From Chloroflexota bacterium (GTDB lineage Bacteria; Chloroflexota; Dehalococcoidia; GIF9; UBA5629), in contig VGOP01000011.1 of assembly GCA_016875875.1 (NCBI GenBank), forward strand, positions 1 through 61,496: a stretch of 61,496 nucleotides of DNA, given 5' to 3'. The first letter of the stretch is position 1, and every line of letters begins with the position of its first letter. Of this stretch, positions 1 to 61,496 are shown piece after piece. The translations under genes were made by a program, and so were the position numbers. Under the pieces are notes generated by a model. It made no database searches. It saw only the letters and a list, made by a program, of their open reading frames with translations, and had not been told where the DNA came from.

Positions 1-49
1 CCTTCAGGATGTTGATGATCTGCTCTTCCGTGTACTTCTTTCGGGTCAT
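1..49 (-). CDS. IS3-family transposase OrfA, N-terminal fragment (runs off the window)
   Basis: The reverse strand begins with a good Shine-Dalgarno (GGAGGACT) and an ATG at 49, and reads MTRKKYTEEQIINILK before the window ends. This is the typical start of IS3-family OrfA, the helix-turn-helix subunit of the OrfAB transposase. Only 16 residues are visible, so the subgroup cannot be given. The element lies directly against a truncated agmatinase and is the likely cause of that truncation. Confidence 0.75.
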   Translation of the reverse strand, partial: MTRKKYTEEQIINILK

Positions 50-130
50 TTCGAGTCCTCCTTTTTATTGTTCTTAACGCCGGAAGACTCTAATTATAAC
101 CTTCCTAGTTTATGGGGGTGGGGTCATCTT

Positions 131-610
131 TGCATGATGCAACTAGATGCACATGTTAATCTCCACGATGAATATTTAGGAACTAGATACAGCCATGCCT
201 GTGTAATGCGCCGTATTCTTGAGATCTGCCCCACAGCGCAAGTTGGAATACAGAGCCCAAGATGGGAAGAGCAGCAGTTTTCGACCAAGAATAGCATACA
301 TCCCTTTTATATCTACACATCGAGTTCAGATTTGGCTTCACCCGAACAGATAATGACTTCACTGAGCGACAACGTCTACATGTCTATTGATTTGAACGTC
401 TTTGACCCCTCAGTCATGCCGGCAGTAGACACGCCCGAGGCAGGTGGCATGCAGTGGCATGAAATTCTGAATTTACTAAGAGCGGTAACCCTGCATAAAC
501 GTGTCATTGGTTTTGATCTGGTGGAACTGTACCCCAAAGAGGGCGCTGTTTCTTGCGCTTTCCTCACAGCCAAACTAGCCTTAAAGCTTATTGGCTACGC
601 TATATCATGA
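131..610 (+). pseudogene. Agmatinase/arginase-family ureohydrolase, 5'-truncated remnant
   Basis: Ureohydrolases hydrolyse agmatine or arginine at a two-manganese centre. The C-terminal half is recognisable: QLDAH, DEYLGTRYSHACVMRR, a SIDLxVFDPS strand, and VDTPEAGGMQWHE. The first hundred or so residues are missing, and an IS3 end lies immediately upstream, so the frame before about 131 is probably IS end sequence. Two metal-ligand positions are changed: the usual DAHxD reads DAHVN, and the usual SIDxDVxDP reads SIDLNVFDP. Both are D-to-N. Truncation plus lost ligands argues for a dead gene. An inactive homologue with a different start is less likely. Confidence 0.75.
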
Positions 611-697
611 GAGACAGGCATTGGCAACCTCAATCTCAGTGGCATTTGACATGGCCTGTCCCTCTGTTCTATTATTAGTACGATTTGGAGCAAAGGG

Positions 698-1525
698 ATG
701 GCCTCAAAAAACGCGCCTGATTCAGCTCCATATAGCTATATCTTAGGACAAGTTGCCACTCAGTTTCTTTTAACATTGCCCTCAGAGAAAAGACCAACAG
801 CCCAGCAGGAAGTATACAAATTCGTACGTTGGTACGGAGAAACACGTCCACTAAATGAGCTCACCATACCCGAAGTCGCCAATTATGCCGAGCAGATAAC
901 TTCGTCAACCACTGAAGTAGTTGAGAAACTAGGGATAATCAAAACCTTCCTTGCTTATGCCCACAAGCAGGGCTTGACAAGGACAAACTTGGCTGTCCAC
1001 CTGAAGAGCAAGAAAACTCCACCAAAATCAGCCTTACCTTTGAAACGACGTTACCATAGAAAAGTATTGCTGACCGGCCAAGGCTACGCGGATTTAAAAG
1101 CAGAGCTTATCACCCTCAAAAGCGAACGACCGCGCATAGCTGAAGAAATCCAGAAAGCAGCCTCTGACAAGGATTTCCGCGAAAATGCACCTCTAGAGGC
1201 AGCCAGAGAGCACCAGGGCCATGTGGAGGCACGAATTAGAGAACTGGAATCGACTTTAAAAATGGCAACATTAGTGGATGAACAGCAGATTGGTGGTCGT
1301 GAAATAACTTTTGGTGATAAAGTAGTGCTCCGTGATCTAGCTTCAGGCGAACAGGTAAGCTACACCTTAGTCGATGCTAGTGAAACTAACCCGACAGAAG
1401 GCAAGATCTCTGTTGTCTCACCTATGGGTCAAGCATTGTTAGGGCAGATGCAAGGACAAAATGTTGAGGTCAAGGCACCAGCTGGTATTCTGCGTTACAG
1501 AATTGAAGACATCCAACATCGTTGA
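698..1525 (+). CDS. greA: Transcription elongation factor GreA with N-terminal SAM-like (core-binding) extension
   Basis: GreA rescues backtracked RNA polymerase by stimulating cleavage of the 3' RNA end. Residues about 120-275 form a complete GreA: a coiled-coil hairpin whose tip has D159 and E162 in DFRENAP (the acidic pair that reaches the polymerase active site), then the FKBP-like domain ending GILRYRIEDI. Residues about 10-105 are extra. They are helical (FVRWYGETRPLNELTIPEV, TFLAYAHKQGL) and resemble the N-terminal core-binding domain of tyrosine recombinases. GreA is normally about 158 residues, so this 275-residue form is a fusion. The start is ATG after GGAG. The role of the extension is unknown. 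Confidence 0.85.
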   Translation: MASKNAPDSAPYSYILGQVATQFLLTLPSEKRPTAQQEVYKFVRWYGETRPLNELTIPEVANYAEQITSSTTEVVEKLGIIKTFLAYAHKQGLTRTNLAVHLKSKKTPPKSALPLKRRYHRKVLLTGQGYADLKAELITLKSERPRIAEEIQKAASDKDFRENAPLEAAREHQGHVEARIRELESTLKMATLVDEQQIGGREITFGDKVVLRDLASGEQVSYTLVDASETNPTEGKISVVSPMGQALLGQMQGQNVEVKAPAGILRYRIEDIQHR

Positions 1526-1552
1526 ACTTAGGTTGTCCAAGATATTCAAGGC

Positions 1553-1581
1553 TTTCCAAATTAGGAATTCTATATTATAAT
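1553..1581 (+). promoter_or_regulatory. Candidate promoter for the acyl-CoA dehydrogenase pair
   Basis: TTTCCA (1553-1558) and a perfect TATAAT (1576-1581) are 17 bases apart. The -35 box is weak. The predicted transcript has an unusually long leader of about 215 bases before the first gene. The leader contains a perfect hairpin, CAGCTT/AAGCTG (about 1639-1659), and a second region rich in AGCTGG repeats near 1720. No known riboswitch was recognised in it. Confidence 0.45.
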
Positions 1582-1804
1582 AGACGAGCCTAAAGATAGA
1601 ATTTAAACTACGAGAGTTTTTCCCAAGCAAATTGGTACAGCTTTATGCGTGAAAGCTGTGAGGCATCTACAGTAGTTTGAGAGTAGGAAACGTAAACAGT
1701 AATAAAGTTGCAACCTAAGCTGGCGCTCAGCTGGTGTTGGATATTTTGTGCCTATAACTAGCCAGCGACGCTGTCATAGGAATTCAAATCTAAAGGAGGT
1801 ACAC

Positions 1805-2989
1805 ATGGATTTTGAGCTAACAGAGGAACAGAAAGCGCACAGAAAAGAGTTTTTCGAGGTCTGTAAGGAACTTGAGAAAAAAAGGCCACCAAGTTTTGTA
1901 GGATTTGAGGCTGTATTTGAGGTTGATGAATGCTGGGAATTCCACCTTTACTGCGCCAAGGAATTCGCTAAAAAGGGGTGGCTTGGCTTAGCCTGGCCTC
2001 CTGAATACGGCGGCAGTGGAACCATGATGGACAAAGTCCTCTTCGCCGAGGCGAGAGGATACCATGGAATTCCTGGTGTTGACATCTTTGGAGTGCAAAT
2101 GCTCGCCCCTACCCTTTTACAGGCCGCAAGCGACGCAATAAAGAAAGAATTTCTGCCGCCAATTGTCCAAGGAAAGGTTATGTGGTGCGAGCTATGGAGC
2201 GAGCCCAATGCAGGCTCAGACTTGGCCACTCTGGCCACCACCGCGATAAAAAAGGGTGATGAATACGTTATAAACGGTCAGAAGACCTGGAATACGGGTG
2301 CTCACCGGGCTGATTGGGGCTTTGGAGTATTCAAGACCGACCCAGCTGCTCGGAAACACCACAACATCACTTTCATCTTGCTCGATATGAAAACGCCCGG
2401 GATAACGGTAAGGCCTATCCCATACATAGATGGCGGTGGCCCATTCTGTGAGGTTTATTTTGATGATGTCCATGTGCCGGCTAAAAATATCGTCGGCCAG
2501 GAAAACGAAGGCTGGGCGGTGGTCAATCTCCTCGCCGGTTTCGAGAGGTCGGGGATGACCGAAATCATGGCTATGTTCCGTGATCTGGAAGAGCTAGTGA
2601 AATACTGCAATGAGACCAAGCGGAACGGTCAACCTTTAGCCAGAGACCCATTAATACGCAACCGAGTGGCACAACTAGCCTGTGAACTGCAAGCAGCCCG
2701 CGCCATCGCATACCGAATAGCTGACTTGCAAAACAGGAACGAGATGGCCCTGATGGATGCATCAGCAGCAAAGATATTCTACAGCGAGTTAGGCAAGCGT
2801 TTTGCTTTCGTTGCAACCGACATCGCAGGTCCATACGGCCAGGTCAAAACCTCCCGATGGGCTCCTATGCACGGGGCTTGGGAGAAAGCATTCCAAGAAT
2901 GTTTCATAACCATCATCTCCATGGGGACAAATGAGATACAAAGGAATATCATCGCCTGGTATGGTCTGGGCTTGCCCAGAATGAAATAA
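1805..2989 (+). CDS. Acyl-CoA dehydrogenase family protein (first of pair)
   Basis: An FAD-dependent acyl-CoA dehydrogenase of 394 residues that introduces an alpha-beta double bond in a CoA thioester. The N-terminal helical domain starts DFELTEEQKAHRKEF. The middle beta domain has WCELWSEPNAGSDLA and INGQKTWNTGAH, and the C-terminal domain ends GTNEIQRNIIAWYGLGLPR. The start is the ATG at 1805, behind AAAGGAGGTACAC; the frame is open 57 bases further upstream but has no ribosome site there. The position that is Glu in MCAD-type enzymes (YEGT) reads SMGT, as in many FadE-like proteins that use a different base. The adjacent second dehydrogenase suggests an alpha2-beta2 heteromer. The substrate is unknown. 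Confidence 0.9.
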   Translation: MDFELTEEQKAHRKEFFEVCKELEKKRPPSFVGFEAVFEVDECWEFHLYCAKEFAKKGWLGLAWPPEYGGSGTMMDKVLFAEARGYHGIPGVDIFGVQMLAPTLLQAASDAIKKEFLPPIVQGKVMWCELWSEPNAGSDLATLATTAIKKGDEYVINGQKTWNTGAHRADWGFGVFKTDPAARKHHNITFILLDMKTPGITVRPIPYIDGGGPFCEVYFDDVHVPAKNIVGQENEGWAVVNLLAGFERSGMTEIMAMFRDLEELVKYCNETKRNGQPLARDPLIRNRVAQLACELQAARAIAYRIADLQNRNEMALMDASAAKIFYSELGKRFAFVATDIAGPYGQVKTSRWAPMHGAWEKAFQECFITIISMGTNEIQRNIIAWYGLGLPRMK

Positions 2990-3011
2990 ACAAGTTTCGA
3001 TAGGAGGAATC

Positions 3012-4145
3012 ATGGACCTTAGATTTACTGAAGCGCAAGAGATTTTGAAGAAAATGGCACGGGATTTCCTTACCACGGAATGCCCTAAAACTCTGGTAAG
3101 AGAGCTTGAAAAGAGTGAGAAGGGATACTCTCCCGAGCTCTGGAAGAAGATGGCCGAGCTGGGGTGGATGGGATTGGTTATCCCTGAAGAATACGAGGGC
3201 ATGGGTTACACCTTCCAGGATCTGACAGTCCTCTTAGAGGAGGCAGGTAGGAATATACTTCCCGGACCGCTAATCTCTACCGTAATCAGCACCTTCCCTA
3301 TCCTCGAGGCCGGGACTGAGGAACAAAAGAAAGAGCTCCTGCCCAAAATAGCTCGGGGAGAACTAATTATTACTACGGCCCTCCTCGAAGCTGAAGGGAC
3401 ATTCAACGCCTATGGAATTGCCGCTAAAGCAACACCTAAAGGGGATGACTTCATAATAAATGGCACAAAGCTCTTCGTTGAAATGGCCCATGTAGCCAAT
3501 TACACCATCTGCGTCACCCGAACCAAAGATGGGACTTCTCCTGAGAAAGGAATCACCCTCTTTTTAGTTGACTCCAAAGCCCCTGGAATAAGCTGTGAAG
3601 TAATGCCCACCATAGCCGCAGATAAGCTATGCGAGGTGCGCTTTGAGAACGTTACTGTGCCCAAGAAAAACATGCTGGGCAAGATAGATGAAGGATGGCC
3701 GATTGTGGAAATGATGTTACGCAAAGGAGCTATCGCTAAGTGCGCAGAGTCCATCGGTGCGATACAGACTTGCGTCGAAATGACTGTAGCGTACTCCAAA
3801 GAAAGGGTTCAGTATGATAGGCCTATCGGAGCCTTCCAAGCACTTCAGCATATAATGGCTGACATGTGGACCTCAATGGAAACCGGCCGTTATTTAGTCT
3901 ATGAGGTGGCATGGATGGAATCAGAAGGTCAACCCTGTGCCAAAGAAGCATCCTTGGCAAAGGCATATGTCAACGAGGCTTACAAGAATGTGGGTCAGTG
4001 GGCAATAAGATTACACGGCGCCATTGCCACCAGCCATGACCACGATATACCACTTTATTATCGAAGGTCAAAGGCTGCAGACACCACTTACGGCGGCACT
4101 GATTTCCACAGGGAGCTGGTAGCCCAGAAAATTGGACTAATCTAA
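3012..4145 (+). CDS. Acyl-CoA dehydrogenase family protein (second of pair)
   Basis: A 377-residue acyl-CoA dehydrogenase beginning 22 bases after the first, with its own TAGGAGG site, so the two are co-transcribed. It has the N-terminal domain (MDLRFTEAQEILKKMARDF), GWMGLVIPEEYEG, the helical C-terminal part with AYSKERVQYDRPIGAFQALQH, and RLHGAIATSHDHDIPLYYRR. The MCAD catalytic Glu position reads YGGT. Adjacent divergent ACAD pairs, as known for steroid side-chain FadE heteromers, often share one active site between subunits. Such an arrangement is inferred here. A strong terminator follows. Confidence 0.9.
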   Translation: MDLRFTEAQEILKKMARDFLTTECPKTLVRELEKSEKGYSPELWKKMAELGWMGLVIPEEYEGMGYTFQDLTVLLEEAGRNILPGPLISTVISTFPILEAGTEEQKKELLPKIARGELIITTALLEAEGTFNAYGIAAKATPKGDDFIINGTKLFVEMAHVANYTICVTRTKDGTSPEKGITLFLVDSKAPGISCEVMPTIAADKLCEVRFENVTVPKKNMLGKIDEGWPIVEMMLRKGAIAKCAESIGAIQTCVEMTVAYSKERVQYDRPIGAFQALQHIMADMWTSMETGRYLVYEVAWMESEGQPCAKEASLAKAYVNEAYKNVGQWAIRLHGAIATSHDHDIPLYYRRSKAADTTYGGTDFHRELVAQKIGLI

Positions 4146-4172
4146 GCACATCTAGATGCAAAGAGCACTCCA

Positions 4173-4207
4173 CTTAGCCCCTCTTAGTCGGAGGGGCTAA
4201 GCTTTTT
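4173..4207 (+). terminator. Rho-independent terminator after the acyl-CoA dehydrogenase operon
   Basis: A perfect 11-bp stem (CTTAGCCCCTC / GAGGGGCTAAG) with a 7-base loop is followed by CTTTTTT. It sits 28 bases past the second dehydrogenase and cleanly ends that operon before the rpsB promoter. Confidence 0.9.
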
Positions 4208-4290
4208 TCTTAACTAAGTGGAAACTAAGAAAAACTATTTGAACTATCAAACCAACTTAACTCTGTGAGTAATTATTCCCTCTTGCTCAA

Positions 4291-4319
4291 TTGCCTCACC
4301 AAGCACCTTATGCTATACT
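4291..4319 (+). promoter_or_regulatory. Promoter of the rpsB-tsf-pyrH-frr operon
   Basis: TTGCCT (4291-4296), 17 bases, then TATACT (4314-4319) preceded by TGC, giving an extended -10 box. Transcription would start near 4326, leaving about 80 bases of leader before rpsB. Confidence 0.6.
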
Positions 4320-4407
4320 GATGTGCAAATTTGATTAGGGAATACTATTAGTAACCCCTGAAAAACTTTGTTTCTCATGGGTTTAATATAAATTAGGAGG
4401 TCAAAAT

Positions 4408-5193
4408 TTGCCGGAGTCTATTTCAGTTAAACAGCTCCTACAAGCCGGAGCTCATTTTGGACATCTAACCGGTCACTGGCACCCACACATGAAAAACTAT
4501 ATTTTCACACAGCGCAATGGCATCCACATCATCGACTTAGAGCAAACTGTAGCTATGCTGGATAGAGCCTGCGCTTACATTAGAGACCTAGTCAGTAACG
4601 GCCAAAGCGTTCTCTTTGTCGGCACCAAGAAGCAAGCTCAGGGAATAGTAGAAGAAGAAGCCAAACGATGTAGTATGTATTATGTCAACCAAAGATGGTT
4701 AGGTGGGATGCTAACTAATTTCGCTACTATCCAAGCCAGGATAGACTACCTAGTTCGCCTCGAAGATCGAAGGGATAAAGGTGAGCTAGATTACCTATCA
4801 AAAAAGGAGAGATTGAAAGTCGAGAAGGAAATAGCACGACTTAATAAGCTTCTTGGTGGTTTTAAGGAAATGACTACGCTTCCTGGAGCCCTATTCATTG
4901 TTGACCCAACTAAAGAGAAAATAGCTTTGGCTGAAGCAAGAAAGGTTAGCATACCAATAGTAGCTATTGTAGACACTAACTGCGACCCAACAGATATTGA
5001 TTACCTTATTCCAGCTAACGATGATGCTATAAAGGCACTCAAACTCATATGCAGCAAAATAGCTGATGCGGTTCTCGAAGGTAAGATGATTAAGGAGACC
5101 GGCGAAATGGGAACCATTGAACTAGCTCCTGTAGATACGGAACGCACCCAATTAATGGAACCCCATATTTTTGCACCTGACGAAGATGAATAG
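4408..5193 (+). CDS. rpsB: 30S ribosomal protein S2
   Basis: Protein S2 of the small ribosomal subunit, 261 residues. The N-terminal hallmark LLQAGAHFGHLTGHWHPHM is present, followed by NGIHIIDLEQT, FVGTKKQAQ, NQRWLGGMLTNF and VDTNCDPTDIDYLIPANDDA. The start is TTG at 4408, behind AGGAGG. The order rpsB-tsf-pyrH-frr is the usual bacterial one. The acidic C-terminal tail (PDEDE) is common in this protein. Confidence 0.97.
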   Translation: MPESISVKQLLQAGAHFGHLTGHWHPHMKNYIFTQRNGIHIIDLEQTVAMLDRACAYIRDLVSNGQSVLFVGTKKQAQGIVEEEAKRCSMYYVNQRWLGGMLTNFATIQARIDYLVRLEDRRDKGELDYLSKKERLKVEKEIARLNKLLGGFKEMTTLPGALFIVDPTKEKIALAEARKVSIPIVAIVDTNCDPTDIDYLIPANDDAIKALKLICSKIADAVLEGKMIKETGEMGTIELAPVDTERTQLMEPHIFAPDEDE

Positions 5194-5236
5194 CGAGGCA
5201 GTGATGCCTTATCCTACATAGCAAGAGGAGGTAGAA

Positions 5237-5740
5237 TTGCAAGTTTCAACTACAGCGATAAAGGAGCTTAGGGGAAAAACCGGTGCTGGTGTTATAGACT
5301 GTAAAAAGGCTCTCCTCGAAGCAGAAGGAAACTTGGAAAAGGCAGCCGATATTCTCAACCAGCGCGGACTGGCCTTGGCTCGAAAAAAGGCTGACCGTGC
5401 CGCAGACCAAGGAATAATCGAAGCTTATGTCCACCAAGGAGGCCAGATTGCAGCATTAATTGAAATCAACTGTGAGACCGATTTTGTTTCCCGCACTGAC
5501 GAATTCAAAGAGTTAGCCCATGACCTAGCTCTGCAAATAACCGCTATGTCCCCAAGATTCATTTCTCCAGAAGACATGCCACAAGAAACAGACACAGACC
5601 TTCAAACAGCTTGCCTCCTGCTCCAACCCTTCATCAAAGACCCCAACAAGACCGTCCAAGACATCATCACTGAAACGATAGCCAAGGTTGGTGAGAATAT
5701 CAAAATACGCAGATTCGTCAGATTCGAACTAGGTTATTAG
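5237..5740 (+). CDS. tsf: Elongation factor Ts (short form)
   Basis: EF-Ts is the nucleotide exchange factor for EF-Tu. The N-terminal UBA-like segment ([16 protein letters not shown]) and the core motif [12 protein letters not shown] are intact. At 167 residues it is far shorter than the roughly 280-300-residue enterobacterial protein. Short EF-Ts lacking the second core repeat is known in several phyla, including Dehalococcoides. The start is TTG with GAGGAGGT before it. It lies 43 bases after rpsB and 2 bases before pyrH. Confidence 0.95.
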
Positions 5741-5742
5741 AA

Positions 5743-6480
5743 GTGGCAACAAAAAAGCCCAAATACAAGCGTGTCTTGCTCAAGCTGAGTGGAGAAGCGC
5801 TCATGGGAAAGAAAAGGTTTGGCATTGACCGTTCAATACTGACACGTGTAGCCCGGCAAATAAAACAAATAATTGAGCAAGAAGTTGAGGTAGCTATAGT
5901 CGTCGGAGGAGGCAATTTCTGGCGAGGCACTGGTGGTGAAGCCAAAGGAATGGATCGAGCCACAGCTGACTATGCTGGGATGTTAGCTACGATGATCAAT
6001 GCCCTGGTCCTTCAAGATTCGTTAGAAAGCGAAGGAATAATTACTAGAACTCAATCAGCCATTACCATGCATGCTGTAGCCGAGCCGTATATACGTCGTC
6101 GTGCCATCCGACACCTAGAAAAGGGGAGGGTGGTTATTTTCGCCGGAGGTACAGGAAATCCCTACATGACTACCGATACTGCTGCGGCACTGCGAGCCAT
6201 TGAAGTCGGAGCCGAAGTCCTTCTTGTAGCCAAAAACAGAGTCGATGGTGTTTACGATTCTGATCCTCTCAGAAATCCAAAGGCAAAGAAATTTTACCAT
6301 TTAACCCACAAAGATGCCCTAAACTTACGCCTCCAGGTAATGGATAGCACTGCTTTCTCTCTATGTCGGGACAATAAGCTTCCCATAATAATTTTCGACC
6401 TACAAGGAAAACAGAGTATAGAGCGTGCCATCTTTGGAGAACACGTCGGTACCTTTGTCACTAACGAGGAAGAGAGATGA
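5743..6480 (+). CDS. pyrH: UMP kinase
   Basis: Phosphorylates UMP to UDP; this is the bacterial hexameric amino-acid-kinase-fold enzyme. Motifs: KLSGEALMG near the N-terminus, [30 protein letters not shown], and [12 protein letters not shown]. 245 residues, normal length. It starts at GTG 2 bases after the tsf stop without its own strong ribosome site, so translation is probably coupled. The TGA stop overlaps the frr ATG. Confidence 0.96.
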
Positions 6481-7034
6481 TCGAGCAAATACTCACCGAA
6501 ATCAATGGTAAAATGCAAAAGGCTGCCGATGCTTTAACCCGAGACCTGGCAGCTATTCGCACAGGACGTGCATCACCGGCCTTGGTTGAGCATATCAAAG
6601 CTGACTATCACGGTGTCCTCACTCCGATCAACCAGATGGCTTCTATCTCAATACCTGAAGCAAAGATGATACTCATCCAACCATGGGACCGCAGTTCAAC
6701 CCGCAGTATCGAGAAAGCTATTCTCACGTCTGACCTCGGCCTAAATCCAACAAGCGATAGCAACGTCATACGCATACCTGTTCCACCCCTCACCGAAGAA
6801 CGACGTAAGGAGTTAACCAGAGTAGTTCACAAAAGGTTAGAGGAGGCAAGGATTGCGCTTCGTAACCTAAGACGGGAAGGCATCGAAAGACTGAGGCAGT
6901 CAGAAAAAAATAAAGAAATATCCCAAGATCAATACACACGTGCTTCTGAACAACTGCAAAAACTCACCGATAACTTCATAGACAAGGTCAACGATATAGG
7001 AAAAGCCAAAGAAACAGAGATAATGGAGGTCTAA
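6477..7034 (+). CDS. frr: Ribosome recycling factor
   Basis: RRF splits post-termination ribosomes together with EF-G. The 185-residue tRNA-mimic fold is complete: [59 protein letters not shown], and the C-terminal helix [21 protein letters not shown]. The start overlaps the pyrH stop as ATGA. In related genomes uppS usually follows. Here a 143-base gap without a gene follows instead, then cdsA. Confidence 0.97.
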
Positions 7035-7177
7035 AACTCCGAAACCCGCATGCCCATGTTTTCAAGGGAGTAAATCCACACATAAAACATCATGCCAGCC
7101 TCAAAAAGCTCCGCCAACATTCAGTATTCCTCACTACATCCACTGCTACCTAAGGCACTTAGAGCCCAAGAATAAAC

Positions 7178-7972
7178 ATGCTCAGGTATAGAATTCTCAC
7201 TGCCATTGTCGGACTACCACTCGTTATTGCCATAATCTGGTTTGGTGAACCCTGGTTTACCCTCATGATAGCTGTTATGGCCGCACTTGGTAGCCTGGAA
7301 TTTTATCGAATGGCTAGCCAGTCAAAAATACAGCCGCTCACCTATTTCGGTATGGCTTGGGTACTACTTATAGTCCTAAGCCCTCATTGCCCATATCCTG
7401 TTGCAGCACCTTTCCTCATCACCTCAGCCATAGTTGTCTCGCTAATCTGGCTTTTGCTTAAATCTCCGCGGGAAGAGGCTTTCACTAATTGGGCATGGAC
7501 AATGACAGGGATCCTTTATATAGGCTGGATGCTCAACCACTGGGTCGAACTCAGAAGCTTGGAGGCTGGCAAAGTGTTGGTATTTTGGGCTATGTTCACT
7601 ACATTCGCTAGTGATACCAGTGCCTTTTTTGTCGGCAGAACTTGGGGTAAACACGCTCTAGCACCATCCATAAGCCCAGGCAAAACTTGGGAAGGAGCCA
7701 TAGGTGGACTATTGACCAGCATTGTGGCCTCCCTAATTCTCAGCATAATCTTTCCATTGCCCTTCAGCTACTGGCAGACGGCCCTTTTAGGCTGTGTTAT
7801 CAGCCTGTTCGCTCAGCTCGGAGATTTAGCAGAGTCATTACTTAAGCGTAACACAGGTGTAAAGGATGCAGGCAAGCTAATACCTGGACATGGTGGTATA
7901 CTAGACCGCATCGATAGTCTCATATTCACCGGAGCTATTGTATACTATTGCGTGATACTAGCCACATTATGA
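7178..7972 (+). CDS. cdsA: Phosphatidate cytidylyltransferase (CDP-diglyceride synthase)
   Basis: Integral membrane enzyme that makes CDP-diacylglycerol from phosphatidate and CTP, the branch point of phospholipid synthesis. 264 residues with multiple hydrophobic helices. The family signature is near the C-terminus (SPGKTWEGAIGG, then PGHGGILDRIDSLIFTG, with the catalytic HGG and DR). Its stop overlaps the dxr start by ATGA, indicating one transcript. Confidence 0.95.
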   Translation: MLRYRILTAIVGLPLVIAIIWFGEPWFTLMIAVMAALGSLEFYRMASQSKIQPLTYFGMAWVLLIVLSPHCPYPVAAPFLITSAIVVSLIWLLLKSPREEAFTNWAWTMTGILYIGWMLNHWVELRSLEAGKVLVFWAMFTTFASDTSAFFVGRTWGKHALAPSISPGKTWEGAIGGLLTSIVASLILSIIFPLPFSYWQTALLGCVISLFAQLGDLAESLLKRNTGVKDAGKLIPGHGGILDRIDSLIFTGAIVYYCVILATL

Positions 7973-9117
7973 GCAACACTATTAAAAAACTAGCAATTCT
8001 AGGCTCGACAGGCTCAATAGGGCAACAAGTCCTAGACATAATAGGGGCCTTCCCTGGCAAATTCAGGATAGTAGGATTAGCTGGCGGCAAAAATACGAGT
8101 TTGCTTGCTGAACAAATCAGCCGATTTCAGCCCAAACTAGCATATTCGCCGCTTAAGATCAGCCTGCCAGACAAAACAAAGTTATCATCACTAGAGGACA
8201 TAGCTACCCACCCTGAAGTCGACATCGTTGTCATAGCCACCTCGGGTAAAATAGGGCTGGCTCCAACACTAGCCGCCATAAGGTCTAGCAAAAAAATAGC
8301 TCTGGCCAATAAAGAGGTGCTAGTCATGGCAGGTGCAATTGTTGTAGCAGAAACTAAACGATACGAAGCTCAAATCTTCCCTATTGACAGCGAACATAGC
8401 GCTATATGGCAGTGCCTTCGTGGAGAGAAAGCTGAGGTGGCCCGGCTTATCCTGACAGCATCAGGGGGGCCTTTCTATCATTATTCACCCGCGCAGTTAA
8501 CTAAAGTCACTATTGAAGAAGCTCTGCGACATCCTACATGGAGAATGGGAAAGAAAGTGACCATTGATTCGGCAACTCTAATGAACAAGGGGCTAGAAGC
8601 AATCGAAGCTCATTGGCTTTTCTCTATACCATTTAGCAAAATAGAAATCGTCATTCATCCTCAGAGCGTTATTCATTCCCTAGTAGAATTTATCGACGGC
8701 TCGCTAAAGGCTCAACTCAGTATCCCCGACATGCATTTTTCTATTCAATACGCTCTATCCTATCCCAAGCGGTTTGCTAACCCCAGTTTACCACGTATTG
8801 ACCTAACCCGACTGAATTCACTGACTTTTGAGACAATAGACTATTCTATTTTCCCGTGCTTACAACTGGCACTTGATGCTGGTAAAAAGGGAGGGACATA
8901 CCCTGCTGTACTTTGTGCCGCCGATGAGATAGCTGTCGAACTCTTTCTTAAACAGCATATTAGTTTCTCTGGCATCGCCGAAATAATAAACAAGACCATC
9001 AGCTTACACCAAGGCACAACTAACCCTACCCTGGATGATATCTTGGCTGCTGATGAGTGGGCAAGAGATACCGCACTGAAACTTACTAACAAGGCAAGCT
9101 TATGCTTGAAACAATAG
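7969..9117 (+). CDS. dxr: 1-deoxy-D-xylulose 5-phosphate reductoisomerase
   Basis: Second step of the MEP isoprenoid pathway: DXP to MEP, NADPH-dependent. 382 residues from the ATG at 7969 that overlaps the cdsA stop; the frame is open 21 bases further upstream but that ATG lies inside cdsA. Motifs: LGSTGSIGQQ (nucleotide binding), ALANKEVLV, IDSEHSAIWQC (metal-binding acidic residues), SGGPF, and LMNKGLEAIEAHWLF. Grouped with ispG further down, so two pathway steps share the operon. The rseP start lies inside its 3' end. Confidence 0.96.
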   Translation: MSNTIKKLAILGSTGSIGQQVLDIIGAFPGKFRIVGLAGGKNTSLLAEQISRFQPKLAYSPLKISLPDKTKLSSLEDIATHPEVDIVVIATSGKIGLAPTLAAIRSSKKIALANKEVLVMAGAIVVAETKRYEAQIFPIDSEHSAIWQCLRGEKAEVARLILTASGGPFYHYSPAQLTKVTIEEALRHPTWRMGKKVTIDSATLMNKGLEAIEAHWLFSIPFSKIEIVIHPQSVIHSLVEFIDGSLKAQLSIPDMHFSIQYALSYPKRFANPSLPRIDLTRLNSLTFETIDYSIFPCLQLALDAGKKGGTYPAVLCAADEIAVELFLKQHISFSGIAEIINKTISLHQGTTNPTLDDILAADEWARDTALKLTNKASLCLKQ

Positions 9118-10172
9118 CACTTACAATTGTCAGCTTTATCGGCATACTAATATTACTTGTCTTCGCCCATGAGTTTGGGCATTTCATCACAGCCAAGCTT
9201 ACCCACGTAAAAGTAGAGGAATTTGGCATCGGTTTTCCACCTAGGCTTATAAGTTTCAAGCGGGGCGAGACAACATATTCACTAAACGCCATACCCCTTG
9301 GTGGCTTCACCAAGATGCTGGGAGAAGAAGATCCCAAGCTACCAGGTAGTCTGGCCAGCAAGAGTATCCCCGTTCGATTACTAGTTCTTAGCGCTGGCTC
9401 ATTGATGAATATTTTACTTCCGATATTACTACTTTCAATCAGCTTCATGATCCCCCACGATATGGTTCTGGAAAAAGTCCAAGTGAAAGAAGTGGCATCA
9501 GGTTCACCAGCTCAAATCGCTGGGATTGAGTCGGGAGACACAATCCTGGCAATAAACAATCACACAATTAGAAACCGCGGCGATGTCAGCTATATTATCC
9601 AGCTTAACCTCGGCTCAGAGGTACATATCCTGCTTCAAAAAGGCGAACTCAGTCAGCAAAAAGTAACTGTGCAACCAAGATGGAAACCACCGCAAGGACA
9701 AGGAGCCACTGGAATTAGTATCATCGGAGTAGATAGCACCATAGTCCGCGAATCCTATCCCATCTGGAAAGCAGTACCTTCAAGTATAATTCATTGCGGG
9801 GAAATCCTCATCTTATTCCGGAATGAAATAGTAGGCTGGTTCATTAGAGGAACAGCACCTCAGCTAACTGGTCCAATAGGTATTGCTGAACTGACCGGTG
9901 AGATGGCTAAGGCTGGTATTAGTCCGTTACTCGAATTCGCTGCTCTAATTAGCATAAACTTGGCCCTAATTAATCTGCTACCTTTCCCGGGTCTAGACGG
10001 GGGCAGACTCATCTTTGTAGCTTTAGAATGGATCCGACGGGGAAAAAGGATTTCGCCGAAGAGAGAGGGATTTGTGCATCTAATTGGTTTCATAGTGCTG
10101 ATACTTTTGATTATTGTTATAAGCTATTATGACATTACACGCATTTTTCAAGGAGAGAGCGCATTACCTTGA
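9102..10172 (+). CDS. rseP: Site-2 (M50) intramembrane metalloprotease RseP/MmpA-like
   Basis: Membrane zinc protease that cleaves transmembrane anti-sigma factors or signal peptides. The first helix carries the zinc site HEFGH in FAHEFGHFITAKL. One PDZ domain follows (ASGSPAQIAGIESGDTILAIN). The last part holds the second metal-binding motif NLLPFPGLDGGR and a terminal helix. 356 residues, consistent with single-PDZ forms. It begins inside the dxr 3' end and ends TGATG into ispG. Confidence 0.94.
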   Translation: MLETIALTIVSFIGILILLVFAHEFGHFITAKLTHVKVEEFGIGFPPRLISFKRGETTYSLNAIPLGGFTKMLGEEDPKLPGSLASKSIPVRLLVLSAGSLMNILLPILLLSISFMIPHDMVLEKVQVKEVASGSPAQIAGIESGDTILAINNHTIRNRGDVSYIIQLNLGSEVHILLQKGELSQQKVTVQPRWKPPQGQGATGISIIGVDSTIVRESYPIWKAVPSSIIHCGEILILFRNEIVGWFIRGTAPQLTGPIGIAELTGEMAKAGISPLLEFAALISINLALINLLPFPGLDGGRLIFVALEWIRRGKRISPKREGFVHLIGFIVLILLIIVISYYDITRIFQGESALP

Positions 10173-11215
10173 TGATCCGCAGGCAATCCAGACCCATTAG
10201 AGTCGGAACAATAACTATAGGTGGCGATGCACCTATCGTAGTCCAATCTATGAGCAAAACCGATACCAGAAACATAAAAGCTACCATAACTCAGATCAAG
10301 GAACTCGCCGACAGTGGCTGTGAGATAGTCCGAGTAGCAGTGCCCGATTTTGAAGCTGCACAGGCTGTTCCGACCATTAAGCAGCGTACCTCCATCCCCA
10401 TAATTGCAGATATCCATTTTGACTATCGACTTGCCCTTGAAGCATTGAAAGCCGGCGCTGATGGTCTTCGCTTGAACCCGGGCAATATCCGTGATCCCGA
10501 ACAAATTGCTAAAGTAGTCCATGCAGCCAAGCAAAGACAAATACCCATCCGCATAGGTATCAATGCTGGAAGCCTGCCACCATCTTCAAAGCAATCTGTG
10601 CCCATATCTGAGCATATGGTTAATGTAGCTCTGGAGCAAATCAACCTACTGGAAAGCCTTGACTTTGATTTGATTAAAGTCTCACTTAAAGCCTTCGACG
10701 TACCTACGACTATCGAAGCTTATAGGGCAATGGCCTCAAAAATACCCTACCCTTTGCATTTAGGTATAACTGAGGCAGGAATCCCCAGGGCCGGAGCCGT
10801 CCGCAGTGCTGTAGGCATCGGCATACTCCTTCATGAAGGCATCGGCGACACTATCCGTGTCTCCCTTAGCGCCCATCCCTGCGAAGAAGTAGACACCGCT
10901 TACGAAATCTTAAGAAGCCTTAACTTACGCCAACATGGCCCCACCTTGATAAGTTGCCCCTCGTGTGGACGGGCTGAAGTCGATATCATCAGCCTTGCTG
11001 AATCCGTAGACAGAAACCTAAGAGATATAAGTAAACCTATCAAGGTTGCCGTCATGGGTTGCGTTGTCAATGGACCAGGCGAAGCAAAGGAGGCCGATGT
11101 CGGCATCGCCTGCGGCAAAGGCAAAGGTGCCATTTTTAGAAAAGGCAAAGTGGTCAGCACCATCGCTGAGAAAGACTTCTTAGAAGCACTGATGGCAGAA
11201 GTAAAAAGCCTTTAA
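10172..11215 (+). CDS. ispG: (E)-4-hydroxy-3-methylbut-2-enyl-diphosphate synthase (flavodoxin/ferredoxin)
   Basis: A 4Fe-4S enzyme of the MEP pathway that converts MEcPP to HMBPP. TIM-barrel half: VGTITIGGDAPIVVQSMSKTDT, ADIHFDYRLALEA, GLRLNPGNI. Iron-sulfur half: SCPSCGR and VAVMGCVVNGPGEAK, providing the three cluster cysteines and the glutamate. 347 residues, the short bacterial form. I chose the ATG at 10172 that overlaps the rseP stop (TGATG); a TTG three bases earlier is possible. Confidence 0.96.
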   Translation: MIRRQSRPIRVGTITIGGDAPIVVQSMSKTDTRNIKATITQIKELADSGCEIVRVAVPDFEAAQAVPTIKQRTSIPIIADIHFDYRLALEALKAGADGLRLNPGNIRDPEQIAKVVHAAKQRQIPIRIGINAGSLPPSSKQSVPISEHMVNVALEQINLLESLDFDLIKVSLKAFDVPTTIEAYRAMASKIPYPLHLGITEAGIPRAGAVRSAVGIGILLHEGIGDTIRVSLSAHPCEEVDTAYEILRSLNLRQHGPTLISCPSCGRAEVDIISLAESVDRNLRDISKPIKVAVMGCVVNGPGEAKEADVGIACGKGKGAIFRKGKVVSTIAEKDFLEALMAEVKSL

Positions 11216-11313
11216 AATTAAACAGGTCTTTTTTAACAAACTGGCTCGAATTATACAGAGCCTGAAATCACAAATAACAAATAGGAATAACAAAAACCAA
11301 GAGGGAGAATAAA

Positions 11314-11595
11314 GTGGAATATCCGATAATTGTTAATGTGGATTATCAAGAGAAGCTTTCAAGGTTGACCACTCTCTTTCGAGGCCTTATGATTATACCT
11401 CACTTGATCATCCTTTGGGCTCTAGGCATAGCTTCCAGTCTTGTTGTTTTTATCGCCTGGTGGGCTATTCTGTTCACCGGCAGGTATCCTAAATGGGCTT
11501 TTAATTTCATCTCTGGCTATGTGCGCTGGTACACCAGGGTAAGCGGTTATTATCTGCTCCTGACTGACAAATATCCGCCCTTTAGTATAGAATAA
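11314..11595 (+). CDS. DUF4389-like small membrane protein
   Basis: A 93-residue protein with one long hydrophobic stretch (about residues 25-55) and the pattern RGLMIIPHLIIL, AWWAILFTGRYPKWAFNF, VSGYYLLLTDKYPPF. This matches the DUF4389 type of membrane protein of unknown function. It starts at GTG after GAGGGAG. It sits between ispG and proS, with about 100 bases before it and 52 after, and could be read with either. Confidence 0.75.
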   Translation: MEYPIIVNVDYQEKLSRLTTLFRGLMIIPHLIILWALGIASSLVVFIAWWAILFTGRYPKWAFNFISGYVRWYTRVSGYYLLLTDKYPPFSIE

Positions 11596-11647
11596 ACAGC
11601 AATAAAGGCTACCATTTAAGAGCAAAGTCAGCTTAAAGGATAGAAAT

Positions 11648-13357
11648 ATGCGATTTTCTAATCTCTTCGGCAAAACGCTAAAGGAAATACCTTCAGAAGC
11701 CGACACTTTAAGCCATCAGTTGTTGATTAGGACAGGGATGATTCAACAAGTAGCAGCCGGCGTCTACTCCTTCCTACCTCTAGGTTGGCGCGTGCTCAGG
11801 AAAATCGAGCAGATAATCAGAGAGGAAATGGACAGAGCCGGTGGGCAGGAGTTAATGCTGCCTACACTTCAACCTTTCGAACTGTGGGAGGAATCAGGAA
11901 GATATCCTTCTTTTGGCAAAACGTTGCTCACGGTCACCGACCGACGAGAACACAAGCTAGTCTTGGGACCCACCCATGAAGAAATTATCACCGATCTTGT
12001 GCGACGATACGTGCAGAGCTACCGCGACTTACCCCTTCTCCTCTATCAAATCCAGAATAAGTTCCGCGATGAACCGCGGCCTCGAGGCGGCTTACTACGT
12101 GTCCGCGAGTTTATTATGAAAGACCTCTACAGCTTCCATACCGATGATGCAGATTTAGACCGAAGCTATCAAGAGATGATTCAAGCCTACAAGAACGTTT
12201 ACTCCCGCTGTGGCTTACCAACAGTTGTAGTAGAAGCCGACAGTGGCGCCATAGGCGGCAAGGAGTCCCATGAGTTTATGCTCATCACTGAAACCGGTGA
12301 AGACGAAATCATTCATTGCTCGAATTGCGATTATGCCGCCAATATAGAAAAGGCTCAGAGCATCAAGCCCAAACAGGAAACAAAAGCTCACCTATCTATT
12401 GAGGAAATATCAACCCCAAACATCAAAACCATCGAAGAGGTAGCCAATTTTGTTGGTGTTCCAACAAGCCATACTTTGAAAGCAGTCTTTTATTCGGCAG
12501 ATGTCGAGATTATCTTTGTAGTGATCAGGGGGGACTTGGAAGTCAACGAGACAAAACTCAAAAACTTGTTAAAATGCTCTGAATTATGCTTGGCTACTGA
12601 AACTGAAGTTAAGACAGCCGGCTTAGTAGCTGGCTCGGCTTCGCCAATTGGTATAAAAGGAATAAAGATTATAGCTGATGACTCAATAAACTTAGGCTCC
12701 AATTTCATTGCCGGTGCCAATAAACCAGATACTCATCTTAAAAACGTGAACTACCCTCGTGATTTCAAGATTGACCTCATAGCTGATATTGCCATAGCAC
12801 GCCCCGGAGATGACTGCCCGAAATGCAACGGCAAACTCCAGTCCAGCCATGGAATTGAGGTAGGTCATGTCTTCAAACTAGGTATTTTCTACAGCGAGAA
12901 GATGGGCGCCTCTTTCCTTGCTCAAAATGGAGAATCACACCCAATCATTATGGGTACCTACGGCATCGGGTTAGGGAGACTACTGGCAGCTGCAGTGGAA
13001 CAAAATCACGATGATAAAGGCATTATTTGGCCAGCGGCGATTGCCCCTTATCATGTTTACCTCTGCCCGCTTCGTTTAGAAAATCCTGATATCGCTGAAA
13101 CCGCCGAGAAACTCTATCAAGATTTAACTAACAAAAACATAGAAGTGCTTTTCGATGACAGAAATGACTCCCCAGGAGTTAAATTCAACGATGCCGATAT
13201 TCTGGGCATACCCCTCCGCTTAACCATAAGCCCTCGCACCTTGGAAAGCCAGAGCATAGAGGTAAAATGGCGCAAGGAAAAACAAACCCAACTATTACCT
13301 TTGGAAGAGATAACTCCAAAAATCAAGAGGTTGCTCCGCGAAGCTAAGAGCAATTAA
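11648..13357 (+). CDS. proS: Prolyl-tRNA synthetase (bacterial type, with editing insertion)
   Basis: Class II aminoacyl-tRNA synthetase that charges tRNA-Pro. 569 residues. Catalytic motifs: GWRVLRKIEQIIREEM, FRDEPRPRGGLLRVREF (motif 2), GTYGIGLGRLLAA (motif 3). A YbaK-like editing insertion lies between motifs 2 and 3 (about residues 250-370, with FVGVPTSHTLKAVFY). A C-terminal anticodon-binding domain ends the protein (YLCPLRLENP). Its stop overlaps the stop of a convergent minus-strand gene by 4 bases. Confidence 0.96.
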   Translation: MRFSNLFGKTLKEIPSEADTLSHQLLIRTGMIQQVAAGVYSFLPLGWRVLRKIEQIIREEMDRAGGQELMLPTLQPFELWEESGRYPSFGKTLLTVTDRREHKLVLGPTHEEIITDLVRRYVQSYRDLPLLLYQIQNKFRDEPRPRGGLLRVREFIMKDLYSFHTDDADLDRSYQEMIQAYKNVYSRCGLPTVVVEADSGAIGGKESHEFMLITETGEDEIIHCSNCDYAANIEKAQSIKPKQETKAHLSIEEISTPNIKTIEEVANFVGVPTSHTLKAVFYSADVEIIFVVIRGDLEVNETKLKNLLKCSELCLATETEVKTAGLVAGSASPIGIKGIKIIADDSINLGSNFIAGANKPDTHLKNVNYPRDFKIDLIADIAIARPGDDCPKCNGKLQSSHGIEVGHVFKLGIFYSEKMGASFLAQNGESHPIIMGTYGIGLGRLLAAAVEQNHDDKGIIWPAAIAPYHVYLCPLRLENPDIAETAEKLYQDLTNKNIEVLFDDRNDSPGVKFNDADILGIPLRLTISPRTLESQSIEVKWRKEKQTQLLPLEEITPKIKRLLREAKSN

Positions 13358-13608
13358 CGCTCTTCTGGCTTGATACGCCGCTGAAACCAAGCAGCTATGA
13401 ATATCAACACACCACCCAGGATAATAGAGGCTAATATCTTTACCACCTCTGGTAGGCCCATAGTCAGAAAGAAGGTAAAGGTGAAAACGCCGGCTATACA
13501 GGCAAGGATGTAACTCACCAAATGAGCTTTGATCGGCTTCTTTTTCGCTGCTCGCCAAATCAACCAGCCGATAAAAGCTAAAGAGCCAATAACAGCTACA
13601 GCACCCAT
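13354..13608 (-). CDS. Small membrane protein, unknown function
   Basis: 84 residues with three hydrophobic segments (about 4-20, 32-50, 57-75) and a basic tail (QRRIKPEER). Not recognised. It is the last gene of a minus-strand run of three: an N-terminally anchored protein, a 57-residue membrane protein, and this one. The spacings are only a few bases. The convergent proS stop overlaps its own stop. Confidence 0.6.
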   Translation of the reverse strand: MGAVAVIGSLAFIGWLIWRAAKKKPIKAHLVSYILACIAGVFTFTFFLTMGLPEVVKILASIILGGVLIFIAAWFQRRIKPEER

Positions 13609-13611
13609 GAC

Positions 13612-13785
13612 TCACCAACCTCTCTCATAAAAGTATTTTCCAAACAGAGCAAACATAGCCGTGGTCAAGGCCAGACAAGCTAGCTTGCCTGGTTCAGAGA
13701 GGTATTTAATATACTCCACCGCCAGATAGCCAACTCCTGAAACACAAAGCAAGATTCCAAAACCATACAGAATATAGATTCTCAT
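13612..13785 (-). CDS. 57-residue membrane mini-protein, unknown function
   Basis: An ATG at 13785 follows GAGGT and reads MRIYILYGFGILLCVSGVGY..., with two hydrophobic stretches and the end GKYFYERGW. It ends 3 bases before the next gene starts and begins 16 bases after the stop of the gene upstream, so it is embedded in the small membrane-protein operon. That spacing and the ribosome site are the main support. No family was recognised. Confidence 0.55.
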   Translation of the reverse strand: MRIYILYGFGILLCVSGVGYLAVEYIKYLSEPGKLACLALTTAMFALFGKYFYERGW

Positions 13786-13800
13786 ACGCTTAATACCTCA

Positions 13801-14355
13801 TCACCTGCTGGTCTCAGGCACGGGGATAGGCAGAGGTGGTCCCTTTTCAGGGTACCCTGGCACAGGATAATAGCTCAGGATTATTTTGCGCTCTATTTCC
13901 CCACGCTTGATTCGTACAGTATATTCTCTATACTCCCCAGACACAGGACTTGACTCTCCCAGATCTTCAGACTGCAGTGTCCAATCAATTATTGTCTTCT
14001 TGAATGGTGCCACCGAGACTTCTGTTCTATCCAACAATTCAACAATCTTTTGGCCACCCTTCCAAACTGAAACCTCTACATCAACCAAATAGGTTGAAAA
14101 GCTTCTATTATCAATCTCGTACCGAAAGGGGATAGACTCCCCCCATCCCACGCCTAAGCTGTAACCCTCATAACTCTCTTTTACCCAGCGCTGCTGCCAA
14201 TAATCAGGCTCTATTACCTGTTCACGTTCTTGAACTGTGACATACAGCGTATCATATAAACCTAAGTAGCCATCCACGACAAATATAGCCAAAATCCCAG
14301 CGAAGCAGACTAAAGCCAAGTACAGATAAAGATTCGACTTACTTTTTGCTGACAA
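13801..14355 (-). CDS. Membrane-anchored protein of unknown function
   Basis: 184 residues. An N-terminal transmembrane anchor (LYLYLALVCFAGILAIFVV) is followed by a beta-rich extracytoplasmic domain with no cysteines and a proline-rich tail (PPLPIPVPETSR). No family recognised. It heads the three-gene small membrane-protein run that ends against proS. Confidence 0.65.
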   Translation of the reverse strand: MSAKSKSNLYLYLALVCFAGILAIFVVDGYLGLYDTLYVTVQEREQVIEPDYWQQRWVKESYEGYSLGVGWGESIPFRYEIDNRSFSTYLVDVEVSVWKGGQKIVELLDRTEVSVAPFKKTIIDWTLQSEDLGESSPVSGEYREYTVRIKRGEIERKIILSYYPVPGYPEKGPPLPIPVPETSR

Positions 14356-14431
14356 ATTTAACCAACCTTACCCATTCATCCTTGTTCACCAGATTTAAGG
14401 ATAAATATTGATTTGTTTAGTGAAGCTTTCT

Positions 14432-16180
14432 CTAGTGACCCCTTCTGACACTCCGCAAAAAGAAAACTAATCGAGTTATAAAAGCGCCAGCAACAACGAC
14501 GACAAGTATAAACGCCCATAGCGGCATAAGTCCAATCTTAACAAGTATTGGTGTGGTCCAACCGCTATCATTACCGGCACCATCTACAGCTTTAATCCGC
14601 CAATAGTATTTTCCTCGAAGTAAAGCTTCAGCATCAGTCAAGGTATATTGAGACTCAACCAGGTCATCCTTACTTAACATCGTAGTCACAAAGTCAGGTT
14701 GAGAAGATATCTGTAAACTATAGTAAACACCGCTCGGATCAGAGACATCAATCCATTCGAAGGTAGGAGCAGCACGATCGAAAAAGCCTACCCTACTCCC
14801 ATCCTTCGGCGACACAATCTGTGGTAAGGATGGTGGCGCCGTCTCCATGGTGAAAATACCAGAGGCTGAGGCACCACCAACATCAGCAGCGGTTACATTA
14901 TGCTTACCACCTAGACTTTTAGGGGCATTAAAGTTTGTTTGGAAGTTGCCTTTAGCATCTGTGACCAATTTAGTAACCACAGCAACATTATCATATTTAA
15001 TAGTCAATTCTTTGTCTGTGCCAAAACCAGTACCGTTGACCACGATATCACAACCTACATAGCCTTCGGTAGGCTCTATAACGATTTTCGATAAAATGGC
15101 CAGTTTAGCGTCAGCAATGTCAGCAGCAGTAGTTGAAGCACCATAAGCATCTATGAAATGACTACCCGCAGTACTGTCAGGTATAGCCAAAGAGATGGTC
15201 CAGCAACCATCTTTATTAGCTGTTATATCACTTCTGATAACACTACCATCAAACGTAACCACTATACCACTCTCGCTTCCACCAAAACCGCTGCCGTCGA
15301 TAGTTATACTGTCACCCACATACCCCGATTCCGGCTTAATTTTCACAGCAGGGGAGACTGTAAAGGTGGCATCAGGAACTTCATCAGCCTTGGTAGAAGC
15401 ACCTGAAGCATCTATTGTATGAACGCCTTTAATAGAGCTAGGAACAACAAGGGTAACACTCCACGACCCCTTACTGTCAGCACTGGCCCCAGTCTTTGCA
15501 TCGGTGCCATCATAGGTGACTCGAATGCTGCCTTCATCCTTGCCAAAGCCAGTACCACTGACAATAACTGAAGTGCCAACACCACCAGACGCCGGGCTAA
15601 GACTGATTTTGGGACTAACTGTTAAGGTGACATCAGGAACATCACCCCCCTTAGTGGTGCCTCCTGAGGCATCAACCGAGTGACTACCCTTTGCAGAGCT
15701 GGGCACAGAAAAAGTTGTGCTCCATGAGCCTTTATCATTAGCGGAAATTCCTGTCTTCGCATCTGCGCCATCAAAAGTGACCGCAATGTTGCTTTCAGTA
15801 ACGGCAAAGCCCTTTCCATCAATAGTGATAGAATCACCAAAAGTACCTGAATTTGGGTTAATATTTATCGAGGGAAGAACAGAAAATTGGGTGGACAAGA
15901 CCTGGGTATTAGTCGGATTTTCCACTGTGACAGTATGGTTACCCCGGGAGGCATCAGGCACAGTAAAGGCAACACTACCACCTCCAGGCAGTGTGCCTTG
16001 CTTTACCTCAGCTCCGTCCCACTTAATGGAATAAGACCCAGCAGTCAGTTCAGATATGGTCACCATCGTCCCGACAACACCAGCCGCTGGAGTCATGCCA
16101 GCAGCCTGGACATGACTTGCGAAACAAAGGGCTAAAAGCGAAGCTAAACAAAGAGCCAGGGCAAAAACTTTAGTTTTCAC
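14432..16180 (-). CDS. Secreted IPT/TIG-repeat protein with C-terminal membrane anchor
   Basis: 582 residues from a GTG at 16180 behind AGGAGGGGG. The signal peptide (KTKVFALALCLASLL...SHVQA) ends in an AxA-like site. At least four Ig-like IPT/TIG repeats follow, each with a variant of SPASGGVGTSVIVSGTGFG and VTFDGADAKTGISA. After these comes a fibronectin-like segment (YSLQISSQPDF, YYWRIKAVDGAGN). A terminal helix (WAFILVVVVAGAFITRLVFFL) and basic tail anchor it. Likely a surface adhesion or envelope protein; no ligand can be named. The near-identical repeats suggest recent internal duplication. Confidence 0.8.
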   Translation of the reverse strand: MKTKVFALALCLASLLALCFASHVQAAGMTPAAGVVGTMVTISELTAGSYSIKWDGAEVKQGTLPGGGSVAFTVPDASRGNHTVTVENPTNTQVLSTQFSVLPSININPNSGTFGDSITIDGKGFAVTESNIAVTFDGADAKTGISANDKGSWSTTFSVPSSAKGSHSVDASGGTTKGGDVPDVTLTVSPKISLSPASGGVGTSVIVSGTGFGKDEGSIRVTYDGTDAKTGASADSKGSWSVTLVVPSSIKGVHTIDASGASTKADEVPDATFTVSPAVKIKPESGYVGDSITIDGSGFGGSESGIVVTFDGSVIRSDITANKDGCWTISLAIPDSTAGSHFIDAYGASTTAADIADAKLAILSKIVIEPTEGYVGCDIVVNGTGFGTDKELTIKYDNVAVVTKLVTDAKGNFQTNFNAPKSLGGKHNVTAADVGGASASGIFTMETAPPSLPQIVSPKDGSRVGFFDRAAPTFEWIDVSDPSGVYYSLQISSQPDFVTTMLSKDDLVESQYTLTDAEALLRGKYYWRIKAVDGAGNDSGWTTPILVKIGLMPLWAFILVVVVAGAFITRLVFFLRSVRRGH

Positions 16181-16282
16181 GCTTGTCCCCCTCCTGCAAA
16201 TAATCACATCCTATTATAACGCAAATTTAGGCAAAAGTTCTGCTTAAGTGGAAGGTTTTGAACAATTCTGTTCGCGGACAAA

Positions 16283-18688
16283 TCAGCCCCGCAAGATAGC
16301 CCTTAAATCGCGTTGTAATTTATCAAGAATTTGCTTTTGGACTTCGTCGACCTCGCTATCAGTCAAGGTATGCGTGGATGACCGGTAGATAATTCTGAAA
16401 GCGAGGGATTTCTTACCTGCCGGCACCTGCTCTCCTACATAAAGGTCGAAAAGAGCGACCGAATTTACTAGAGGAAAACCTTGAATGATAGTACAAATCT
16501 GTTGATAAGTTATCTGCTCATCCACCAGAAGTGCAATATCCCTGCTCGTACTTGGATATCGGGGTATCGGTTGATAATTTTTGAGAGCAGCGGTAAAAGA
16601 TGACAATCTATCCAAGTCGATTTCAATAAGATAGGCCGTATCAGAAAGTTCAAAAGCTTTTGATACTTCGGGGTGCAGTTCACCAACTGCACCCAACTTT
16701 TCATTTCCAATAACTACATCGGCGATTCTCCCGGAAAATAAACTTTCATCTTCACCCGCATCAAAGCTCACCACCAATCCTAACCGTGATAAAACGGTCT
16801 CCAGTACCCCTTTGGCAGTAAAGAAATCAACAGACTCCTCTTTACCACGCCAGGACAACCTACGTTGTGAACCACCGAGCACAGCACAAAACATCTCTTT
16901 TTCTTGGGGCAAGTCTTTCTCCAGGGGTAAAAACACCTTCCCAACCTCAAAAAGTCTAATGCTACCTTCTTGATATCTCTCATTCCGAGCTAGAGTTGAT
17001 AGGAGGCCAGCTCGCAAACTGGTGCGAAGATATTCCTGCTCTCTGGACATTGGATTAGCCACTTTCATTGGAGTCGGACCTATCAGGCGAAGTTGTGGTG
17101 AAAGCCTGCTCAGCATCTCCAAGTTGGTCAAGGAATAGGTGAGTATCTCCTGAAAACCACAGCCAACAAGGATATTCCGTAGCTGTCGCCTGAGAGACAA
17201 CATCGGCAGTGGCTCATGCCTTGGCAATGGCGAACTCAGCATGGTAATCGGAATGTTGTCATAGCCGATAATGCGAGCTACCTCTTCGGCTAAATCAGCA
17301 GCACAACTGATGTCTGTGCGCCACCAGGGAACATCCACCTGAACCTGCGAGTTTGACCCAGCTTGCCGACAACCAAACCCCAATAGCTCCAGAGCCTTTG
17401 TTATTTCTCTAATTTCCAACTCCACACCAAGAAGCCGTTTAATATCAGCAAGAGGCAACAATACAGGTTCCCTCTGCTGCTTTCCGGGATAAACATCGAT
17501 AATTCCCTTTGCCACCTTGCCACAAGCCAATTCTGCCATCAATTCAGTGGCTCGTTTTAACGCTATTAGTGGCAAGTCCCTGCTAAGTCCCTTCTCAAAG
17601 CGCAACGAAGCCTCACTGCTTAGCCGAAGACCAAGGCTCCCCCGATGAATAACCGCCTGATCGAAGTTCGCTGATTCTATCAGAACGGTGGTAGTATTGG
17701 CAGTAACTTCCGTATCTGCCCCTCCCATAATGCCAGCAACAGCAGTAGCTCGCTCCTTGTCGGCAATAACCAGCATACTCGGGTTTAGAGTCCGCTCACT
17801 CCCATCCAACGTAGTTATAGTCTCACCGTTTGCTGCTCGGCGTACGACAATCTGTTTCCCACGTATCTGATTGTAGTCAAAAGCATGAAGTGGTTGTCCA
17901 TATTCCAGCATCACATAGTTTGTAACATCAACGATATTATTAATAGGACGCATACCGCAAGCCAACAAACGCCTTTGCAGCCACTGAGGCGATGAAGTCA
18001 GCTTAATCCCACTAAGCAAACTAGCACAGTACCTGGGGCACAAATCCGGCTCAACAATCTCCACTGAGACAAATAAGTCTATCGCTCTTTCTAATTCCTG
18101 ATAACGAACGTCAGGAACATGCAGTTTACCCCCGGCAAGAGCTGCCATTTCCCTAGCAACGCCAATCACCGATAGGCAGTCAGGTCGGTTTGGTGTTATG
18201 TCTAGGTCTAGAATCGTATCACCAAGATACTCAGACAAAGGAGTGCCAACTGTCGCTTCCATAGATAGAATCAAAATCCCTTCATGGCTACCAGAAATTC
18301 CCAATTCCTTCTCAGAGCAAATCATCCCTTTAGAAACAACACCACGAATCTTAGCCGGTTTCAATTGTACCATCTCTCCACTATGACCATCTATGAGTTG
18401 AGCCCCCACATGAGCAAAAACCACCTTATCACCAACGGCGACATTAGGTGCCCCACAGACCACGGTGGAATGTTGCTTCCCCAAATCAACGGTTACCAAT
18501 TTCAGACGATCAGCATTAGGATGGGCATTAACATCAACTATCTTGCCAATTACTATATTCTTCCAGTTCCCACCGATGACCTCCACTCCTCCAACCTCTA
18601 AACCAGCCATAGTCAACCGTTCACACATCTCCCCGAGTGGTACGGAAAAGTCGAAATATTCCTTTAGCCAGCGAAGTGAAACTTTCAT
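16283..18688 (-). CDS. pheT: Phenylalanyl-tRNA synthetase beta subunit
   Basis: Large subunit of the (alpha-beta)2 enzyme that charges tRNA-Phe. 801 residues with the full domain order: N-terminal RWLKEYFDF, tRNA-binding EMAP-like domain (KIVDVNAHPNADRLKLVTVD), B3/B4 editing domain, B5 DNA-binding-like domain (DITPNRPDCLSVIGVAREMAAL), class II-like core, and C-terminal FDX-ACB domain (YPSTSRDIALLVDE). It lies 31 bases after pheS and ends the thrS operon. Confidence 0.97.
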   Translation of the reverse strand: MKVSLRWLKEYFDFSVPLGEMCERLTMAGLEVGGVEVIGGNWKNIVIGKIVDVNAHPNADRLKLVTVDLGKQHSTVVCGAPNVAVGDKVVFAHVGAQLIDGHSGEMVQLKPAKIRGVVSKGMICSEKELGISGSHEGILILSMEATVGTPLSEYLGDTILDLDITPNRPDCLSVIGVAREMAALAGGKLHVPDVRYQELERAIDLFVSVEIVEPDLCPRYCASLLSGIKLTSSPQWLQRRLLACGMRPINNIVDVTNYVMLEYGQPLHAFDYNQIRGKQIVVRRAANGETITTLDGSERTLNPSMLVIADKERATAVAGIMGGADTEVTANTTTVLIESANFDQAVIHRGSLGLRLSSEASLRFEKGLSRDLPLIALKRATELMAELACGKVAKGIIDVYPGKQQREPVLLPLADIKRLLGVELEIREITKALELLGFGCRQAGSNSQVQVDVPWWRTDISCAADLAEEVARIIGYDNIPITMLSSPLPRHEPLPMLSLRRQLRNILVGCGFQEILTYSLTNLEMLSRLSPQLRLIGPTPMKVANPMSREQEYLRTSLRAGLLSTLARNERYQEGSIRLFEVGKVFLPLEKDLPQEKEMFCAVLGGSQRRLSWRGKEESVDFFTAKGVLETVLSRLGLVVSFDAGEDESLFSGRIADVVIGNEKLGAVGELHPEVSKAFELSDTAYLIEIDLDRLSSFTAALKNYQPIPRYPSTSRDIALLVDEQITYQQICTIIQGFPLVNSVALFDLYVGEQVPAGKKSLAFRIIYRSSTHTLTDSEVDEVQKQILDKLQRDLRAILRG

Positions 18689-18719
18689 TATTGAGTTCTA
18701 GAAATCAAAACGACCAGAT

Positions 18720-19808
18720 TCAGAATTGTCTTAGAAACCTAAGGTCATTACTATAGAAGAGGCGGATATCATCTATACCATAGCGCAGGATTGGAATACG
18801 TTCTACACCCATACCGAAGGCAAAACCAGAATAAACTTCAGGGTCGATGTCAACACGCCGAAGAACCTCAGGATGCACCATCCCCGCACCTAGAATTTCA
18901 ATCCAGCCACTATTGCCGCACAGTCGACATCCAGCACCACGGCACACTAGACAATCAATAGCCACTTCAACACCAGGCTCTACAAACGGGAAATAATCGC
19001 AACGAAAGCGACACTTCCTCTCCTCGCCAAAAAGGCGGTGAGCAAATTCAAAAAGGGTACCCTTTAGGTCAGACAGGGTTATGTTCCTATCAACCGCCAA
19101 CCCCTCAACCTGGTAAAACATCCATTCGTGTGTAGCGTCTGTGGCTTCATACCTGTAGACTCGTCCCGGCGCTATTATTCTTATCGGCGGACGTGATTTC
19201 TCCATGACTCTTATCTGGACTGGAGAAGTATGAGTTCTCAAAAGCATGGGGTTACCACCAGCTTCAGTCTCGAAGTCAACCCATAATGTGGCAAACATAT
19301 CACGGGCTGGGTGGTCAGTGGGCATGTTGAGAGCTTCGAAATTATAATAATCCCATTCCACCTCCGGCCCCTCAACAACTTGAAAACCCATGCCACCAAA
19401 AATATCACAAATTTCCTCAAGCATCTGAGTTGTTGGATGTAGACGACCGATAGGAACCTGTTGACCGGGTAAAGTAACATCGAGACTTTTAAGCTGCGCT
19501 AAACTAGTCTTTCCAAACCCCACTTCTGATGTAATGCCTAATGGATAAATGGTCCGCTGTTCTAAACTCCTCTTTTTCTCCGCCAAACGAGTTTCAAGAG
19601 CTTCCTTGATTTCATTGGCTCGAGCCCCAACCACACGCCTCTCCTCCAGTGGTAAAGCAGCTAATGACCGCAAAATCTGTATGAAGGCGCTCTTTCTGCC
19701 TAAATAGCGAATTCGCCACGCTTCAAGTTCATTGATATCGGTGACTTTTTCTAGGTCATCAAAAGCTTTAGAGGCAAGCTCTTCAACCTGATTTGGCATC
19801 ATTCTCAC
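18720..19808 (-). CDS. pheS: Phenylalanyl-tRNA synthetase alpha subunit
   Basis: Catalytic subunit for Phe-tRNA. About 360 residues: N-terminal coiled coil, then class II core with [54 protein letters not shown] and [20 protein letters not shown]. The start is uncertain: GTG at 19808, or ATG at 19802 or 19799; none has a strong ribosome site. Coupling to rplT, which ends 15 bases upstream, is likely. Confidence 0.96.
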
Positions 19809-19823
19809 TATGTGAGGGGGATT

Positions 19824-20183
19824 TTAGCTCTTAAGTTTGGCTGAAGCTAACATCAGTAGCTTAGAGAAGCTGGCTGGATCGTTTACTGCCATTTCTGCCA
19901 ATGCTTTGCGGTCGATTCCTACATCGGCTTTTTTTAGACCATCCATAAATTGGCTATAGGAAAGTCCTCCAGCACGGGAAGCAGCATTTATCCTAACAAT
20001 CCACAACCGCCTCATATCACCCTTGCGCTCTCGGCGATGCCGATAGGCATAAAATAAAGCATGCATCATGGACTCGTGGGCACGCCGAAATATAGCATGT
20101 CTTGTGGCCTTATGTCCCTTTGTTAGCTTCAGTACTTTTTTATGTCGTCGATGAGTGACTATTCCGCCTTTAACTCGTGGCAA
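19824..20183 (-). CDS. rplT: 50S ribosomal protein L20
   Basis: 119 residues, start TTG behind TAGGAGGACGTGA. Typical L20 features: very basic N-terminal half ([20 protein letters not shown]), [41 protein letters not shown]. In many bacteria L20 represses its own operon by binding the leader. No L20-type pseudoknot was identified here, where thrS heads the operon. Confidence 0.97.
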
Positions 20184-20198
20184 TCACGTCCTCCTAAT

Positions 20199-20402
20199 CT
20201 ATTTCAAGCCATAGGGCAGTAATCTCTTCAGCCTAACCTTATCAGAAGGTTGCACCAGAATCATGTCATCATAAAGGCGCTTGGTCCTGGCCGGCTTCTT
20301 ACGCCTTAGATGGCTCTTGCCAACTTTAACGCGCATAATTTTGCCGCTGCCGGTGATGTGGAGGCGGCTCTTAGCTCCCTTATGGGTCTTAAGTTTCGGC
20401 AT
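20199..20402 (-). CDS. rpmI: 50S ribosomal protein L35
   Basis: 67 residues, highly basic: MPKLKTHKGAKSRLHITGSGKI, with KVGKSHLRRKKPARTKR in the middle. It starts directly after the infC stop (ATG at 20402, infC ends at 20403), so the two are translated together. Confidence 0.96.
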   Translation of the reverse strand: MPKLKTHKGAKSRLHITGSGKIMRVKVGKSHLRRKKPARTKRLYDDMILVQPSDKVRLKRLLPYGLK

Positions 20403-20951
20403 CTAAACTTTCTCCTCAACAGATGGCTTCTTAGTGTGTTTGGTCGAAATGGGCGATAGCACCAGGCTCATAAAACGTGCTTCTGAAGACGGTGCCCCAT
20501 CCAAGATTGCTATGTCTTTCAAATCATCTGCCACTTTTCGTAATAATTTCAAGCCCAGTTCCGGATGCGTAATCTCACGTCCCCGAAAAGCTATAAATAC
20601 CTTTACTTTATCACCCTCCTCCAACAATTTCCTCGTTATCTTAATTTTGGTATCAAGATCATGTTCCTTCACCCTAGGCCTAATTCGGATTTCCTTGAGT
20701 ACAACGCCTTTTTGGCTCTTTCGTGCTTTACGCTCCTTCTTGGTCTGCTCGTATCTATATCTTCCATAGTCAAGAAGTCGACATACAGGAGGAACTGAAT
20801 TAGGTGCCATCTCCACTAGATCAAGACTCTGCTCATTAGCGATCTGTAACGCCTTCTCAAGTAGGAATACTCCCAGCTGTGCTCCTGTCTCCCCTATAAG
20901 CCGAACCTCCTTAGCCCTAATCTGCCGATTAACGCGTAATTCTTTGACTAT
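20403..20951 (-). CDS. infC: Translation initiation factor IF-3, probable AUA start
   Basis: IF-3 blocks subunit joining and proofreads start codons. N domain: VKELRVNRQIRAKEVRLIGETGAQLG and LVEMAPNSVPPVCRLLDYG. C domain: IRPRVKEHDLDTKIKITRKLL and FRGREITHPELG. The longest canonical frame starts at GTG 20963, but that codon overlaps the Shine-Dalgarno AAGGAGG (20963-20969), which makes it unusable. The in-frame ATA at 20949-20951 has correct spacing to AAGGAGG/GAGGGG. Read from it, the protein lines up residue for residue with the Bacillus start (M-S-K-D-L-I-V-N against x-V-K-E-L-R-V-N). Rare start codons in infC allow IF-3 to repress itself. 182 residues. Confidence 0.9.
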   Translation of the reverse strand: MVKELRVNRQIRAKEVRLIGETGAQLGVFLLEKALQIANEQSLDLVEMAPNSVPPVCRLLDYGRYRYEQTKKERKARKSQKGVVLKEIRIRPRVKEHDLDTKIKITRKLLEEGDKVKVFIAFRGREITHPELGLKLLRKVADDLKDIAILDGAPSSEARFMSLVLSPISTKHTKKPSVEEKV

Positions 20952-21018
20952 TTTTCCCCTCACCTCCTTACACGAAGTAGACCATTTGGCAGAAATATAT
21001 CATATTCACGAGAGGAAA

Positions 21019-22761
21019 TCAAAGCTTATCCGGAGCTTTGGTTTCAATAATTGGTTGTACTCTATCCATAAATTGAGAAATCGACAGCAAGCCGAGGTCT
21101 TCTCCATTTCTCAACCGCAGAGAAACTTGAGAGGCATCCAGTTCTTTATCACCAACAACAAACATGTAAGGGATTTTCCCCAGTTGCGCCTCTCTTATTT
21201 TCAAGTTCATCCTCTCCGAGCGGTCATCAACTTGAACGCGAATGCCACATTCTCTGAGTTCACCTGCTACCTGGTGTGCATAGCTCAAATGACGATCAGC
21301 TATAGGAATTATGGCCACCTGGACCGGAGATAACCACACTGGAAAGACACCAGCATAATGTTCAATGAGGCAGGCCATAAAGCGCTCCATACTCCCCAAC
21401 ACAGTGCGATGTACCATCACCACCTGATGCTCTGAGCCATCATCGCCGATATAATTAACATCAAAGCACTGGGGCAGGTTAAAATCAACTTGAATCGTGG
21501 GGCCCTGCCACAAACGCCCTAAAGCATCTCTAAGCTTGACATCAATTTTAGGCCCATAGAAGACGCCTTCACCAGGATCTATCGTATAATCAAGCTTAAG
21601 CTTTTCCAGAACCTTCCTTAGCGTCTCCGTAGCATCTTCCCAGACTTGAATAGTCCCAGCATACTTCTCCGGCCGCGTAGACAGAAGAAGCTCATACTCA
21701 TTAAACCCAAAGGTGGTCATCATAAAGCGAGCTAATTTCACCACCTCTGTTACCTCAGCCTCAAGCTGGTCAGGGCGGCAAAAAATATGAGCGTCATCCT
21801 GAGTGAAACCACGTACCCGCGCTAGCCCATGCAGCACCCCAGAACGCTCATAGCGATACACGGTACCCAACTCAGCATAGCGAAGCGGTAAATTACGGTA
21901 GCTACGCAACTGAGTTTTGTAAATCATAATATGCCCCAAACAGTTCATCGGCTTGATAATGTATTCCTGCCCTTCGATATCCATCGGTGAATATAAATTC
22001 TCCCGATAGAAATCCCAGTGCCCACTGGTTTGCCACAGGTTCACCTTAGCAATATGCGGAGTATAGACAATCTCGTAACCCCGCTTCCTGTGCTCCGATT
22101 TCCAGAAATCCTCAATAATCTGACGCACCAAAGCACCTTTAGGATGCCAGTGAACCAACCCAGGGCCAGCTTCTTCGTGAAGGCTAAAGAGGTCGAGTTC
22201 CTTGCCCAGCTTCCTGTGGTCTCGCTTAGCGGCCTCAGCCAATCGAGCTAAATAATCTTCGAGTTCAACCTCAGTATCAAAAGCAACCCCGTAAATCCTC
22301 TGCAACATGGGACGCCGTTCATCACCTCGCCAGTAAGCCCCGGCAATATTGGTAAGCCTAAAAGCCTTAATCTCGCCAGTCGAACTTAGATGGGGGCCAC
22401 GGCACAAGTCGATGAAAGAGCTCTGGCGATAAATGGTGACAGTTTTGTCAGGTAGTTCCTCAATAAGCTCCAACTTATAAGGCTGTTCGGAAAACAACTT
22501 CAGTGCCTTTGCCTTGCTCATCTCCTCTCTAACAAAATGGGAATCAGCGGCAATTGTTTCTCTCATTTTAGCTTCAATCGCCGTTAAGTCCTCTGGAACA
22601 AGAGCTCGGGGAAGTTCAAAATCATAGTAAAAACCATCCTCAATTGCCGGGCCAATGCCAAACTTAGTCCCCGGGAAAAGGGACTGGACTGCTTCAGCCA
22701 TCACATGTGCAGTCGAATGCCGCATCTTTTCCAACATCGCCTCTTTTTCTTCCATAGCCAT
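21019..22761 (-). CDS. thrS: Threonyl-tRNA synthetase lacking the N-terminal TGS domain
   Basis: Class II synthetase that charges tRNA-Thr. The protein begins almost directly at the N2 editing domain (LEKMRHSTAHVMAEAVQSLFPG), then the zinc-site catalytic core (GPGLVHWHPKGALVRQIIEDFW, KPMNCLGHIMIYK, RVRGFTQDDAHIFC, MVHRTVLGSMERF) and the C-terminal anticodon domain (PVQVAIIPIADRH). At 580 residues it is about 60 shorter than E. coli ThrS because the TGS domain is absent. ATG at 22761 and TTG at 22767 are both possible. First gene of the operon through pheT. Confidence 0.95.
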   Translation of the reverse strand: MAMEEKEAMLEKMRHSTAHVMAEAVQSLFPGTKFGIGPAIEDGFYYDFELPRALVPEDLTAIEAKMRETIAADSHFVREEMSKAKALKLFSEQPYKLELIEELPDKTVTIYRQSSFIDLCRGPHLSSTGEIKAFRLTNIAGAYWRGDERRPMLQRIYGVAFDTEVELEDYLARLAEAAKRDHRKLGKELDLFSLHEEAGPGLVHWHPKGALVRQIIEDFWKSEHRKRGYEIVYTPHIAKVNLWQTSGHWDFYRENLYSPMDIEGQEYIIKPMNCLGHIMIYKTQLRSYRNLPLRYAELGTVYRYERSGVLHGLARVRGFTQDDAHIFCRPDQLEAEVTEVVKLARFMMTTFGFNEYELLLSTRPEKYAGTIQVWEDATETLRKVLEKLKLDYTIDPGEGVFYGPKIDVKLRDALGRLWQGPTIQVDFNLPQCFDVNYIGDDGSEHQVVMVHRTVLGSMERFMACLIEHYAGVFPVWLSPVQVAIIPIADRHLSYAHQVAGELRECGIRVQVDDRSERMNLKIREAQLGKIPYMFVVGDKELDASQVSLRLRNGEDLGLLSISQFMDRVQPIIETKAPDKL

Positions 22762-22782
22762 TCCCAATTTCTACATCAAGCC

Positions 22783-22844
22783 AAACAAAAACCTCACGCC
22801 ATCACAAGCGAGAGGTCGACACTGCACCAAACTGGCTCAATCGC
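22783..22844 (-). promoter_or_regulatory. Attenuator-like leader of thrS: terminator with competing antiterminator arm
   Basis: On the minus strand, CCTCTCGC (22808-22815) pairs with GCGTGAGG (22792-22799) with one mismatch and is followed by TTTTT, forming a terminator 20-30 bases before thrS. Upstream, GCGATTGAG (22836-22844) can pair with the same 5' arm (CTCTCGC), so the two folds exclude each other. That is the layout of transcription attenuation. No Thr-rich leader peptide and no recognisable T-box consensus were found, so the signal sensed is unknown. Confidence 0.6.
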
Positions 22845-22912
22845 TAATGTGTACTGACAAAATAATATCCAAGTGGTTTCCACTCACTAAGCTGGTCAGC
22901 TTCAACTATCGC

Positions 22913-22941
22913 ATTTTATCAATGCTACTATGGAGAGTCAA
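22913..22941 (-). promoter_or_regulatory. Promoter of the thrS-infC-rpmI-rplT-pheST operon
   Basis: TTGACT (22936-22941), 17 bases, TAAAAT (22913-22918) on the minus strand. Transcription would start near 22905, giving a leader of about 145 bases. The leader has two perfect small hairpins (AAGCTG/CAGCTT and AGTGG/CCACT) before the attenuator. Confidence 0.7.
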
Positions 22942-23071
22942 GCTAATGTTCGGTCGGTCAAATTGAATGAATCCCAAATCAGGTCTATAATAATATGTCT
23001 TTTTACCAGGTTGACCCTTCTGCAGCCCGGTCATTCTTTGAATTTAAGATACAAATATATCGGAGGCCTTA

Positions 23072-24523
23072 ATGAAAACACAAAACGCCATCGATTTTGA
23101 ATATATCTTTAACCCAAAGTCGGTTGCTGTAATAGGCGCATCTTCAGACGATGGCTTCACACAAGCCCTGATGAGCACAAAGATTAGGGATAACTTGTCC
23201 TTAGTTAATCCGAAATACAATGAGCTTGCAGGCAGGAGATGCTACGCTAGCATCTTAGATATCAAAAACAGCATTGACTACGTTGTCATCGCAGTCCCGG
23301 CATTGCTAGTCCCTAAAGTATTGGCCGAGTGCATAGAAAAAGGAGTAAAGGCAGCTCACATTTTCACCGCAGGCTTCAGTGAGACTGGATTGGAAGAAAG
23401 AAGAGAATTAGAGAACGAGGTAAAAAATATTGCCCACGGCAAGATTAGAATAATCGGCCCCAACTGTATGGGGGTCTGCTGCCCTAAATCCGGTTTAACT
23501 TTCACTCCTGATGCCTCGACTGAAGAGGGCTCGATTGGCGTCATTTCACAAAGTGGCACCTTTGCCGGGGAATTCCTGACCGTTGGGAAAATAAGAAACC
23601 TTAGGTTCAGCAAGGTAGTCAGCTACGGGAATGCCATAGACCTAGATTGCCCGGACTTTCTGGAGTATCTAGCAGATGACCCGGACACTAAAGTTATAGC
23701 TTTATATATAGAGGGGACAAAAGACGGTAATCGTCTCAAATCGGCACTTGCCGAAGTTGCCAGAAAGAAGCCGGTCTTAGCGCTAAAAGGAGGGGTAACA
23801 GAACATGGTAGTCGGGCAGCATCATCCCACACAGGTTCACTGGCTGGCTCACCGGAAATCTGGAGCTCAATTTTCAAACAGACCGGCGTAGTTCAGGTAG
23901 AGAATTTCGATGAGCTATTAAATGCCACTTTAGCGCTCGCTTACTCACCCCTTCCTTCAGGAAAAGGCACCAGCATTATTACGAACTCTGGCGGTTTTAG
24001 CGTGATTCAAACCGACTTATGTGTAAAAGCAGGACTGGCAGTGCCTCAATTCGGAGAGAGAACCATTGCAGAATTGAGAAGGATGGTACCGATAGCCGGA
24101 ACCAGCATCGGGAATCCATTGGACGCCTGGCCTATATTTTACAACATGCCCGGAACTCCCGGAACTCTTGCTGATGCCATCAAGATCACAGTCTCCGACG
24201 AAAATATACATTCGCTAATATTGCACTTCGATGAAATTAGTTATCTGAGGCGCTTCTTGGGTGAAGCACTTGAAAGCCACCTAAAAACACTTATTGACCT
24301 GATGATCAGCGGCTGCCAATACGCCCGGGATCAAATTGGCAAACCTGTAATAATTTGCGTTTCACTCGACGCCTATTCAGAGGACGAAGATGACAGAAAA
24401 GACCACCTGATAGTTAAAAAAGCCTTTGAGGAAAAGCAATTCCCAGTATATCCATCGCTCAATGACTCAATAAAAGCCCTGTTTAACCTTTATAGATACA
24501 GCGCTCGACTCCGCAAAGGATAG
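23072..24523 (+). CDS. NDP-forming acyl-CoA synthetase, alpha (CoA-binding/ligase) subunit
   Basis: Half of the ADP-forming acyl-CoA synthetase superfamily, which interconverts acyl-CoA and acid with ATP formation. A Rossmann CoA-binding domain (NPKSVAVIGASSDDGF, LVNPKY, FTAGFSETG) is followed by flavodoxin-like ligase domains (IGPNCMGVC, GVISQSGTFAGEFL, SYGNAIDLDCPDFLEYL). SSHTGSLAGS carries the phospho-accepting His region. 483 residues; the ATP-grasp beta part is absent and no beta gene lies next to it. It needs a partner elsewhere. Start ATG behind CGGAGG. Confidence 0.85.
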   Translation: MKTQNAIDFEYIFNPKSVAVIGASSDDGFTQALMSTKIRDNLSLVNPKYNELAGRRCYASILDIKNSIDYVVIAVPALLVPKVLAECIEKGVKAAHIFTAGFSETGLEERRELENEVKNIAHGKIRIIGPNCMGVCCPKSGLTFTPDASTEEGSIGVISQSGTFAGEFLTVGKIRNLRFSKVVSYGNAIDLDCPDFLEYLADDPDTKVIALYIEGTKDGNRLKSALAEVARKKPVLALKGGVTEHGSRAASSHTGSLAGSPEIWSSIFKQTGVVQVENFDELLNATLALAYSPLPSGKGTSIITNSGGFSVIQTDLCVKAGLAVPQFGERTIAELRRMVPIAGTSIGNPLDAWPIFYNMPGTPGTLADAIKITVSDENIHSLILHFDEISYLRRFLGEALESHLKTLIDLMISGCQYARDQIGKPVIICVSLDAYSEDEDDRKDHLIVKKAFEEKQFPVYPSLNDSIKALFNLYRYSARLRKG

Positions 24524-24566
24524 CCTCACCACCTCAAACCCTGCAACATCTACCAGTGGTGGGGCT
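24522..24566 (+). terminator. Hairpin at the end of the acyl-CoA synthetase gene
   Basis: AGCCTCACCAC overlaps the stop codon region and can pair with GTGGTGGGGCT (11 pairs, one G-U) across a 23-base loop. No T-run follows, so it is a weak or factor-dependent terminator at best. Confidence 0.3.
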
Positions 24567-24779
24567 CACTGGACGGAAAGAAGAACTTTTGCCCTGGCTT
24601 TCCACCTTATCACATAGCCCATCGTTTTCACCTTTTGATTCTTAATCAAATCGACTAATTCATAGTCAAACGATATTGACATTCCATTTCGAAATACCGA
24701 GTGGTAAAATGAGTAGGGGAAGGCTAAATAACTACACAAATGATCGGAGGTCAGCATTAAAAACTGAGGAGGTTGTGTT

Positions 24780-26075
24780 ATGGCTACGGCAACAGAAACC
24801 GAAGGGGATATAGAACGCAAAGTACGTATCCAAGATGACAAGCTAGTAATCGAAAAATTGGTTATTGACGACCCTGAGATAGTAGGGTATGTCCGGACTA
24901 TTGCACATGATATGGAAAAGACTATTGTGGAAGCATTACGACTTGGTATGCGTAGCCTACGAATAGCACAAACGGTAGGCGATGTAGAGATGGTAAAACG
25001 TGAATTCGAGTCCATGATTAGCGGAATAAGCACCAATGTTGACAAGGTACTCATGGAAGCAAAGGAGGCACTTGGAAAACGTCTAAGCGAATTCACGCGT
25101 GAGGAGCTTCAAAAATCGCTGCGCGACCATAGAGGCGAGCTTCAAACAGAGCTAGTAAGATTGTTCGGCCCTGAGTCAGCCGTCTCAGTACAAAAGCAGG
25201 TTGATAAGATGCTAGAGGCTCAAGGGAAAAATTACACCCAGGCCATAACCCAAGTTCTGGCAGACACTGAGAATCCCGAAAATCCATTTTTCAAGCTACG
25301 AAAGGACTTAAAGGATAAGGCGGACGAAGCTGTTAAAGAGGTCCGTTTGCTTCGTGATAAGGTGCTTGAGACAGTTGGCGAGGCAAAAGGCGCAGCTTTA
25401 GAACGAGAAAAGGGCACTGCAAAGGGTAGAACATACCAAGAGTACGTTTACGAAAGGGTCGAAGGTATAGCTAGAGTATTTGGCGATACAGCTGAATACG
25501 TGGCAGACCAACTCGGAGAAAAAGGCAAATCTCGCGCTGGTGATGTGCTAATCACGCTAAATCCCAGGGATACTGGCAATGCCGATATTAGGTCAGTAAT
25601 CGAAGCGAAGAACCGAGGGACTACTGTTCCAGCTATTCTAAACGAGCTCGATGAAGCCATGGAGAATCGCCTTGCTGTTTCTGCAATAGCTGTGTTTAGT
25701 AAGACAGAATATGTGCCAACTGGTCTGAGAAGTTGGCGTGATTATCCAGGCTGTAAATACATATGTGTATTGACAGAGGACGAGTCTGATCCTTTCGCAT
25801 TAGAGTTCAGTTACAGATGCGCACGCGTCGATGCTCTTCGCTCAGTAGAGATACCGGAACAGACAATCGACTTTGTCGCGGTACAGAACATGCTTAAGCA
25901 GGTGAGGGCAAGATTGAACGAATTTGCACAGATGCGAACAAAACTTACAGGGGCACAATCCGCCATTGGGGACGTGCAAACCCTTATCGACAATCATCAA
26001 AAAGCTATGCGTAGCGACCTCGACGAGATAGACCGGTTGCTCTCCAAATCACAACAGGCTAACGCATCAACTTAA
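24780..26075 (+). CDS. Coiled-coil protein with C-terminal PD-(D/E)XK-nuclease-like domain, unknown function
   Basis: 431 residues. The N-terminal 200 are charged and helical, predicted coiled coil (LMEAKEALGKRLSEFTREEL, LRDKVLETVGEAKGAALERE). Residues about 213-330 show a nuclease-fold pattern: helix with E221/E225 (TYQEYVYERVEGI), then AGDVLITL with D255, and SVIEAKNRG with E275 and K277. This is the E-D-ExK arrangement of PD-(D/E)XK enzymes, resembling DUF2130-type proteins. The last 60 residues are helical again. Start ATG after GAGGAGG. It begins the accessory block ending at tRNA-Val and could be a nuclease effector; biochemical role unknown. Confidence 0.6.
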   Translation: MATATETEGDIERKVRIQDDKLVIEKLVIDDPEIVGYVRTIAHDMEKTIVEALRLGMRSLRIAQTVGDVEMVKREFESMISGISTNVDKVLMEAKEALGKRLSEFTREELQKSLRDHRGELQTELVRLFGPESAVSVQKQVDKMLEAQGKNYTQAITQVLADTENPENPFFKLRKDLKDKADEAVKEVRLLRDKVLETVGEAKGAALEREKGTAKGRTYQEYVYERVEGIARVFGDTAEYVADQLGEKGKSRAGDVLITLNPRDTGNADIRSVIEAKNRGTTVPAILNELDEAMENRLAVSAIAVFSKTEYVPTGLRSWRDYPGCKYICVLTEDESDPFALEFSYRCARVDALRSVEIPEQTIDFVAVQNMLKQVRARLNEFAQMRTKLTGAQSAIGDVQTLIDNHQKAMRSDLDEIDRLLSKSQQANAST

Positions 26076-26087
26076 CCGCCGGACTAA

Positions 26088-26130
26088 ATCTTTTATGTGC
26101 CTCCACCACACCCTCTTTGTTGGCATTCCA
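26088..26130 (+). repeat. Upstream repeat block, copy 1
   Basis: Imperfect direct repeat of 26476-26519. Both copies share TATG(T/C)GC, a C-rich run and the exact 13-mer TTTGTTGGCATTC (26116-26128 here). Both are followed by AGATGTATAAT, though 130 bases later in this copy (TATAAT at 26265-26270). Each copy lies just upstream of a gene, so the block may be a shared regulatory region created by duplication. Confidence 0.5.
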
Positions 26131-26300
26131 TTATGCTCCCCAACAGTATAATCTAGTGCAGATAGAACAAGAGCTTGGTCATCCCTTGCTTCCTTCAAAG
26201 CTGAAAGTGCCTACCGGGCTGGCCTTACCATATCGTCGGTATTTCATAATGACACTTGCAGATGTATAATAATCCTAGATGACTTTATAGGAGGTGTACC

Positions 26301-26423
26301 TTGGCCAAAACGCGATCTGGGAAGAAGATTGTGCACGTTAAGGGCTATAAGAGGAAACCACCCGGAGGAGAAAGAAAAGTAAGACCGGTCAGAACACATC
26401 GCAAATCCACGCGAAGCGAGTAG
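26301..26423 (+). CDS. 40-residue highly basic protein, unknown function
   Basis: TTG at 26301 follows a near-perfect Shine-Dalgarno (TAGGAGGTG) and reads AKTRSGKKIVHVKGYKRKPPGG..., ending HRKSTRSE. More than a third of residues are Lys or Arg, so nucleic-acid binding is plausible. A TATAAT box lies about 30 bases upstream. It stands alone between the nuclease-like gene and the Z1 ATPase. No family can be named with confidence. Confidence 0.55.
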   Translation: MAKTRSGKKIVHVKGYKRKPPGGERKVRPVRTHRKSTRSE

Positions 26424-26475
26424 TTACAATTTCCTAAAGCTGGCCAACTATAGGTTATCCACGAACCAATACTAC

Positions 26476-26519
26476 TCTTATGCGCCCTCCGCTACCTTAT
26501 CCTGTTTGTTGGCATTCAA
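26476..26519 (+). repeat. Upstream repeat block, copy 2
   Basis: Second copy of the 26088-26130 block, with TTTGTTGGCATTC at 26505-26517 followed closely by AGATGTATAAT (TATAAT at 26538-26543). It precedes the Z1 ATPase gene. Confidence 0.5.
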
Positions 26520-26614
26520 TTCCAGAACATGTAGATGTATAATTGTTCTTGAGTGATATGAATATTGGGGATGGGTTACAAGGAAGACACTAACCGCTTG
26601 GGGAAGTTGAAAAT

Positions 26615-27388
26615 ATGTTTGACATCAACAAATTTAAAAATCTGAACACAGGTAATATAAGATACGAACGGCAGCTTGGGAGGATGCATGCACTGAGCCT
26701 GGAAACGAAAAATACTGAAGACACGGTTGAAGAAGCTCTCGCAAACATTGGAAGCAGGAAATATTCATTTGTGATATATGGGGAACCTCAATGTGGCAAA
26801 ACGGAGATGATGATTTCCCTGACGGCGAAATTATTGGACAATGGACATAAAATAATTATCGTACTACTTAATGATAACATTCAGTTATTGCAGCAGAACC
26901 TCGATAGATTCATTATCTCGGGTATTGATCCCGCACCGGTGGATATATCTGGAATTTTAACTGAGAATATCGGAGACAAAACTTGGGTAATATTCTGTAA
27001 GAAAAATATCAGAGATCTTAAGCAATTAATAGATAAATTAAGGAAAAAGTTCGGAAAGGTAATAATTGACGATGAGGCTGATTTTGCCTCGCCAAATGCA
27101 AAGGTAAATAAAAACGAAAGGACGGCGATTAATAATGCAATTTATGAGTTACTCGATTCAGATGGCATTTACATTGGCGTGACCGCGACTCCTGCACGGC
27201 TAGATATGAACAACACATTTGATAATATGACAGAAGACTGGATCTGCTTTGTTCCACATAAAGATTATGTGGGGAAAGAAACATTTTTCCCACTCGATTT
27301 TAAGCCTCAACAGCATTCTACCAATTTTCTTCGAGCAACAGGTGATGACCCAACTCATTTAAGGGAGGCTCTTCTGAATTTTTTGTGA
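26615..27388 (+). CDS. Z1-type ATPase, N-terminal half (P-loop/DEAD motor)
   Basis: 257 residues with superfamily-2 motor motifs: Walker A GEPQCGKT (56-63), Walker B IIDDEAD (about 150-156), and motif III-like GVTATPAR. It ends just after the first RecA-like domain. The second half of the same kind of protein starts in the -1 frame, overlapping by 4 bases, within a T6 run. It is therefore either a natural two-subunit motor, a frameshifted gene, or a programmed -1 frameshift on TTTTTTG followed by TGA. Z1 proteins occur in restriction-like defence clusters. No methylase lies beside it. Confidence 0.7.
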   Translation: MFDINKFKNLNTGNIRYERQLGRMHALSLETKNTEDTVEEALANIGSRKYSFVIYGEPQCGKTEMMISLTAKLLDNGHKIIIVLLNDNIQLLQQNLDRFIISGIDPAPVDISGILTENIGDKTWVIFCKKNIRDLKQLIDKLRKKFGKVIIDDEADFASPNAKVNKNERTAINNAIYELLDSDGIYIGVTATPARLDMNNTFDNMTEDWICFVPHKDYVGKETFFPLDFKPQQHSTNFLRATGDDPTHLREALLNFL

Positions 27389-28470
27389 ACGTTGCCTATA
27401 TTAACCTGTTTGATACCACCATTAGAGACCAATTGAAAGCAAATGGACAGGAAAACGCAAACTTCTCCTTCTTAATTCATACCAGTGGTAAGACTGTGGA
27501 TCACAGAACTGATGAGGAACTCGTAAATAAAGTCATTGATACTTTATCAGATGACAACAACACGCAGTTTCCGATGTATGTAGAAGCCATGCACAGAATC
27601 GCCACAGACAAATATGGTATAGGAAAAGCTGATGATATAGTGAAATTTGTTATATTCAATATTCGCAGGAAGGTCACAGCAGTACTCAATGCTGAAAGCA
27701 AGCTACGAAAGAAGGTTCCTCTTGAACTAACAAATCCGCCGGTACTTTTTACGGTGGTCATTGGAGGCAATATTATCTCTCGAGGCATTACTTTCAATAA
27801 TCTAATTGGTATGTTCTTTACGCGAGATGTGAAGCATAAGATGCAGCAGGACACTTATATTCAAAGAGCTAGAATGTTTGGAAATCGTGGTAAATATCTT
27901 AAGTATTTTGAGCTGTGGATACCAGAACAATTATATTTGGACTGGCATAGATGTTTTGTATATCACCAACTTTCATTAGAAGCAATAAAGGCAGACAAGA
28001 AAGCCCCTGTCTGGATATCGGACGATAGAATACGACCAGTAGCAGCGGGTAGTATTGACAAGAGGTCAGTGGTAACAGATAAAGGTGAAATGTGTTTTGC
28101 CAAGTTCACTCTCACTGAAGACCTAATAAAACTTATCGAAGACATGTCTTTGAGTGAAATAGACCGGTTGCAGAGGATATCTGATAATTATGGAGATAAA
28201 GTTCTTCCTCACTATGTGGTGAGCTTCATACAGATTAATGCATATCCAGGGAACGTAGCTCTTCACGGTATCCGTAAAGCGGAAAAACCAGAGTACGTTG
28301 ATACTCTATATAGACCTAGGGGTATCTTGGGTGGCGGAGACACTGATAAATATCCTAATGCGGTGCATCATTTTTTGCTATACAAGAACACTCGAAACGA
28401 AGCCCGAATGGTATATAGATATGTCGGCAAGGTTCAGTTTCTGAGGAATCTTAAGAGAAGATTAAACTAA
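27385..28470 (+). CDS. Z1 domain protein, C-terminal half
   Basis: 361 residues. The Z1 signature is clear: VVIGGNIISRGITFNNL, then DTYIQRARMFGNRGKY (the arginine-finger-like region) and YLDWHRCFVYHQLSLEAI. It lacks a P-loop and so depends on the upstream frame. The start is GTG at 27385 in GTGA overlap with the upstream stop; there is no independent Shine-Dalgarno, which favours coupling or frameshifting. The next gene starts 1 base after its stop. Confidence 0.7.
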   Translation: MNVAYINLFDTTIRDQLKANGQENANFSFLIHTSGKTVDHRTDEELVNKVIDTLSDDNNTQFPMYVEAMHRIATDKYGIGKADDIVKFVIFNIRRKVTAVLNAESKLRKKVPLELTNPPVLFTVVIGGNIISRGITFNNLIGMFFTRDVKHKMQQDTYIQRARMFGNRGKYLKYFELWIPEQLYLDWHRCFVYHQLSLEAIKADKKAPVWISDDRIRPVAAGSIDKRSVVTDKGEMCFAKFTLTEDLIKLIEDMSLSEIDRLQRISDNYGDKVLPHYVVSFIQINAYPGNVALHGIRKAEKPEYVDTLYRPRGILGGGDTDKYPNAVHHFLLYKNTRNEARMVYRYVGKVQFLRNLKRRLN

Positions 28471-28471
28471 A

Positions 28472-28909
28472 ATGTATGATTATACCTTCTTCCATGGTAG
28501 CGCTTTAGTCCGGCTCGCCCAAGACCCACGGACGCATGGCATAGAGCTACATCATGGAAACAATTGCTATCTTGTTAACAAGAACTCAGGTATATATCTA
28601 AAGCACAGTACGAAACGCATCTCTCCTTGGCATTTCACTTTCTTACCTGAGCATTTGAACGAAATTGCTAGCATCAAGAATGAGATCAAATTCCTATTTG
28701 TGGTGCTTATTTGTAACGATGATGGTATTTGTTGTTTGAACTTTCAAGAAATCGCTCAACTTATACTCGTAGGTAACATGGACCAGACTAAGTCAATTAG
28801 AGTTTCGCGTTCACTTCACGAAAAATATGCTGTTTCAGGGACTGATGGAAAATTAAAACACAAAATAGGTAACAGCGATTTTCCCCGGAAAGTTCTTGAA
28901 GCAGCATAA
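28472..28909 (+). CDS. Conserved small protein linked to the Z1 ATPase, unknown function
   Basis: 145 residues, mixed alpha/beta. Notable stretches: NCYLVNKNSGIYLKHSTKRISPWHFTF, KFLFVVLICNDDGICCLNFQEIAQLI, and a C-terminal KYAVSGTDGKLKHKI followed by FPRKVLE. The pattern looks like a widely spread uncharacterised family rather than random sequence. It begins 1 base after the Z1 gene, so it is almost certainly its partner. Confidence 0.55.
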   Translation: MYDYTFFHGSALVRLAQDPRTHGIELHHGNNCYLVNKNSGIYLKHSTKRISPWHFTFLPEHLNEIASIKNEIKFLFVVLICNDDGICCLNFQEIAQLILVGNMDQTKSIRVSRSLHEKYAVSGTDGKLKHKIGNSDFPRKVLEAA

Positions 28910-29176
28910 ACGGTGAATTTCAATATCCATTATCCCTACCTATCCGACTCTTCTCAAGGACCTGCGCAGTGCCCCTTATTTCCTATGTCTCTACACCACA
29001 TAGAATTCTAACTTATCAACCTATCCACAGGTGATGCCATCACATACCTCTTGAACACATCATCAACCCTTATAGAAATCCTTCAATCAAACGGTGTAAA
29101 GAAATAGCTAATTTCAGATAATGACTTAAACTAGTCAAAAGGTACGACGAATTGGTTTTCGCTTTGGAAGATTTTT
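28910..29176. other. Gene-free stretch before tRNA-Val
   Basis: No ORF with a ribosome site. One short open stretch (about 29017-29107, LSTGDAITYLLNTSSTLIEIL) might be the tail of a lost gene, but it has no start. This is where an integration site at the 3' end of tRNA-Val would lie. Confidence 0.3.
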
Positions 29177-29252
29177 TGGTGGGCGGTACTGGACTTGAAC
29201 CGGTGACCTCTGCGATGTCAACGCAGCGCTCTAACCACTGAGCTAACCGCCC
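29177..29252 (-). tRNA. tRNA-Val (GAC)
   Basis: Complete cloverleaf on the minus strand: acceptor GGGCGGT/ACCGCCC, D arm GCTCAGTGGTTAGAGC, anticodon arm CTGCG-TTGACAT-CGCAG with anticodon GAC, T arm ACCGG-TTCAAGT-CCAGT with imperfect pairing, discriminator A, and encoded CCA. The accessory block 24.5-29.1 kb abuts its 3' end. Confidence 0.95.
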
Positions 29253-29391
29253 CTCACCATCGCATTTTATCAGCGCTTTTATAAGCAGTCAAGCTTACCC
29301 CATCTTGAATAAAGGGCTGGTCTCATCTATACTTTCACAAAACAGAAATATAAGAATAATCGGAGATTTTAATTGATTGGAGGGAAATATA

Positions 29392-30729
29392 ATGGGTAAA
29401 AAGGAAGACGAGGCTAAGGAATATATCCTCAAAAGGACAAAGGAGCAAAACATCAAGTTCATACGGCTATGGTTCACCGACATTCTGGGCTTCCTGAAAA
29501 GTTTTTCCATAACTGCGGAGCAACTCGAAGAGGCATTGAAGGATGGCATGGGTTTCGACGGCTCTTCCATACAGGGCTTTGCCCGCATTGACGAAAGCGA
29601 CATGATTGCCCTACCCGACCCCAACACTTACCAGACAATACCATGGCGACCCAGAGAGCAAGGGGTAGCGAGAATGTTCTGCGACATACACTGGCCTGGT
29701 GGGCAACCTTTTGAAGGCGACCCCCGGTACATATTAAGGAAAAACCTGAAGCGAGCCGCTGACCTGGGATACACCTTCTACGTTGGGCCGGAGCTGGAGT
29801 ATTTCTACTTCAAGAATTCGGAGGGTACAGAATTTTTAGACCTGGGCGGCTATTTTGACCTGACACCACCAGAGGTAGCCACAGACATAAGAAGAGAAAC
29901 GATTCTCTTCCTCGAAGAAATGGGCATCGATGTCGAGTATAGCCACCACGAAGTTGCCCCCAGCCAGCATGAAATAGACCTCCGTTACACCGATGCTTTG
30001 ACCATGGCAGACAGTGTGATGACCTATCGTTTAGTGGTAAAGCAGGTAGCCCAACAGCATGGGGTTTACGCCACCTTCATGCCCAAACCGGTATTCGGCG
30101 TCACTGGCAGCGGCATGCATGTTCACATGTCTCTATTCAAAGGCAACCGGAATGCCTTCTTCGATAAGGATGCCCCAGACAATTTGTCAGAAACAGGCAG
30201 GAGTTTCACGGCTGGATTGCTGAAACATGTCCCAGAAATCACTTCAGTCTGTAATCAGTGGATAAATTCCTACAAGCGCCTCGTTCCGGGCTATGAAGCC
30301 CCATGTTACATCACCTGGGCTCGAAGAAATCGGGCAGACTTAATCCGACTTCCTCAGTATAAACCGGGAAGAGAAACCGACACCAGAATAGAACTCAGGT
30401 CCCCGGATCCGGCATGCAACCCATATCTCGCCTTCAGTGTCATGCTGGCTGCAGGACTCGAAGGAATTCAAAAAGGATACAAACTGCCACCACCTGTAGA
30501 GGAGAACGTCTTCGAAATGAGCCAGGAAGAACGCGAACAGAAAAAGATAAAAACATTGCCTGGCAGCTTGTACGAAGCTGTACAGCTTACTGAAAAGAGT
30601 CAACTTGTCAAAGAAGCTCTGGGTGACCATGCCCTAAATAGCTTTATCCAGAATAAAAAGGTAGAATGGGATAGATACCGGACATACGTAACTGATTACG
30701 AACTTAAGAATTATCTGCCAATCCTGTAG
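29392..30729 (+). CDS. glnA: Glutamine synthetase, type I
   Basis: ATP-dependent amidation of glutamate, the main ammonium assimilation step. 445 residues from the ATG at 29392 behind GGAGGG; an in-frame TTG 15 bases earlier overlaps that site. Motifs: GMGFDGSSIQGFARI, PWRPREQGVARMFCDI, VGPELEYFYF, SGMHVHMSLF, NSYKRLVPGYEAPCYITWARRN, and RIELRSPDPACNPYLAF. The C-terminus reads LPGSLYEAVQ and lacks the adenylylated Tyr region (NLYDLP) of proteobacterial enzymes, so feedback or protein-partner control is more likely. Confidence 0.96.
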   Translation: MGKKEDEAKEYILKRTKEQNIKFIRLWFTDILGFLKSFSITAEQLEEALKDGMGFDGSSIQGFARIDESDMIALPDPNTYQTIPWRPREQGVARMFCDIHWPGGQPFEGDPRYILRKNLKRAADLGYTFYVGPELEYFYFKNSEGTEFLDLGGYFDLTPPEVATDIRRETILFLEEMGIDVEYSHHEVAPSQHEIDLRYTDALTMADSVMTYRLVVKQVAQQHGVYATFMPKPVFGVTGSGMHVHMSLFKGNRNAFFDKDAPDNLSETGRSFTAGLLKHVPEITSVCNQWINSYKRLVPGYEAPCYITWARRNRADLIRLPQYKPGRETDTRIELRSPDPACNPYLAFSVMLAAGLEGIQKGYKLPPPVEENVFEMSQEEREQKKIKTLPGSLYEAVQLTEKSQLVKEALGDHALNSFIQNKKVEWDRYRTYVTDYELKNYLPIL

Positions 30730-30831
30730 ATGCGATTTTCAAAAATAAGATAGCACAGTATCCTTAATTTGAAGCGCTCTTTGAGGGCTTTGAGTTGCTT
30801 TGGGGGAAAAGTGCTCCAGCAGCAACTTCAA

Positions 30832-31068
30832 TCAGGGAGCAACTTTAGTCTTGCCACCAGATTTCATGCTGCTAGTAAGCATAATCTGGACAACATTACC
30901 GCACTTTGGGCAGGTAATCTCAATAGTGACAGGCTGCCTCATTACCCGCTCCACAAGAGCTGTAACCACGGAGTCGATGTTATCCAGCCGCTTGTCTAAC
31001 ATCTCCAAACGCTTTTTAAATTGCTCCTGGTCCATAGTTGTCGTTTTCTTTTCAGTCTTTTCAGCCAT
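30832..31068 (-). CDS. Small coiled-coil protein with one CPKCG knuckle, unknown function
   Basis: 78 residues from the ATG at 31068 (GGGAG 6 bases upstream; two in-frame ATGs lie 12-15 bases earlier). A Lys/Glu-rich start, a predicted helix (DQEQFKKRLEMLDKRLDNIDSV), then ITCPKCGNVVQI. A single CxxC pair could bind zinc only as a dimer. It is convergent with glnA. Confidence 0.55.
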   Translation of the reverse strand: MAEKTEKKTTTMDQEQFKKRLEMLDKRLDNIDSVVTALVERVMRQPVTIEITCPKCGNVVQIMLTSSMKSGGKTKVAP

Positions 31069-31152
31069 TCTATCTCCCATCATGAAAAGAAAAGAGGAGA
31101 GGTCTTTGAAAATCCACTCCTCGATATTAAATCAACTTGCATGCCATTCCTT

Positions 31153-31476
31153 TCACAAGCTCTTCTCAGCTACTCCCATAGCTGACAAGTAATCCTTCTC
31201 AGCCTTTATTAAGCTGTCCACCTTAGCACCGACTGTTCCCTCCAAATATTTCCGGAAAGACTCACGAGCCCCCGGGGAACTCTGAAGCGACTCTTTAGCT
31301 CGTCCCCATTCCTCAGTAGTCAATTCAGCTATCCGATCTGGACTCAACGGGAAATCCCCCCCCATCAAATGCTCTACTTTATCAAGAACCCTGTTTGTGA
31401 CCGCCCGCTTTAGGCGATCAAAGGAGAGAAATTCCTCATTTGCATAAGGCCTCGATGTCCACGTCTCATCTTGCAT
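31153..31476 (-). CDS. Hypothetical soluble protein, unknown function
   Basis: 107 residues from the ATG at 31476 behind GGAGG. Helical and charged (LKRAVTNRVLDKVEHLMGG, AELTTEEWGRAKESLQ, YLEGTVGAKVDSLIKAEKDYL), with no signal peptide or cysteines. A strong promoter precedes it. No family recognised. Confidence 0.55.
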   Translation of the reverse strand: MQDETWTSRPYANEEFLSFDRLKRAVTNRVLDKVEHLMGGDFPLSPDRIAELTTEEWGRAKESLQSSPGARESFRKYLEGTVGAKVDSLIKAEKDYLSAMGVAEKSL

Positions 31477-31521
31477 CTCACAAACCTCCGGGAGCATTAT
31501 TACAAACCATTTCTATCGCCT

Positions 31522-31550
31522 ATAATATGCCCCATCAACTACTGTGTCAA
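31522..31550 (-). promoter_or_regulatory. Strong promoter for the 31153-31476 gene
   Basis: On the minus strand, TTGACA (31545-31550), 17 bases, TATTAT (31522-31527). The -35 box overlaps the end of a 70-bp palindrome, so the palindrome could serve as an operator. Confidence 0.65.
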
Positions 31551-31615
31551 GTCCCTACGGGCTGCAAACGAGAGCAGAGATAAGGAAAAGTCCGCCCCCG
31601 TAGGAGGAGACTTGA
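31547..31615. repeat. 69-bp imperfect palindrome
   Basis: Outer arms TCAAGTC / GACTTGA and inner arms CTACGGG / CCCGTAG pair perfectly around a central 36-base segment. It lies between the SIMPL gene end and the next promoter. It could be the SIMPL terminator, an operator, or a MITE-like insertion; no second copy is visible in this window. Confidence 0.5.
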
Positions 31616-31631
31616 ATAATTCACCGAACCA

Positions 31632-32429
31632 CTAACGAATAACATAAACCATCTGAACAGTGACTCGAATTTCCAGCTCACCAGGGCTAATGGGAGTAGG
31701 TGAAGGCGCCATGCCCTCAGCCTTCATTGCATAGTCTCTAACTACTATCGGTGGCACATACTGAGTGCCTTCAGAAATATATAGCAGCTTGCCCAACTTG
31801 ATATTCGCCGCGTCAGCCATCTGTTTCGCCTTCGCTATGGCATCTGCTACTGCCTTAGCCCTTGCCTCTTTGTAGTAAGATGTCGGGTCATCAACAGTAA
31901 AACCTATATTATCAATCCGAGTCAAGTCACCACCAGCTTCAGCTACAGCATCGATGATAGACCCGGCTTTGTCCATTTGCCGTATTTTGGCAATCACTAT
32001 ATTTGTCACCCTATAGCCAATTATTATCTCCCTCTGCTCATCTTCGATCCACTTTCTCACTGGGTAGATGCTAAATCTCTGCGTTTGGATATCCTTTTCA
32101 GCCACACCATTAGCCTTAAGCGCCTTCATGACTCCATCCATAGCCTCAACCGCGTCTCGTTGTGCTTGTGCCACAGTTTTCGCTTCAGCCTCTATGCCGA
32201 GACTGAGTAAAACAACATCAGGTGTTGCCATTGTCTTGCCTTCACCAGTTACCCACAGGCCAACTTGTTGCTGGCTATAAATTACCCCAAAGGGGCCACC
32301 TAATTCCGGTGCTGTCACAGAAATAGCGGGTGGCGAGACCTGGGAACCCTCACCAACCACACAACCGCCAACCCCAATCAAAATCACAGCCAACATCACA
32401 CTGGATAAAATCAACCAAACTTTCTTCAT
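31632..32429 (-). CDS. SIMPL-domain (DUF541) lipoprotein
   Basis: 265 residues. N-terminal lipobox VGGC places the acylated Cys at 23. The SIMPL domain follows: VTGEGKTMATPDVVLLSLGIE, YRVTNIVIAKIRQMDKAGSIIDAVAEAGGD, ARAKAVADAIAKAKQMADAANIKLGKLLYI. The family is periplasmic or extracellular and linked to stress, but has no defined reaction. Start ATG after AAGGAGG. Confidence 0.88.
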   Translation of the reverse strand: MKKVWLILSSVMLAVILIGVGGCVVGEGSQVSPPAISVTAPELGGPFGVIYSQQQVGLWVTGEGKTMATPDVVLLSLGIEAEAKTVAQAQRDAVEAMDGVMKALKANGVAEKDIQTQRFSIYPVRKWIEDEQREIIIGYRVTNIVIAKIRQMDKAGSIIDAVAEAGGDLTRIDNIGFTVDDPTSYYKEARAKAVADAIAKAKQMADAANIKLGKLLYISEGTQYVPPIVVRDYAMKAEGMAPSPTPISPGELEIRVTVQMVYVIR

Positions 32430-32624
32430 TTAAGCCTCCTTGAATATTGCTTGCAGTGCCTAATCCCCCTAACCTACAAAACCATCTGCATCACCCCACT
32501 ACTATATAATATCATGTAGGCACTGATTACCACCATATATAACGGTAAACTAGACTCCTTAGTTTAGAATGGCAGAAAAAGCTGGCATAGATTATAATAA
32601 TGCTAGCTTAGCTGCAACAAACCG

Positions 32625-33206
32625 ATGAAATTTTTCCGCGATATCATTGCACCTATACTTGTCGGACTCGCTGTTTTCGCTCTTTTTCAAGCTACGGTTG
32701 GGAGTTTCAAAGTATATGGCTCATCCATGTTGCCAACCATCGAACAAGGCGAATATGTCATGGTCAGCAAAGCTACATACTTCTTTAATGCGCCACAACG
32801 TGGCGATATAATCGTCTTTCACTCGCCACAGGCCACTAACTCAGACCTTATCAAACGAATTGTTGCCGTGCCCGGCGACACCGTGGAAATCAAGGACAAC
32901 GCAGTATTTGTAAACGATACTGCCTTAGTCGAACCTTACATCCGAGAGTCGCCACGCTACCTCATGCTACCTGAGGAGATTCCCGCTGGTCACTATTTTG
33001 TTCTCGGCGACAATCGCAACAACAGCTCCGATTCACACAGAGGTTGGACGGTACCTCAAGAAAACATCGTTGGCAAGGCATGGATAACCTACTGGCCACC
33101 ATACAGATGGAGGCTAATAGAACATTATACGCTCAATGTAGGTACGCAAGCAGCCGAAGTCGGCAAACCCGTCCTGGCAATGAAAACACTATGTCCGACG
33201 AGATAA
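32625..33206 (+). CDS. lepB: Signal peptidase I
   Basis: Membrane serine protease that removes signal peptides. 193 residues. An N-terminal membrane anchor (IAPILVGLAVFALFQA) is followed by YGSSMLPTIEQGEYVMV with catalytic Ser34, RGDIIVFHSP, LIKRIVAVPGD with catalytic Lys77, and GDNRNNSSDSRGW-type box E. The ATG has no strong ribosome site. Its 3' end overlaps pyrE by 16 bases. Confidence 0.94.
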   Translation: MKFFRDIIAPILVGLAVFALFQATVGSFKVYGSSMLPTIEQGEYVMVSKATYFFNAPQRGDIIVFHSPQATNSDLIKRIVAVPGDTVEIKDNAVFVNDTALVEPYIRESPRYLMLPEEIPAGHYFVLGDNRNNSSDSHRGWTVPQENIVGKAWITYWPPYRWRLIEHYTLNVGTQAAEVGKPVLAMKTLCPTR

Positions 33207-33757
33207 TACAGATTTTCAAAGATGCCGGAGCCATACTAGAAGGGCATTTTCTGCTGACCTCAGGATTACACTCACCAGTCTACTGGGAGAAGTTCCGCGT
33301 TTTGCAGCACCCGCATTATACTGAAAAGCTATGCCGGCTCATTGCCAAGCACTTCAAGAAAGACAATGTCCAGGTGGTTGCCGGCCCGACCACGGGCGGC
33401 ATCATCCTCGCCTTCGAAGTTGCCAGACAACTAGGCGTAAAGGGAATGTTCGCCGAGAAAGAAGGGGGGGCAAGGGCTTTTCGGCGTGGTTTTACCATCC
33501 ATCCCGATGAACGCATCCTGATCGTGGACGACATACTGACTACCGGTAGCTCTATCGTTGAAGTAATGGAGGCTGTCAAAAAGCTTATGGGTATTATCGT
33601 CGGTATCGGCGTGCTCGTTGACCGAGCTGAGCAGCAGAAGGATTTCGGAGTGCCTCTTTTCAGCTGCCTCCGCTCTGCCACCGTAACTTACCCCCCTGCC
33701 GAATGCCCCTTATGTGCCTCTGGCATCCCTCTGGTCAAACCCGGCGGACAGACATAA
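33191..33757 (+). CDS. pyrE: Orotate phosphoribosyltransferase
   Basis: Makes OMP from orotate and PRPP in pyrimidine synthesis. 188 residues from the ATG at 33191; the longer open frame upstream only reflects the lepB overlap. Motifs: HFLLTSGLHSPVYWEKFR, VAGPTTGGIILAFEVARQLG, EKEGGARAFRRGF, and the PRPP loop LIVDDILTTGSS. Start inside the lepB 3' end implies coupled translation. Confidence 0.95.
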   Translation: MSDEIIQIFKDAGAILEGHFLLTSGLHSPVYWEKFRVLQHPHYTEKLCRLIAKHFKKDNVQVVAGPTTGGIILAFEVARQLGVKGMFAEKEGGARAFRRGFTIHPDERILIVDDILTTGSSIVEVMEAVKKLMGIIVGIGVLVDRAEQQKDFGVPLFSCLRSATVTYPPAECPLCASGIPLVKPGGQT

Positions 33758-33809
33758 GCTCACGCACTTTTCTTGACAGCTAAAAACGAAAAATCTAAAA
33801 TGTCGACGC

Positions 33810-33882
<73 letters not shown>

Positions 33883-33913
33883 CTTAAACTTTGAACTACT
33901 TAGTCCGCCTAGT

Positions 33914-34531
33914 TCACTTGTTCTCGCGACCTGCTTTACGTGCTATCCAAAACGACACCGCTTCCTTCTGTGCTTCAGGTGGCAGATGACGTGTCGTCAG
34001 CCAGTGAGTAAAACCTGCCGAACAAGGCAAGGCCACAGAATAAATCAACAAGGATACAGGCTCACCGAAAAACCAACAAAGCAATACCAGGGGAATAAAC
34101 AACGCTACCCCAAACCAAACACTATTCTTTGTGGCAAAAAGCACTGCAATAGCTATGGCGGCAGAGATTACCATCTCTCTAGGGAGTAGAGCCAGGAGTA
34201 CACCTATAACTACCGCCAGACCTCGCCCACCTCTGAAGCGTAAAAACACAGGCCAATTATGCCCGATAACAGCAGCTACACCAGCACCAAACACAACTAG
34301 TTCATGTCCGGAAAGGACTTTAGCCACTAATATAGCTAGCGCTCCCTTTCCTACATCGGCTATTAGGGTAGCTATACCAGCAACCAGCCCAGCATGGCGA
34401 AATACATTAAATGTTCCAACATTACGGTCGCCGACCTTGCGAACGTCAAGGCCGCTCAGTCTACCGATAATGTAAGCAAAGGGAATAGAACCCAAGAGAT
34501 ACGCCAGCACCAAGCTCAACACAATATCCAT
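33914..34531 (-). CDS. plsY: Glycerol-3-phosphate acyltransferase (acyl-phosphate type)
   Basis: Membrane enzyme that adds the first acyl chain to glycerol-3-phosphate from acyl-phosphate. 205 residues with PlsY motifs: LLGSIPFAYIIGR, DVRKVGDRNVGTFNVFRHAG, DVGKGALAILVAK, and GHNWPVFLRFRGGRGLA. Several transmembrane helices. It is convergent with tRNA-Phe. Confidence 0.95.
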   Translation of the reverse strand: MDIVLSLVLAYLLGSIPFAYIIGRLSGLDVRKVGDRNVGTFNVFRHAGLVAGIATLIADVGKGALAILVAKVLSGHELVVFGAGVAAVIGHNWPVFLRFRGGRGLAVVIGVLLALLPREMVISAAIAIAVLFATKNSVWFGVALFIPLVLLCWFFGEPVSLLIYSVALPCSAGFTHWLTTRHLPPEAQKEAVSFWIARKAGRENK

Positions 34532-34721
34532 ACCAGACTCAAATACCTCGTTTTACTAGGTTGCCACATTCTACCACACGAGACGGATAAAATCTCACCT
34601 GGTTAAACGCAGAGCATCTTAAACTAACGCGACATAGCAATTTTTTGCGGAGACAAAATGCGGTGATGAGTACCACAGCAAAACAGAAGGATAAAGGATA
34701 ATTATCTAGCGTAAATTGAGC

Positions 34722-35081
34722 TTATGTGCCGTGAGATGTGTGTTGTCTGGCACCTTCTAACTTGCCGATTATATGAGCGGATGCCGCACCACCCTTCCTA
34801 GCAAAGCTAAATACAGACACTTTCTCCGGTGAAATAAGCAAAGGCTCCAACTTCCTCTGGGCTTCCTGACGCTCTGCACTGATCTGCCAGGTTTTCCAGG
34901 CGTCGGTATCAACCCAGGTGCTGATTACCAGCCACAGCGTGGGGTCATCTATAGAATGAAGCGTCTCACCAGAAATGTAGCCCGGCTGTCGCGTGGCCGC
35001 AGTTCTAAAGTCAATGAATAAAGCTTCCATCTCGGCAACTTTGTCCAGTCGACAATGTCTTTCAATGATAACTCGTATCAT
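34722..35081 (-). CDS. ABM-domain (antibiotic biosynthesis monooxygenase-like) protein
   Basis: 119 residues, ATG after AAGGAGGTG. A ferredoxin-like ABM fold: MIRVIIERHCRLDKVAEME, GYISGETLHSIDDPTLWLVISTW and WQISAERQEAQ. Family members range from heme-degrading enzymes to quinone-forming monooxygenases. No catalytic set specific to one of them is obvious. Confidence 0.8.
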   Translation of the reverse strand: MIRVIIERHCRLDKVAEMEALFIDFRTAATRQPGYISGETLHSIDDPTLWLVISTWVDTDAWKTWQISAERQEAQRKLEPLLISPEKVSVFSFARKGGAASAHIIGKLEGARQHTSHGT

Positions 35082-35172
35082 GCTCCGTCACCTCCTTCTT
35101 CTGTTCCAAGCTATATTAGCCAGCGCATCTTCTGGTATTGAGTTCCACCCTCCCAAAAACCCACCTCAAACT

Positions 35173-35778
35173 CTATTCTTGCAAAGGAAGCACCGACTCT
35201 TCAGCCATCCACTCATACCCCAAGGCAGCACGCCATTCAGCCAAGTCCAGTCTAAGTCCCTCGTAGTCCTTCTTGGCAGAATCGTAAAGCCTGGCATTCT
35301 CAAGGGCGATAGCACCAAGGTTAGCTACCGCACCCACGAAATACATGTCAGCATCGGTAAAATGACGTGGTTCGGCAGTATACACCCGCATAACCCCTAT
35401 TACCTCCCCTCTTAGTAGCACTGGAACGCTAAGAATGGACGCAATCCCTTCCTCCCTAGCCTGTTTCCGATACTGAATCCTGTCATCCTCTGTGGCATTC
35501 AACACAGCTACTGGCCGACCTTCTAGCGCTTCAGCAATGCTCTTATCAGCAGATACTGGGCCTTTTCGGACATACCGGTCGCTCAATCCGTAAGCTGCGG
35601 TATGAAGCAACAGGCTCTTGTCTGGAGTGAGCAACATGAGTGCACATCCCTTAGCACCTAAAGCTTCAGCCAAGTTATGAAGAATGCTATGCAGTACATC
35701 TTCGGGGGTCCTGACCGAGTTTACTGCGGCTGCTACGTCGTAGAGGCTGTGGTAGTACCTCTGCTCTCGCTCGTCCAT
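35173..35778 (-). CDS. GAF-domain protein
   Basis: 201 residues from the ATG at 35778 behind GGGAGGTGGG (35781 also possible; the frame is open another 96 bases without a ribosome site). One GAF domain spans residues about 20-165: HNLAEALGAKGCALMLL, ILSVPVLLRGEVIGVMRVYT, FTDADMYFVGAVANLGAIALENARLY. There is no output domain, so it is a stand-alone sensor or an adaptor. The ligand is unknown. Confidence 0.85.
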   Translation of the reverse strand: MDEREQRYYHSLYDVAAAVNSVRTPEDVLHSILHNLAEALGAKGCALMLLTPDKSLLLHTAAYGLSDRYVRKGPVSADKSIAEALEGRPVAVLNATEDDRIQYRKQAREEGIASILSVPVLLRGEVIGVMRVYTAEPRHFTDADMYFVGAVANLGAIALENARLYDSAKKDYEGLRLDLAEWRAALGYEWMAEESVLPLQE

Positions 35779-35864
35779 CATCCCACCTCCCATTACAGAG
35801 TCTATATTTCTATTATCTGCCGAAACCCACTGCATGTCAAGGTAGACCAGCAGGTCTTTATATC

Positions 35865-35873
35865 TGGTATAAT
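35865..35873 (+). promoter_or_regulatory. Extended -10 promoter for the YtxH-like gene
   Basis: TGGTATAAT (TGn plus TATAAT) about 47 bases before the gene; the -35 region is poor, as usual for extended -10 promoters. Confidence 0.5.
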
Positions 35874-35919
35874 ACAAGGGTAAGAGAATCTTCTTTATTC
35901 TAGAGACTGCGCGATAAAC

Positions 35920-36165
35920 ATGAGCAATAGAGATTCAGGACCTGGGTTCGCAATCGGGCTTATCTTAGGCGTAGCCGTTGGTGTAGCTCTCGGGCTTCTT
36001 TTCACACCTCGAGCTGGAAAGGAAACAAGGGAACTGTTAAAGGACAAAGCAACCGACGTCTCCGAAAAGGCAAGGGAACTCACTGCTGACCGGGAAAAAG
36101 TGTACAAGGAAACCTGGAAGAAGCGTAGAGGGCAACCTAAAGTAAGCGATGCCTACTTCGAATAA
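35920..36165 (+). CDS. YtxH-domain small membrane protein
   Basis: 81 residues. A glycine-rich transmembrane helix (GFAIGLILGVAVGVALGLLF) and the family motif FTPRAGKETRELL lead into a charged helical tail (KDKATDVSEKARELTADREKVY). YtxH proteins are general-stress or envelope proteins of unknown mechanism. Confidence 0.85.
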   Translation: MSNRDSGPGFAIGLILGVAVGVALGLLFTPRAGKETRELLKDKATDVSEKARELTADREKVYKETWKKRRGQPKVSDAYFE

Positions 36166-36370
36166 TGGCTTCAAGATTGAGTCCACCTAAAAGTTATTCC
36201 AACACAGTTATCTAGCTACCCGAGTCAAACTCTTCAAGATATTTGCAAACCTTTATCAAACGCTGATCTTTTGCTTCAATCCAGACATCTGACCACCAAA
36301 CCCACAACCTTTGTTGCATGACCCAGATAACAATGGTAGAATTCCCGTGCAGCTAGTACGTAGATTTCTG

Positions 36371-36458
36371 GCCGAAGTGGCGGAATGGTAGACGCGGCAG
36401 TCTCAAAAACTGTTGAGGGGCAACTCTCGTGTCGGTTCGAATCCGACCTTCGGCACCA
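36371..36458 (+). tRNA. tRNA-Leu (CAA)
   Basis: Class II tRNA with long variable arm: acceptor GCCGAAG/CTTCGGC, anticodon arm GCAGT-CTCAAAA-ACTGT with anticodon CAA, variable stem GAGGGGCAACTC, T arm GTCGG-TTCGAAT-CCGAC, discriminator A and encoded CCA. It lies 10 bases before tRNA-Gln. Confidence 0.95.
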
Positions 36459-36468
36459 GGCTTATAAA

Positions 36469-36542
36469 TGCCGAGTTGTGTAGTGGTAGCACAGGGGACT
36501 TTGGATCCCTTAGCCCAGGTTCGAATCCTGGCTCGGCAGCCA
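36469..36542 (+). tRNA. tRNA-Gln (TTG)
   Basis: Acceptor TGCCGAG/CTCGGCA, anticodon arm GGGGA-CTTTGGA-TCCCT with anticodon TTG, T arm CCCAGG-TTCGAAT-CCTGG, discriminator G and encoded CCA. It forms a pair with the preceding tRNA-Leu. Confidence 0.95.
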
Positions 36543-36612
36543 GCAAACCAGCACAAACTTCAGAACAAAACCACCAATAGAGAGCCAACAACAAATCAAG
36601 CGGAGGGCAAAA

Positions 36613-37506
36613 ATGGAAAACGTCTTGGTCGTAGGTGCCGGTTTTATGGGCGCAGGCATTGGACAAGTGTGCGCTCAAGCAGGCTACCGGGTTCACCTGA
36701 TGGACAATAAGGCTACAGCCCTGGACAAAGCAATGGGCGAGATCAAATGGTCATTGGACAAACTTGGAAGCAAGGGGCTACTCAAAGACCATCCTCAAAA
36801 AATCTTCGAACGCATATCGCCTGAGCAAGACCTGAGCAGCGCCACTAAGGCAACATGGATAATTGAAGCAGCACTGGAAATAGAAAACCTCAAAAAGCAG
36901 CTTTTTCAAGAGCTCGACCGATTGACTTCTTCGGAAACTCCGCTAGCCACCAACACCTCCACCATCCCCATTACCCGACTTGCCCGTGCAACACAGCACC
37001 CAGAAAGAGTACTCGGCCTCCACTTTTTCGGGCCTGTCCCTCTCATGGGCTTGGTCGAGGTAATCAAAGGGGAAAAGACCTCTCCTGCAGTATTCGAGCG
37101 AGGTGTGGCTTTTGTCAAGTCTCTAGGCAAGACCCCAGTCCGCGTACAAAAAGACATACCCAGCTTTGTAATGAACCGTATCTTCTCCGCCGCCTTTCGG
37201 GAAGCTGTAGACCTGGTGGCTGAAGGTATAACAACTCCAGAAGATGTGGATGTAGGTATGCGACTGGGTTACGGCTGGAATGCCGGCCCCTTCGAAATCG
37301 CCGACAACGCTGGCCTAGATACTTATGCCCTTATAGGACAAACCATGAAAGCCCTGGGGGAGGAAAACTTGATGCCCCGCTCCGACCTGATAGAGCGGAT
37401 GGTAAAAGAGGGTCGCCTAGGCCGAAAAGCAGGGAAAGGGTTTTACCGCTATACGCCAGAGGGCAAACGCCTGCCATGGGAGAACAAAGGCAAAAGCAGT
37501 GCCTAA
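36613..37506 (+). CDS. 3-hydroxyacyl-CoA (3-hydroxybutyryl-CoA) dehydrogenase
   Basis: NAD-dependent oxidation of 3-hydroxyacyl-CoA to 3-ketoacyl-CoA, or the reverse. 297 residues: Rossmann VLVVGAGFMGAGIGQVCAQAGY, AALEIENLKKQLFQELD, NTSTIPITRLARATQHPERVLGLHFFGPVPLMGLVEVI with the catalytic His, and the C-terminal helical domain SFVMNRIFSAAFREAVDLV. Start ATG behind GGAGG. Its end overlaps the next gene by 8 bases. Confidence 0.93.
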   Translation: MENVLVVGAGFMGAGIGQVCAQAGYRVHLMDNKATALDKAMGEIKWSLDKLGSKGLLKDHPQKIFERISPEQDLSSATKATWIIEAALEIENLKKQLFQELDRLTSSETPLATNTSTIPITRLARATQHPERVLGLHFFGPVPLMGLVEVIKGEKTSPAVFERGVAFVKSLGKTPVRVQKDIPSFVMNRIFSAAFREAVDLVAEGITTPEDVDVGMRLGYGWNAGPFEIADNAGLDTYALIGQTMKALGEENLMPRSDLIERMVKEGRLGRKAGKGFYRYTPEGKRLPWENKGKSSA

Positions 37507-39073
37507 AGAAAATGTCAATAAACTGCCGTTCGAAAAAGAGCTGGAAGATCTAAGGCAACGAAGACATCAGGCCCTTCAGATGGGTGGACCTGATAAGGTT
37601 CAGCGCCAGCATCAGCAAGGGAAACTCACTGCTCGCGAGCGTATCGAGCTACTTTTGGACCCCGGCACCTTCCACGAATACGGCCTACTAGCAACCCATC
37701 AGAGCCACCGCGCCGAGATGGCTGACAGAATAACACCAGCAGATGGCGTCATCACAGGATTTGGTCGCATAGATGGGCGAAGGGCTGGCGTCATCGCCGA
37801 AGATTTCACCGTTCTAGGCGGGTCGGTGGGAATGACCCACGCTATGAAAAAGGTGCGCATGGTGTGGCTCGCCACTCAAGAACGAGTACCTCTCGTCTGG
37901 CTTCTCGATGGTGCTGGAGCTCGAGCTGAAGAGTTCATCGGAGAGGGTCTACCTGCTGTTTTCCATCACCTCATGATTGCCAGGATGTCCGGCATCGCCC
38001 CTCAAGTAGGTGTAGTACTGGGCCCATCCTCCGGAGACTCCTCTCTGGTGGGCAGCCTGCTGGAGTTTATCATCATGGTCAAAGGCACGGGGATGCTGGC
38101 AGCAGGTGGACCTCCTGTGGTGCTCACCGCCACCGGTGAAAAGATAAGCAAAGAGGAACTGGGCGGAGTCGAAGTTCATTGCGTGATTTCCGGCGTCGCA
38201 GACAATCCCGCTGAGGATGACAAAGATGCCTTGCTCATGGCTAAACGTTACCTCTCGTACCTCCCAAGCAACGCTTGGGAATACCCCCCATCAATTACCC
38301 CAGAAGACGACCCAGAAAGAAAAGATGACGAGCTACTGGAGATTCTACCAAGTAACCCCCGTCAGCCTTACGATATGAAACGTATCATCAATTGTGTTGT
38401 GGACAAAGGCAGCTTCTTCGAAATCAAACCGCTTTTTGCCCCCATGATGATAACAGGACTGGCTCGGATGAACGGCCACCCAGTGGGCATCGTGGCTAAC
38501 CAACCGATGGTCTATGCTGGTGCCATCACAGCCAAAGCGGGTCAAAAAGAACGCCACTTCATCGACCTGTGCGCAGCCTATCATATCCCCTTAATCTTTT
38601 TAGTCGATGTCCCCGGCGTGATGACAGGGCCTGACTCAGAGCGGGAAGGAGCTTTGCGGTACGGTTTGGCTGTTGCTTATTCATTAGCCTGGGCAGACGT
38701 CCCCAAATTCACGGTGGTCATACGCAAGGCATTTGGCTTCGGAGGCTGTGCCATGTGTGGCTATGGAGCCGGACAAACGCTTACCCTCGCCTGGCCAACA
38801 GCCGATTTCGGTTCTCTGCCTTCAAGTGGTGGGGTGCTGGCAGCCTATGGCGCCGAGATAGCAAAATCAGAAAACCCTGAAGCTCTTCAGAAACAACTGG
38901 AGGAAGCCTATAAGAAATACTGCGGACCTTATCCCGCAGCCAGTATGTTCAATGTGGACGACGTTATAGATCCTCGTGAGACCAGGACAAGAATCACCCA
39001 TGCCTTGGACCTGGCTCTAGGACGACGCTCTGCCCCACCCTCACCGGTGATGAGACACGGCGTGATGCCGTGA
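37499..39073 (+). CDS. Acyl-CoA carboxylase carboxyltransferase (propionyl/methylmalonyl-CoA type)
   Basis: Beta subunit of a biotin-dependent acyl-CoA carboxylase or sodium-pumping decarboxylase. 524 residues, start GTG inside the preceding gene. Both crotonase-fold halves are present: KLTARERIELLLDPGTFHE, VFTVLGGSVG-type AEDFTVLGGSVGMTHAMKK, GAGARAEEFI; then PYDMKRIINCVVDKGSFFEI, VANQPMVYAGAI, FLVDVPGVMTGPDSE. Biotin carboxylase and biotin-carrier subunits are not in this window. Co-transcription with the 3-hydroxyacyl-CoA dehydrogenase suggests a short acyl-CoA pathway. Confidence 0.92.
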   Translation: MPKENVNKLPFEKELEDLRQRRHQALQMGGPDKVQRQHQQGKLTARERIELLLDPGTFHEYGLLATHQSHRAEMADRITPADGVITGFGRIDGRRAGVIAEDFTVLGGSVGMTHAMKKVRMVWLATQERVPLVWLLDGAGARAEEFIGEGLPAVFHHLMIARMSGIAPQVGVVLGPSSGDSSLVGSLLEFIIMVKGTGMLAAGGPPVVLTATGEKISKEELGGVEVHCVISGVADNPAEDDKDALLMAKRYLSYLPSNAWEYPPSITPEDDPERKDDELLEILPSNPRQPYDMKRIINCVVDKGSFFEIKPLFAPMMITGLARMNGHPVGIVANQPMVYAGAITAKAGQKERHFIDLCAAYHIPLIFLVDVPGVMTGPDSEREGALRYGLAVAYSLAWADVPKFTVVIRKAFGFGGCAMCGYGAGQTLTLAWPTADFGSLPSSGGVLAAYGAEIAKSENPEALQKQLEEAYKKYCGPYPAASMFNVDDVIDPRETRTRITHALDLALGRRSAPPSPVMRHGVMP

Positions 39074-39143
39074 TAAAATTTTCACACCGACTAGCTTATT
39101 GGAGCAAGCTTCGTGAACTCAAACTATTGCTGATCAATGAAGC

Positions 39144-39467
39144 TTAAGCATTCTTTTCGGCCAAGTCACCTGCCCAGGGCAGTTTAAATTTCTCACCCTG
39201 GTACGCCTTAATCATCAAAAGTATCCACAATACAACCGCGAGCACCCAGATAAGCCCATTAATCACCCAACCGATAATAGGTATCCACCCGATGACTATG
39301 CTAGCAAGGGTGAGAACGCCAAAGACAATGATAGACTGCAAGGCATGGAAACGGACAAACTTGTTCTCTTTCTCTATTAAAAAGAAAATGAGACCGCTTA
39401 TCCAACCTAGAACATAACATAATAGTCCGGCAATATTCTCATCCAGTCCAGTTGAAGTTTTTGCCAT
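39144..39467 (-). CDS. DUF4870-type membrane protein
   Basis: 107 residues with three hydrophobic segments. Family-like start GLDENIAGLLCYVLGWISGLIFFLIEKENKFVRFHALQS, then IGWIPIIGWVINGLIWVLAVVLWILLM and KAYQGEKFKLP. Function unknown; common in bacteria and archaea. Start ATG preceded by a G-rich stretch. Confidence 0.85.
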   Translation of the reverse strand: MAKTSTGLDENIAGLLCYVLGWISGLIFFLIEKENKFVRFHALQSIIVFGVLTLASIVIGWIPIIGWVINGLIWVLAVVLWILLMIKAYQGEKFKLPWAGDLAEKNA

Positions 39468-39555
39468 TGCAATACACCCCCCTTTCTGTTTAAACCTGAT
39501 TATTAAGGATACGCCTGCGACTTAGCCCGTGTCAACAGTTAACGGATAATATTCG

Positions 39556-42135
39556 TTACTGGCCTGGCTTCAAGATGAGCCTGTCAACAGCAGCTTGTTC
39601 CACTTGTTCCCGCGTCCAGAGCATAGGATGATATTTTATAGTGCGCCACATGTTAATCATATCATCATAATGTTTGCTATAGGGATGACCACTCTGGCCA
39701 GTGGTGTGGATAGTAACACTTTTTGATAAGTCACCCAGGTCAACAATCATGCGCATCGAGGGTGCCACTTTCACATCAAAGTTCCCCGAATCAGCAAACC
39801 AGACGGTGTTGTTCACGGTGTCTGTGCTGCCACCAACAGGGAACGGGCCGCGATTGACCATATTCTCAATTAGACCGATGCCACTCAGTCCCAGCGGATT
39901 GCTGACAAAGGTCGCCGTGTGCAGGTCGCCCCATCTCCATTTATTGCGGTCTTTGCCCAGCGCGGCTACAGTATCCGCATAAGCTTCACTGAAGCAGCGA
40001 ACCAAAATATCATCGCGGGTTTCAACAACATCTTCCGTAGTGGCATCATCCCACCAAGCATCGTTGGGCTTCTCCATCAGCAAAAATGTAGCCCACATCT
40101 CCCTGTCTTCACCATACACTCTTATATCTTCGCTCAACTGGTCACAGAACAGGTTGTTCATCAAGCTTGCCCAGAATTCAGCATATAGCGCAGCCTGCGG
40201 GCTATCCATACCACACTGGTAATCCCACTTGAGCAGCCAGTCACGAGCTTCGGCTAACTCAGCATCATCAAACTTCAAGCCGGCCAGATATGGCATCAGC
40301 TCCTCGGCGCTGATTGACTTAGCGTCACCCTGAATAGTCTGAAAAGTGGAAATAGTATGCGGTGCTAGCTTTTCCATCAATTCGACAACACGCTGGCCGC
40401 GATAGCCGTAATTCCATTCACGGGTGATGGTGTAGTTCAGCCCCTCGCCCAATTCTTTCGCTAGCATGTCATAGTATTCTGGTGGGACTACAGCTTGATT
40501 GGCAGTAGCGATATAGCCCCGTTCCGGATTAAAGACGTGTGGCAGCTTATCATAGGGGATAAAGCCTTTCCACTCGAACTCATCCGTCCAGCCCGGAACC
40601 GGTACCAGCCCGCTATGATTCTTAGCCCGAATGGGAATGCGTCCCGGCATCTGGTAGCCGATGTTGCCTTTCACATCGGCATAAGGGAAGTTCTGCGAAG
40701 GAACATCGAAATAGCTCAAAGCATTGCGGAACTCTTCCCAGTTCGTCGCTCTATTTAAGGTTGAAATTGATTGAAGCACAGTGCACGGTTCCAGAGCCGT
40801 CCAGCGCAATGCCACCGGGTCTTCATTATTAAAGCCCAGTATGTTGCCCGTTTCCTTATCTACTTTGTTATCGTTAATGATAGGCCCGAGGTGCGTTTCA
40901 CGAACTTTAATAGTGATTGGTTCTGCGCCATCCCCAAAATAGATGGTTTCCTCGCGTACTTTCATGTCACGCCATTTACCGTTCCACTCATATTGGAGTG
41001 GATTGTCCGGATTGACGCGGATGCGATACAAATCGAATACATCAGGATTGACATTGGTCATCCCCCAGGCGATAAAGTTGTTGTGCCCGATTACGATTCC
41101 CGGCGTAGCCGCGAATGTAAAGCCTACTATATCTAAAGGAGTTTCACCGCTGGTGGGGCAATAATGCAGGCCGATTTCATACCAGATAGATGGCATCATG
41201 ATGGATAGATGCGGGTCATTGGCTAATATCGGCATACCGCTTTTGGTCATGCTGCCACTGTCCACCCAGTTATTGCTGCCAACACCTCGACTATTACCAA
41301 ACACCAGACTCATCGAAGGCAATACTTCATCAGTAAGCAGGCTATCGGCATCAGCAAGTTGAGCCGTATTATCATCCTGAGTGCTTCCGGTTGACCCTCT
41401 GATAGGCAAGTCCTCTGGTAGAATAATGGTTGGTCTCTTACCGAAGGGCCATGGGGGCGTCAACCACTGGTCAGTCATCTCCTGGCCGTAAAGTTCGTAG
41501 AGCGTGGCACGGGTCCTCTCCTCATTCCTGCTGGGTCCCAAATCCCACGCCATCAGCTTGGGAAATACCAGCGTGTCAACAGGCGTCCATGGCTTGACTT
41601 CGACGTCAATACCTGTCAATCCAAACACACTATACGCCAGAGCCAGCTTGCTGGGGTCGCGGTTCATAATGTAAGCATTGACACCATCCGTAAAAGCTTG
41701 CAATTGAGCTAGAGCCTCACCATCACTGCGCTCCAACTCCTGCTCAGCTACACGCCGCCAGCCAAGGGTACGGAGAAAGATGTCTGTGCCCAGCAGAGCA
41801 TCTTTCTTACCCACCAGCTCCTCGATGCTACCGCTACCAGTATGCCGGTAGAACTCCATCTGCCACCAGCGGTCTTGAGCTTGCGTATACCCTTGAGCGA
41901 AAAATAAGTCATGCATTGTCTTGGCATAAATGTGCGGGATACCCCACTCATCACACATAATCTCCACCGTATCCTGCAACCCAGCCACCTGCAGTTCCCC
42001 GCTATGCTGCGGCAGCGGTGCTCTGGTCATATTGTAGAACCAGCCATAGCCAAGCCCAATAGGAAGTATCAGGACAAACACGATAATCGGTACTACAATT
42101 TGAATAATCTTCTTAGAACGGCTCTTTTTCATCAT
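39556..42135 (-). CDS. Penicillin-acylase-family Ntn hydrolase
   Basis: 859 residues. An N-terminal membrane or signal helix (IIQIVVPIIVFVLILPIGLGYGWFY) is followed by the alpha chain (DEWGIPHIYAKTMHDLFFAQGYTQAQDRWWQME). A linker leads to the autocleavage site GVGSNNWV, where Ser287 becomes the N-terminal nucleophile of the beta chain. Other hallmarks: GMPILANDPHL, GIVIGHNNFIAWGMTNVNPD. Substrates in the family include penicillins, homoserine lactones and polyamine conjugates; the natural one here is unknown. Start at ATGATG after AAGGAGG. Confidence 0.92.
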   Translation of the reverse strand: MMKKSRSKKIIQIVVPIIVFVLILPIGLGYGWFYNMTRAPLPQHSGELQVAGLQDTVEIMCDEWGIPHIYAKTMHDLFFAQGYTQAQDRWWQMEFYRHTGSGSIEELVGKKDALLGTDIFLRTLGWRRVAEQELERSDGEALAQLQAFTDGVNAYIMNRDPSKLALAYSVFGLTGIDVEVKPWTPVDTLVFPKLMAWDLGPSRNEERTRATLYELYGQEMTDQWLTPPWPFGKRPTIILPEDLPIRGSTGSTQDDNTAQLADADSLLTDEVLPSMSLVFGNSRGVGSNNWVDSGSMTKSGMPILANDPHLSIMMPSIWYEIGLHYCPTSGETPLDIVGFTFAATPGIVIGHNNFIAWGMTNVNPDVFDLYRIRVNPDNPLQYEWNGKWRDMKVREETIYFGDGAEPITIKVRETHLGPIINDNKVDKETGNILGFNNEDPVALRWTALEPCTVLQSISTLNRATNWEEFRNALSYFDVPSQNFPYADVKGNIGYQMPGRIPIRAKNHSGLVPVPGWTDEFEWKGFIPYDKLPHVFNPERGYIATANQAVVPPEYYDMLAKELGEGLNYTITREWNYGYRGQRVVELMEKLAPHTISTFQTIQGDAKSISAEELMPYLAGLKFDDAELAEARDWLLKWDYQCGMDSPQAALYAEFWASLMNNLFCDQLSEDIRVYGEDREMWATFLLMEKPNDAWWDDATTEDVVETRDDILVRCFSEAYADTVAALGKDRNKWRWGDLHTATFVSNPLGLSGIGLIENMVNRGPFPVGGSTDTVNNTVWFADSGNFDVKVAPSMRMIVDLGDLSKSVTIHTTGQSGHPYSKHYDDMINMWRTIKYHPMLWTREQVEQAAVDRLILKPGQ

Positions 42136-42317
42136 TAACCTCCTTCTTAATAGCAGGTGTGCTTGACAAGCACAACCTGACTTTCATCGCTCATTTTAGT
42201 CCATTAGTCTCCCCATTACAATACCCCCATGTTAAAAACGGTCAAAAAATTTCTTTAGGTCCATTGCACCTAAAACCAAGAGCCAAATTCACAGGCTTAT
42301 CATAAGACAGTAACCTT

Positions 42318-42346
42318 TTGACAAAGGCTTTATCCACAGCTAAAAT
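42318..42346 (+). promoter_or_regulatory. Consensus promoter in front of the broken tRNA-Gly
   Basis: TTGACA (42318-42323), 17 bases, TAAAAT (42341-42346). A transcript would begin near 42353, just before the tRNA 5' end. This promoter is intact although the tRNA is not. Confidence 0.7.
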
Positions 42347-42359
42347 GAACACGATTTCA

Positions 42360-42397
42360 GCGGGAGTAACTCAGTGGTAGAGTTCCTGCCTTCCAAG
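42360..42397 (+). pseudogene. tRNA-Gly (TCC) 5' half, broken in the anticodon loop
   Basis: GCGGGAG, D arm and the 5' strand of the anticodon arm (CCTGC-CTTCCAA) match tRNA-Gly(UCC). After the loop the sequence diverges; no T arm or 3' acceptor strand is found in the next 250 bases. The remaining CCTGC strand pairs instead with AGGCAGGAAC at 42456-42465 (10 bp, GTTCCTGCCT/AGGCAGGAAC), so a transcript would form a new long-loop hairpin. This is a scar of integration or deletion at the anticodon loop. Confidence 0.75.
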
Positions 42398-42649
42398 AAA
42401 TTGCTGAATCCTTGAAGCTATAACCGCCTTGCTCAGATACAAAATTTGGGTCACTAGGCAGGAACCCCTCTTTTGGTGGGATTTTTGAGGTTTTTGTTAG
42501 TTGGTTTTTTACCATTCTCACATGCATTTTCCTCCTTATGTTGATTGATTCTATTATACGCCCGGAATAGTTCTGTTGCACCTTCCAGGCTTCTGTGTTG
42601 TTAATTTATATTTCGTATTTTTGATAGTGCGCTGGCCCAAATAGAGACA
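42398..42649. other. Gene-free stretch between tRNA-Gly half and lipoprotein pseudogene
   Basis: Contains the distal hairpin arm (42456-42465) and T-rich runs (TTTTGGTGGGATTTTTGAGGTTTTTG). No gene with a ribosome site was found on either strand. Confidence 0.4.
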
Positions 42650-43579
42650 TCATTCTTCAGGAATCATGGTTGTGCCAACAACTCTAATCATCCAACTCGT
42701 ATTTTCTTTATCTGCGTTCTGGAAAGGCCAAGATTCAGACTCAACAAAGGTTCCATCAGCCTTCACATCCACTATCGTGGAATGCTCATTAGGTATGCTA
42801 TCATCAGCTCCAATACCGATTCCCCAATTGCTTACACGACTCCCATAAACATTCACAAAGAACTTGCCACTAACCTCGACATTCGGTAGCTCCACCTCCA
42901 TCCAAGTAGGATCATTTTTTGTAAATCCTTTACAGGTATCACATTGTTTAGGGAGTTGGATAAGGGGGTAAGTTGCACTATAAATTATATTCTTATTTTC
43001 ATCAAGAATAGCAACCTTAAAACTCTGACCTTCCAGGCCAGACTCGGGAGCAATTCAGCCAGTTGGAGGTTGCTTAAGCTTAATAGCCCCATATATAAGC
43101 AATTTCTTAATGGTAAATGGATCCGATGGTGCTGAAAAATCAATGAAGTATCCAATTCTACTGCTCCAGGGAGAAGCCTCATAAAGCACTTGTCCTTTAC
43201 CATCATCATATTTTAGCTCCATCTCTTTTGGCACAAGTCTAGGATTTACTGTTATGTTCGCGTTTAATTTCTCAACGGCGATGTTATACGTACCGGGTTT
43301 ATCTTTTATTACGGAAAAAGTCGCTGCCTCGGTGGCACCTCGCCCCACCGTAATTTCTTTATTTTCCACCGCGGTTCCATCAACAGATAATATAGCTTTA
43401 TAGACACCTTGGCTGCTGCCAGTATTTTTCACCCAGGCTGTAACATTTATATCATCACCAACTGTAACCACAGGCGGCGTTATGTCCAGCGATGTCACAT
43501 TAACCCCTACTGAACAGGCTGGTAAGCATGCCAACAACATAGTTAACGTCGCCATACTTGCTATAAACATTTTTCCCAT
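42650..43579 (-). pseudogene. CARDB-domain lipoprotein interrupted by one in-frame TGA
   Basis: A single frame from ATG 43579 (GGAGGT upstream) to 42650 is broken only by TGA at 43055-43057. The N-terminal part has a lipobox LPAC (Cys22) and one CARDB-like domain (DITPPVVTVGDDINVTAWVKNTG). Past the stop the frame continues as a beta-rich domain with SFKVAILDENKNIIYSATYP, VEVSGKFFVNVY, IGADDSIPNEHS and SWMIRV. Protein similarity on both sides of the TGA is coherent, so this is a nonsense mutation in one gene (about 309 codons) or a sequencing error. It is a neighbour and relative of the next lipoprotein. Confidence 0.7.
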
Positions 43580-43613
43580 GTCAGTACCTCCGTTCCATCC
43601 ACCATTTTATTTC

Positions 43614-45050
43614 CTACTTAAAAAACTGCTTCGTATCTACAGAATCGAGGTTGACTAGACTGTATCCCATCCAAATGGGCACAATTTTATCAGCGGCAGC
43701 CTCGACTGTTTTGAACGGCCCCACTATTCCGCTATTTCGTCCCCCTATAACATCGATTGCATAGTAACTACCATTTTGAATATATAAACCTACGAAATGT
43801 CCCCCCATAAGGGTAGGGTAAGCATGTAGCATGCAAGCCGCATAGTTTTGGTGATTCTCGAAATCGTCGTACTCATAACCATTCTGGAGCAGGCAATAAA
43901 GTTCAAACCCGGATGCTGAATAACATGCGGCCTTCTTTTCGTTAAAAACCTTTCTGGGTGAGATTATTTGTAGTTTCCCCATCAAAATCTCCGGAATTTT
44001 GCTCTCATATATGATGTTGTCCAAGATGTATCTGGCAATTAATGTAGGTGAGTTTAATCTACTGACAACAGTATCAAAATCTTGCCATTTCCCTGAGGTA
44101 TATTTCTGAGATGTGGTTGTATTTTGCCAAGCATCGTGGATAAATTTATCAAGAGAAAAACCCTTCAATGGATTATTTACATCAAATTCTTGGTCGTACG
44201 CAATCCAGAGTAAGGCTTCCAGGGGAGTGCAGTATTTTCTTTTGTCTTTTACTCCTTCGCCGAGCATTGACTCGAAGGCAGACTTGTTATCTTGGTTCAG
44301 AGCCAAGCCTATTATGTCTTCAATCGCCTCCTTGCCCTTGTCGTCTACTTCTTGCAAATCAGGCAATTTAATTAATTCCTTGTACAACTCTGGATAAATT
44401 GAGTCTGGCTGTTCCTGTTGGCTGGTTTTGTCTGATACCACGATAAATCCAGGTAATGACCCGAGTTTTACACTATAAATACCAGCAGTATTTTTGGCAG
44501 TGGTGAAACTTAGCTTTTCTGTAGCACCTGGTGCCACTTTTATTTCTTTTGATTCAACTTGGCTGCCGTCAACCGTAAATGCTACCGACTGGCTGCCTGT
44601 AGCTTCCCCAGTATTGGTCACATCAACAGAGACTGTCATCGTTTGGCCTGGGGTGGCTATAAGCGGAGTAGGGTAAAGATTGGTCATGATGAGATTTGCG
44701 GGCTTAAGTACCTTGAATATACCCGATTGATCATTAACCTTAATGTTATATATCCCAGGCTTGTCTTTACTTACCGTGAACGAAATCGCCGCAGTTTTAC
44801 GCGAACCTATTTCAATTACCTTCGTTTGAATACTGACCCCATCTAGCACCAGGGTTGCTGGATAAATACCTGACATGCCACTAGTATTTTTCACTTGAAT
44901 TGTGATGGTTGCTGTATCTCCTGCGGCAACTTCTGGCGGTGTAACATTTAAGGATATTATCTCGAATGATGGCGGAGTCCCCTGACATGCGGGTAAGATA
45001 ATAAGCATGGACATTAGTAACATCATAAGTAGCAAAAGACCTCTACCCAT
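43614..45050 (-). CDS. Lipoprotein with two CARDB-like domains and a transglutaminase-like domain
   Basis: 478 residues from ATG 45050 behind AGGAGG (the frame is open further but without a ribosome site). The lipobox LPAC places the lipid Cys at 22. Two Ig-like CARDB repeats follow (LNVTPPEVAAGDTATITIQVKNTS; TPLIATPGQTMTVSVDVTNTGEATG). The C-terminal 250 residues resemble a transglutaminase/cysteine-protease fold with candidate triad Cys in KAACYSASGFELYCLLQNG, His in GGHFVGLYI and Asp in YYAIDVIGG. Likely surface-exposed; activity unproven. Confidence 0.7.
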   Translation of the reverse strand: MGRGLLLLMMLLMSMLIILPACQGTPPSFEIISLNVTPPEVAAGDTATITIQVKNTSGMSGIYPATLVLDGVSIQTKVIEIGSRKTAAISFTVSKDKPGIYNIKVNDQSGIFKVLKPANLIMTNLYPTPLIATPGQTMTVSVDVTNTGEATGSQSVAFTVDGSQVESKEIKVAPGATEKLSFTTAKNTAGIYSVKLGSLPGFIVVSDKTSQQEQPDSIYPELYKELIKLPDLQEVDDKGKEAIEDIIGLALNQDNKSAFESMLGEGVKDKRKYCTPLEALLWIAYDQEFDVNNPLKGFSLDKFIHDAWQNTTTSQKYTSGKWQDFDTVVSRLNSPTLIARYILDNIIYESKIPEILMGKLQIISPRKVFNEKKAACYSASGFELYCLLQNGYEYDDFENHQNYAACMLHAYPTLMGGHFVGLYIQNGSYYAIDVIGGRNSGIVGPFKTVEAAADKIVPIWMGYSLVNLDSVDTKQFFK

Positions 45051-45259
45051 AAATACTCCTCCTATTGGTAAATTAAGGCGAGAATGCACAGATGAGAATA
45101 TGATACTAAAGATACATCGAGAATTCAAGATGGTTTTAAGAATTATAAAAACAATATTTCTCGTAAATCACCTGATTTCATGTATCTAGAAGTATAGCAA
45201 GTAGCGGGATTAAAATTTATGCGAAGATGAGCTACGATTTGTAAACTTTTGCAAGCAGT

Positions 45260-45304
45260 TGGTAGGCCGTACAGGATTCGAACCTGTGACACCCTGATTA
45301 AAAG
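45260..45304 (-). pseudogene. tRNA-Lys (TTT) 3' half, candidate attachment-site remnant
   Basis: The minus strand carries CTTTTAA (anticodon loop), TCAGG, variable loop, T arm ACAGG-TTCGAAT-CCTGT, acceptor strand ACGGCCT, A and CCA. 5' of the loop the expected CCTGA strand is replaced by unrelated sequence. A displaced 3' half starting in the anticodon loop is what tyrosine-recombinase integration leaves at the far end of an island. No integrase is visible here. Confidence 0.75.
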
Positions 45305-45387
45305 ATACAAACCTATTGTACCTCCTGGTGTTTCCAAATAGCAATCAGTATCAAGCAATTTCCTATGCAGAAGTCAATTTGTATCTT
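45302..45387. repeat. 10-bp inverted repeat flanking 66 bases, next to the tRNA-Lys half
   Basis: AAGATACAAA (45302-45311) and TTTGTATCTT (45378-45387) are exact inverted copies. The left arm overlaps the junction of the tRNA-Lys fragment, so it may be part of a recombination core. 45305-45540 otherwise holds no supported gene. Confidence 0.45.
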
Positions 45388-45540
45388 GTGGTACTTTGTT
45401 GTGTCAGGCAGTTATAAACATTTCGTTAGCAAAAATGTTTGCAAAATGCAGAAATATTAAACGATTCGATGTTTTGTTATTGGACTATCAGCAGCTAGGA
45501 ATGTCGACTGCTCCTCCTAAGATACTAAAAGGGAAAAATA

Positions 45541-45620
45541 TGGCAAAATCGGAATGTAACCTGCTGATATTAATCTAACGTGGCAAGTTTGGGATGTAAC
45601 CTGCTGATATCAATCTAACA
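45541..45620. repeat. 40-bp tandem duplication at the 3' end of the BACON-like gene
   Basis: 45541-45580 and 45581-45620 are imperfect copies sharing ATGTAACCTGCTGATAT and AATCTAAC. The second copy encodes the last residues of the gene (LISAGYIPN); the first lies beyond the stop codon. It probably arose by local slippage or by loss of a repeat-rich C-terminus. Confidence 0.7.
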
Positions 45621-46363
45621 GTTACAGAAGTTGTCCCATTCACTGTAAAGTTCGCCCTGGCAACCCCATTGGCGTTCTGAACTTTCCCCCCGGCGCTATA
45701 CCTATAATTCCCGTTAGGTAGATAAGTTGAAATCGTTAGGATTTGGCTACTTGATTGCGCTGCACCAGCAACCGTGTCAATAAATTTACCTCCTGAATCA
45801 TAAATACTTATGAAAGCTGATGCAGCACCAGGAACACTAAATACAACACGACTCTTCTCAAGCGGCCTACTAGTTGACGATGGTCCGGCACCAGAAGAAG
45901 GAACACCCATATAGACTGTAATAATATGTCGAGTAAAATCCGTACCAATAGAGCCTGCAGTGGGAGTTACAGTAACATAGCCAGTATAATTCCCGGCCCT
46001 AAGGCCACTACGATTTACGGAGACTGTGATCGTTGCGCTGCCCTTTCCGCCAGTCGGAGACACCATTATCCAACTCTGCATAGAGGAAACTTCCCAAAAT
46101 ACCGGAGGCCAACCACTTGTTATCCTAAATGTACGTTGTGTACTTGTTGAACCAAAATCAATTGACGAGGCAGAAACGCTTAGTGGGCCATATTTGAGAC
46201 CTTTGTCACCGGACGTAAGTTCTGTTCGCAAAGTGTGGGGGGTAGTATCAACACAAATACCAGACCCAGAGCTTTCCTGGGCATAAACATGACCTCCAAC
46301 CGCTAGTATCATTAGGAAAACAAGACTAAGACAAAACAACAACTTGAAGAATTTCAGGTTCAT
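45575..46363 (-). CDS. Secreted BACON-like beta-sandwich protein
   Basis: 262 residues from ATG 46363 behind AAGGAGG. Signal peptide (FFKLLFCLSLVFLMILAVGGHVYAQ). A BACON/Ig-like domain follows with SSIDFGSTSTQRTFRI, WEVSSMQSWIMVSPTGGKGSATITVSV and AGNYTGYVTVTP. The C-terminal half is a second beta domain (FSVPGAASAFISIYDSGGKFI). Such domains bind carbohydrates or act as surface spacers; no catalytic site is seen. Confidence 0.7.
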   Translation of the reverse strand: MNLKFFKLLFCLSLVFLMILAVGGHVYAQESSGSGICVDTTPHTLRTELTSGDKGLKYGPLSVSASSIDFGSTSTQRTFRITSGWPPVFWEVSSMQSWIMVSPTGGKGSATITVSVNRSGLRAGNYTGYVTVTPTAGSIGTDFTRHIITVYMGVPSSGAGPSSTSRPLEKSRVVFSVPGAASAFISIYDSGGKFIDTVAGAAQSSSQILTISTYLPNGNYRYSAGGKVQNANGVARANFTVNGTTSVTVRLISAGYIPNLPR

Positions 46364-47286
46364 AACCACCTCCTTACAACCAGACAACATTCATTATTTA
46401 TTGTCTCTATTTTATTATAAGGCGACTGCTCGCTCTTGTCAATAACCTTCAGAGAGAACTCTTTGTCACTTAATACTACACCTACTAATTCTCCCACCCA
46501 CAACCGTCGGCTCTAACTCAAGCCTGTCCTTGCCCACCCACTGTCAACACCACTCCCATCACAACCCCACCCCGTCACTCGCTTCGCCTATCAGCACGGC
46601 ACATCGCTTTCGCTTCGCTGGAAAGGCACGTGCCCAGTGCCTTACCACCCCACCTGTGCTGTCTGGCTACCCTTAAGCAGCGGCTTCCCACCGTGGCTCG
46701 CTTCGCTCGGTCAGCCCCTGCTCTTAACAGCTGCATCGCCTTCCCCTTCGACTTCCGCTCAGGGTCAGGGCATGCAGGCCATCCAGCACCCACACCACCA
46801 GGCGAAGCCAGTGACCCACCCCCACTTTTGACCTTTGACGTTTAACCTTTACCTTCTTCCGCCCGCCGTGTTTTCCCATTGTGTGACATCCTGGTTAAGC
46901 CATAAAGGGCGCAAGGGTCTTTAATAAACTGCGCCCTCAGCCTGACAAGCATCTTCCACATCACCACGCTCTGCTTCCACCACCCCACGCTGCTATGTGA
47001 GATTGTCATGGCGTCGGGCTTGCCCTTGCGCTCGGCTAAGTGCTAAAGCACCGCCTTCCGCTTCCGTATGCCCCTGTTCGCTATCGCTCACTTAAACTCC
47101 AGGGCATTGCCACGGCGGGCTTCGGTCCGTCGTGAGTTTTGTCAGGAGGTGTGTCATGTGTGTTGGCGCTTTGCGGTGTGAGCGGTTGTGTGTCCGGGCC
47201 CAGCATTGTCGGCTGGGGATGGAGCGGCGTCGCCTGTTGTTGGCGCGGTACCTCCAGCAGCGTCTCCAGCGCAGAAAGGAGCTCCA
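46364..47286. other. 0.9 kb C-rich, gene-free region with TCGCTTCG motifs
   Basis: No ORF here has a convincing ribosome site. The plus strand is strongly pyrimidine-rich. TCGCTTCG recurs at 46579, 46610 and 46698 within near-palindromic contexts (CTCGCTTCGCTCG). A perfect 8-bp hairpin (AGGGCGCA/TGCGCCCT) lies at 46906-46937. Base usage differs sharply from the flanks, which marks a boundary between segments of different origin. It could hold an origin, transfer site or RNA, but nothing specific was recognised. Confidence 0.4.
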
Positions 47287-47474
47287 TGATAAGAACTAGA
47301 AACTGGTTTCAAGTTGAAGTCTGCGGTGCCGTCAAATCAGCCGGCCGATGCCCTTCGCTTTGCAAGAGCGCGGGCGGCTGCTTCTGCACAGACTACCCCG
47401 AGCCACCAGTCGTGCTTAATGTGGCAGAGCTGAAGTGCCGCTGTCATCGGTCGCACCGCGTCCTGGTAAGCTGA
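47287..47474 (+). CDS. 62-residue Cys-rich mini-protein
   Basis: ATG at 47287 after AAGGAGC. Reads MIRTRNWFQVEVCGAVKSAG and contains six Cys (CPSLCKSAGGCFC, KCRCH) plus two His, consistent with zinc or iron-sulfur binding. The first of five tiny genes in a row, each with its own ribosome site. No family recognised. Confidence 0.45.
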
Positions 47475-47499
47475 ACATACTGAATCGAGGAGGTGAATT

Positions 47500-47670
47500 A
47501 TGAATAAGCTCAAGCAAAAGCCCAAGCCTGTAATCGGCTCTCATTCAGTCCTGCATGTCTGTAAACAGTGCGGATGGGTAGGAACGTATGACGAGCTTGA
47601 CCTGGGAGAAATCGGCACTTACGGCTATGGAGAAGACCCCAAGTGTCCCAGGTGTCAGTCGGGTGTTTAG
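47500..47670 (+). CDS. 56-residue zinc-ribbon mini-protein
   Basis: ATG at 47500 behind GAGGAGGTGA. Two cysteine knuckles (HVCKQCGW and PKCPRCQSG) about 30 residues apart make a typical zinc ribbon. It starts 25 bases after the previous mini-gene and ends 17 before the next. Zinc ribbons of this size are often phage or plasmid nucleic-acid-binding proteins. Confidence 0.6.
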   Translation: MNKLKQKPKPVIGSHSVLHVCKQCGWVGTYDELDLGEIGTYGYGEDPKCPRCQSGV

Positions 47671-47687
47671 AGAAAGGATTAAGTCAA

Positions 47688-47903
47688 ATGCTATCTCACA
47701 AGATTGTGTTTTCCGAAGAAGAAGTCAAACAGATTGCAGCTCAGGCTTACCAGTCAGGCATCAATGCTGGCTACACGATGGCGGTTCAAGAAGAAGTGCT
47801 TGAACTTGAAGCTCTAAAGCGAGAGCAGGAGCGTGAAGCCATCATCAACTGGCGGGGCATCTGCGAGAGCCGGGAAGGAGACGAATGTGGCCACGAATGC
47901 TAA
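47688..47903 (+). CDS. 71-residue charged helical protein
   Basis: ATG at 47688 after AAAGGATTAAG. Reads MLSHKIVFSEEEVKQIAAQAY, then AVQEEVLELEALKREQEREAI and an end containing CESREGDECGHEC. Mostly helical, with three C-terminal Cys and one His. It overlaps the next gene by 17 bases, as in phage-type operons. Confidence 0.5.
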   Translation: MLSHKIVFSEEEVKQIAAQAYQSGINAGYTMAVQEEVLELEALKREQEREAIINWRGICESREGDECGHEC

Positions 47904-48147
47904 GAGTACCTACGAGCGGAGGCTTGAGGAATTTGCCGAAGGGAAAAGGCTCAAGTGGGTTGGTTGGGCTGATAGAGGCTCCGAGAAAGTTATCTACTCT
48001 GATTTAACAGTCCAGCCAACCTTTTCCTGTCAGGTTTGCGGCAGCAAGCTCCCGAAGACGTTCGCTGTTCTTCAAGACCTCATCTTAGGTGAGTTGTATC
48101 TAGTCGGGTCTGAGTGCTACCGCAGGCTTCGTAACGTGGAAGGTTAA
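47887..48147 (+). CDS. 86-residue zinc-finger-like protein
   Basis: GTG at 47887 behind AAGGAGA. The N-terminal part reads YERRLEEFAEGKRLKWVGW. The core has FSCQVCGSKLPKTF and VGSECYRRL, giving three Cys of a possible zinc site. Its start lies within the preceding gene. Function unknown; the neighbours suggest a nucleic-acid-binding role. Confidence 0.5.
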   Translation: MATNAKSTYERRLEEFAEGKRLKWVGWADRGSEKVIYSDLTVQPTFSCQVCGSKLPKTFAVLQDLILGELYLVGSECYRRLRNVEG

Positions 48148-48198
48148 ACAGCGAGGACAAGGCGAGGTGAGAGGCTCGCCGTCTAAGAAAGGAGTATC

Positions 48199-48645
48199 AT
48201 GTCAACAACAGTTCAGCCAACAACAACCAGACCTGGCGATGCAAAGCAGCAGCCTAACCCGCCAGAGCTGTCAAACGGCAATGGCAGGAGACTGAGCCGT
48301 CTGCATATGCAAAAGCATTTACCCGATTATGGTTTGGTGATAAACTGCTTTGCTGACACGCCAGCAGAGCTATGGTTTCTGTACCAGGAAATGCTTCAGC
48401 TGATTGACCAGAACGACCAAGAAGCTCTGGCCAAGGCTCACAAAGCAGGCTCACCGCGTGCAATTCGTTCTGCCAAGCCAGCCGCAATTCAGCCAAGCAG
48501 AAGCAACAACGGCGTCACCAACAAGCCAGTCTGCCAGGGGTGTGGCACGGATGAGGCTATGGAGCTGATTGCATGGAAGGACAAAACCACAGGCGAACTT
48601 AAGAAAGCCTGGAAATGCCAGTCATGCGAAAAGTGGGCACGCTAA
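48199..48645 (+). CDS. 148-residue protein with C-terminal zinc ribbon
   Basis: ATG at 48199 after AAAGGAG, itself preceded by a perfect hairpin (GGCGAG/CTCGCC, 48164-48183). A Ser/Thr/Pro-rich N-terminus, a helical middle (PAELWFLYQEMLQLIDQNDQEAL), and a C-terminal ribbon with VCQGCGTDEAMELIAW...WKCQSCEKW. Last of the five mini-genes, convergent with the restriction-modification cluster. Confidence 0.55.
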   Translation: MSTTVQPTTTRPGDAKQQPNPPELSNGNGRRLSRLHMQKHLPDYGLVINCFADTPAELWFLYQEMLQLIDQNDQEALAKAHKAGSPRAIRSAKPAAIQPSRSNNGVTNKPVCQGCGTDEAMELIAWKDKTTGELKKAWKCQSCEKWAR

Positions 48646-48743
48646 AGCCCACCGGGGGGAGCGCATCCGTCACCACGCCCACCACCAACCAGAAATGTGC
48701 TGTCAATAGCTGTTATTTCCATCCGCATCCAGATTTATTGTTA

Positions 48744-49418
48744 TTAAGTTATTAGCGCTTTCAGCTTGTCTCGAAGATCTTTGCCGCCCCATATAACACA
48801 TAGGAGAAGATGCTGGTCTTCAGGGTACTCTGTCACATGTATCCCCTTCTTTTTGTTGTTTGGAGTATTTCGTGGCCATGCCTGAAAAATCTTGTTCATC
48901 TTGGGAGTGATGGATGGGTCCGAACATGCGCATCTCTCTAATTTGAGCATTATCTCAAGGGTTGCGATATTGCTGTTAGCATCAATGGCATCACGCCAAT
49001 CATTGCCTAACAAGATTTCACCATATTCCAGAAGATCACAAAAGGCTTCTACGCAGTTGCGTTGCTGTACACTCAGATCAAGCAGCTTGGTCGAATGAAA
49101 GAAATCATTGCGCCGCTCACGCCGATTCGCCATTGCCTCTTGTAACTCCTTTACGCGTGATAACTGTGCCGGGGTTTTTGTGCTTACAATCCTTTCCACC
49201 TCCAGTAATATGGCATGATAGTTCTTATAACGACCACCAGGATTCACATCTGTCCATGAAGCGTCATCTGTCATAAGGAAGAATTTTGAAACTAGTTCAG
49301 AATAGTCATCGCAGAGAATAAATGCAGTCTTTAGATATTGGCCACCCGTTCGTCCAGTGTAGTAAATTTCAACCCCGGCGCAGATTTCATCCATTAGATA
49401 GGCCAGTGCTTGGTTCAT
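48744..49418 (-). CDS. HEPN-like protein in the restriction-modification operon
   Basis: 224 helical residues. The motif RRERRNDFFH places Arg103, Asn104 and His108 in the R-N-x3-H pattern of HEPN ribonucleases. The start ATG overlaps the hsdS stop by one base (TAATG), so it is the third gene of the operon. HEPN proteins are frequent RNA-cleaving toxins or effectors in defence islands. Whether it is a toxin, a regulator or an inactive scaffold cannot be told. Confidence 0.55.
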   Translation of the reverse strand: MNQALAYLMDEICAGVEIYYTGRTGGQYLKTAFILCDDYSELVSKFFLMTDDASWTDVNPGGRYKNYHAILLEVERIVSTKTPAQLSRVKELQEAMANRRERRNDFFHSTKLLDLSVQQRNCVEAFCDLLEYGEILLGNDWRDAIDANSNIATLEIMLKLERCACSDPSITPKMNKIFQAWPRNTPNNKKKGIHVTEYPEDQHLLLCVIWGGKDLRDKLKALIT

Positions 49419-50872
49419 TATGTCACCTCTTCACCAAGTAGTCTGGCTTCAAATCGCGTCTTGGCCGCTTCCCATTCAGTCTCCGCTTCATTGCGCAGTT
49501 GCCTAGCTTCCTTACGACGGTGATTCAACTCATCCACAATCTCAAGTTGGATTTTCAGTCCAGGAACAGGTACACGTAATGCCGAAAGAGTCTCCGTATT
49601 AATACCCGCCTGATTTACAAAATTAGTCGCTATTAGTCCCAGATAGCCAGTTGATCGGATAGCATTAAAGAAAGATGTAAGATACCACGGTTCTACAAGC
49701 GAGCGATTAACGACCAGCCGCGTGATATGATTAGAGCAGCAGCAAAGACGTTCAGATTCAAATACCGCACTTTTGCCAACCCATTCTGTGGAATTTGTAT
49801 TATTGAAGAGAACTTCGTTAGGTTGGATAACATCACTTTGGCTTACACTATTCCTAGGGACGTATTTTGTTCCTTCGAAGGAGAGTTCGCCCTTTGCAGA
49901 GATATTGATAGGACGGATATGTGGAATGCCTTTGGTTTCATCAAAGGCTTGCATCTCACGACCGGCTGCAAAACCCGTCGTGATAGCGGAACAAACATCA
50001 GAGATTGACAAAACCTGATAACCACTTTGCTCAATAGACATACGCAATTCCTTGAATTTCGGTGAATGGAAATCTGGGTCACACCGATTAGTCAAGTCGC
50101 GAAAGCGTGCGGCGAAGCAGTATGGGTATTTTTCTCTTCTTGGCATTAAACCAAGTCGTTCGAGTAAAAAAGCATCGAGACCAGATAACAGAGCATCGGC
50201 CCGCTTGAGTTTGAGCCGCCGCGACTCACGCGCCTTCTCCATCTCTGCAACCATTTCTCTTTGAACCGGGCCCAGAGGATGAGGAATAACTAACGCCTCA
50301 ACATCGGGTTTCGAGGTGCTTGGGCGAACAGATACAACATTCCAAGTCCTCTGTATCTGCTCCTGAACGAGTCTACTGCCTAACACTTCAAAGAGATATC
50401 TCTGGTTCGTGCCAGACTTGGCTCGTATTGCAAAACAAAATGAAGCATATAGACTCCCATTCAATTCTTTGGGAACAATTGCGACTTTGCCTGTGGTGTT
50501 GCCACATTGAACCATGATTATGTCGTCTGTTTTGACTCTTTTTGTCGACTGGCTGGCGGTCGCAAAAGGGATATACTTCACATCCGTAAGATCAATATCA
50601 CCAGATGGTAATATGTTGGTCACGCGGATGAACGGCTCACCCGCTTGCGCGTCTAACGCATAGTCCTCGGTTGGCATGAGACCATAATCGAGGTGGTCAA
50701 CAATGTCTTTGAGGGATTTAATTCCGTATGGAGAGGATGCAAGTGCTCTTTCAAGAGCAAGGAATCGCTCCTGATGGTAGTGAGGGTCAAAACGGTTGGC
50801 CTGCAATGCATCGCGAAGATAGATTGCGTAAGTGAGTCTGATCCCAGAGCCTTCCTCTCCCCGATCACACAA
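49418..50872 (-). CDS. hsdS: Type I-like specificity subunit (HsdS) with two target-recognition domains
   Basis: 484 residues with the usual duplicated layout. The first half has FIRVTNILPSGDIDLTDVKYIP and a coiled spacer EMVAEMEKARESRRLKLKRADALL. The second half has HIRPINISAKGELSFEGTKYVP and EIVDELNHRRKEARQLRNEAE. Each half-site recognition domain reads one part of a split target. The start is uncertain (TTG at 50872 or further in); it lies about 33 bases after the methylase gene. It directs the fused methylase-nuclease upstream. Confidence 0.85.
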   Translation of the reverse strand: MCDRGEEGSGIRLTYAIYLRDALQANRFDPHYHQERFLALERALASSPYGIKSLKDIVDHLDYGLMPTEDYALDAQAGEPFIRVTNILPSGDIDLTDVKYIPFATASQSTKRVKTDDIIMVQCGNTTGKVAIVPKELNGSLYASFCFAIRAKSGTNQRYLFEVLGSRLVQEQIQRTWNVVSVRPSTSKPDVEALVIPHPLGPVQREMVAEMEKARESRRLKLKRADALLSGLDAFLLERLGLMPRREKYPYCFAARFRDLTNRCDPDFHSPKFKELRMSIEQSGYQVLSISDVCSAITTGFAAGREMQAFDETKGIPHIRPINISAKGELSFEGTKYVPRNSVSQSDVIQPNEVLFNNTNSTEWVGKSAVFESERLCCCSNHITRLVVNRSLVEPWYLTSFFNAIRSTGYLGLIATNFVNQAGINTETLSALRVPVPGLKIQLEIVDELNHRRKEARQLRNEAETEWEAAKTRFEARLLGEEVT

Positions 50873-50904
50873 GATGACTTTCAGAGCTGCTTGTGCGTCA
50901 GGGA

Positions 50905-52716
50905 TTACACGAAAAAAGGTTGTGATTTTTTTTCAAACTCCCGATATCGCCTTACCACTTCAGGTAATTGGTTCTCGCACGGCCGGCCGGTGGCGTCATA
51001 GCCTATCTTTTCGGGGGCTGCCATGAAGATGGCCTCGTCGTCCTTTGGTATTTCGTTTTCGGCGCGACGGCGGAGAAAAACAAGGCTAGCCTTGACCCCT
51101 GCACCAAAATGAGAGAAGGCAGTCTGGGGCAGGCTAACCACAGCAAGCAGTTGAAAACGCTCAAGCAGAAAGTCACGGACATATTGCAGCGAGGAGTTGG
51201 TGAGAATTCCGTCGGGCAGAACGATAGCAGCACGCCCTGTACCAGGCCTAAGAAACTGATGGACTCGCTCAATGAAGAGGATTTCGGTCTTCTGATTTTT
51301 ACGGGGCTTGAGCTTGCCATTAGCATCTTTTTGCTTGCCAAGTTCGAAATCCGTAAGGTATGGGCGTTCGGTAAGGGCAACTTGTGCTCCAAAAGGAGGA
51401 TTGGTCAGAATCAAGCTGAAGGAGTCAGTCTTGAAACCATTGTTGCCGGTAGTTTGGCGGATACGTTCAAAGCGTTCAAGGGCGTCCTCTCCACCGATGT
51501 TGCTGTGGCCATCATCGTGGAGAATCATATTCATTTTGGCGACGCGGGCAATCTCGTCGTTGATTTCAATGCCAAATAGATTTCTCTGGGCAAAGTCATG
51601 CCAGTGCGTATAGTGCTCTACACTATCAGGTTTATGATAGTCATCGGCTTCTCGACGCACATGATCGAGGGCATAAAGTAGAAAGCCGCCAGAGCCGCAG
51701 GCTGGATCAAGCACGATATCATTAGCTTTGGGGCGCGTCATTTCAACTGCAAAGTTGATAATCTCGCGCGGGGTAAAATATTGGCCGAAGTCACCCTTGA
51801 AGAAGCCATCCATAAACTGCTCGAAGGCAACGCCTTTGGTATCAAGGTCGGTCTTACTGAAGCTGATGGCTTCCATGTGAGAAACAAGCGTGCGCAGCGT
51901 AGCATCGTCTATCCGTATGGTGTCAGTGAAGACTTGCGGGTCCTTCTCCTTCGCCTGTTCATATATAGCCTTGATACGTTCGGCAAGCTTACGGCTTGGC
52001 TCATGTGTCTTTATTTGGAATTCGTAGGGCTCTCCCGTCTTACGTGGAGTTTTTTCATCCTGAATCTTAATGAAGAGTAATTTACAGAGTTCGCCAAATG
52101 CCATCGGTGGAGATAGCCGGCCACCACCCCATAGAGTCTGATGGCATTTCCTTATAGTGGCGATGAGAGTCTCCTTGCTTACAGGCTGAATATCATCTTT
52201 GGTGCCTTTGAAAAAGCGCCACTCCTCTGGTTTACCATATTGGCGTGGTAGGTCTGCAATTATATTGGCCTCGCGTTCAAGGACGCCATATTTTTCGCTG
52301 AAGTCGAGAAAGCGGCGCGTTTGACCGGCGACGACACCGACATACTGAGCGCGGAACTTGGCCCAGGTGCCGTTACCGCAAGCTTGCTCAACAGCTTGAG
52401 CAAATTCTGCGTCTGTTACGCCATCTCTTTTACATTCGATCACGGCGAAAGGGTGAATCCGCGCGTCGTCGAGGAAAACGACTAGATCGGCAGTGTCTTT
52501 AGGAGTACGATCGGGGACGATAACTTCGATGCCAATTCGAGCTGGTTCATACCCGTAGCGAAAGATTAGTTCCGCCCAGTATTCAGCTCGTACCTGTTCC
52601 TCTGGATCAGAATACCTCTCGGAGTGATTGACGGCAACATAGGTAATACGTTGTTTACTGCCTTCACCGGAAATAGTGGCATAGCCCTTTGCAAGTGCTT
52701 GTTCAAGATACATCAT
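50905..52716 (-). CDS. Fused restriction nuclease / N6-adenine methylase (type IIB/IIG-like)
   Basis: 603 residues from ATG 52716 behind GGAGG. Residues about 25-150 form a PD-(D/E)XK domain of the HsdR N-terminal type: DTADLVVFLDD with D77, then AVIECKRDG with E94 and K96. The rest is a type I methylase: helical N-terminal part, then DPACGSGGFLLYALDHV (AdoMet motif I) and LTNPPFGAQ (NPPF catalytic motif). No ATP-dependent helicase motor is present and no separate hsdR lies nearby. Nuclease and methylase on one chain with an HsdS partner resembles BcgI-type systems, which cut without ATP translocation. Confidence 0.8.
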   Translation of the reverse strand: MMYLEQALAKGYATISGEGSKQRITYVAVNHSERYSDPEEQVRAEYWAELIFRYGYEPARIGIEVIVPDRTPKDTADLVVFLDDARIHPFAVIECKRDGVTDAEFAQAVEQACGNGTWAKFRAQYVGVVAGQTRRFLDFSEKYGVLEREANIIADLPRQYGKPEEWRFFKGTKDDIQPVSKETLIATIRKCHQTLWGGGRLSPPMAFGELCKLLFIKIQDEKTPRKTGEPYEFQIKTHEPSRKLAERIKAIYEQAKEKDPQVFTDTIRIDDATLRTLVSHMEAISFSKTDLDTKGVAFEQFMDGFFKGDFGQYFTPREIINFAVEMTRPKANDIVLDPACGSGGFLLYALDHVRREADDYHKPDSVEHYTHWHDFAQRNLFGIEINDEIARVAKMNMILHDDGHSNIGGEDALERFERIRQTTGNNGFKTDSFSLILTNPPFGAQVALTERPYLTDFELGKQKDANGKLKPRKNQKTEILFIERVHQFLRPGTGRAAIVLPDGILTNSSLQYVRDFLLERFQLLAVVSLPQTAFSHFGAGVKASLVFLRRRAENEIPKDDEAIFMAAPEKIGYDATGRPCENQLPEVVRRYREFEKKSQPFFV

Positions 52717-52851
52717 TCTAACCTCCAACCCGCCGTTTTCACGATCAACCTGTTAGAAAAACGAGGGGAATCGTTTATTAATGGACCTGACCGAAATAGT
52801 TATACCACTTATTAAGTCAATTCACAAGCATTTGATTCGAGCCGCCTTCGG

Positions 52852-53709
52852 CTAACTCGTCCGGCGCCGTCTTCCGGAAATCACTGCCAATAGATTGACG
52901 ACAGATACGGTGGCTTCGGCGCAGAGAGCAGCCGTTTGGTAGTCAGCTGTCCGCTTATGTTGAAGTGCCAATGCAAGTCCTAGCGCGGCCTTCGCATGAT
53001 TTCGAGCCTCTTTGTTTGGACCACCACGTAACTCTGTTTCGAAGATAGACTCAAGTATACGCTTGGCGTCTGTGCTGCTGGGAACTACCCCATCCAGTGA
53101 TTCGTGCTTATTAGGATCGAAAACAGCTTGCCCGACTGAGATCAGAACCTCTCTGCAAAGCAGACCAACAGCCTGACACTCCTCCTCCGAATCTGCAGTA
53201 TCCAAACGCATCCGGATCTCCTGAAGTTGGCGATCTACTTTCGGCCAACCCGTTGGCTCCTCGAAAATATCGGTACGGCCATGGATCCTCTCAGCAATGA
53301 AAATAGGTCGCCCTGAAATCTGTTTGCCCTCGACAATACGCCACCCGTCTGTCTGCAATTCGCTGTTGTAAATCGTGGCCATCTCGCGAGCCTCCTCTGA
53401 TTCCGGGCGAACGACGGGGTGAATCGTTTCGCAAATAAAGCGCAGGAAGGCTTCATCAGAAGTTCGTAGTAGATTGAAACGGTCATCGTAAAAAACCCAG
53501 TCGTCCGGCCAATCTGACCAATTAAGTCGGTGCTGCCTGATATCACCAGCGGCATTTCTAAAGCGGGGGTCTTTTGAGGGGAGAGCAGTGAGATCATATA
53601 GGCGGGCTAGAAACTCATCTTCCGGTAGCCGGCCTGCCCATCTAGCGTATGAAGCCGTCAGATAATCGATAATGTTACGACGTGTCACCTCGGTGATTTC
53701 GTTCGCCAT
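52852..53709 (-). CDS. AbiJ-like abortive-infection protein
   Basis: 285 residues. The N-terminal domain looks like the AbiJ N-terminal family: TEVTRRNIIDYLTASYARWAGRLPEDEFLARLYDL, AAGDIRQHRLNWSDWPDDWVF, LRFICETIHPVVRPE. The C-terminal half is helical with ARNHAKAALGLALALQH, as in abortive-infection or HEPN-type effector ends. It sits 136 bases upstream of the methylase fusion on the same strand, so it belongs to the same defence cluster. The trigger is unknown. Confidence 0.7.
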   Translation of the reverse strand: MANEITEVTRRNIIDYLTASYARWAGRLPEDEFLARLYDLTALPSKDPRFRNAAGDIRQHRLNWSDWPDDWVFYDDRFNLLRTSDEAFLRFICETIHPVVRPESEEAREMATIYNSELQTDGWRIVEGKQISGRPIFIAERIHGRTDIFEEPTGWPKVDRQLQEIRMRLDTADSEEECQAVGLLCREVLISVGQAVFDPNKHESLDGVVPSSTDAKRILESIFETELRGGPNKEARNHAKAALGLALALQHKRTADYQTAALCAEATVSVVNLLAVISGRRRRTS

Positions 53710-53845
53710 CTTTCACAACCCGAACGTGGGACGGATAGTTCAATCTTACCACTGAAGCTGCCGTTGGGCAAGAAGCGTTCTCAAGCGCGATGCGCAAACA
53801 ACAAAGTAGCGGAAAGTTCACCTGAAATTATCTGCTTACAGGATG

Positions 53846-53874
53846 TTGACAATCATTTGGGAGAGGATTAGACT
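53846..53874 (+). promoter_or_regulatory. Promoter of the SRPBCC pseudogene
   Basis: TTGACA (53846-53851), 17 bases, TAGACT (53869-53874). It shares TGTTGACAATC with the candidate-RNA promoter at 54577, which suggests local duplication. Confidence 0.6.
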
Positions 53875-53945
53875 CAGGCTGAAAACCTTCGTTATTGTCA
53901 TGATCCGCGGCAAGTGTGAGTGTACATGTAAAGGAGGAAGCCAAA

Positions 53946-54385
53946 ATGAAAGTGCAGAAGTCTATCGAAATAGCAGCACCACCGGAGAAAGTCTGGCCAT
54001 TCTTGGTTGACCCCGAGAAAATCCTGAAGTGGTGTATTACGTTTAGGAAATTCGAGTACACCGGTAAGAAGCGCAGTGAAGTGGGTACAGCTTTCTACGT
54101 TGAGGAAAAGGCCGGTGGCCCGCTTATGAAACTGAATTTTTCGGTACGGAATGGGATGCAAATAAGAAACTTGCCTTCAACATGACGTCGGGAACCTTTG
54201 CGAAAGGTTATGAACAGACGTGGGCGATAGACGCCACTCCACCCGGCAGCAGATTTGCCTTTATGGAGCAAGTTAAATTGCCTTACGGAGTCATCGGTAA
54301 GATTATTGAGCTTTTTGCCCGACGTGGTTAAGAAGCCACTGTCAAGGAAATGCTGGCAAAGCTAAAAAGCTTGGTGGAGACATAG
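53946..54385 (+). pseudogene. SRPBCC-family protein, frameshifted and nonsense-mutated
   Basis: ATG behind AAGGAGG reads MKVQKSIEIAAPPEKVWPFL, the usual start of SRPBCC (START-like lipid or polyketide-binding) proteins. Around 54150 the reading frame shifts; in the next frame TEWDANKKLAFNMTSG and AKGYEQTWAIDATPPG continue the family. An in-frame TAA (about 54328-54330) then separates the last helix EATVKEMLAKLKSLVE. Two lesions make it a pseudogene. Confidence 0.75.
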
Positions 54386-54578
54386 AAGATAACCTCAATC
54401 GATTTACTCAAATTACATCCTCAGCACAAGTACCGTTGTCCGCCTTACGACGCTTTTGCTCCTCACCTCTATAACCTAGAGAAGTAGACGATTAAGCTGA
54501 ACAATAGGGCGTTTCGTGCAATCCACGGTAATCTGACAAGCCAGAAGAATTTCAATAGCCCCGGCGCTATGAGCAGTG

Positions 54579-54607
54579 TTGACAATCGCATAAATAGAGT
54601 CTAGAAT
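54579..54607 (+). promoter_or_regulatory. Consensus promoter of candidate RNA 1
   Basis: TTGACA (54579-54584), 17 bases, TAGAAT (54602-54607). Transcription would start near 54614, about 75 bases before the terminator stem. Confidence 0.75.
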
Positions 54608-54613
54608 CAAAAT

Positions 54614-54733
54614 CAGCCGTAAGGGATAACCTTAGTAGCCTAAATATAGTCGTAGTATTGGTTCGAGGTCTGATGGGATGAATCAAGGGGCACCGGAATT
54701 TGCTGCTTAGCGGTGGTCGCCGGTGCCTTTTTT
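54614..54733 (+). ncRNA. Candidate structured RNA 1 (leader or small RNA) before the cyclase/ATPase gene
   Basis: About 120 nt from a consensus promoter to a strong terminator: GGCACCGG (54689-54696) pairs with CCGGTGCC (54720-54727), followed by TTTTTT. No ORF lies within. It aligns with candidate RNA 2 through GTAGC near the 5' end, AAGGGGCAC 50 bases later (49 in the other), and GCTG-TT-G-GG-GGT-GC inside the terminal hairpin. The downstream gene begins 57 bases after the T-run, so it could be a terminating leader (riboswitch-like) or an independent sRNA. Confidence 0.6.
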
Positions 54734-54789
54734 GTTTAAGTTGAGCGCTGCTGATCGCTCATCACAGCAGTTGACGGATGGTGTGTAAA

Positions 54790-57700
54790 ATGAAATGCCC
54801 GAAGTGCCAGTTTGAAAATCCGGAAGGGGCTAAGTTCTGCAACGGGTGCGGAAATAAACTTGAACTCGCCTGTCCACAATGCGGAAATATGAATCCGCCT
54901 AGCAGCAGATTCTGTAATGAATGCGGCCATGAACTGGCTGTACCCCCAGCACCACCACTCAAAGCCCTATCCTTTGACGAAAAGCTGGACAAGATACAGC
55001 GCTACCTTCCCGGCGACATTACCGAGAAGATACTGGCGCAGAGGGGCAAGATCGAGGGCGAGCGCCGGCAGGTCACGGTCATGTTCTGCGACGTTGAGGG
55101 GTTCACACCGCTTTCGGAGAAGCTTGGGGAGGATAAATTATACTCCCTCATCGACGAACTCTTCGAGATGATGATACACAAGGTCCACGAGTATGGCGGC
55201 ACGGTCAACAAGGGTACTGGCGATGGCATCATGGCGCTGTTCGGGACGCCCATCGCCTTAGAGGATGCGCCACAGCGGGCCATCCGTTCCGCCCTGGCCA
55301 TCCAGCGCGAGATGGCTAAATTCAGCGGCGCGCTACAGAAGGAGACTGCGGCGCCTTCGTTAAGGATGCGCATAGGCATCAACACCGGCCCCGTTGTCGT
55401 CGGCACGCTGGGAAACGACCTCAGGGTGGAGTTCACCGCAGTTGGAGATACGGTGAACCTGGCCTCCAGGATGGAGGGGCTTGCACAGCCGGGCACGGTC
55501 TATGTCACCGAGGGCACCTTCAAACTGGCCGAGGGCTTCTTCCGCTTCGAGGCGCTGGGTGAGAGGCAGGTCAAGGGGAAGGAGCAATTAGTCAAGGCGT
55601 ACCGTGTTATCGCACCCAGCACCAGCAGGACGAGGTTTGATGTCAGCGCCGAGCGTGGCCTGACTCCCTTTGTTGGTCGTCAGAAAGAGCTTGAGCTGTT
55701 GCTGGACGGCCTCGAGCGGGCCAAGGCAGGAAGAGGCCAGGCTTTCTCGATAATGGGCGAGGCCGGCGTGGGCAAATCCCGGCTGCTCTACGAGTTCAGG
55801 AAGGCAATAGGAAGTGAGGACGTGACACTGCTGGAGGGCAGGTGCCTGTCGTACAGCCAGAACGTGGCCTACCACCCGGTCATAGACCTGTTGAAGTCGA
55901 ACTTCGATGTCAGGGAAGGCGGCGAGGACTACAAAATCAGGGACAGGGTACAGCAAGGACTGAAGCAATTGGGAGTAGACGAAGCCTCCACTCTTCCATA
56001 TTTACTGGAGCTGCTGGGTGTCAAGGACAGCGGCATCGATAAGATACCCATGAGCCCGGAGGGCAGGAGGGAGCGAACGATGGATGCGGTAAAGCGAATC
56101 CCCCTGAAAGGTTCGGAGGTACGGCCGCTGGTTCTGGCCATCGAGGATCTACACTGGGCGGACAGAAGCTCCGAGGAGGCTATGAAGGACATGCTGGAGA
56201 GCATACCTGGAGCCAGGATCCTCCTCATATTCACATACCGGCCAGAGTTCGTGCACACCTGGGGCAGCCGGTCTTACCACAGCCAGGTGACCTTAAACCG
56301 GCTGTCCAACCGGGAGAGCCTGGCCATGCTCGCCAATCTCCTAGGCACAGAAGAGATAGAGACACAGCTTCAGGAGTTGGTCTTGGAGAAGACGGAGGGC
56401 GTCCCTTTCTTCATCGAGGAGTTCATAAAGTCGCTCAAAGACCTCAAGATAATCGAGAAAAAGGATAGTATCTACCGTCTACGCAAAGATATTCACGATG
56501 TAACCATACCGGGCACCATTCAGGATGTCATCATGGCCAGAGTGGACTCTCTGCCCGAGCCTGCCAAGGCGGTGCTTCAGAGAGGCTCGGCTATCGAGCG
56601 AGAGTTCGGCTTCGACTTGATAAGCAGGGTGTCAGGCTTATCTCAGCAGGAATTGCTGTCCCACCTGTCGGCGTTGAAGGATGCGGAGCTTATCTACGAG
56701 AGGGGGATATATCCCCGGTCGACCTACATCTTCAGGCATGCCCTGACCCGTGAGGTGGTTTACAACTCGATACTGGCGGCGAGGAAAAAGAAGCTTCACC
56801 TGGACATAGGCGATGCCATCGAGGAGATATATAAAGACAGCCCGGATGAGCATTACGAGGCGCTGGCCGCTCACTATATCACAGGTGAGCAATACGAGAA
56901 GGGTGCTGAGTATTGCCGGCTGGCGGCAAGGAAAGGTGAGAAAGCCGCCTCTCTTAATGATGCCATTGTCTATGGCGAGAAGAGAGTGTCCTGTCTGGAG
57001 AGGCTGCCGCGCAGCAGGGATGTGGAGAAACAGATAATCGATACTAGGGCAACGCTCGGGCTGTATTACGCTCAGATGAACCATTTTGTTAAGGCAAAGG
57101 AGGCGATTGAACCGGTAGTTGAGCTGGCCTTAAAGCGTGATCATAAGAGGCGGCTTGCTCAGATATATACCATAATGGGGGGATATAGCTATGCTATTGA
57201 TGAGGATTTCCCCAAGGCCTTCGAGTATCTGGAGGAGTCGCTAAAGCTAGGCGAAGAGTCAAATGATATGGTTTCCTTAGTCTTGTCGAGTTCTTGGATG
57301 GGAGGCGCTCGTGCTAACAACTGCGATTTTGACCAAGCCCTTACGAATTGGGAAAGAACTTTGGAGTTCAATTTGGCGACAAATAATCTCCCGGGAATGG
57401 CAGCGACAAAAAGTATCATGGCTCGGTGGCTTTATAGTATTCAAGGCAAATGTGACCTGGCTTATGACACCAGCAATGAAGCGTTGCGGCTGGCCGAAGA
57501 GAGCGGTGATACACTGTCAAAGGCACTAGGGCACACCAGTCAAGGTGTCGCATTTTATTTCAAGGGCTTTCTGGATGAGGCCGAGCCACATCTGCTGAAG
57601 GGCAGTGACTTCTGTGACAGGATCAACTTTTTGACGTGGGGCTCTCCTGCAAATCTCCATTTGGGCGAGCTCTACTTTGACAAGGGAGAATATCAAAAAT

Positions 57701-58191
57701 GTCAGGACCTTTGTGGTAAAACAATTTCGCTCATGGAAGGCAGATATGCATCCTCTGTGATTAATTTTTACAGATTAGCTTTAGCCCGGGCCAAAGTGCT
57801 GAACAATGAGAAAGGCGTTGACCTAGAATCGTTATACAAGTATGAGGCTAAGAACAAGTACAGATATCTTGATGGTTGGATAATACGATATATCGCAGAG
57901 ATACTGCTCAATATCGATGATCGGCACATTTCTGAGGCTGAAGAATGGGTTAAGAAAGCAATTGAAGCGGACAAGCGGAACGGCACGATGTGGGACCTGG
58001 GAATGGCTCATTCCCTCTATGCCGTGCTGCTGAAACGAAAAGGCGACCTGCCGGGAGCCAGGGAAAAGCTGAATAAGGCCATAGAAATCTACAAGGAATG
58101 CGGCGCCGACGGCTGGCTGAAAAAGGCACAGGCTGACCTGGCCGCGATTGAAAAGCCGACGCGCAAGCGCTCCCAGCAGACCAAAGGCTAG
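54790..58191 (+). CDS. Zinc-ribbon / class III nucleotide cyclase / AAA ATPase / TPR regulator
   Basis: 1133 residues from ATG 54790 (an in-frame ATG 12 bases earlier is possible; neither has a good ribosome site). Order: double zinc ribbon (CPKCQFENPEGAKFCNGCG; CPQCGNMNPPSSRFCNECG, residues 3-47); cyclase homology domain (MFCDVEGFTPLSEKLG, GTGDGIMALFG, AVGDTVNLASRMEGLA); AAA_16-type ATPase (FVGRQKELELLLDGL, GEAGVGKSRLL, LAIEDLHWADR); then about 500 residues of TPR-like helices. The metal-binding Asp of the cyclase is present (FCDVEG), so cAMP or cGMP synthesis is plausible. It resembles large signalling ATPases (LuxR/MalT-like without a DNA-binding end). Confidence 0.88.
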   Translation: MKCPKCQFENPEGAKFCNGCGNKLELACPQCGNMNPPSSRFCNECGHELAVPPAPPLKALSFDEKLDKIQRYLPGDITEKILAQRGKIEGERRQVTVMFCDVEGFTPLSEKLGEDKLYSLIDELFEMMIHKVHEYGGTVNKGTGDGIMALFGTPIALEDAPQRAIRSALAIQREMAKFSGALQKETAAPSLRMRIGINTGPVVVGTLGNDLRVEFTAVGDTVNLASRMEGLAQPGTVYVTEGTFKLAEGFFRFEALGERQVKGKEQLVKAYRVIAPSTSRTRFDVSAERGLTPFVGRQKELELLLDGLERAKAGRGQAFSIMGEAGVGKSRLLYEFRKAIGSEDVTLLEGRCLSYSQNVAYHPVIDLLKSNFDVREGGEDYKIRDRVQQGLKQLGVDEASTLPYLLELLGVKDSGIDKIPMSPEGRRERTMDAVKRIPLKGSEVRPLVLAIEDLHWADRSSEEAMKDMLESIPGARILLIFTYRPEFVHTWGSRSYHSQVTLNRLSNRESLAMLANLLGTEEIETQLQELVLEKTEGVPFFIEEFIKSLKDLKIIEKKDSIYRLRKDIHDVTIPGTIQDVIMARVDSLPEPAKAVLQRGSAIEREFGFDLISRVSGLSQQELLSHLSALKDAELIYERGIYPRSTYIFRHALTREVVYNSILAARKKKLHLDIGDAIEEIYKDSPDEHYEALAAHYITGEQYEKGAEYCRLAARKGEKAASLNDAIVYGEKRVSCLERLPRSRDVEKQIIDTRATLGLYYAQMNHFVKAKEAIEPVVELALKRDHKRRLAQIYTIMGGYSYAIDEDFPKAFEYLEESLKLGEESNDMVSLVLSSSWMGGARANNCDFDQALTNWERTLEFNLATNNLPGMAATKSIMARWLYSIQGKCDLAYDTSNEALRLAEESGDTLSKALGHTSQGVAFYFKGFLDEAEPHLLKGSDFCDRINFLTWGSPANLHLGELYFDKGEYQKCQDLCGKTISLMEGRYASSVINFYRLALARAKVLNNEKGVDLESLYKYEAKNKYRYLDGWIIRYIAEILLNIDDRHISEAEEWVKKAIEADKRNGTMWDLGMAHSLYAVLLKRKGDLPGAREKLNKAIEIYKECGADGWLKKAQADLAAIEKPTRKRSQQTKG

Positions 58192-58313
58192 AAGCCACCC
58201 CGAAACTCAGCGCTATCGAACCGAAATTCTCAGCAAGCCCACCTATGCAACAATAGTCCTAAATATATCGCCCGTTGCACAAACACTCAAAAGGTTCAAT
58301 GTCTCTTCATCTA

Positions 58314-58655
58314 CTATTTCTTTCCTAATGATGATACAAAACTTATCGAGGTCTCAAATATTTCTGTATCTTTCAGGTAAGTTTCCGGATTCTCTCGGTT
58401 TATTTGAATCCACTCTTTCATTTTTTCTCTCCCCATTGGTTGAAAATGAACTATCCCCTTTTTACCGATAAGCTCATTAGCTACGCCTTCTGGAACTTTT
58501 ACACCTACCCCCTCCTCATAAATACAGGCAAATAGTCTTTTATTGATGTAATAGGCAGGATAGCCAAACATTTTGCCAGAGACCACAATCGGATTCTTTA
58601 GCAAAATCGAGTCAACAGACCTTTTAATTTCAGGATTAAAATTTGCTTTTCTCAT
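58314..58655 (-). CDS. TfoX N-terminal-domain-like protein
   Basis: 113 residues. The TfoX/Sxy fold is suggested by VSGKMFGYPAYYINKRLFACIYEEGVGVKVP and VHFQPMGREKMKEWIQI. In proteobacteria Sxy/TfoX promotes competence gene expression. Single-domain copies elsewhere have no proven role. ATG after AGGATAACG. It is convergent with the cyclase gene. Confidence 0.75.
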   Translation of the reverse strand: MRKANFNPEIKRSVDSILLKNPIVVSGKMFGYPAYYINKRLFACIYEEGVGVKVPEGVANELIGKKGIVHFQPMGREKMKEWIQINRENPETYLKDTEIFETSISFVSSLGKK

Positions 58656-58967
58656 AACATCGTTATCCTTTCTTGAAAAATCAGTTGTATTCTAGAATCA
58701 ATTGTATTGAATTTGATAAGGATTCATTATTTTAAGACATCTGCAGATCCACATCACCTCGTATTGTATCTTATCCTAATGACAGCTGGGAAACTGATCA
58801 GGCACCTCATACGGCCCGATAGCCGCTTGGGTAATTTGCCAACTGCTTCGTTCACCCAAGTGAGAAGGTCCAGGTTTTGAGTAGAGGTAACAAAGTAGCG
58901 ATTTGTTACCATCTCTATTGCCAGTCTCCACTTAAATAACCCACATATTCGGCTGGATTTTCACTAG
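58656..58967. other. Gene-free stretch with two inverted repeats
   Basis: Contains a 7-bp inverted repeat (CTTGGGT/ACCCAAG) near 58828-58862 and the perfect hairpin listed separately. No ORF with a start and ribosome site. Possibly a remnant of mobile DNA; no family recognised. Confidence 0.35.
58886..58910. repeat. Perfect 9-bp inverted repeat, operator- or hairpin-like
   Basis: GGTAACAAA and TTTGTTACC flank a 7-base loop (GTAGCGA). It lies 58 bases before the promoter of candidate RNA 2 and could be a repressor site; no T-run follows. Confidence 0.5.
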
Positions 58968-58996
58968 TTGACAAGATTCCAAGGCAAGCCTATAGT
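58968..58996 (+). promoter_or_regulatory. Consensus promoter of candidate RNA 2
   Basis: TTGACA (58968-58973), 17 bases, TATAGT (58991-58996). Start of transcription near 59003. Confidence 0.75.
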
Positions 58997-59002
58997 TAAC
59001 GT

Positions 59003-59107
59003 GCGCAACATCTGTAGCGCCATAGAAATATACAGATTAGGGTGGGAAGATGAGAGTGAAGCAAGGGCACTAGCATCGCTGTTTGGAGGCGGTTGCGGGT
59101 TTTTTTA
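59003..59107 (+). ncRNA. Candidate structured RNA 2 (leader or small RNA) before the SDR gene
   Basis: About 105 nt, ending in an imperfect hairpin (GCATCGC / GCGGTTGC) and TTTTTTT. It shares with candidate RNA 1 the promoter layout, GTAGC near the 5' end, GATGnGA(T/G)(T/G)GAA(T/G)CAAGGG(G)CAC, and GCTG(C/T)TT(A/G)G(C/A)GG(T/C)GGT(C/T)GC(C/G)GG before the T-run. Most differences in the last block are transitions. The SDR gene starts 95 bases later. No coding potential is seen. Confidence 0.6.
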
Positions 59108-59201
59108 GGGCGAGCGCCGCACGAAAAAGGAGGTGATGCCTGTTGATAGAAGTAAGCATCAACTATACTCTGCATTGTCTTTAAGAAATAAGGAGGAAGC
59201 T

Positions 59202-59981
59202 ATGACTAAGACTGCAGTTATCACGGGGGCTACAAGCGGTATGGGCGCGGCTTATGCGAAAAGGCTTTCTGCTGATGGTTACGATTTGATTCTGGTTGGT
59301 AGAAGGAAGGAGATTATTCAGAGGCTTGCACGTGATTTGGCGGCTCAAAACCACGTTAAGGTGCAGGCAGTAATAGCTGAATTGTCCGATGATGATGATC
59401 TTCAGAAAGTCATTAGCGCCATCAAATCTGTTAACAACGTGGAGGTATTGATCAACAATGCCGGCTATTATATTAGGAGAACTTTTGATGAGATGGATGT
59501 ATCGGACTGTGAAAAAATGGTTAGAGTGCACGAATTGGCTCCCATGAGACTCATATCTACAGTAATCCAAAATATGATCAAGGCTGGAAAGGGAACTATC
59601 ATCAACGTCTCTTCTGCTGCAGCATATTTGCCTCAATACGGGGGATCTATCTACGTTGGAACAAAGGCTTTCCTCATACTGTTTACAGAATCTCTGCATA
59701 TGGAGTTAAGGGATAAAGGCATCAAAGTTCAGGTACTGTGTCCTTCATTTGTGGACACCGATTTCTATCGATTCACAACCGCGGAGATAAAGAATAAGTT
59801 AATTTCAAGGGATCCCAGAAAATGGTCCCCTGAGGCAGTAGTAGATTTTTCCTTGAAGAGCTTAAAAAAGAACCAATCTATATGCATACCCGGATACGGC
59901 TATAAAGCCATGTATGGGCTGATGTCAATATTGCCAAGAAACACGGTTTATAATATATCAAAGAGACTGTTCGAATTTTGA
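59202..59981 (+). CDS. Short-chain dehydrogenase/reductase
   Basis: 259 residues from ATG 59202 behind AAGGAGG (the frame is open 69 bases further up). Classical SDR: cofactor motif TGATSGMG, LVGRR (Arg suggests NADP preference), INNAG, and catalytic INVSSAAAY with YVGTK (YxxxK). The end HMELRDKGIKVQVLCPSFVDTDF is typical of bacterial SDRs acting on hydroxyacyl, steroid or fatty aldehyde substrates. The substrate is unknown. It follows candidate RNA 2. Confidence 0.9.
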   Translation: MTKTAVITGATSGMGAAYAKRLSADGYDLILVGRRKEIIQRLARDLAAQNHVKVQAVIAELSDDDDLQKVISAIKSVNNVEVLINNAGYYIRRTFDEMDVSDCEKMVRVHELAPMRLISTVIQNMIKAGKGTIINVSSAAAYLPQYGGSIYVGTKAFLILFTESLHMELRDKGIKVQVLCPSFVDTDFYRFTTAEIKNKLISRDPRKWSPEAVVDFSLKSLKKNQSICIPGYGYKAMYGLMSILPRNTVYNISKRLFEF

Positions 59982-60056
59982 AGTTGAGACTGCCGGACAA
60001 CGGAATCTAACTCGTGAATTCTGTCTTTTTTCTTTGCACTGTCACAAAAGCCTCCT

Positions 60057-60072
60057 ATGAACGAATAATGCA
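60057..60072 (+). repeat. Sub-terminal inverted repeat, left
   Basis: ATGAACGAATAATGCA; exact inverse of 61350-61365. A small hairpin (TGCAA/TTGCA) lies directly inside it. Confidence 0.8.
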
Positions 60073-60212
60073 AATCCTTTTTGCATACTGAGATTGTCTC
60101 ATATTCTATTCCTGGTTAAGACTTAACTCAGCCTCCTATTCGCGCCACTATTTAAGTGCACACGGTAACGTCAGACCCGGAGCCCCTTAACCTGTTTCAG
60201 GAGCGCAGCCTT
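60073..60212 (-). other. Candidate bridge-RNA region of the IS element
   Basis: The 140 non-coding bases after the transposase stop contain potential hairpins such as TGAGA-CAA-TCTCA and a GC-rich 5' part (GGCTCCGGGTCTG). By position this is where IS1111-type elements encode their guide (bridge) RNA. Structure and loops were not verified. Confidence 0.35.
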
Positions 60213-61292
60213 TTATGAGCTCGCTAAGGCAATTGAAAGGCGGCTCCGGTTTGTATCACATAACTCAGATGGCACATACGATCTACCTTCTTTAAGCACA
60301 TGGTAAACCAGTTTTAGCATCCACCTGGCCATTATCACCTTGGCTACATTTGCCTTCTTAATTTTTCTCAGGGCATTAAGCCGTTGTCTTATTCCTACAT
60401 CAGCGTAAGATGCCGGCACTACAGCCTCGACCAATGCCCACTGCAGCCACCGATTTCCTTCCAGGATCATTTTCCCATGATATGTCTTGCCACCTGATGA
60501 GTGAGTTGAAGGTACCAAGCCGGCATAAGAACATAACTTTGATGGTGATTTGAAGCGATCAATGCCGTCTATCTCAGTGCTGATGAGTACCGCCAGTGTT
60601 TTCCCTATTCCAGGAATAGTGGAAAGTAGCTGGGCATCCTTGTCTTTCTTGTATATCTCCTCAACCATCTGGTTGCTCGCAGATATCTCAAAGCTAAGCT
60701 GCTCAATAAGTCTCATAGACGATTCAAATATCCTCTTATCTTCTTCTACTGGCCATTCCAACGACTTAAGCCATGCCACGCCATTCTCACCCTTTCCTCT
60801 TTTTGAGAACAGATTCTTAGGCTTCGATTCTTCAAGAGACGGTGATAGCAGCCGGTTGTTCACCAGATCGTTTACTTTATTTTTAACCCTGGTCCTCATT
60901 GCTACCATGAACGCTCTGTGCCTGATTACCTTTTGTTTGATGCGGTTGTCGGCTTCTCTTAAATGAGCCTGGGGAATCAAATCAGCCTTTAATAATTGGG
61001 CTAGAGTTCGAGAATCGATAGCATCGGTCTTAATCTTTGCGGAAGCGATAGCCTTTATCTTCAACGGATGAGCCAATATTACCTCATCGACGAGATCCTT
61101 AGCCAACTCATAGGTCCTGGACCAATTCCAGCATGACTCTATCACCATCTTGGTATCACGCCTGCTGCCGATGAAAGACTTAAATTCCTCCTTTTTGTGG
61201 GCTAATTTCTTCGATCTTATTTCTCCTGTATCCGAGTCAATCAATGTGGCGAAGTCGTATTGCTTGTGACAGTCCAGTCCAATGTACTTCAT
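60213..61292 (-). CDS. IS110-family (DEDD) transposase
   Basis: 359 residues, ATG behind AAAAGGAGGTG. RuvC-like DEDD domain: YIGLDCHKQY (first Asp), MVIESCWNWSRTYE (Glu), IKTDAIDSRTLAQLL (last two Asp). The C-terminal Transposase_20 domain has LLSTIPGIGKTLAVLISTEIDG, KLCSYAGLVPSTHSSGGK with the likely catalytic Ser region, and RWLQWALVEA. Intact length suggests an active enzyme. Confidence 0.95.
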   Translation of the reverse strand: MKYIGLDCHKQYDFATLIDSDTGEIRSKKLAHKKEEFKSFIGSRRDTKMVIESCWNWSRTYELAKDLVDEVILAHPLKIKAIASAKIKTDAIDSRTLAQLLKADLIPQAHLREADNRIKQKVIRHRAFMVAMRTRVKNKVNDLVNNRLLSPSLEESKPKNLFSKRGKGENGVAWLKSLEWPVEEDKRIFESSMRLIEQLSFEISASNQMVEEIYKKDKDAQLLSTIPGIGKTLAVLISTEIDGIDRFKSPSKLCSYAGLVPSTHSSGGKTYHGKMILEGNRWLQWALVEAVVPASYADVGIRQRLNALRKIKKANVAKVIMARWMLKLVYHVLKEGRSYVPSELCDTNRSRLSIALASS

Positions 61293-61349
61293 TCAACACC
61301 TCCTTTTGTCTTTGGTTATTCATTAACTGTACACGATACTTTATGGAGG

Positions 61350-61365
61350 TGCATTATTCGTTCAT
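61350..61365 (-). repeat. Sub-terminal inverted repeat, right
   Basis: TGCATTATTCGTTCAT; the exact inverse of 60057-60072. Confidence 0.8.
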
Positions 61366-61388
61366 GTTACCTGTTTTATTATGGGAAG

Positions 61389-61496
61389 TCTCAAAATATC
61401 TTATTTAAAGGTGATTTCCGAAAAAGAATCTGTACTTTTTGCGGTCAAGAAATTCAGCCAGATTGGAGGCAGATGAGTTCTCCGGGGTTAAGAAAA
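61389..61496 (+). other. Possible C-terminal zinc-ribbon ORF cut off by the window edge and the IS
   Basis: An open frame without a start reads SQNILFKGDFRKRICTFCGQEI and continues open to the window end. CTFCGQEI looks like half a zinc ribbon. The IS element lies immediately upstream, so this may be a gene fragment separated by the insertion. Weakly supported. Confidence 0.2.

Follow-up and report, generated by a model that had tools for sequence, protein, structure and literature searches.

A dispersed promoter–leader–terminator cassette of Dehalococcoidia with a putative translation-gated terminator

The window, the 61,496-nt stretch of Chloroflexota DNA analysed here, contains two copies of a cassette, and many homologues, a covarying hairpin, placement 5' of genes and the lack of an Rfam match support the view of an earlier note on this DNA that they are members of an undescribed leader family. 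The cassette spans about 150–160 bp and consists of a sigma70-type promoter, a leader of about 110–120 nt and an intrinsic terminator 20–150 nt 5' of a gene. As the best mechanism, with roughly even chances of being right, we propose that a ribosome on a short upstream open reading frame (uORF) in the leader covers the 5' arm of the terminator and allows read-through. Both cassettes lie where the note had placed them, its promoter coordinates (TTGACA-17-(TAGAAT/TATAGT)) are exact, and Pfam agrees with its reading of the downstream genes as a cyclase/ATPase and a short-chain dehydrogenase (SDR). The features of the two copies are as follows.

54579..54607, + strand: copy 1 promoter, TTGACA (54579-54584), 17 nt, TAGAAT (54602-54607); from the sequence and the family consensus
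54614..54733, + strand: copy 1 leader RNA through the T-run, predicted to start ~7 nt past the -10; homology to 48 other leaders
54649-54668, + strand: family motif GTCGTAGTATTGGTTCGAGG within the copy 1 leader
54665-54669, + strand: copy 1 SD-like GAGGT; from the sequence
54673-54681, + strand: copy 1 putative minimal uORF, ATG GGA TGA; sequence and uORF statistics over 49 leaders
54678-54710, + strand: copy 1 putative uORF of 10 codons, ATG AAT CAA GGG GCA CCG GAA TTT GCT GCT TAG; sequence and uORF statistics
54685..54733, + strand: copy 1 intrinsic terminator, conserved hairpin 54685-54727 and T6 54728-54733; -26.6 kcal/mol, covariation over 49 leaders
54790..58191, + strand: gene 3' of copy 1 with zinc ribbons, class III adenylate/guanylate cyclase, AAA_16 ATPase and MalT-like TPR region (Pfam); start codon 54790 assigned by similarity to homologues
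58968..58996, + strand: copy 2 promoter, TTGACA (58968-58973), 17 nt, TATAGT (58991-58996); from the sequence
59003..59106, + strand: copy 2 leader RNA, start predicted; model R2 (E 7.1e-6) and alignments
59006-59019, + strand: copy 2 CAACATCTGTAGCG, counterpart of the family's CCAACATRTGAAA; alignments
59040-59047, + strand: copy 2 SD-like GGGTGGGA; from the sequence
59050-59073, + strand: copy 2 putative uORF of 7 codons, ATG AGA GTG AAG CAA GGG CAC TAG; sequence and uORF statistics over 49 leaders
59063..59106, + strand: copy 2 terminator-like hairpin 59063-59099 and T7 59100-59106, outer 3' arm degenerate
59126..59146, + strand: second motif AAAGGAGGTGATGCCTGTTGA, between the copy 2 terminator and the gene
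59202..59981, + strand: gene 3' of copy 2, short-chain dehydrogenase (Pfam adh_short, E 3.4e-44), SD AAGGAGG at 59190-59196

The proposed homology of the two cassettes is borne out by independent homologues of each copy in relatives. Copy 1 has a homologue in genome G009 (85% over 155 nt, E 5.6e-42) and copy 2 has homologues in two genomes of the same genus (E 3.4e-10 and 6.4e-8). These matches are non-circular; the scores against R2, the full-leader covariance model (E 5.1e-10 for copy 1), are partly circular because both copies belong to its 49 training sequences. Judged by these comparisons together, the resemblance of the copies is beyond chance. A homologue of the cyclase in genome G037 has no leader; it is 70% identical and may not be at the same site.

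The covariance-model search that had been suggested returned further homologues and hairpin covariation. The family is present in at least 23 of 393 sampled Dehalococcoidia genomes, with up to 34 copies in one genome by the covariance model, and its distribution across genomes is patchy. Within a 301-genome sample of the phylum only members of the class had matches, and the single match outside the class came from a candidate-division-B38 MAG. Forty aligned cassettes give the consensus promoter TTGACA-17-GGaCTAnAcT. Rfam found four tRNAs and nothing else at gathering score in the window, and among 29 loci, nearly all with the element, it gave no match to the element up to E 1; its matches there were an upstream c-di-GMP-II riboswitch at locus L027, tRNAs and sub-threshold chance matches. 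A viral origin was rejected, with 0 matches of the exact pattern in IMG/VR.

The copies are read as 5' leaders and not as free sRNAs because 79 of 104 copies are followed by a gene on their own strand (within 300 nt in 71), at a median spacing of 56 nt, whereas the upstream gene is oriented nearly at random (55/41). An intrinsic terminator stands between promoter and same-strand gene, as in an attenuator leader. The genes behind the copies encode a cyclase, an SDR, lipoproteins, TPR and cNMP-binding proteins, glycosyltransferase-like proteins, a permease, FAD enzymes and others, and no common metabolic theme was found among them. The alternative of a stand-alone multi-copy sRNA family, in which the genes behind the copies only happen to lie there and are transcribed from promoters of their own, would suit the discrete unit from promoter to terminator and the opposite-strand ORF that comes next in 22 of the 101 copies followed by a gene. 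It is very improbable given position and orientation relative to genes, on which it was rejected; moreover, the gene SD follows 20–60 nt past the terminator, which leaves scant room for a second promoter. Of the multi-copy sRNA in the earlier note, the multiple copies therefore stand and the sRNA does not.

Covariation supports the terminator hairpin as a real structure. Across 49 leaders, 92% of cells are paired and both sides have changed in 8 of 15 pairs, with 0–1 of 500 shuffles equally high, and the folding z is -4.4. The upper hairpin is also conserved in sequence (GGAAYCGCU...GCGGUKGC with a bulged G). Integron attC sites were considered because genes seem to be shuffled at the hairpin, and were rejected because, by eye, the hairpin ends lack RYYYAAC/GTTRRRY boxes. 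The 5' part of the leader is conserved in sequence without conserved structure (RNAalifold energy 0, folding z -0.11 ± 0.13), and no antiterminator pairing was found, the energies of duplexes between leader and 5' arm matching those of shuffles (mean z 0.01). These two absences make a riboswitch unlikely. A small-molecule riboswitch with the 5' part as aptamer would fit a terminator-bearing leader whose 5' sequence is conserved, and a genuine c-di-GMP-II riboswitch (RF01786) shares the hairpin with the family at L027; but the window leaders have neither an RF01786 match nor an aptamer structure, the downstream genes share no pathway, and the module has no Rfam match, at gathering score or up to E 1. 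A ligand aptamer was therefore rejected, and we give this reading, the "riboswitch-like" part of the earlier proposal, the least credence.

The leaders had been described as 105–120 nt without an ORF, but in both copies an SD-like sequence is present and a very short ORF extends into the hairpin. An ATG lies 5–20 nt 5' of the hairpin in 44 of 49 leaders, compared with 18.6 ± 3.4 (maximum 31) in shuffles, and five leaders have none at this position. The distance from ATG to hairpin peaks at 9–10 and 14–15 nt and the AUG is generally preceded by an SD-like sequence; a short ORF whose SD and start codon lie next to the terminator is as expected of an attenuator leader. At the sequence level, the recurrent unit is thus a 5' leader in which the terminator covaries, the 5' region is unstructured, and SD and start codon come 9–16 nt before the hairpin. 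The uORFs differ in frame, length and peptide among the 49 leaders, with no conserved peptide or codons.

Since neither an antiterminator nor a 5' structure was found, the one remaining way to disrupt the hairpin is for something to occupy the leader. By default, RNA polymerase would halt at the terminator. Once a 30S or 70S ribosome had loaded on the minimal uORF, its footprint would lie over the 5' arm, the hairpin could not close, and the polymerase would continue into the gene. In most leaders the uORF ends in the 5' arm or loop, so that a translating ribosome would keep the arm covered. In toeprints a 30S subunit extends to +16, counted from the A of AUG (PMC9226507), and one on the uORF AUG would reach the 5' arm; with copy 1 blocked through +16, the residual fold is -7.7 kcal/mol compared with -26.6 kcal/mol for the free hairpin. 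Shifting a stop codon to 5 bp upstream of an intrinsic terminator in E. coli lowered termination from ~90% to <10%, and the effect was lost upon RBS deletion (PMC4824070). In the absence of a conserved peptide, the leader would respond to how fast translation initiates or early elongation proceeds and not to a particular amino acid. Against such gating, the conserved block GATGA could possibly have another role, as GAT (38) and TGA (40) are nearly as frequent as ATG (44). The five leaders that lack the ATG and the copies followed by an opposite-strand ORF also speak against it. A k-turn/box C-D reading of GATGA is not supported, since either A or G can follow ATG and no partner box turned up.

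Parts of this scheme have parallels elsewhere. The candidate uORF of fthC in Streptococcus (uORFC-39-1), for which sensing of initiation speed was proposed, likewise has an SD-like purine run, a putative AUG, a uORF stop inside a hairpin and a terminator-ended leader (PMC11109978). That case concerns one gene, one genus and three hairpins, whereas the Dehalococcoidia cassette has one hairpin before many unrelated genes in another phylum, and its promoter is part of the conserved unit. The vmlR-type attenuators of B. subtilis also carry a minimal uORF with SD in the leader, and ribosome position decides intrinsic termination, as we propose for the cassette; vmlR, however, uses antiterminator and anti-antiterminator hairpins (PMC9226507), whereas no antiterminator pairing and no recognised resistance genes were found for the Dehalococcoidia leaders. 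In the E. coli tR2 reporter, a synthetic construct and not a natural regulon, termination is blocked by a ribosome positioned on a stop codon a few nt 5' of the terminator (PMC4824070).

The upper hairpin and AACATATGAAATAACCTTAAAA are more conserved than ribosome occlusion would need, which suggests a specific binder. A trans-acting RNA-binding protein could bind the upper hairpin, the conserved single-stranded AACAUAUGAAAUAACCUUAAAA or both, and control termination regulon-wide. That the helix and the 5' segment are conserved in sequence between families of the class would fit, and many copies before unrelated genes per genome would suit a dedicated regulator; we nevertheless hold this to be rather unlikely, as no candidate protein was found and a binding protein would not account for the recurring SD and AUG. 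Nothing points to antitermination by a NusG paralogue (LoaP/RfaH type), since each of 20 genomes, both with and without the element, has a single NusG-domain protein. An ANTAR search gave no matches, and likewise none in control genomes. The cassettes could also be copies of a mobile repeat of MITE or REPIN type, dispersed in the genomes and carrying promoter and terminator by chance, with regulation incidental. Copies within one genome are up to 90% identical with unrelated flanks, identity falls to background within 2–3 nt of the -35 and ~3 nt of the T-run, and the nearest neighbour is in the same genome for 49 of 70 copies (10.5 by chance); the patchy distribution also agrees with mobility. 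This reading is improbable, since inspection of the ends by eye revealed no terminal inverted repeats, three-quarters of the copies point towards a gene that lies within a narrow range of distances, where random insertion would give either orientation, and the hairpin covaries. The earlier note had named a decayed insertion element as a source of the similarity that would refute its reading; dispersal within genomes does resemble that of a mobile element, but the hairpin is intact in most copies. Putative mobile promoters, like the cassette, are short dispersed non-coding units that are homogenised or amplified within a genome. REPINs (PMC8049555) are comparable in the same respects, but the cassette shows no REP doublet or RAYT linkage and is a full promoter–leader–terminator placed as a 5' leader.

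These comparisons describe a modular cassette that is dispersed within genomes. The hairpin forms a junction for exchange of upstream modules, and the c-di-GMP-II riboswitch directly 5' of the same hairpin at L027 is one such exchange. Through spread within Dehalococcoidia genomes and modular exchange, unrelated genes would have come to share one gate. We tentatively suggest, as a possibility well short of probable, a portable cassette in which promoter and translation-sensing attenuator disperse as a precise unit and subject unrelated genes to a single gate coupled to growth or translation, the hairpin acting as recombination junction for upstream sensors (own leader, other promoters, c-di-GMP-II riboswitch) and downstream genes. 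Dehalococcoidia are mostly uncultured, with small genomes and little-known gene regulation. If correct, the proposal would describe a genome-wide regulon built by copying a promoter–attenuator unit and not via a transcription factor, a testable case in which translation initiation gates an intrinsic terminator, and a series of sensors swapped by nature upon one expression platform. The R2 model can be used to annotate such leaders in Dehalococcoidia MAGs.

The hairpin and T-run described earlier apply fully to copy 1, while copy 2 has its T7 but a weak hairpin. At -11.2 to -11.3 kcal/mol (median -24.5) the latter is the least stable among the 49 leaders, because the usual outer 3' arm (TGGTGCCC) is missing. 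Copy 2 may be decaying, or may be constitutive given its weak terminator; a search among relatives for an empty site found no orthologous SDR locus. The motif AAAGGAGGTGATGCCTGTTGA in its spacer is similar to AAGGAGGTGRTGCCTATG, which is present in about ten long-spacer copies.

Two cassettes of about 150-160 bp, each made up of a promoter, a leader RNA and an intrinsic terminator, were found on re-reading the sequence where the earlier note had placed them:

54579-54733, + strand: copy 1, before the cyclase-ATPase gene; TTGACA-17-TAGAAT, 43-nt hairpin, T6
58968-59106, + strand: copy 2, before the SDR gene; TTGACA-17-TATAGT, poorer hairpin, T7

Their resemblance is not due to chance, and each matches homologues of its own in relatives. 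Copy 1 retrieved a cassette with 85% identity from a different genus within the family (E 5.6e-42), and copy 2 retrieved 3' halves with 82% and 81% identity in two genomes of the same genus (E 3.4e-10 and 6.4e-8). The hairpin of copy 2 is the weakest among the 49 leaders compared (-11.3 kcal/mol, against -26.6 for copy 1 and a median of -24.5) and its usual outer 3' arm is gone. At one locus of a relative (L003, G025:C94) the promoter region of copy 1 and the cassette's first 66 nt are kept at 76%, with no module detected downstream of them; loss of the leader is possible there. On the flanks (49418-52728 and 60213-61292), translations read by eye indicate specificity and methylase subunits of type I restriction-modification and an IS110-like transposase, and the region between them may be a genomic island. 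Four tRNA genes in the window (Rfam; 29180-29252, 33810-33882, 36371-36455 and 36469-36539) have no relation to the cassettes.

The covariance-model search of Chloroflexota genomes proposed previously yielded many further homologues. Of 393 genomes of the class, mostly MAGs, 28 matched R1, a model built on the 3' module (E <= 0.1), and 23 matched R2, which covers the whole leader (E <= 0.001, strict filters), the E-values of both models being rough. R2 also matched 3 of 301 genomes in a sample of the phylum, all three from the window's class. Copy numbers, which are lower bounds where they come from large searches, go up to 34 with R2, in DUER01 (isolate S120); G287 and CP070810.1, both single-contig genomes, have 11. 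When about 85,000 species genomes were scanned for an exact pattern, 15 stretches came up, of which 14 belong to Dehalococcoidia MAGs and the remaining one to a MAG labelled 'candidate division B38'; these records partly overlap the class sample (DUFC01 is G349; JADHXB01, of the same genus as the window, is G002). The B38-labelled copy (L123, NJBL01000100.1) stands in front of a GYD-domain gene and reflects either transfer or a mis-binned contig. The exact pattern had 0 matches in IMG/VR. No Rfam family matches the element in the window or in the element-holding loci of relatives, which agrees with the earlier failure to recognise a known riboswitch consensus.

The element is the 5' leader of downstream genes. 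According to a home-made ORF caller, the next downstream ORF is on the same strand for 79 of 104 copies, on the opposite strand for 22 and absent for 3; 71 of the same-strand ORFs start within 300 nt (median 56 nt), and upstream genes are on the same strand in 55 cases and on the opposite strand in 41. Downstream genes open with good SDs, many of them 20-60 nt past the T-run. Thus, from the earlier proposal of a leader family or a multi-copy sRNA, the leader and the multiple copies stand and the stand-alone sRNA falls away. The products include cyclase-ATPase, SDR, lipoproteins, TPR, cNMP-binding, NMT1-like, DUF1353, RDD, glycosyltransferase-like, permease, transglutaminase, LamG, NACHT/DUF4062, GYD, aldo-keto reductase and FAD enzymes; no common theme was found among those behind leaders. 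Copies with long spacers repeatedly contain, between terminator and gene, a second motif with a strong SD and a tiny ORF:

59126-59146 of the window: AAGGAGGTGRTGCCTATG motif; also in L120, L101, L079, L084, L128, L125, L123 and L027

In DUER01000035 a gene fronted by a full leader also has a hairpin-only copy (L128:645-713) exactly at its stop codon, which places a hairpin on both sides of the gene.

The consensus of 40 aligned cassettes reads TTGACA-17-GGaCTAnAcT, AACATATGAAATAACCTTAAAA, TTGGTTTAGGGG, an SD-like G-rich run, GGGATGAAACAAGGGCAC, a hairpin GGGCACTGGAAYCGCT...GCGGTKGCTGGTGCCC and T's, with a GTAGTGCTGGTTTAGGAG-like sequence 5' of the SD in many copies, including copy 1. As had been anticipated for a genuine RNA family, the terminator hairpin covaries: 92% of cells are paired and 8 of 15 pairs changed on both sides, values equalled by 0-1 of 500 shuffles and, for pairing, far above all slid controls, although these counts lean towards structure because the sequences were partly gathered with a model already containing it. 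No conserved structure was detected in the 5' part of the aligned leaders; its folding stability is at shuffle level (z -0.11+-0.13) and its pairing with the terminator 5' arm is no higher than in shuffles (mean z 0.01). Ahead of several leaders in DUER01 (L169 and L128) there is an extra or alternative promoter, with CACTTTRTGATGAARAAC as an upstream motif before TATTGACATTTAT.

Of the 49 leaders, 44 have an ATG 5-20 nt ahead of the hairpin, compared with 18.6+-3.4 in shuffles (maximum 31 in 2000 trials), a test that takes no account of relatedness, which inflates such comparisons; enrichment is likewise seen for the adjacent trinucleotides GAT and TGA. Distances to the hairpin peak at 9-10 and 14-15 nt, mostly with an SD-like sequence in front, and a few leaders have GTG or TTG instead. 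Frames and peptides are not conserved among the 49 leaders, and many of the ORFs have 2-10 codons and end before or within the hairpin (MK*, MKQGH*, MKQGHWNR*). There is thus a strong case, at the level of sequence rather than of proven translation, that the start codon opens a putative uORF.

In the simplest reading of the leader, a ribosome loaded on the uORF would keep the terminator hairpin from forming. This reading follows from the lack of both an aptamer and an antiterminator, together with a ribosome landing site from which the footprint extends to the terminator 5' arm. The toeprint distance is +16 (PMC9226507), and a ribosome a few nt upstream represses an intrinsic terminator, lowering termination from about 90% to <10% (PMC4824070). 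From the sequence features we infer uORF translation, the direction of its effect and a physiological signal behind it. Among published natural cases the fthC uORF candidate comes closest; it has been proposed to sense initiation speed (PMC11109978). A dedicated RNA-binding protein acting on the leader is the main rival reading, to which the sequence conservation of the leader points, as this conservation exceeds what occlusion by a ribosome would need. The rdhA motif of Dehalococcoides (PMC11109978) differs from the cassette family in being upstream of reductive dehalogenase genes, a distinction drawn by description only.

Cassettes of one genome share as much as 90% identity while their flanks are at background, the drop coming within 2-3 nt of the -35 on one side and about 3 nt past the T-run on the other. 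The nearest relative is in the same genome for 49 of 70 copies, against 10.5 expected. Parts are exchanged as well. Loci L084 (G417) and L079 (G349) have a 94% identical gene and the 3' part of the hairpin in common, whereas promoter and leader are of different subtypes, with the junction at the hairpin. L120 and L027 encode proteins with 61% identity and have common DNA from hairpin to gene, but where L120 has a normal leader, L027, whose T-run is eroded, has a riboswitch (55.4 bits):

L027:1366-1450 (G009:C114): c-di-GMP-II riboswitch RF01786, directly upstream of the family hairpin, before a 98-aa gene

A cyclase homologue in G037 is without a leader. Candidate routes of dispersal and exchange are transposition, homologous recombination between repeats and gene conversion. 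In CP070810, L162 and L164 have upstream sequence and leader in common; the likeness stops at the terminator, with different sequence beyond. Since about 200 bp upstream of these leaders are 99% identical (L162:9200-9541, L164:2240-2618) though the leaders are only about 82% alike, that stretch is a separate, younger repeat.
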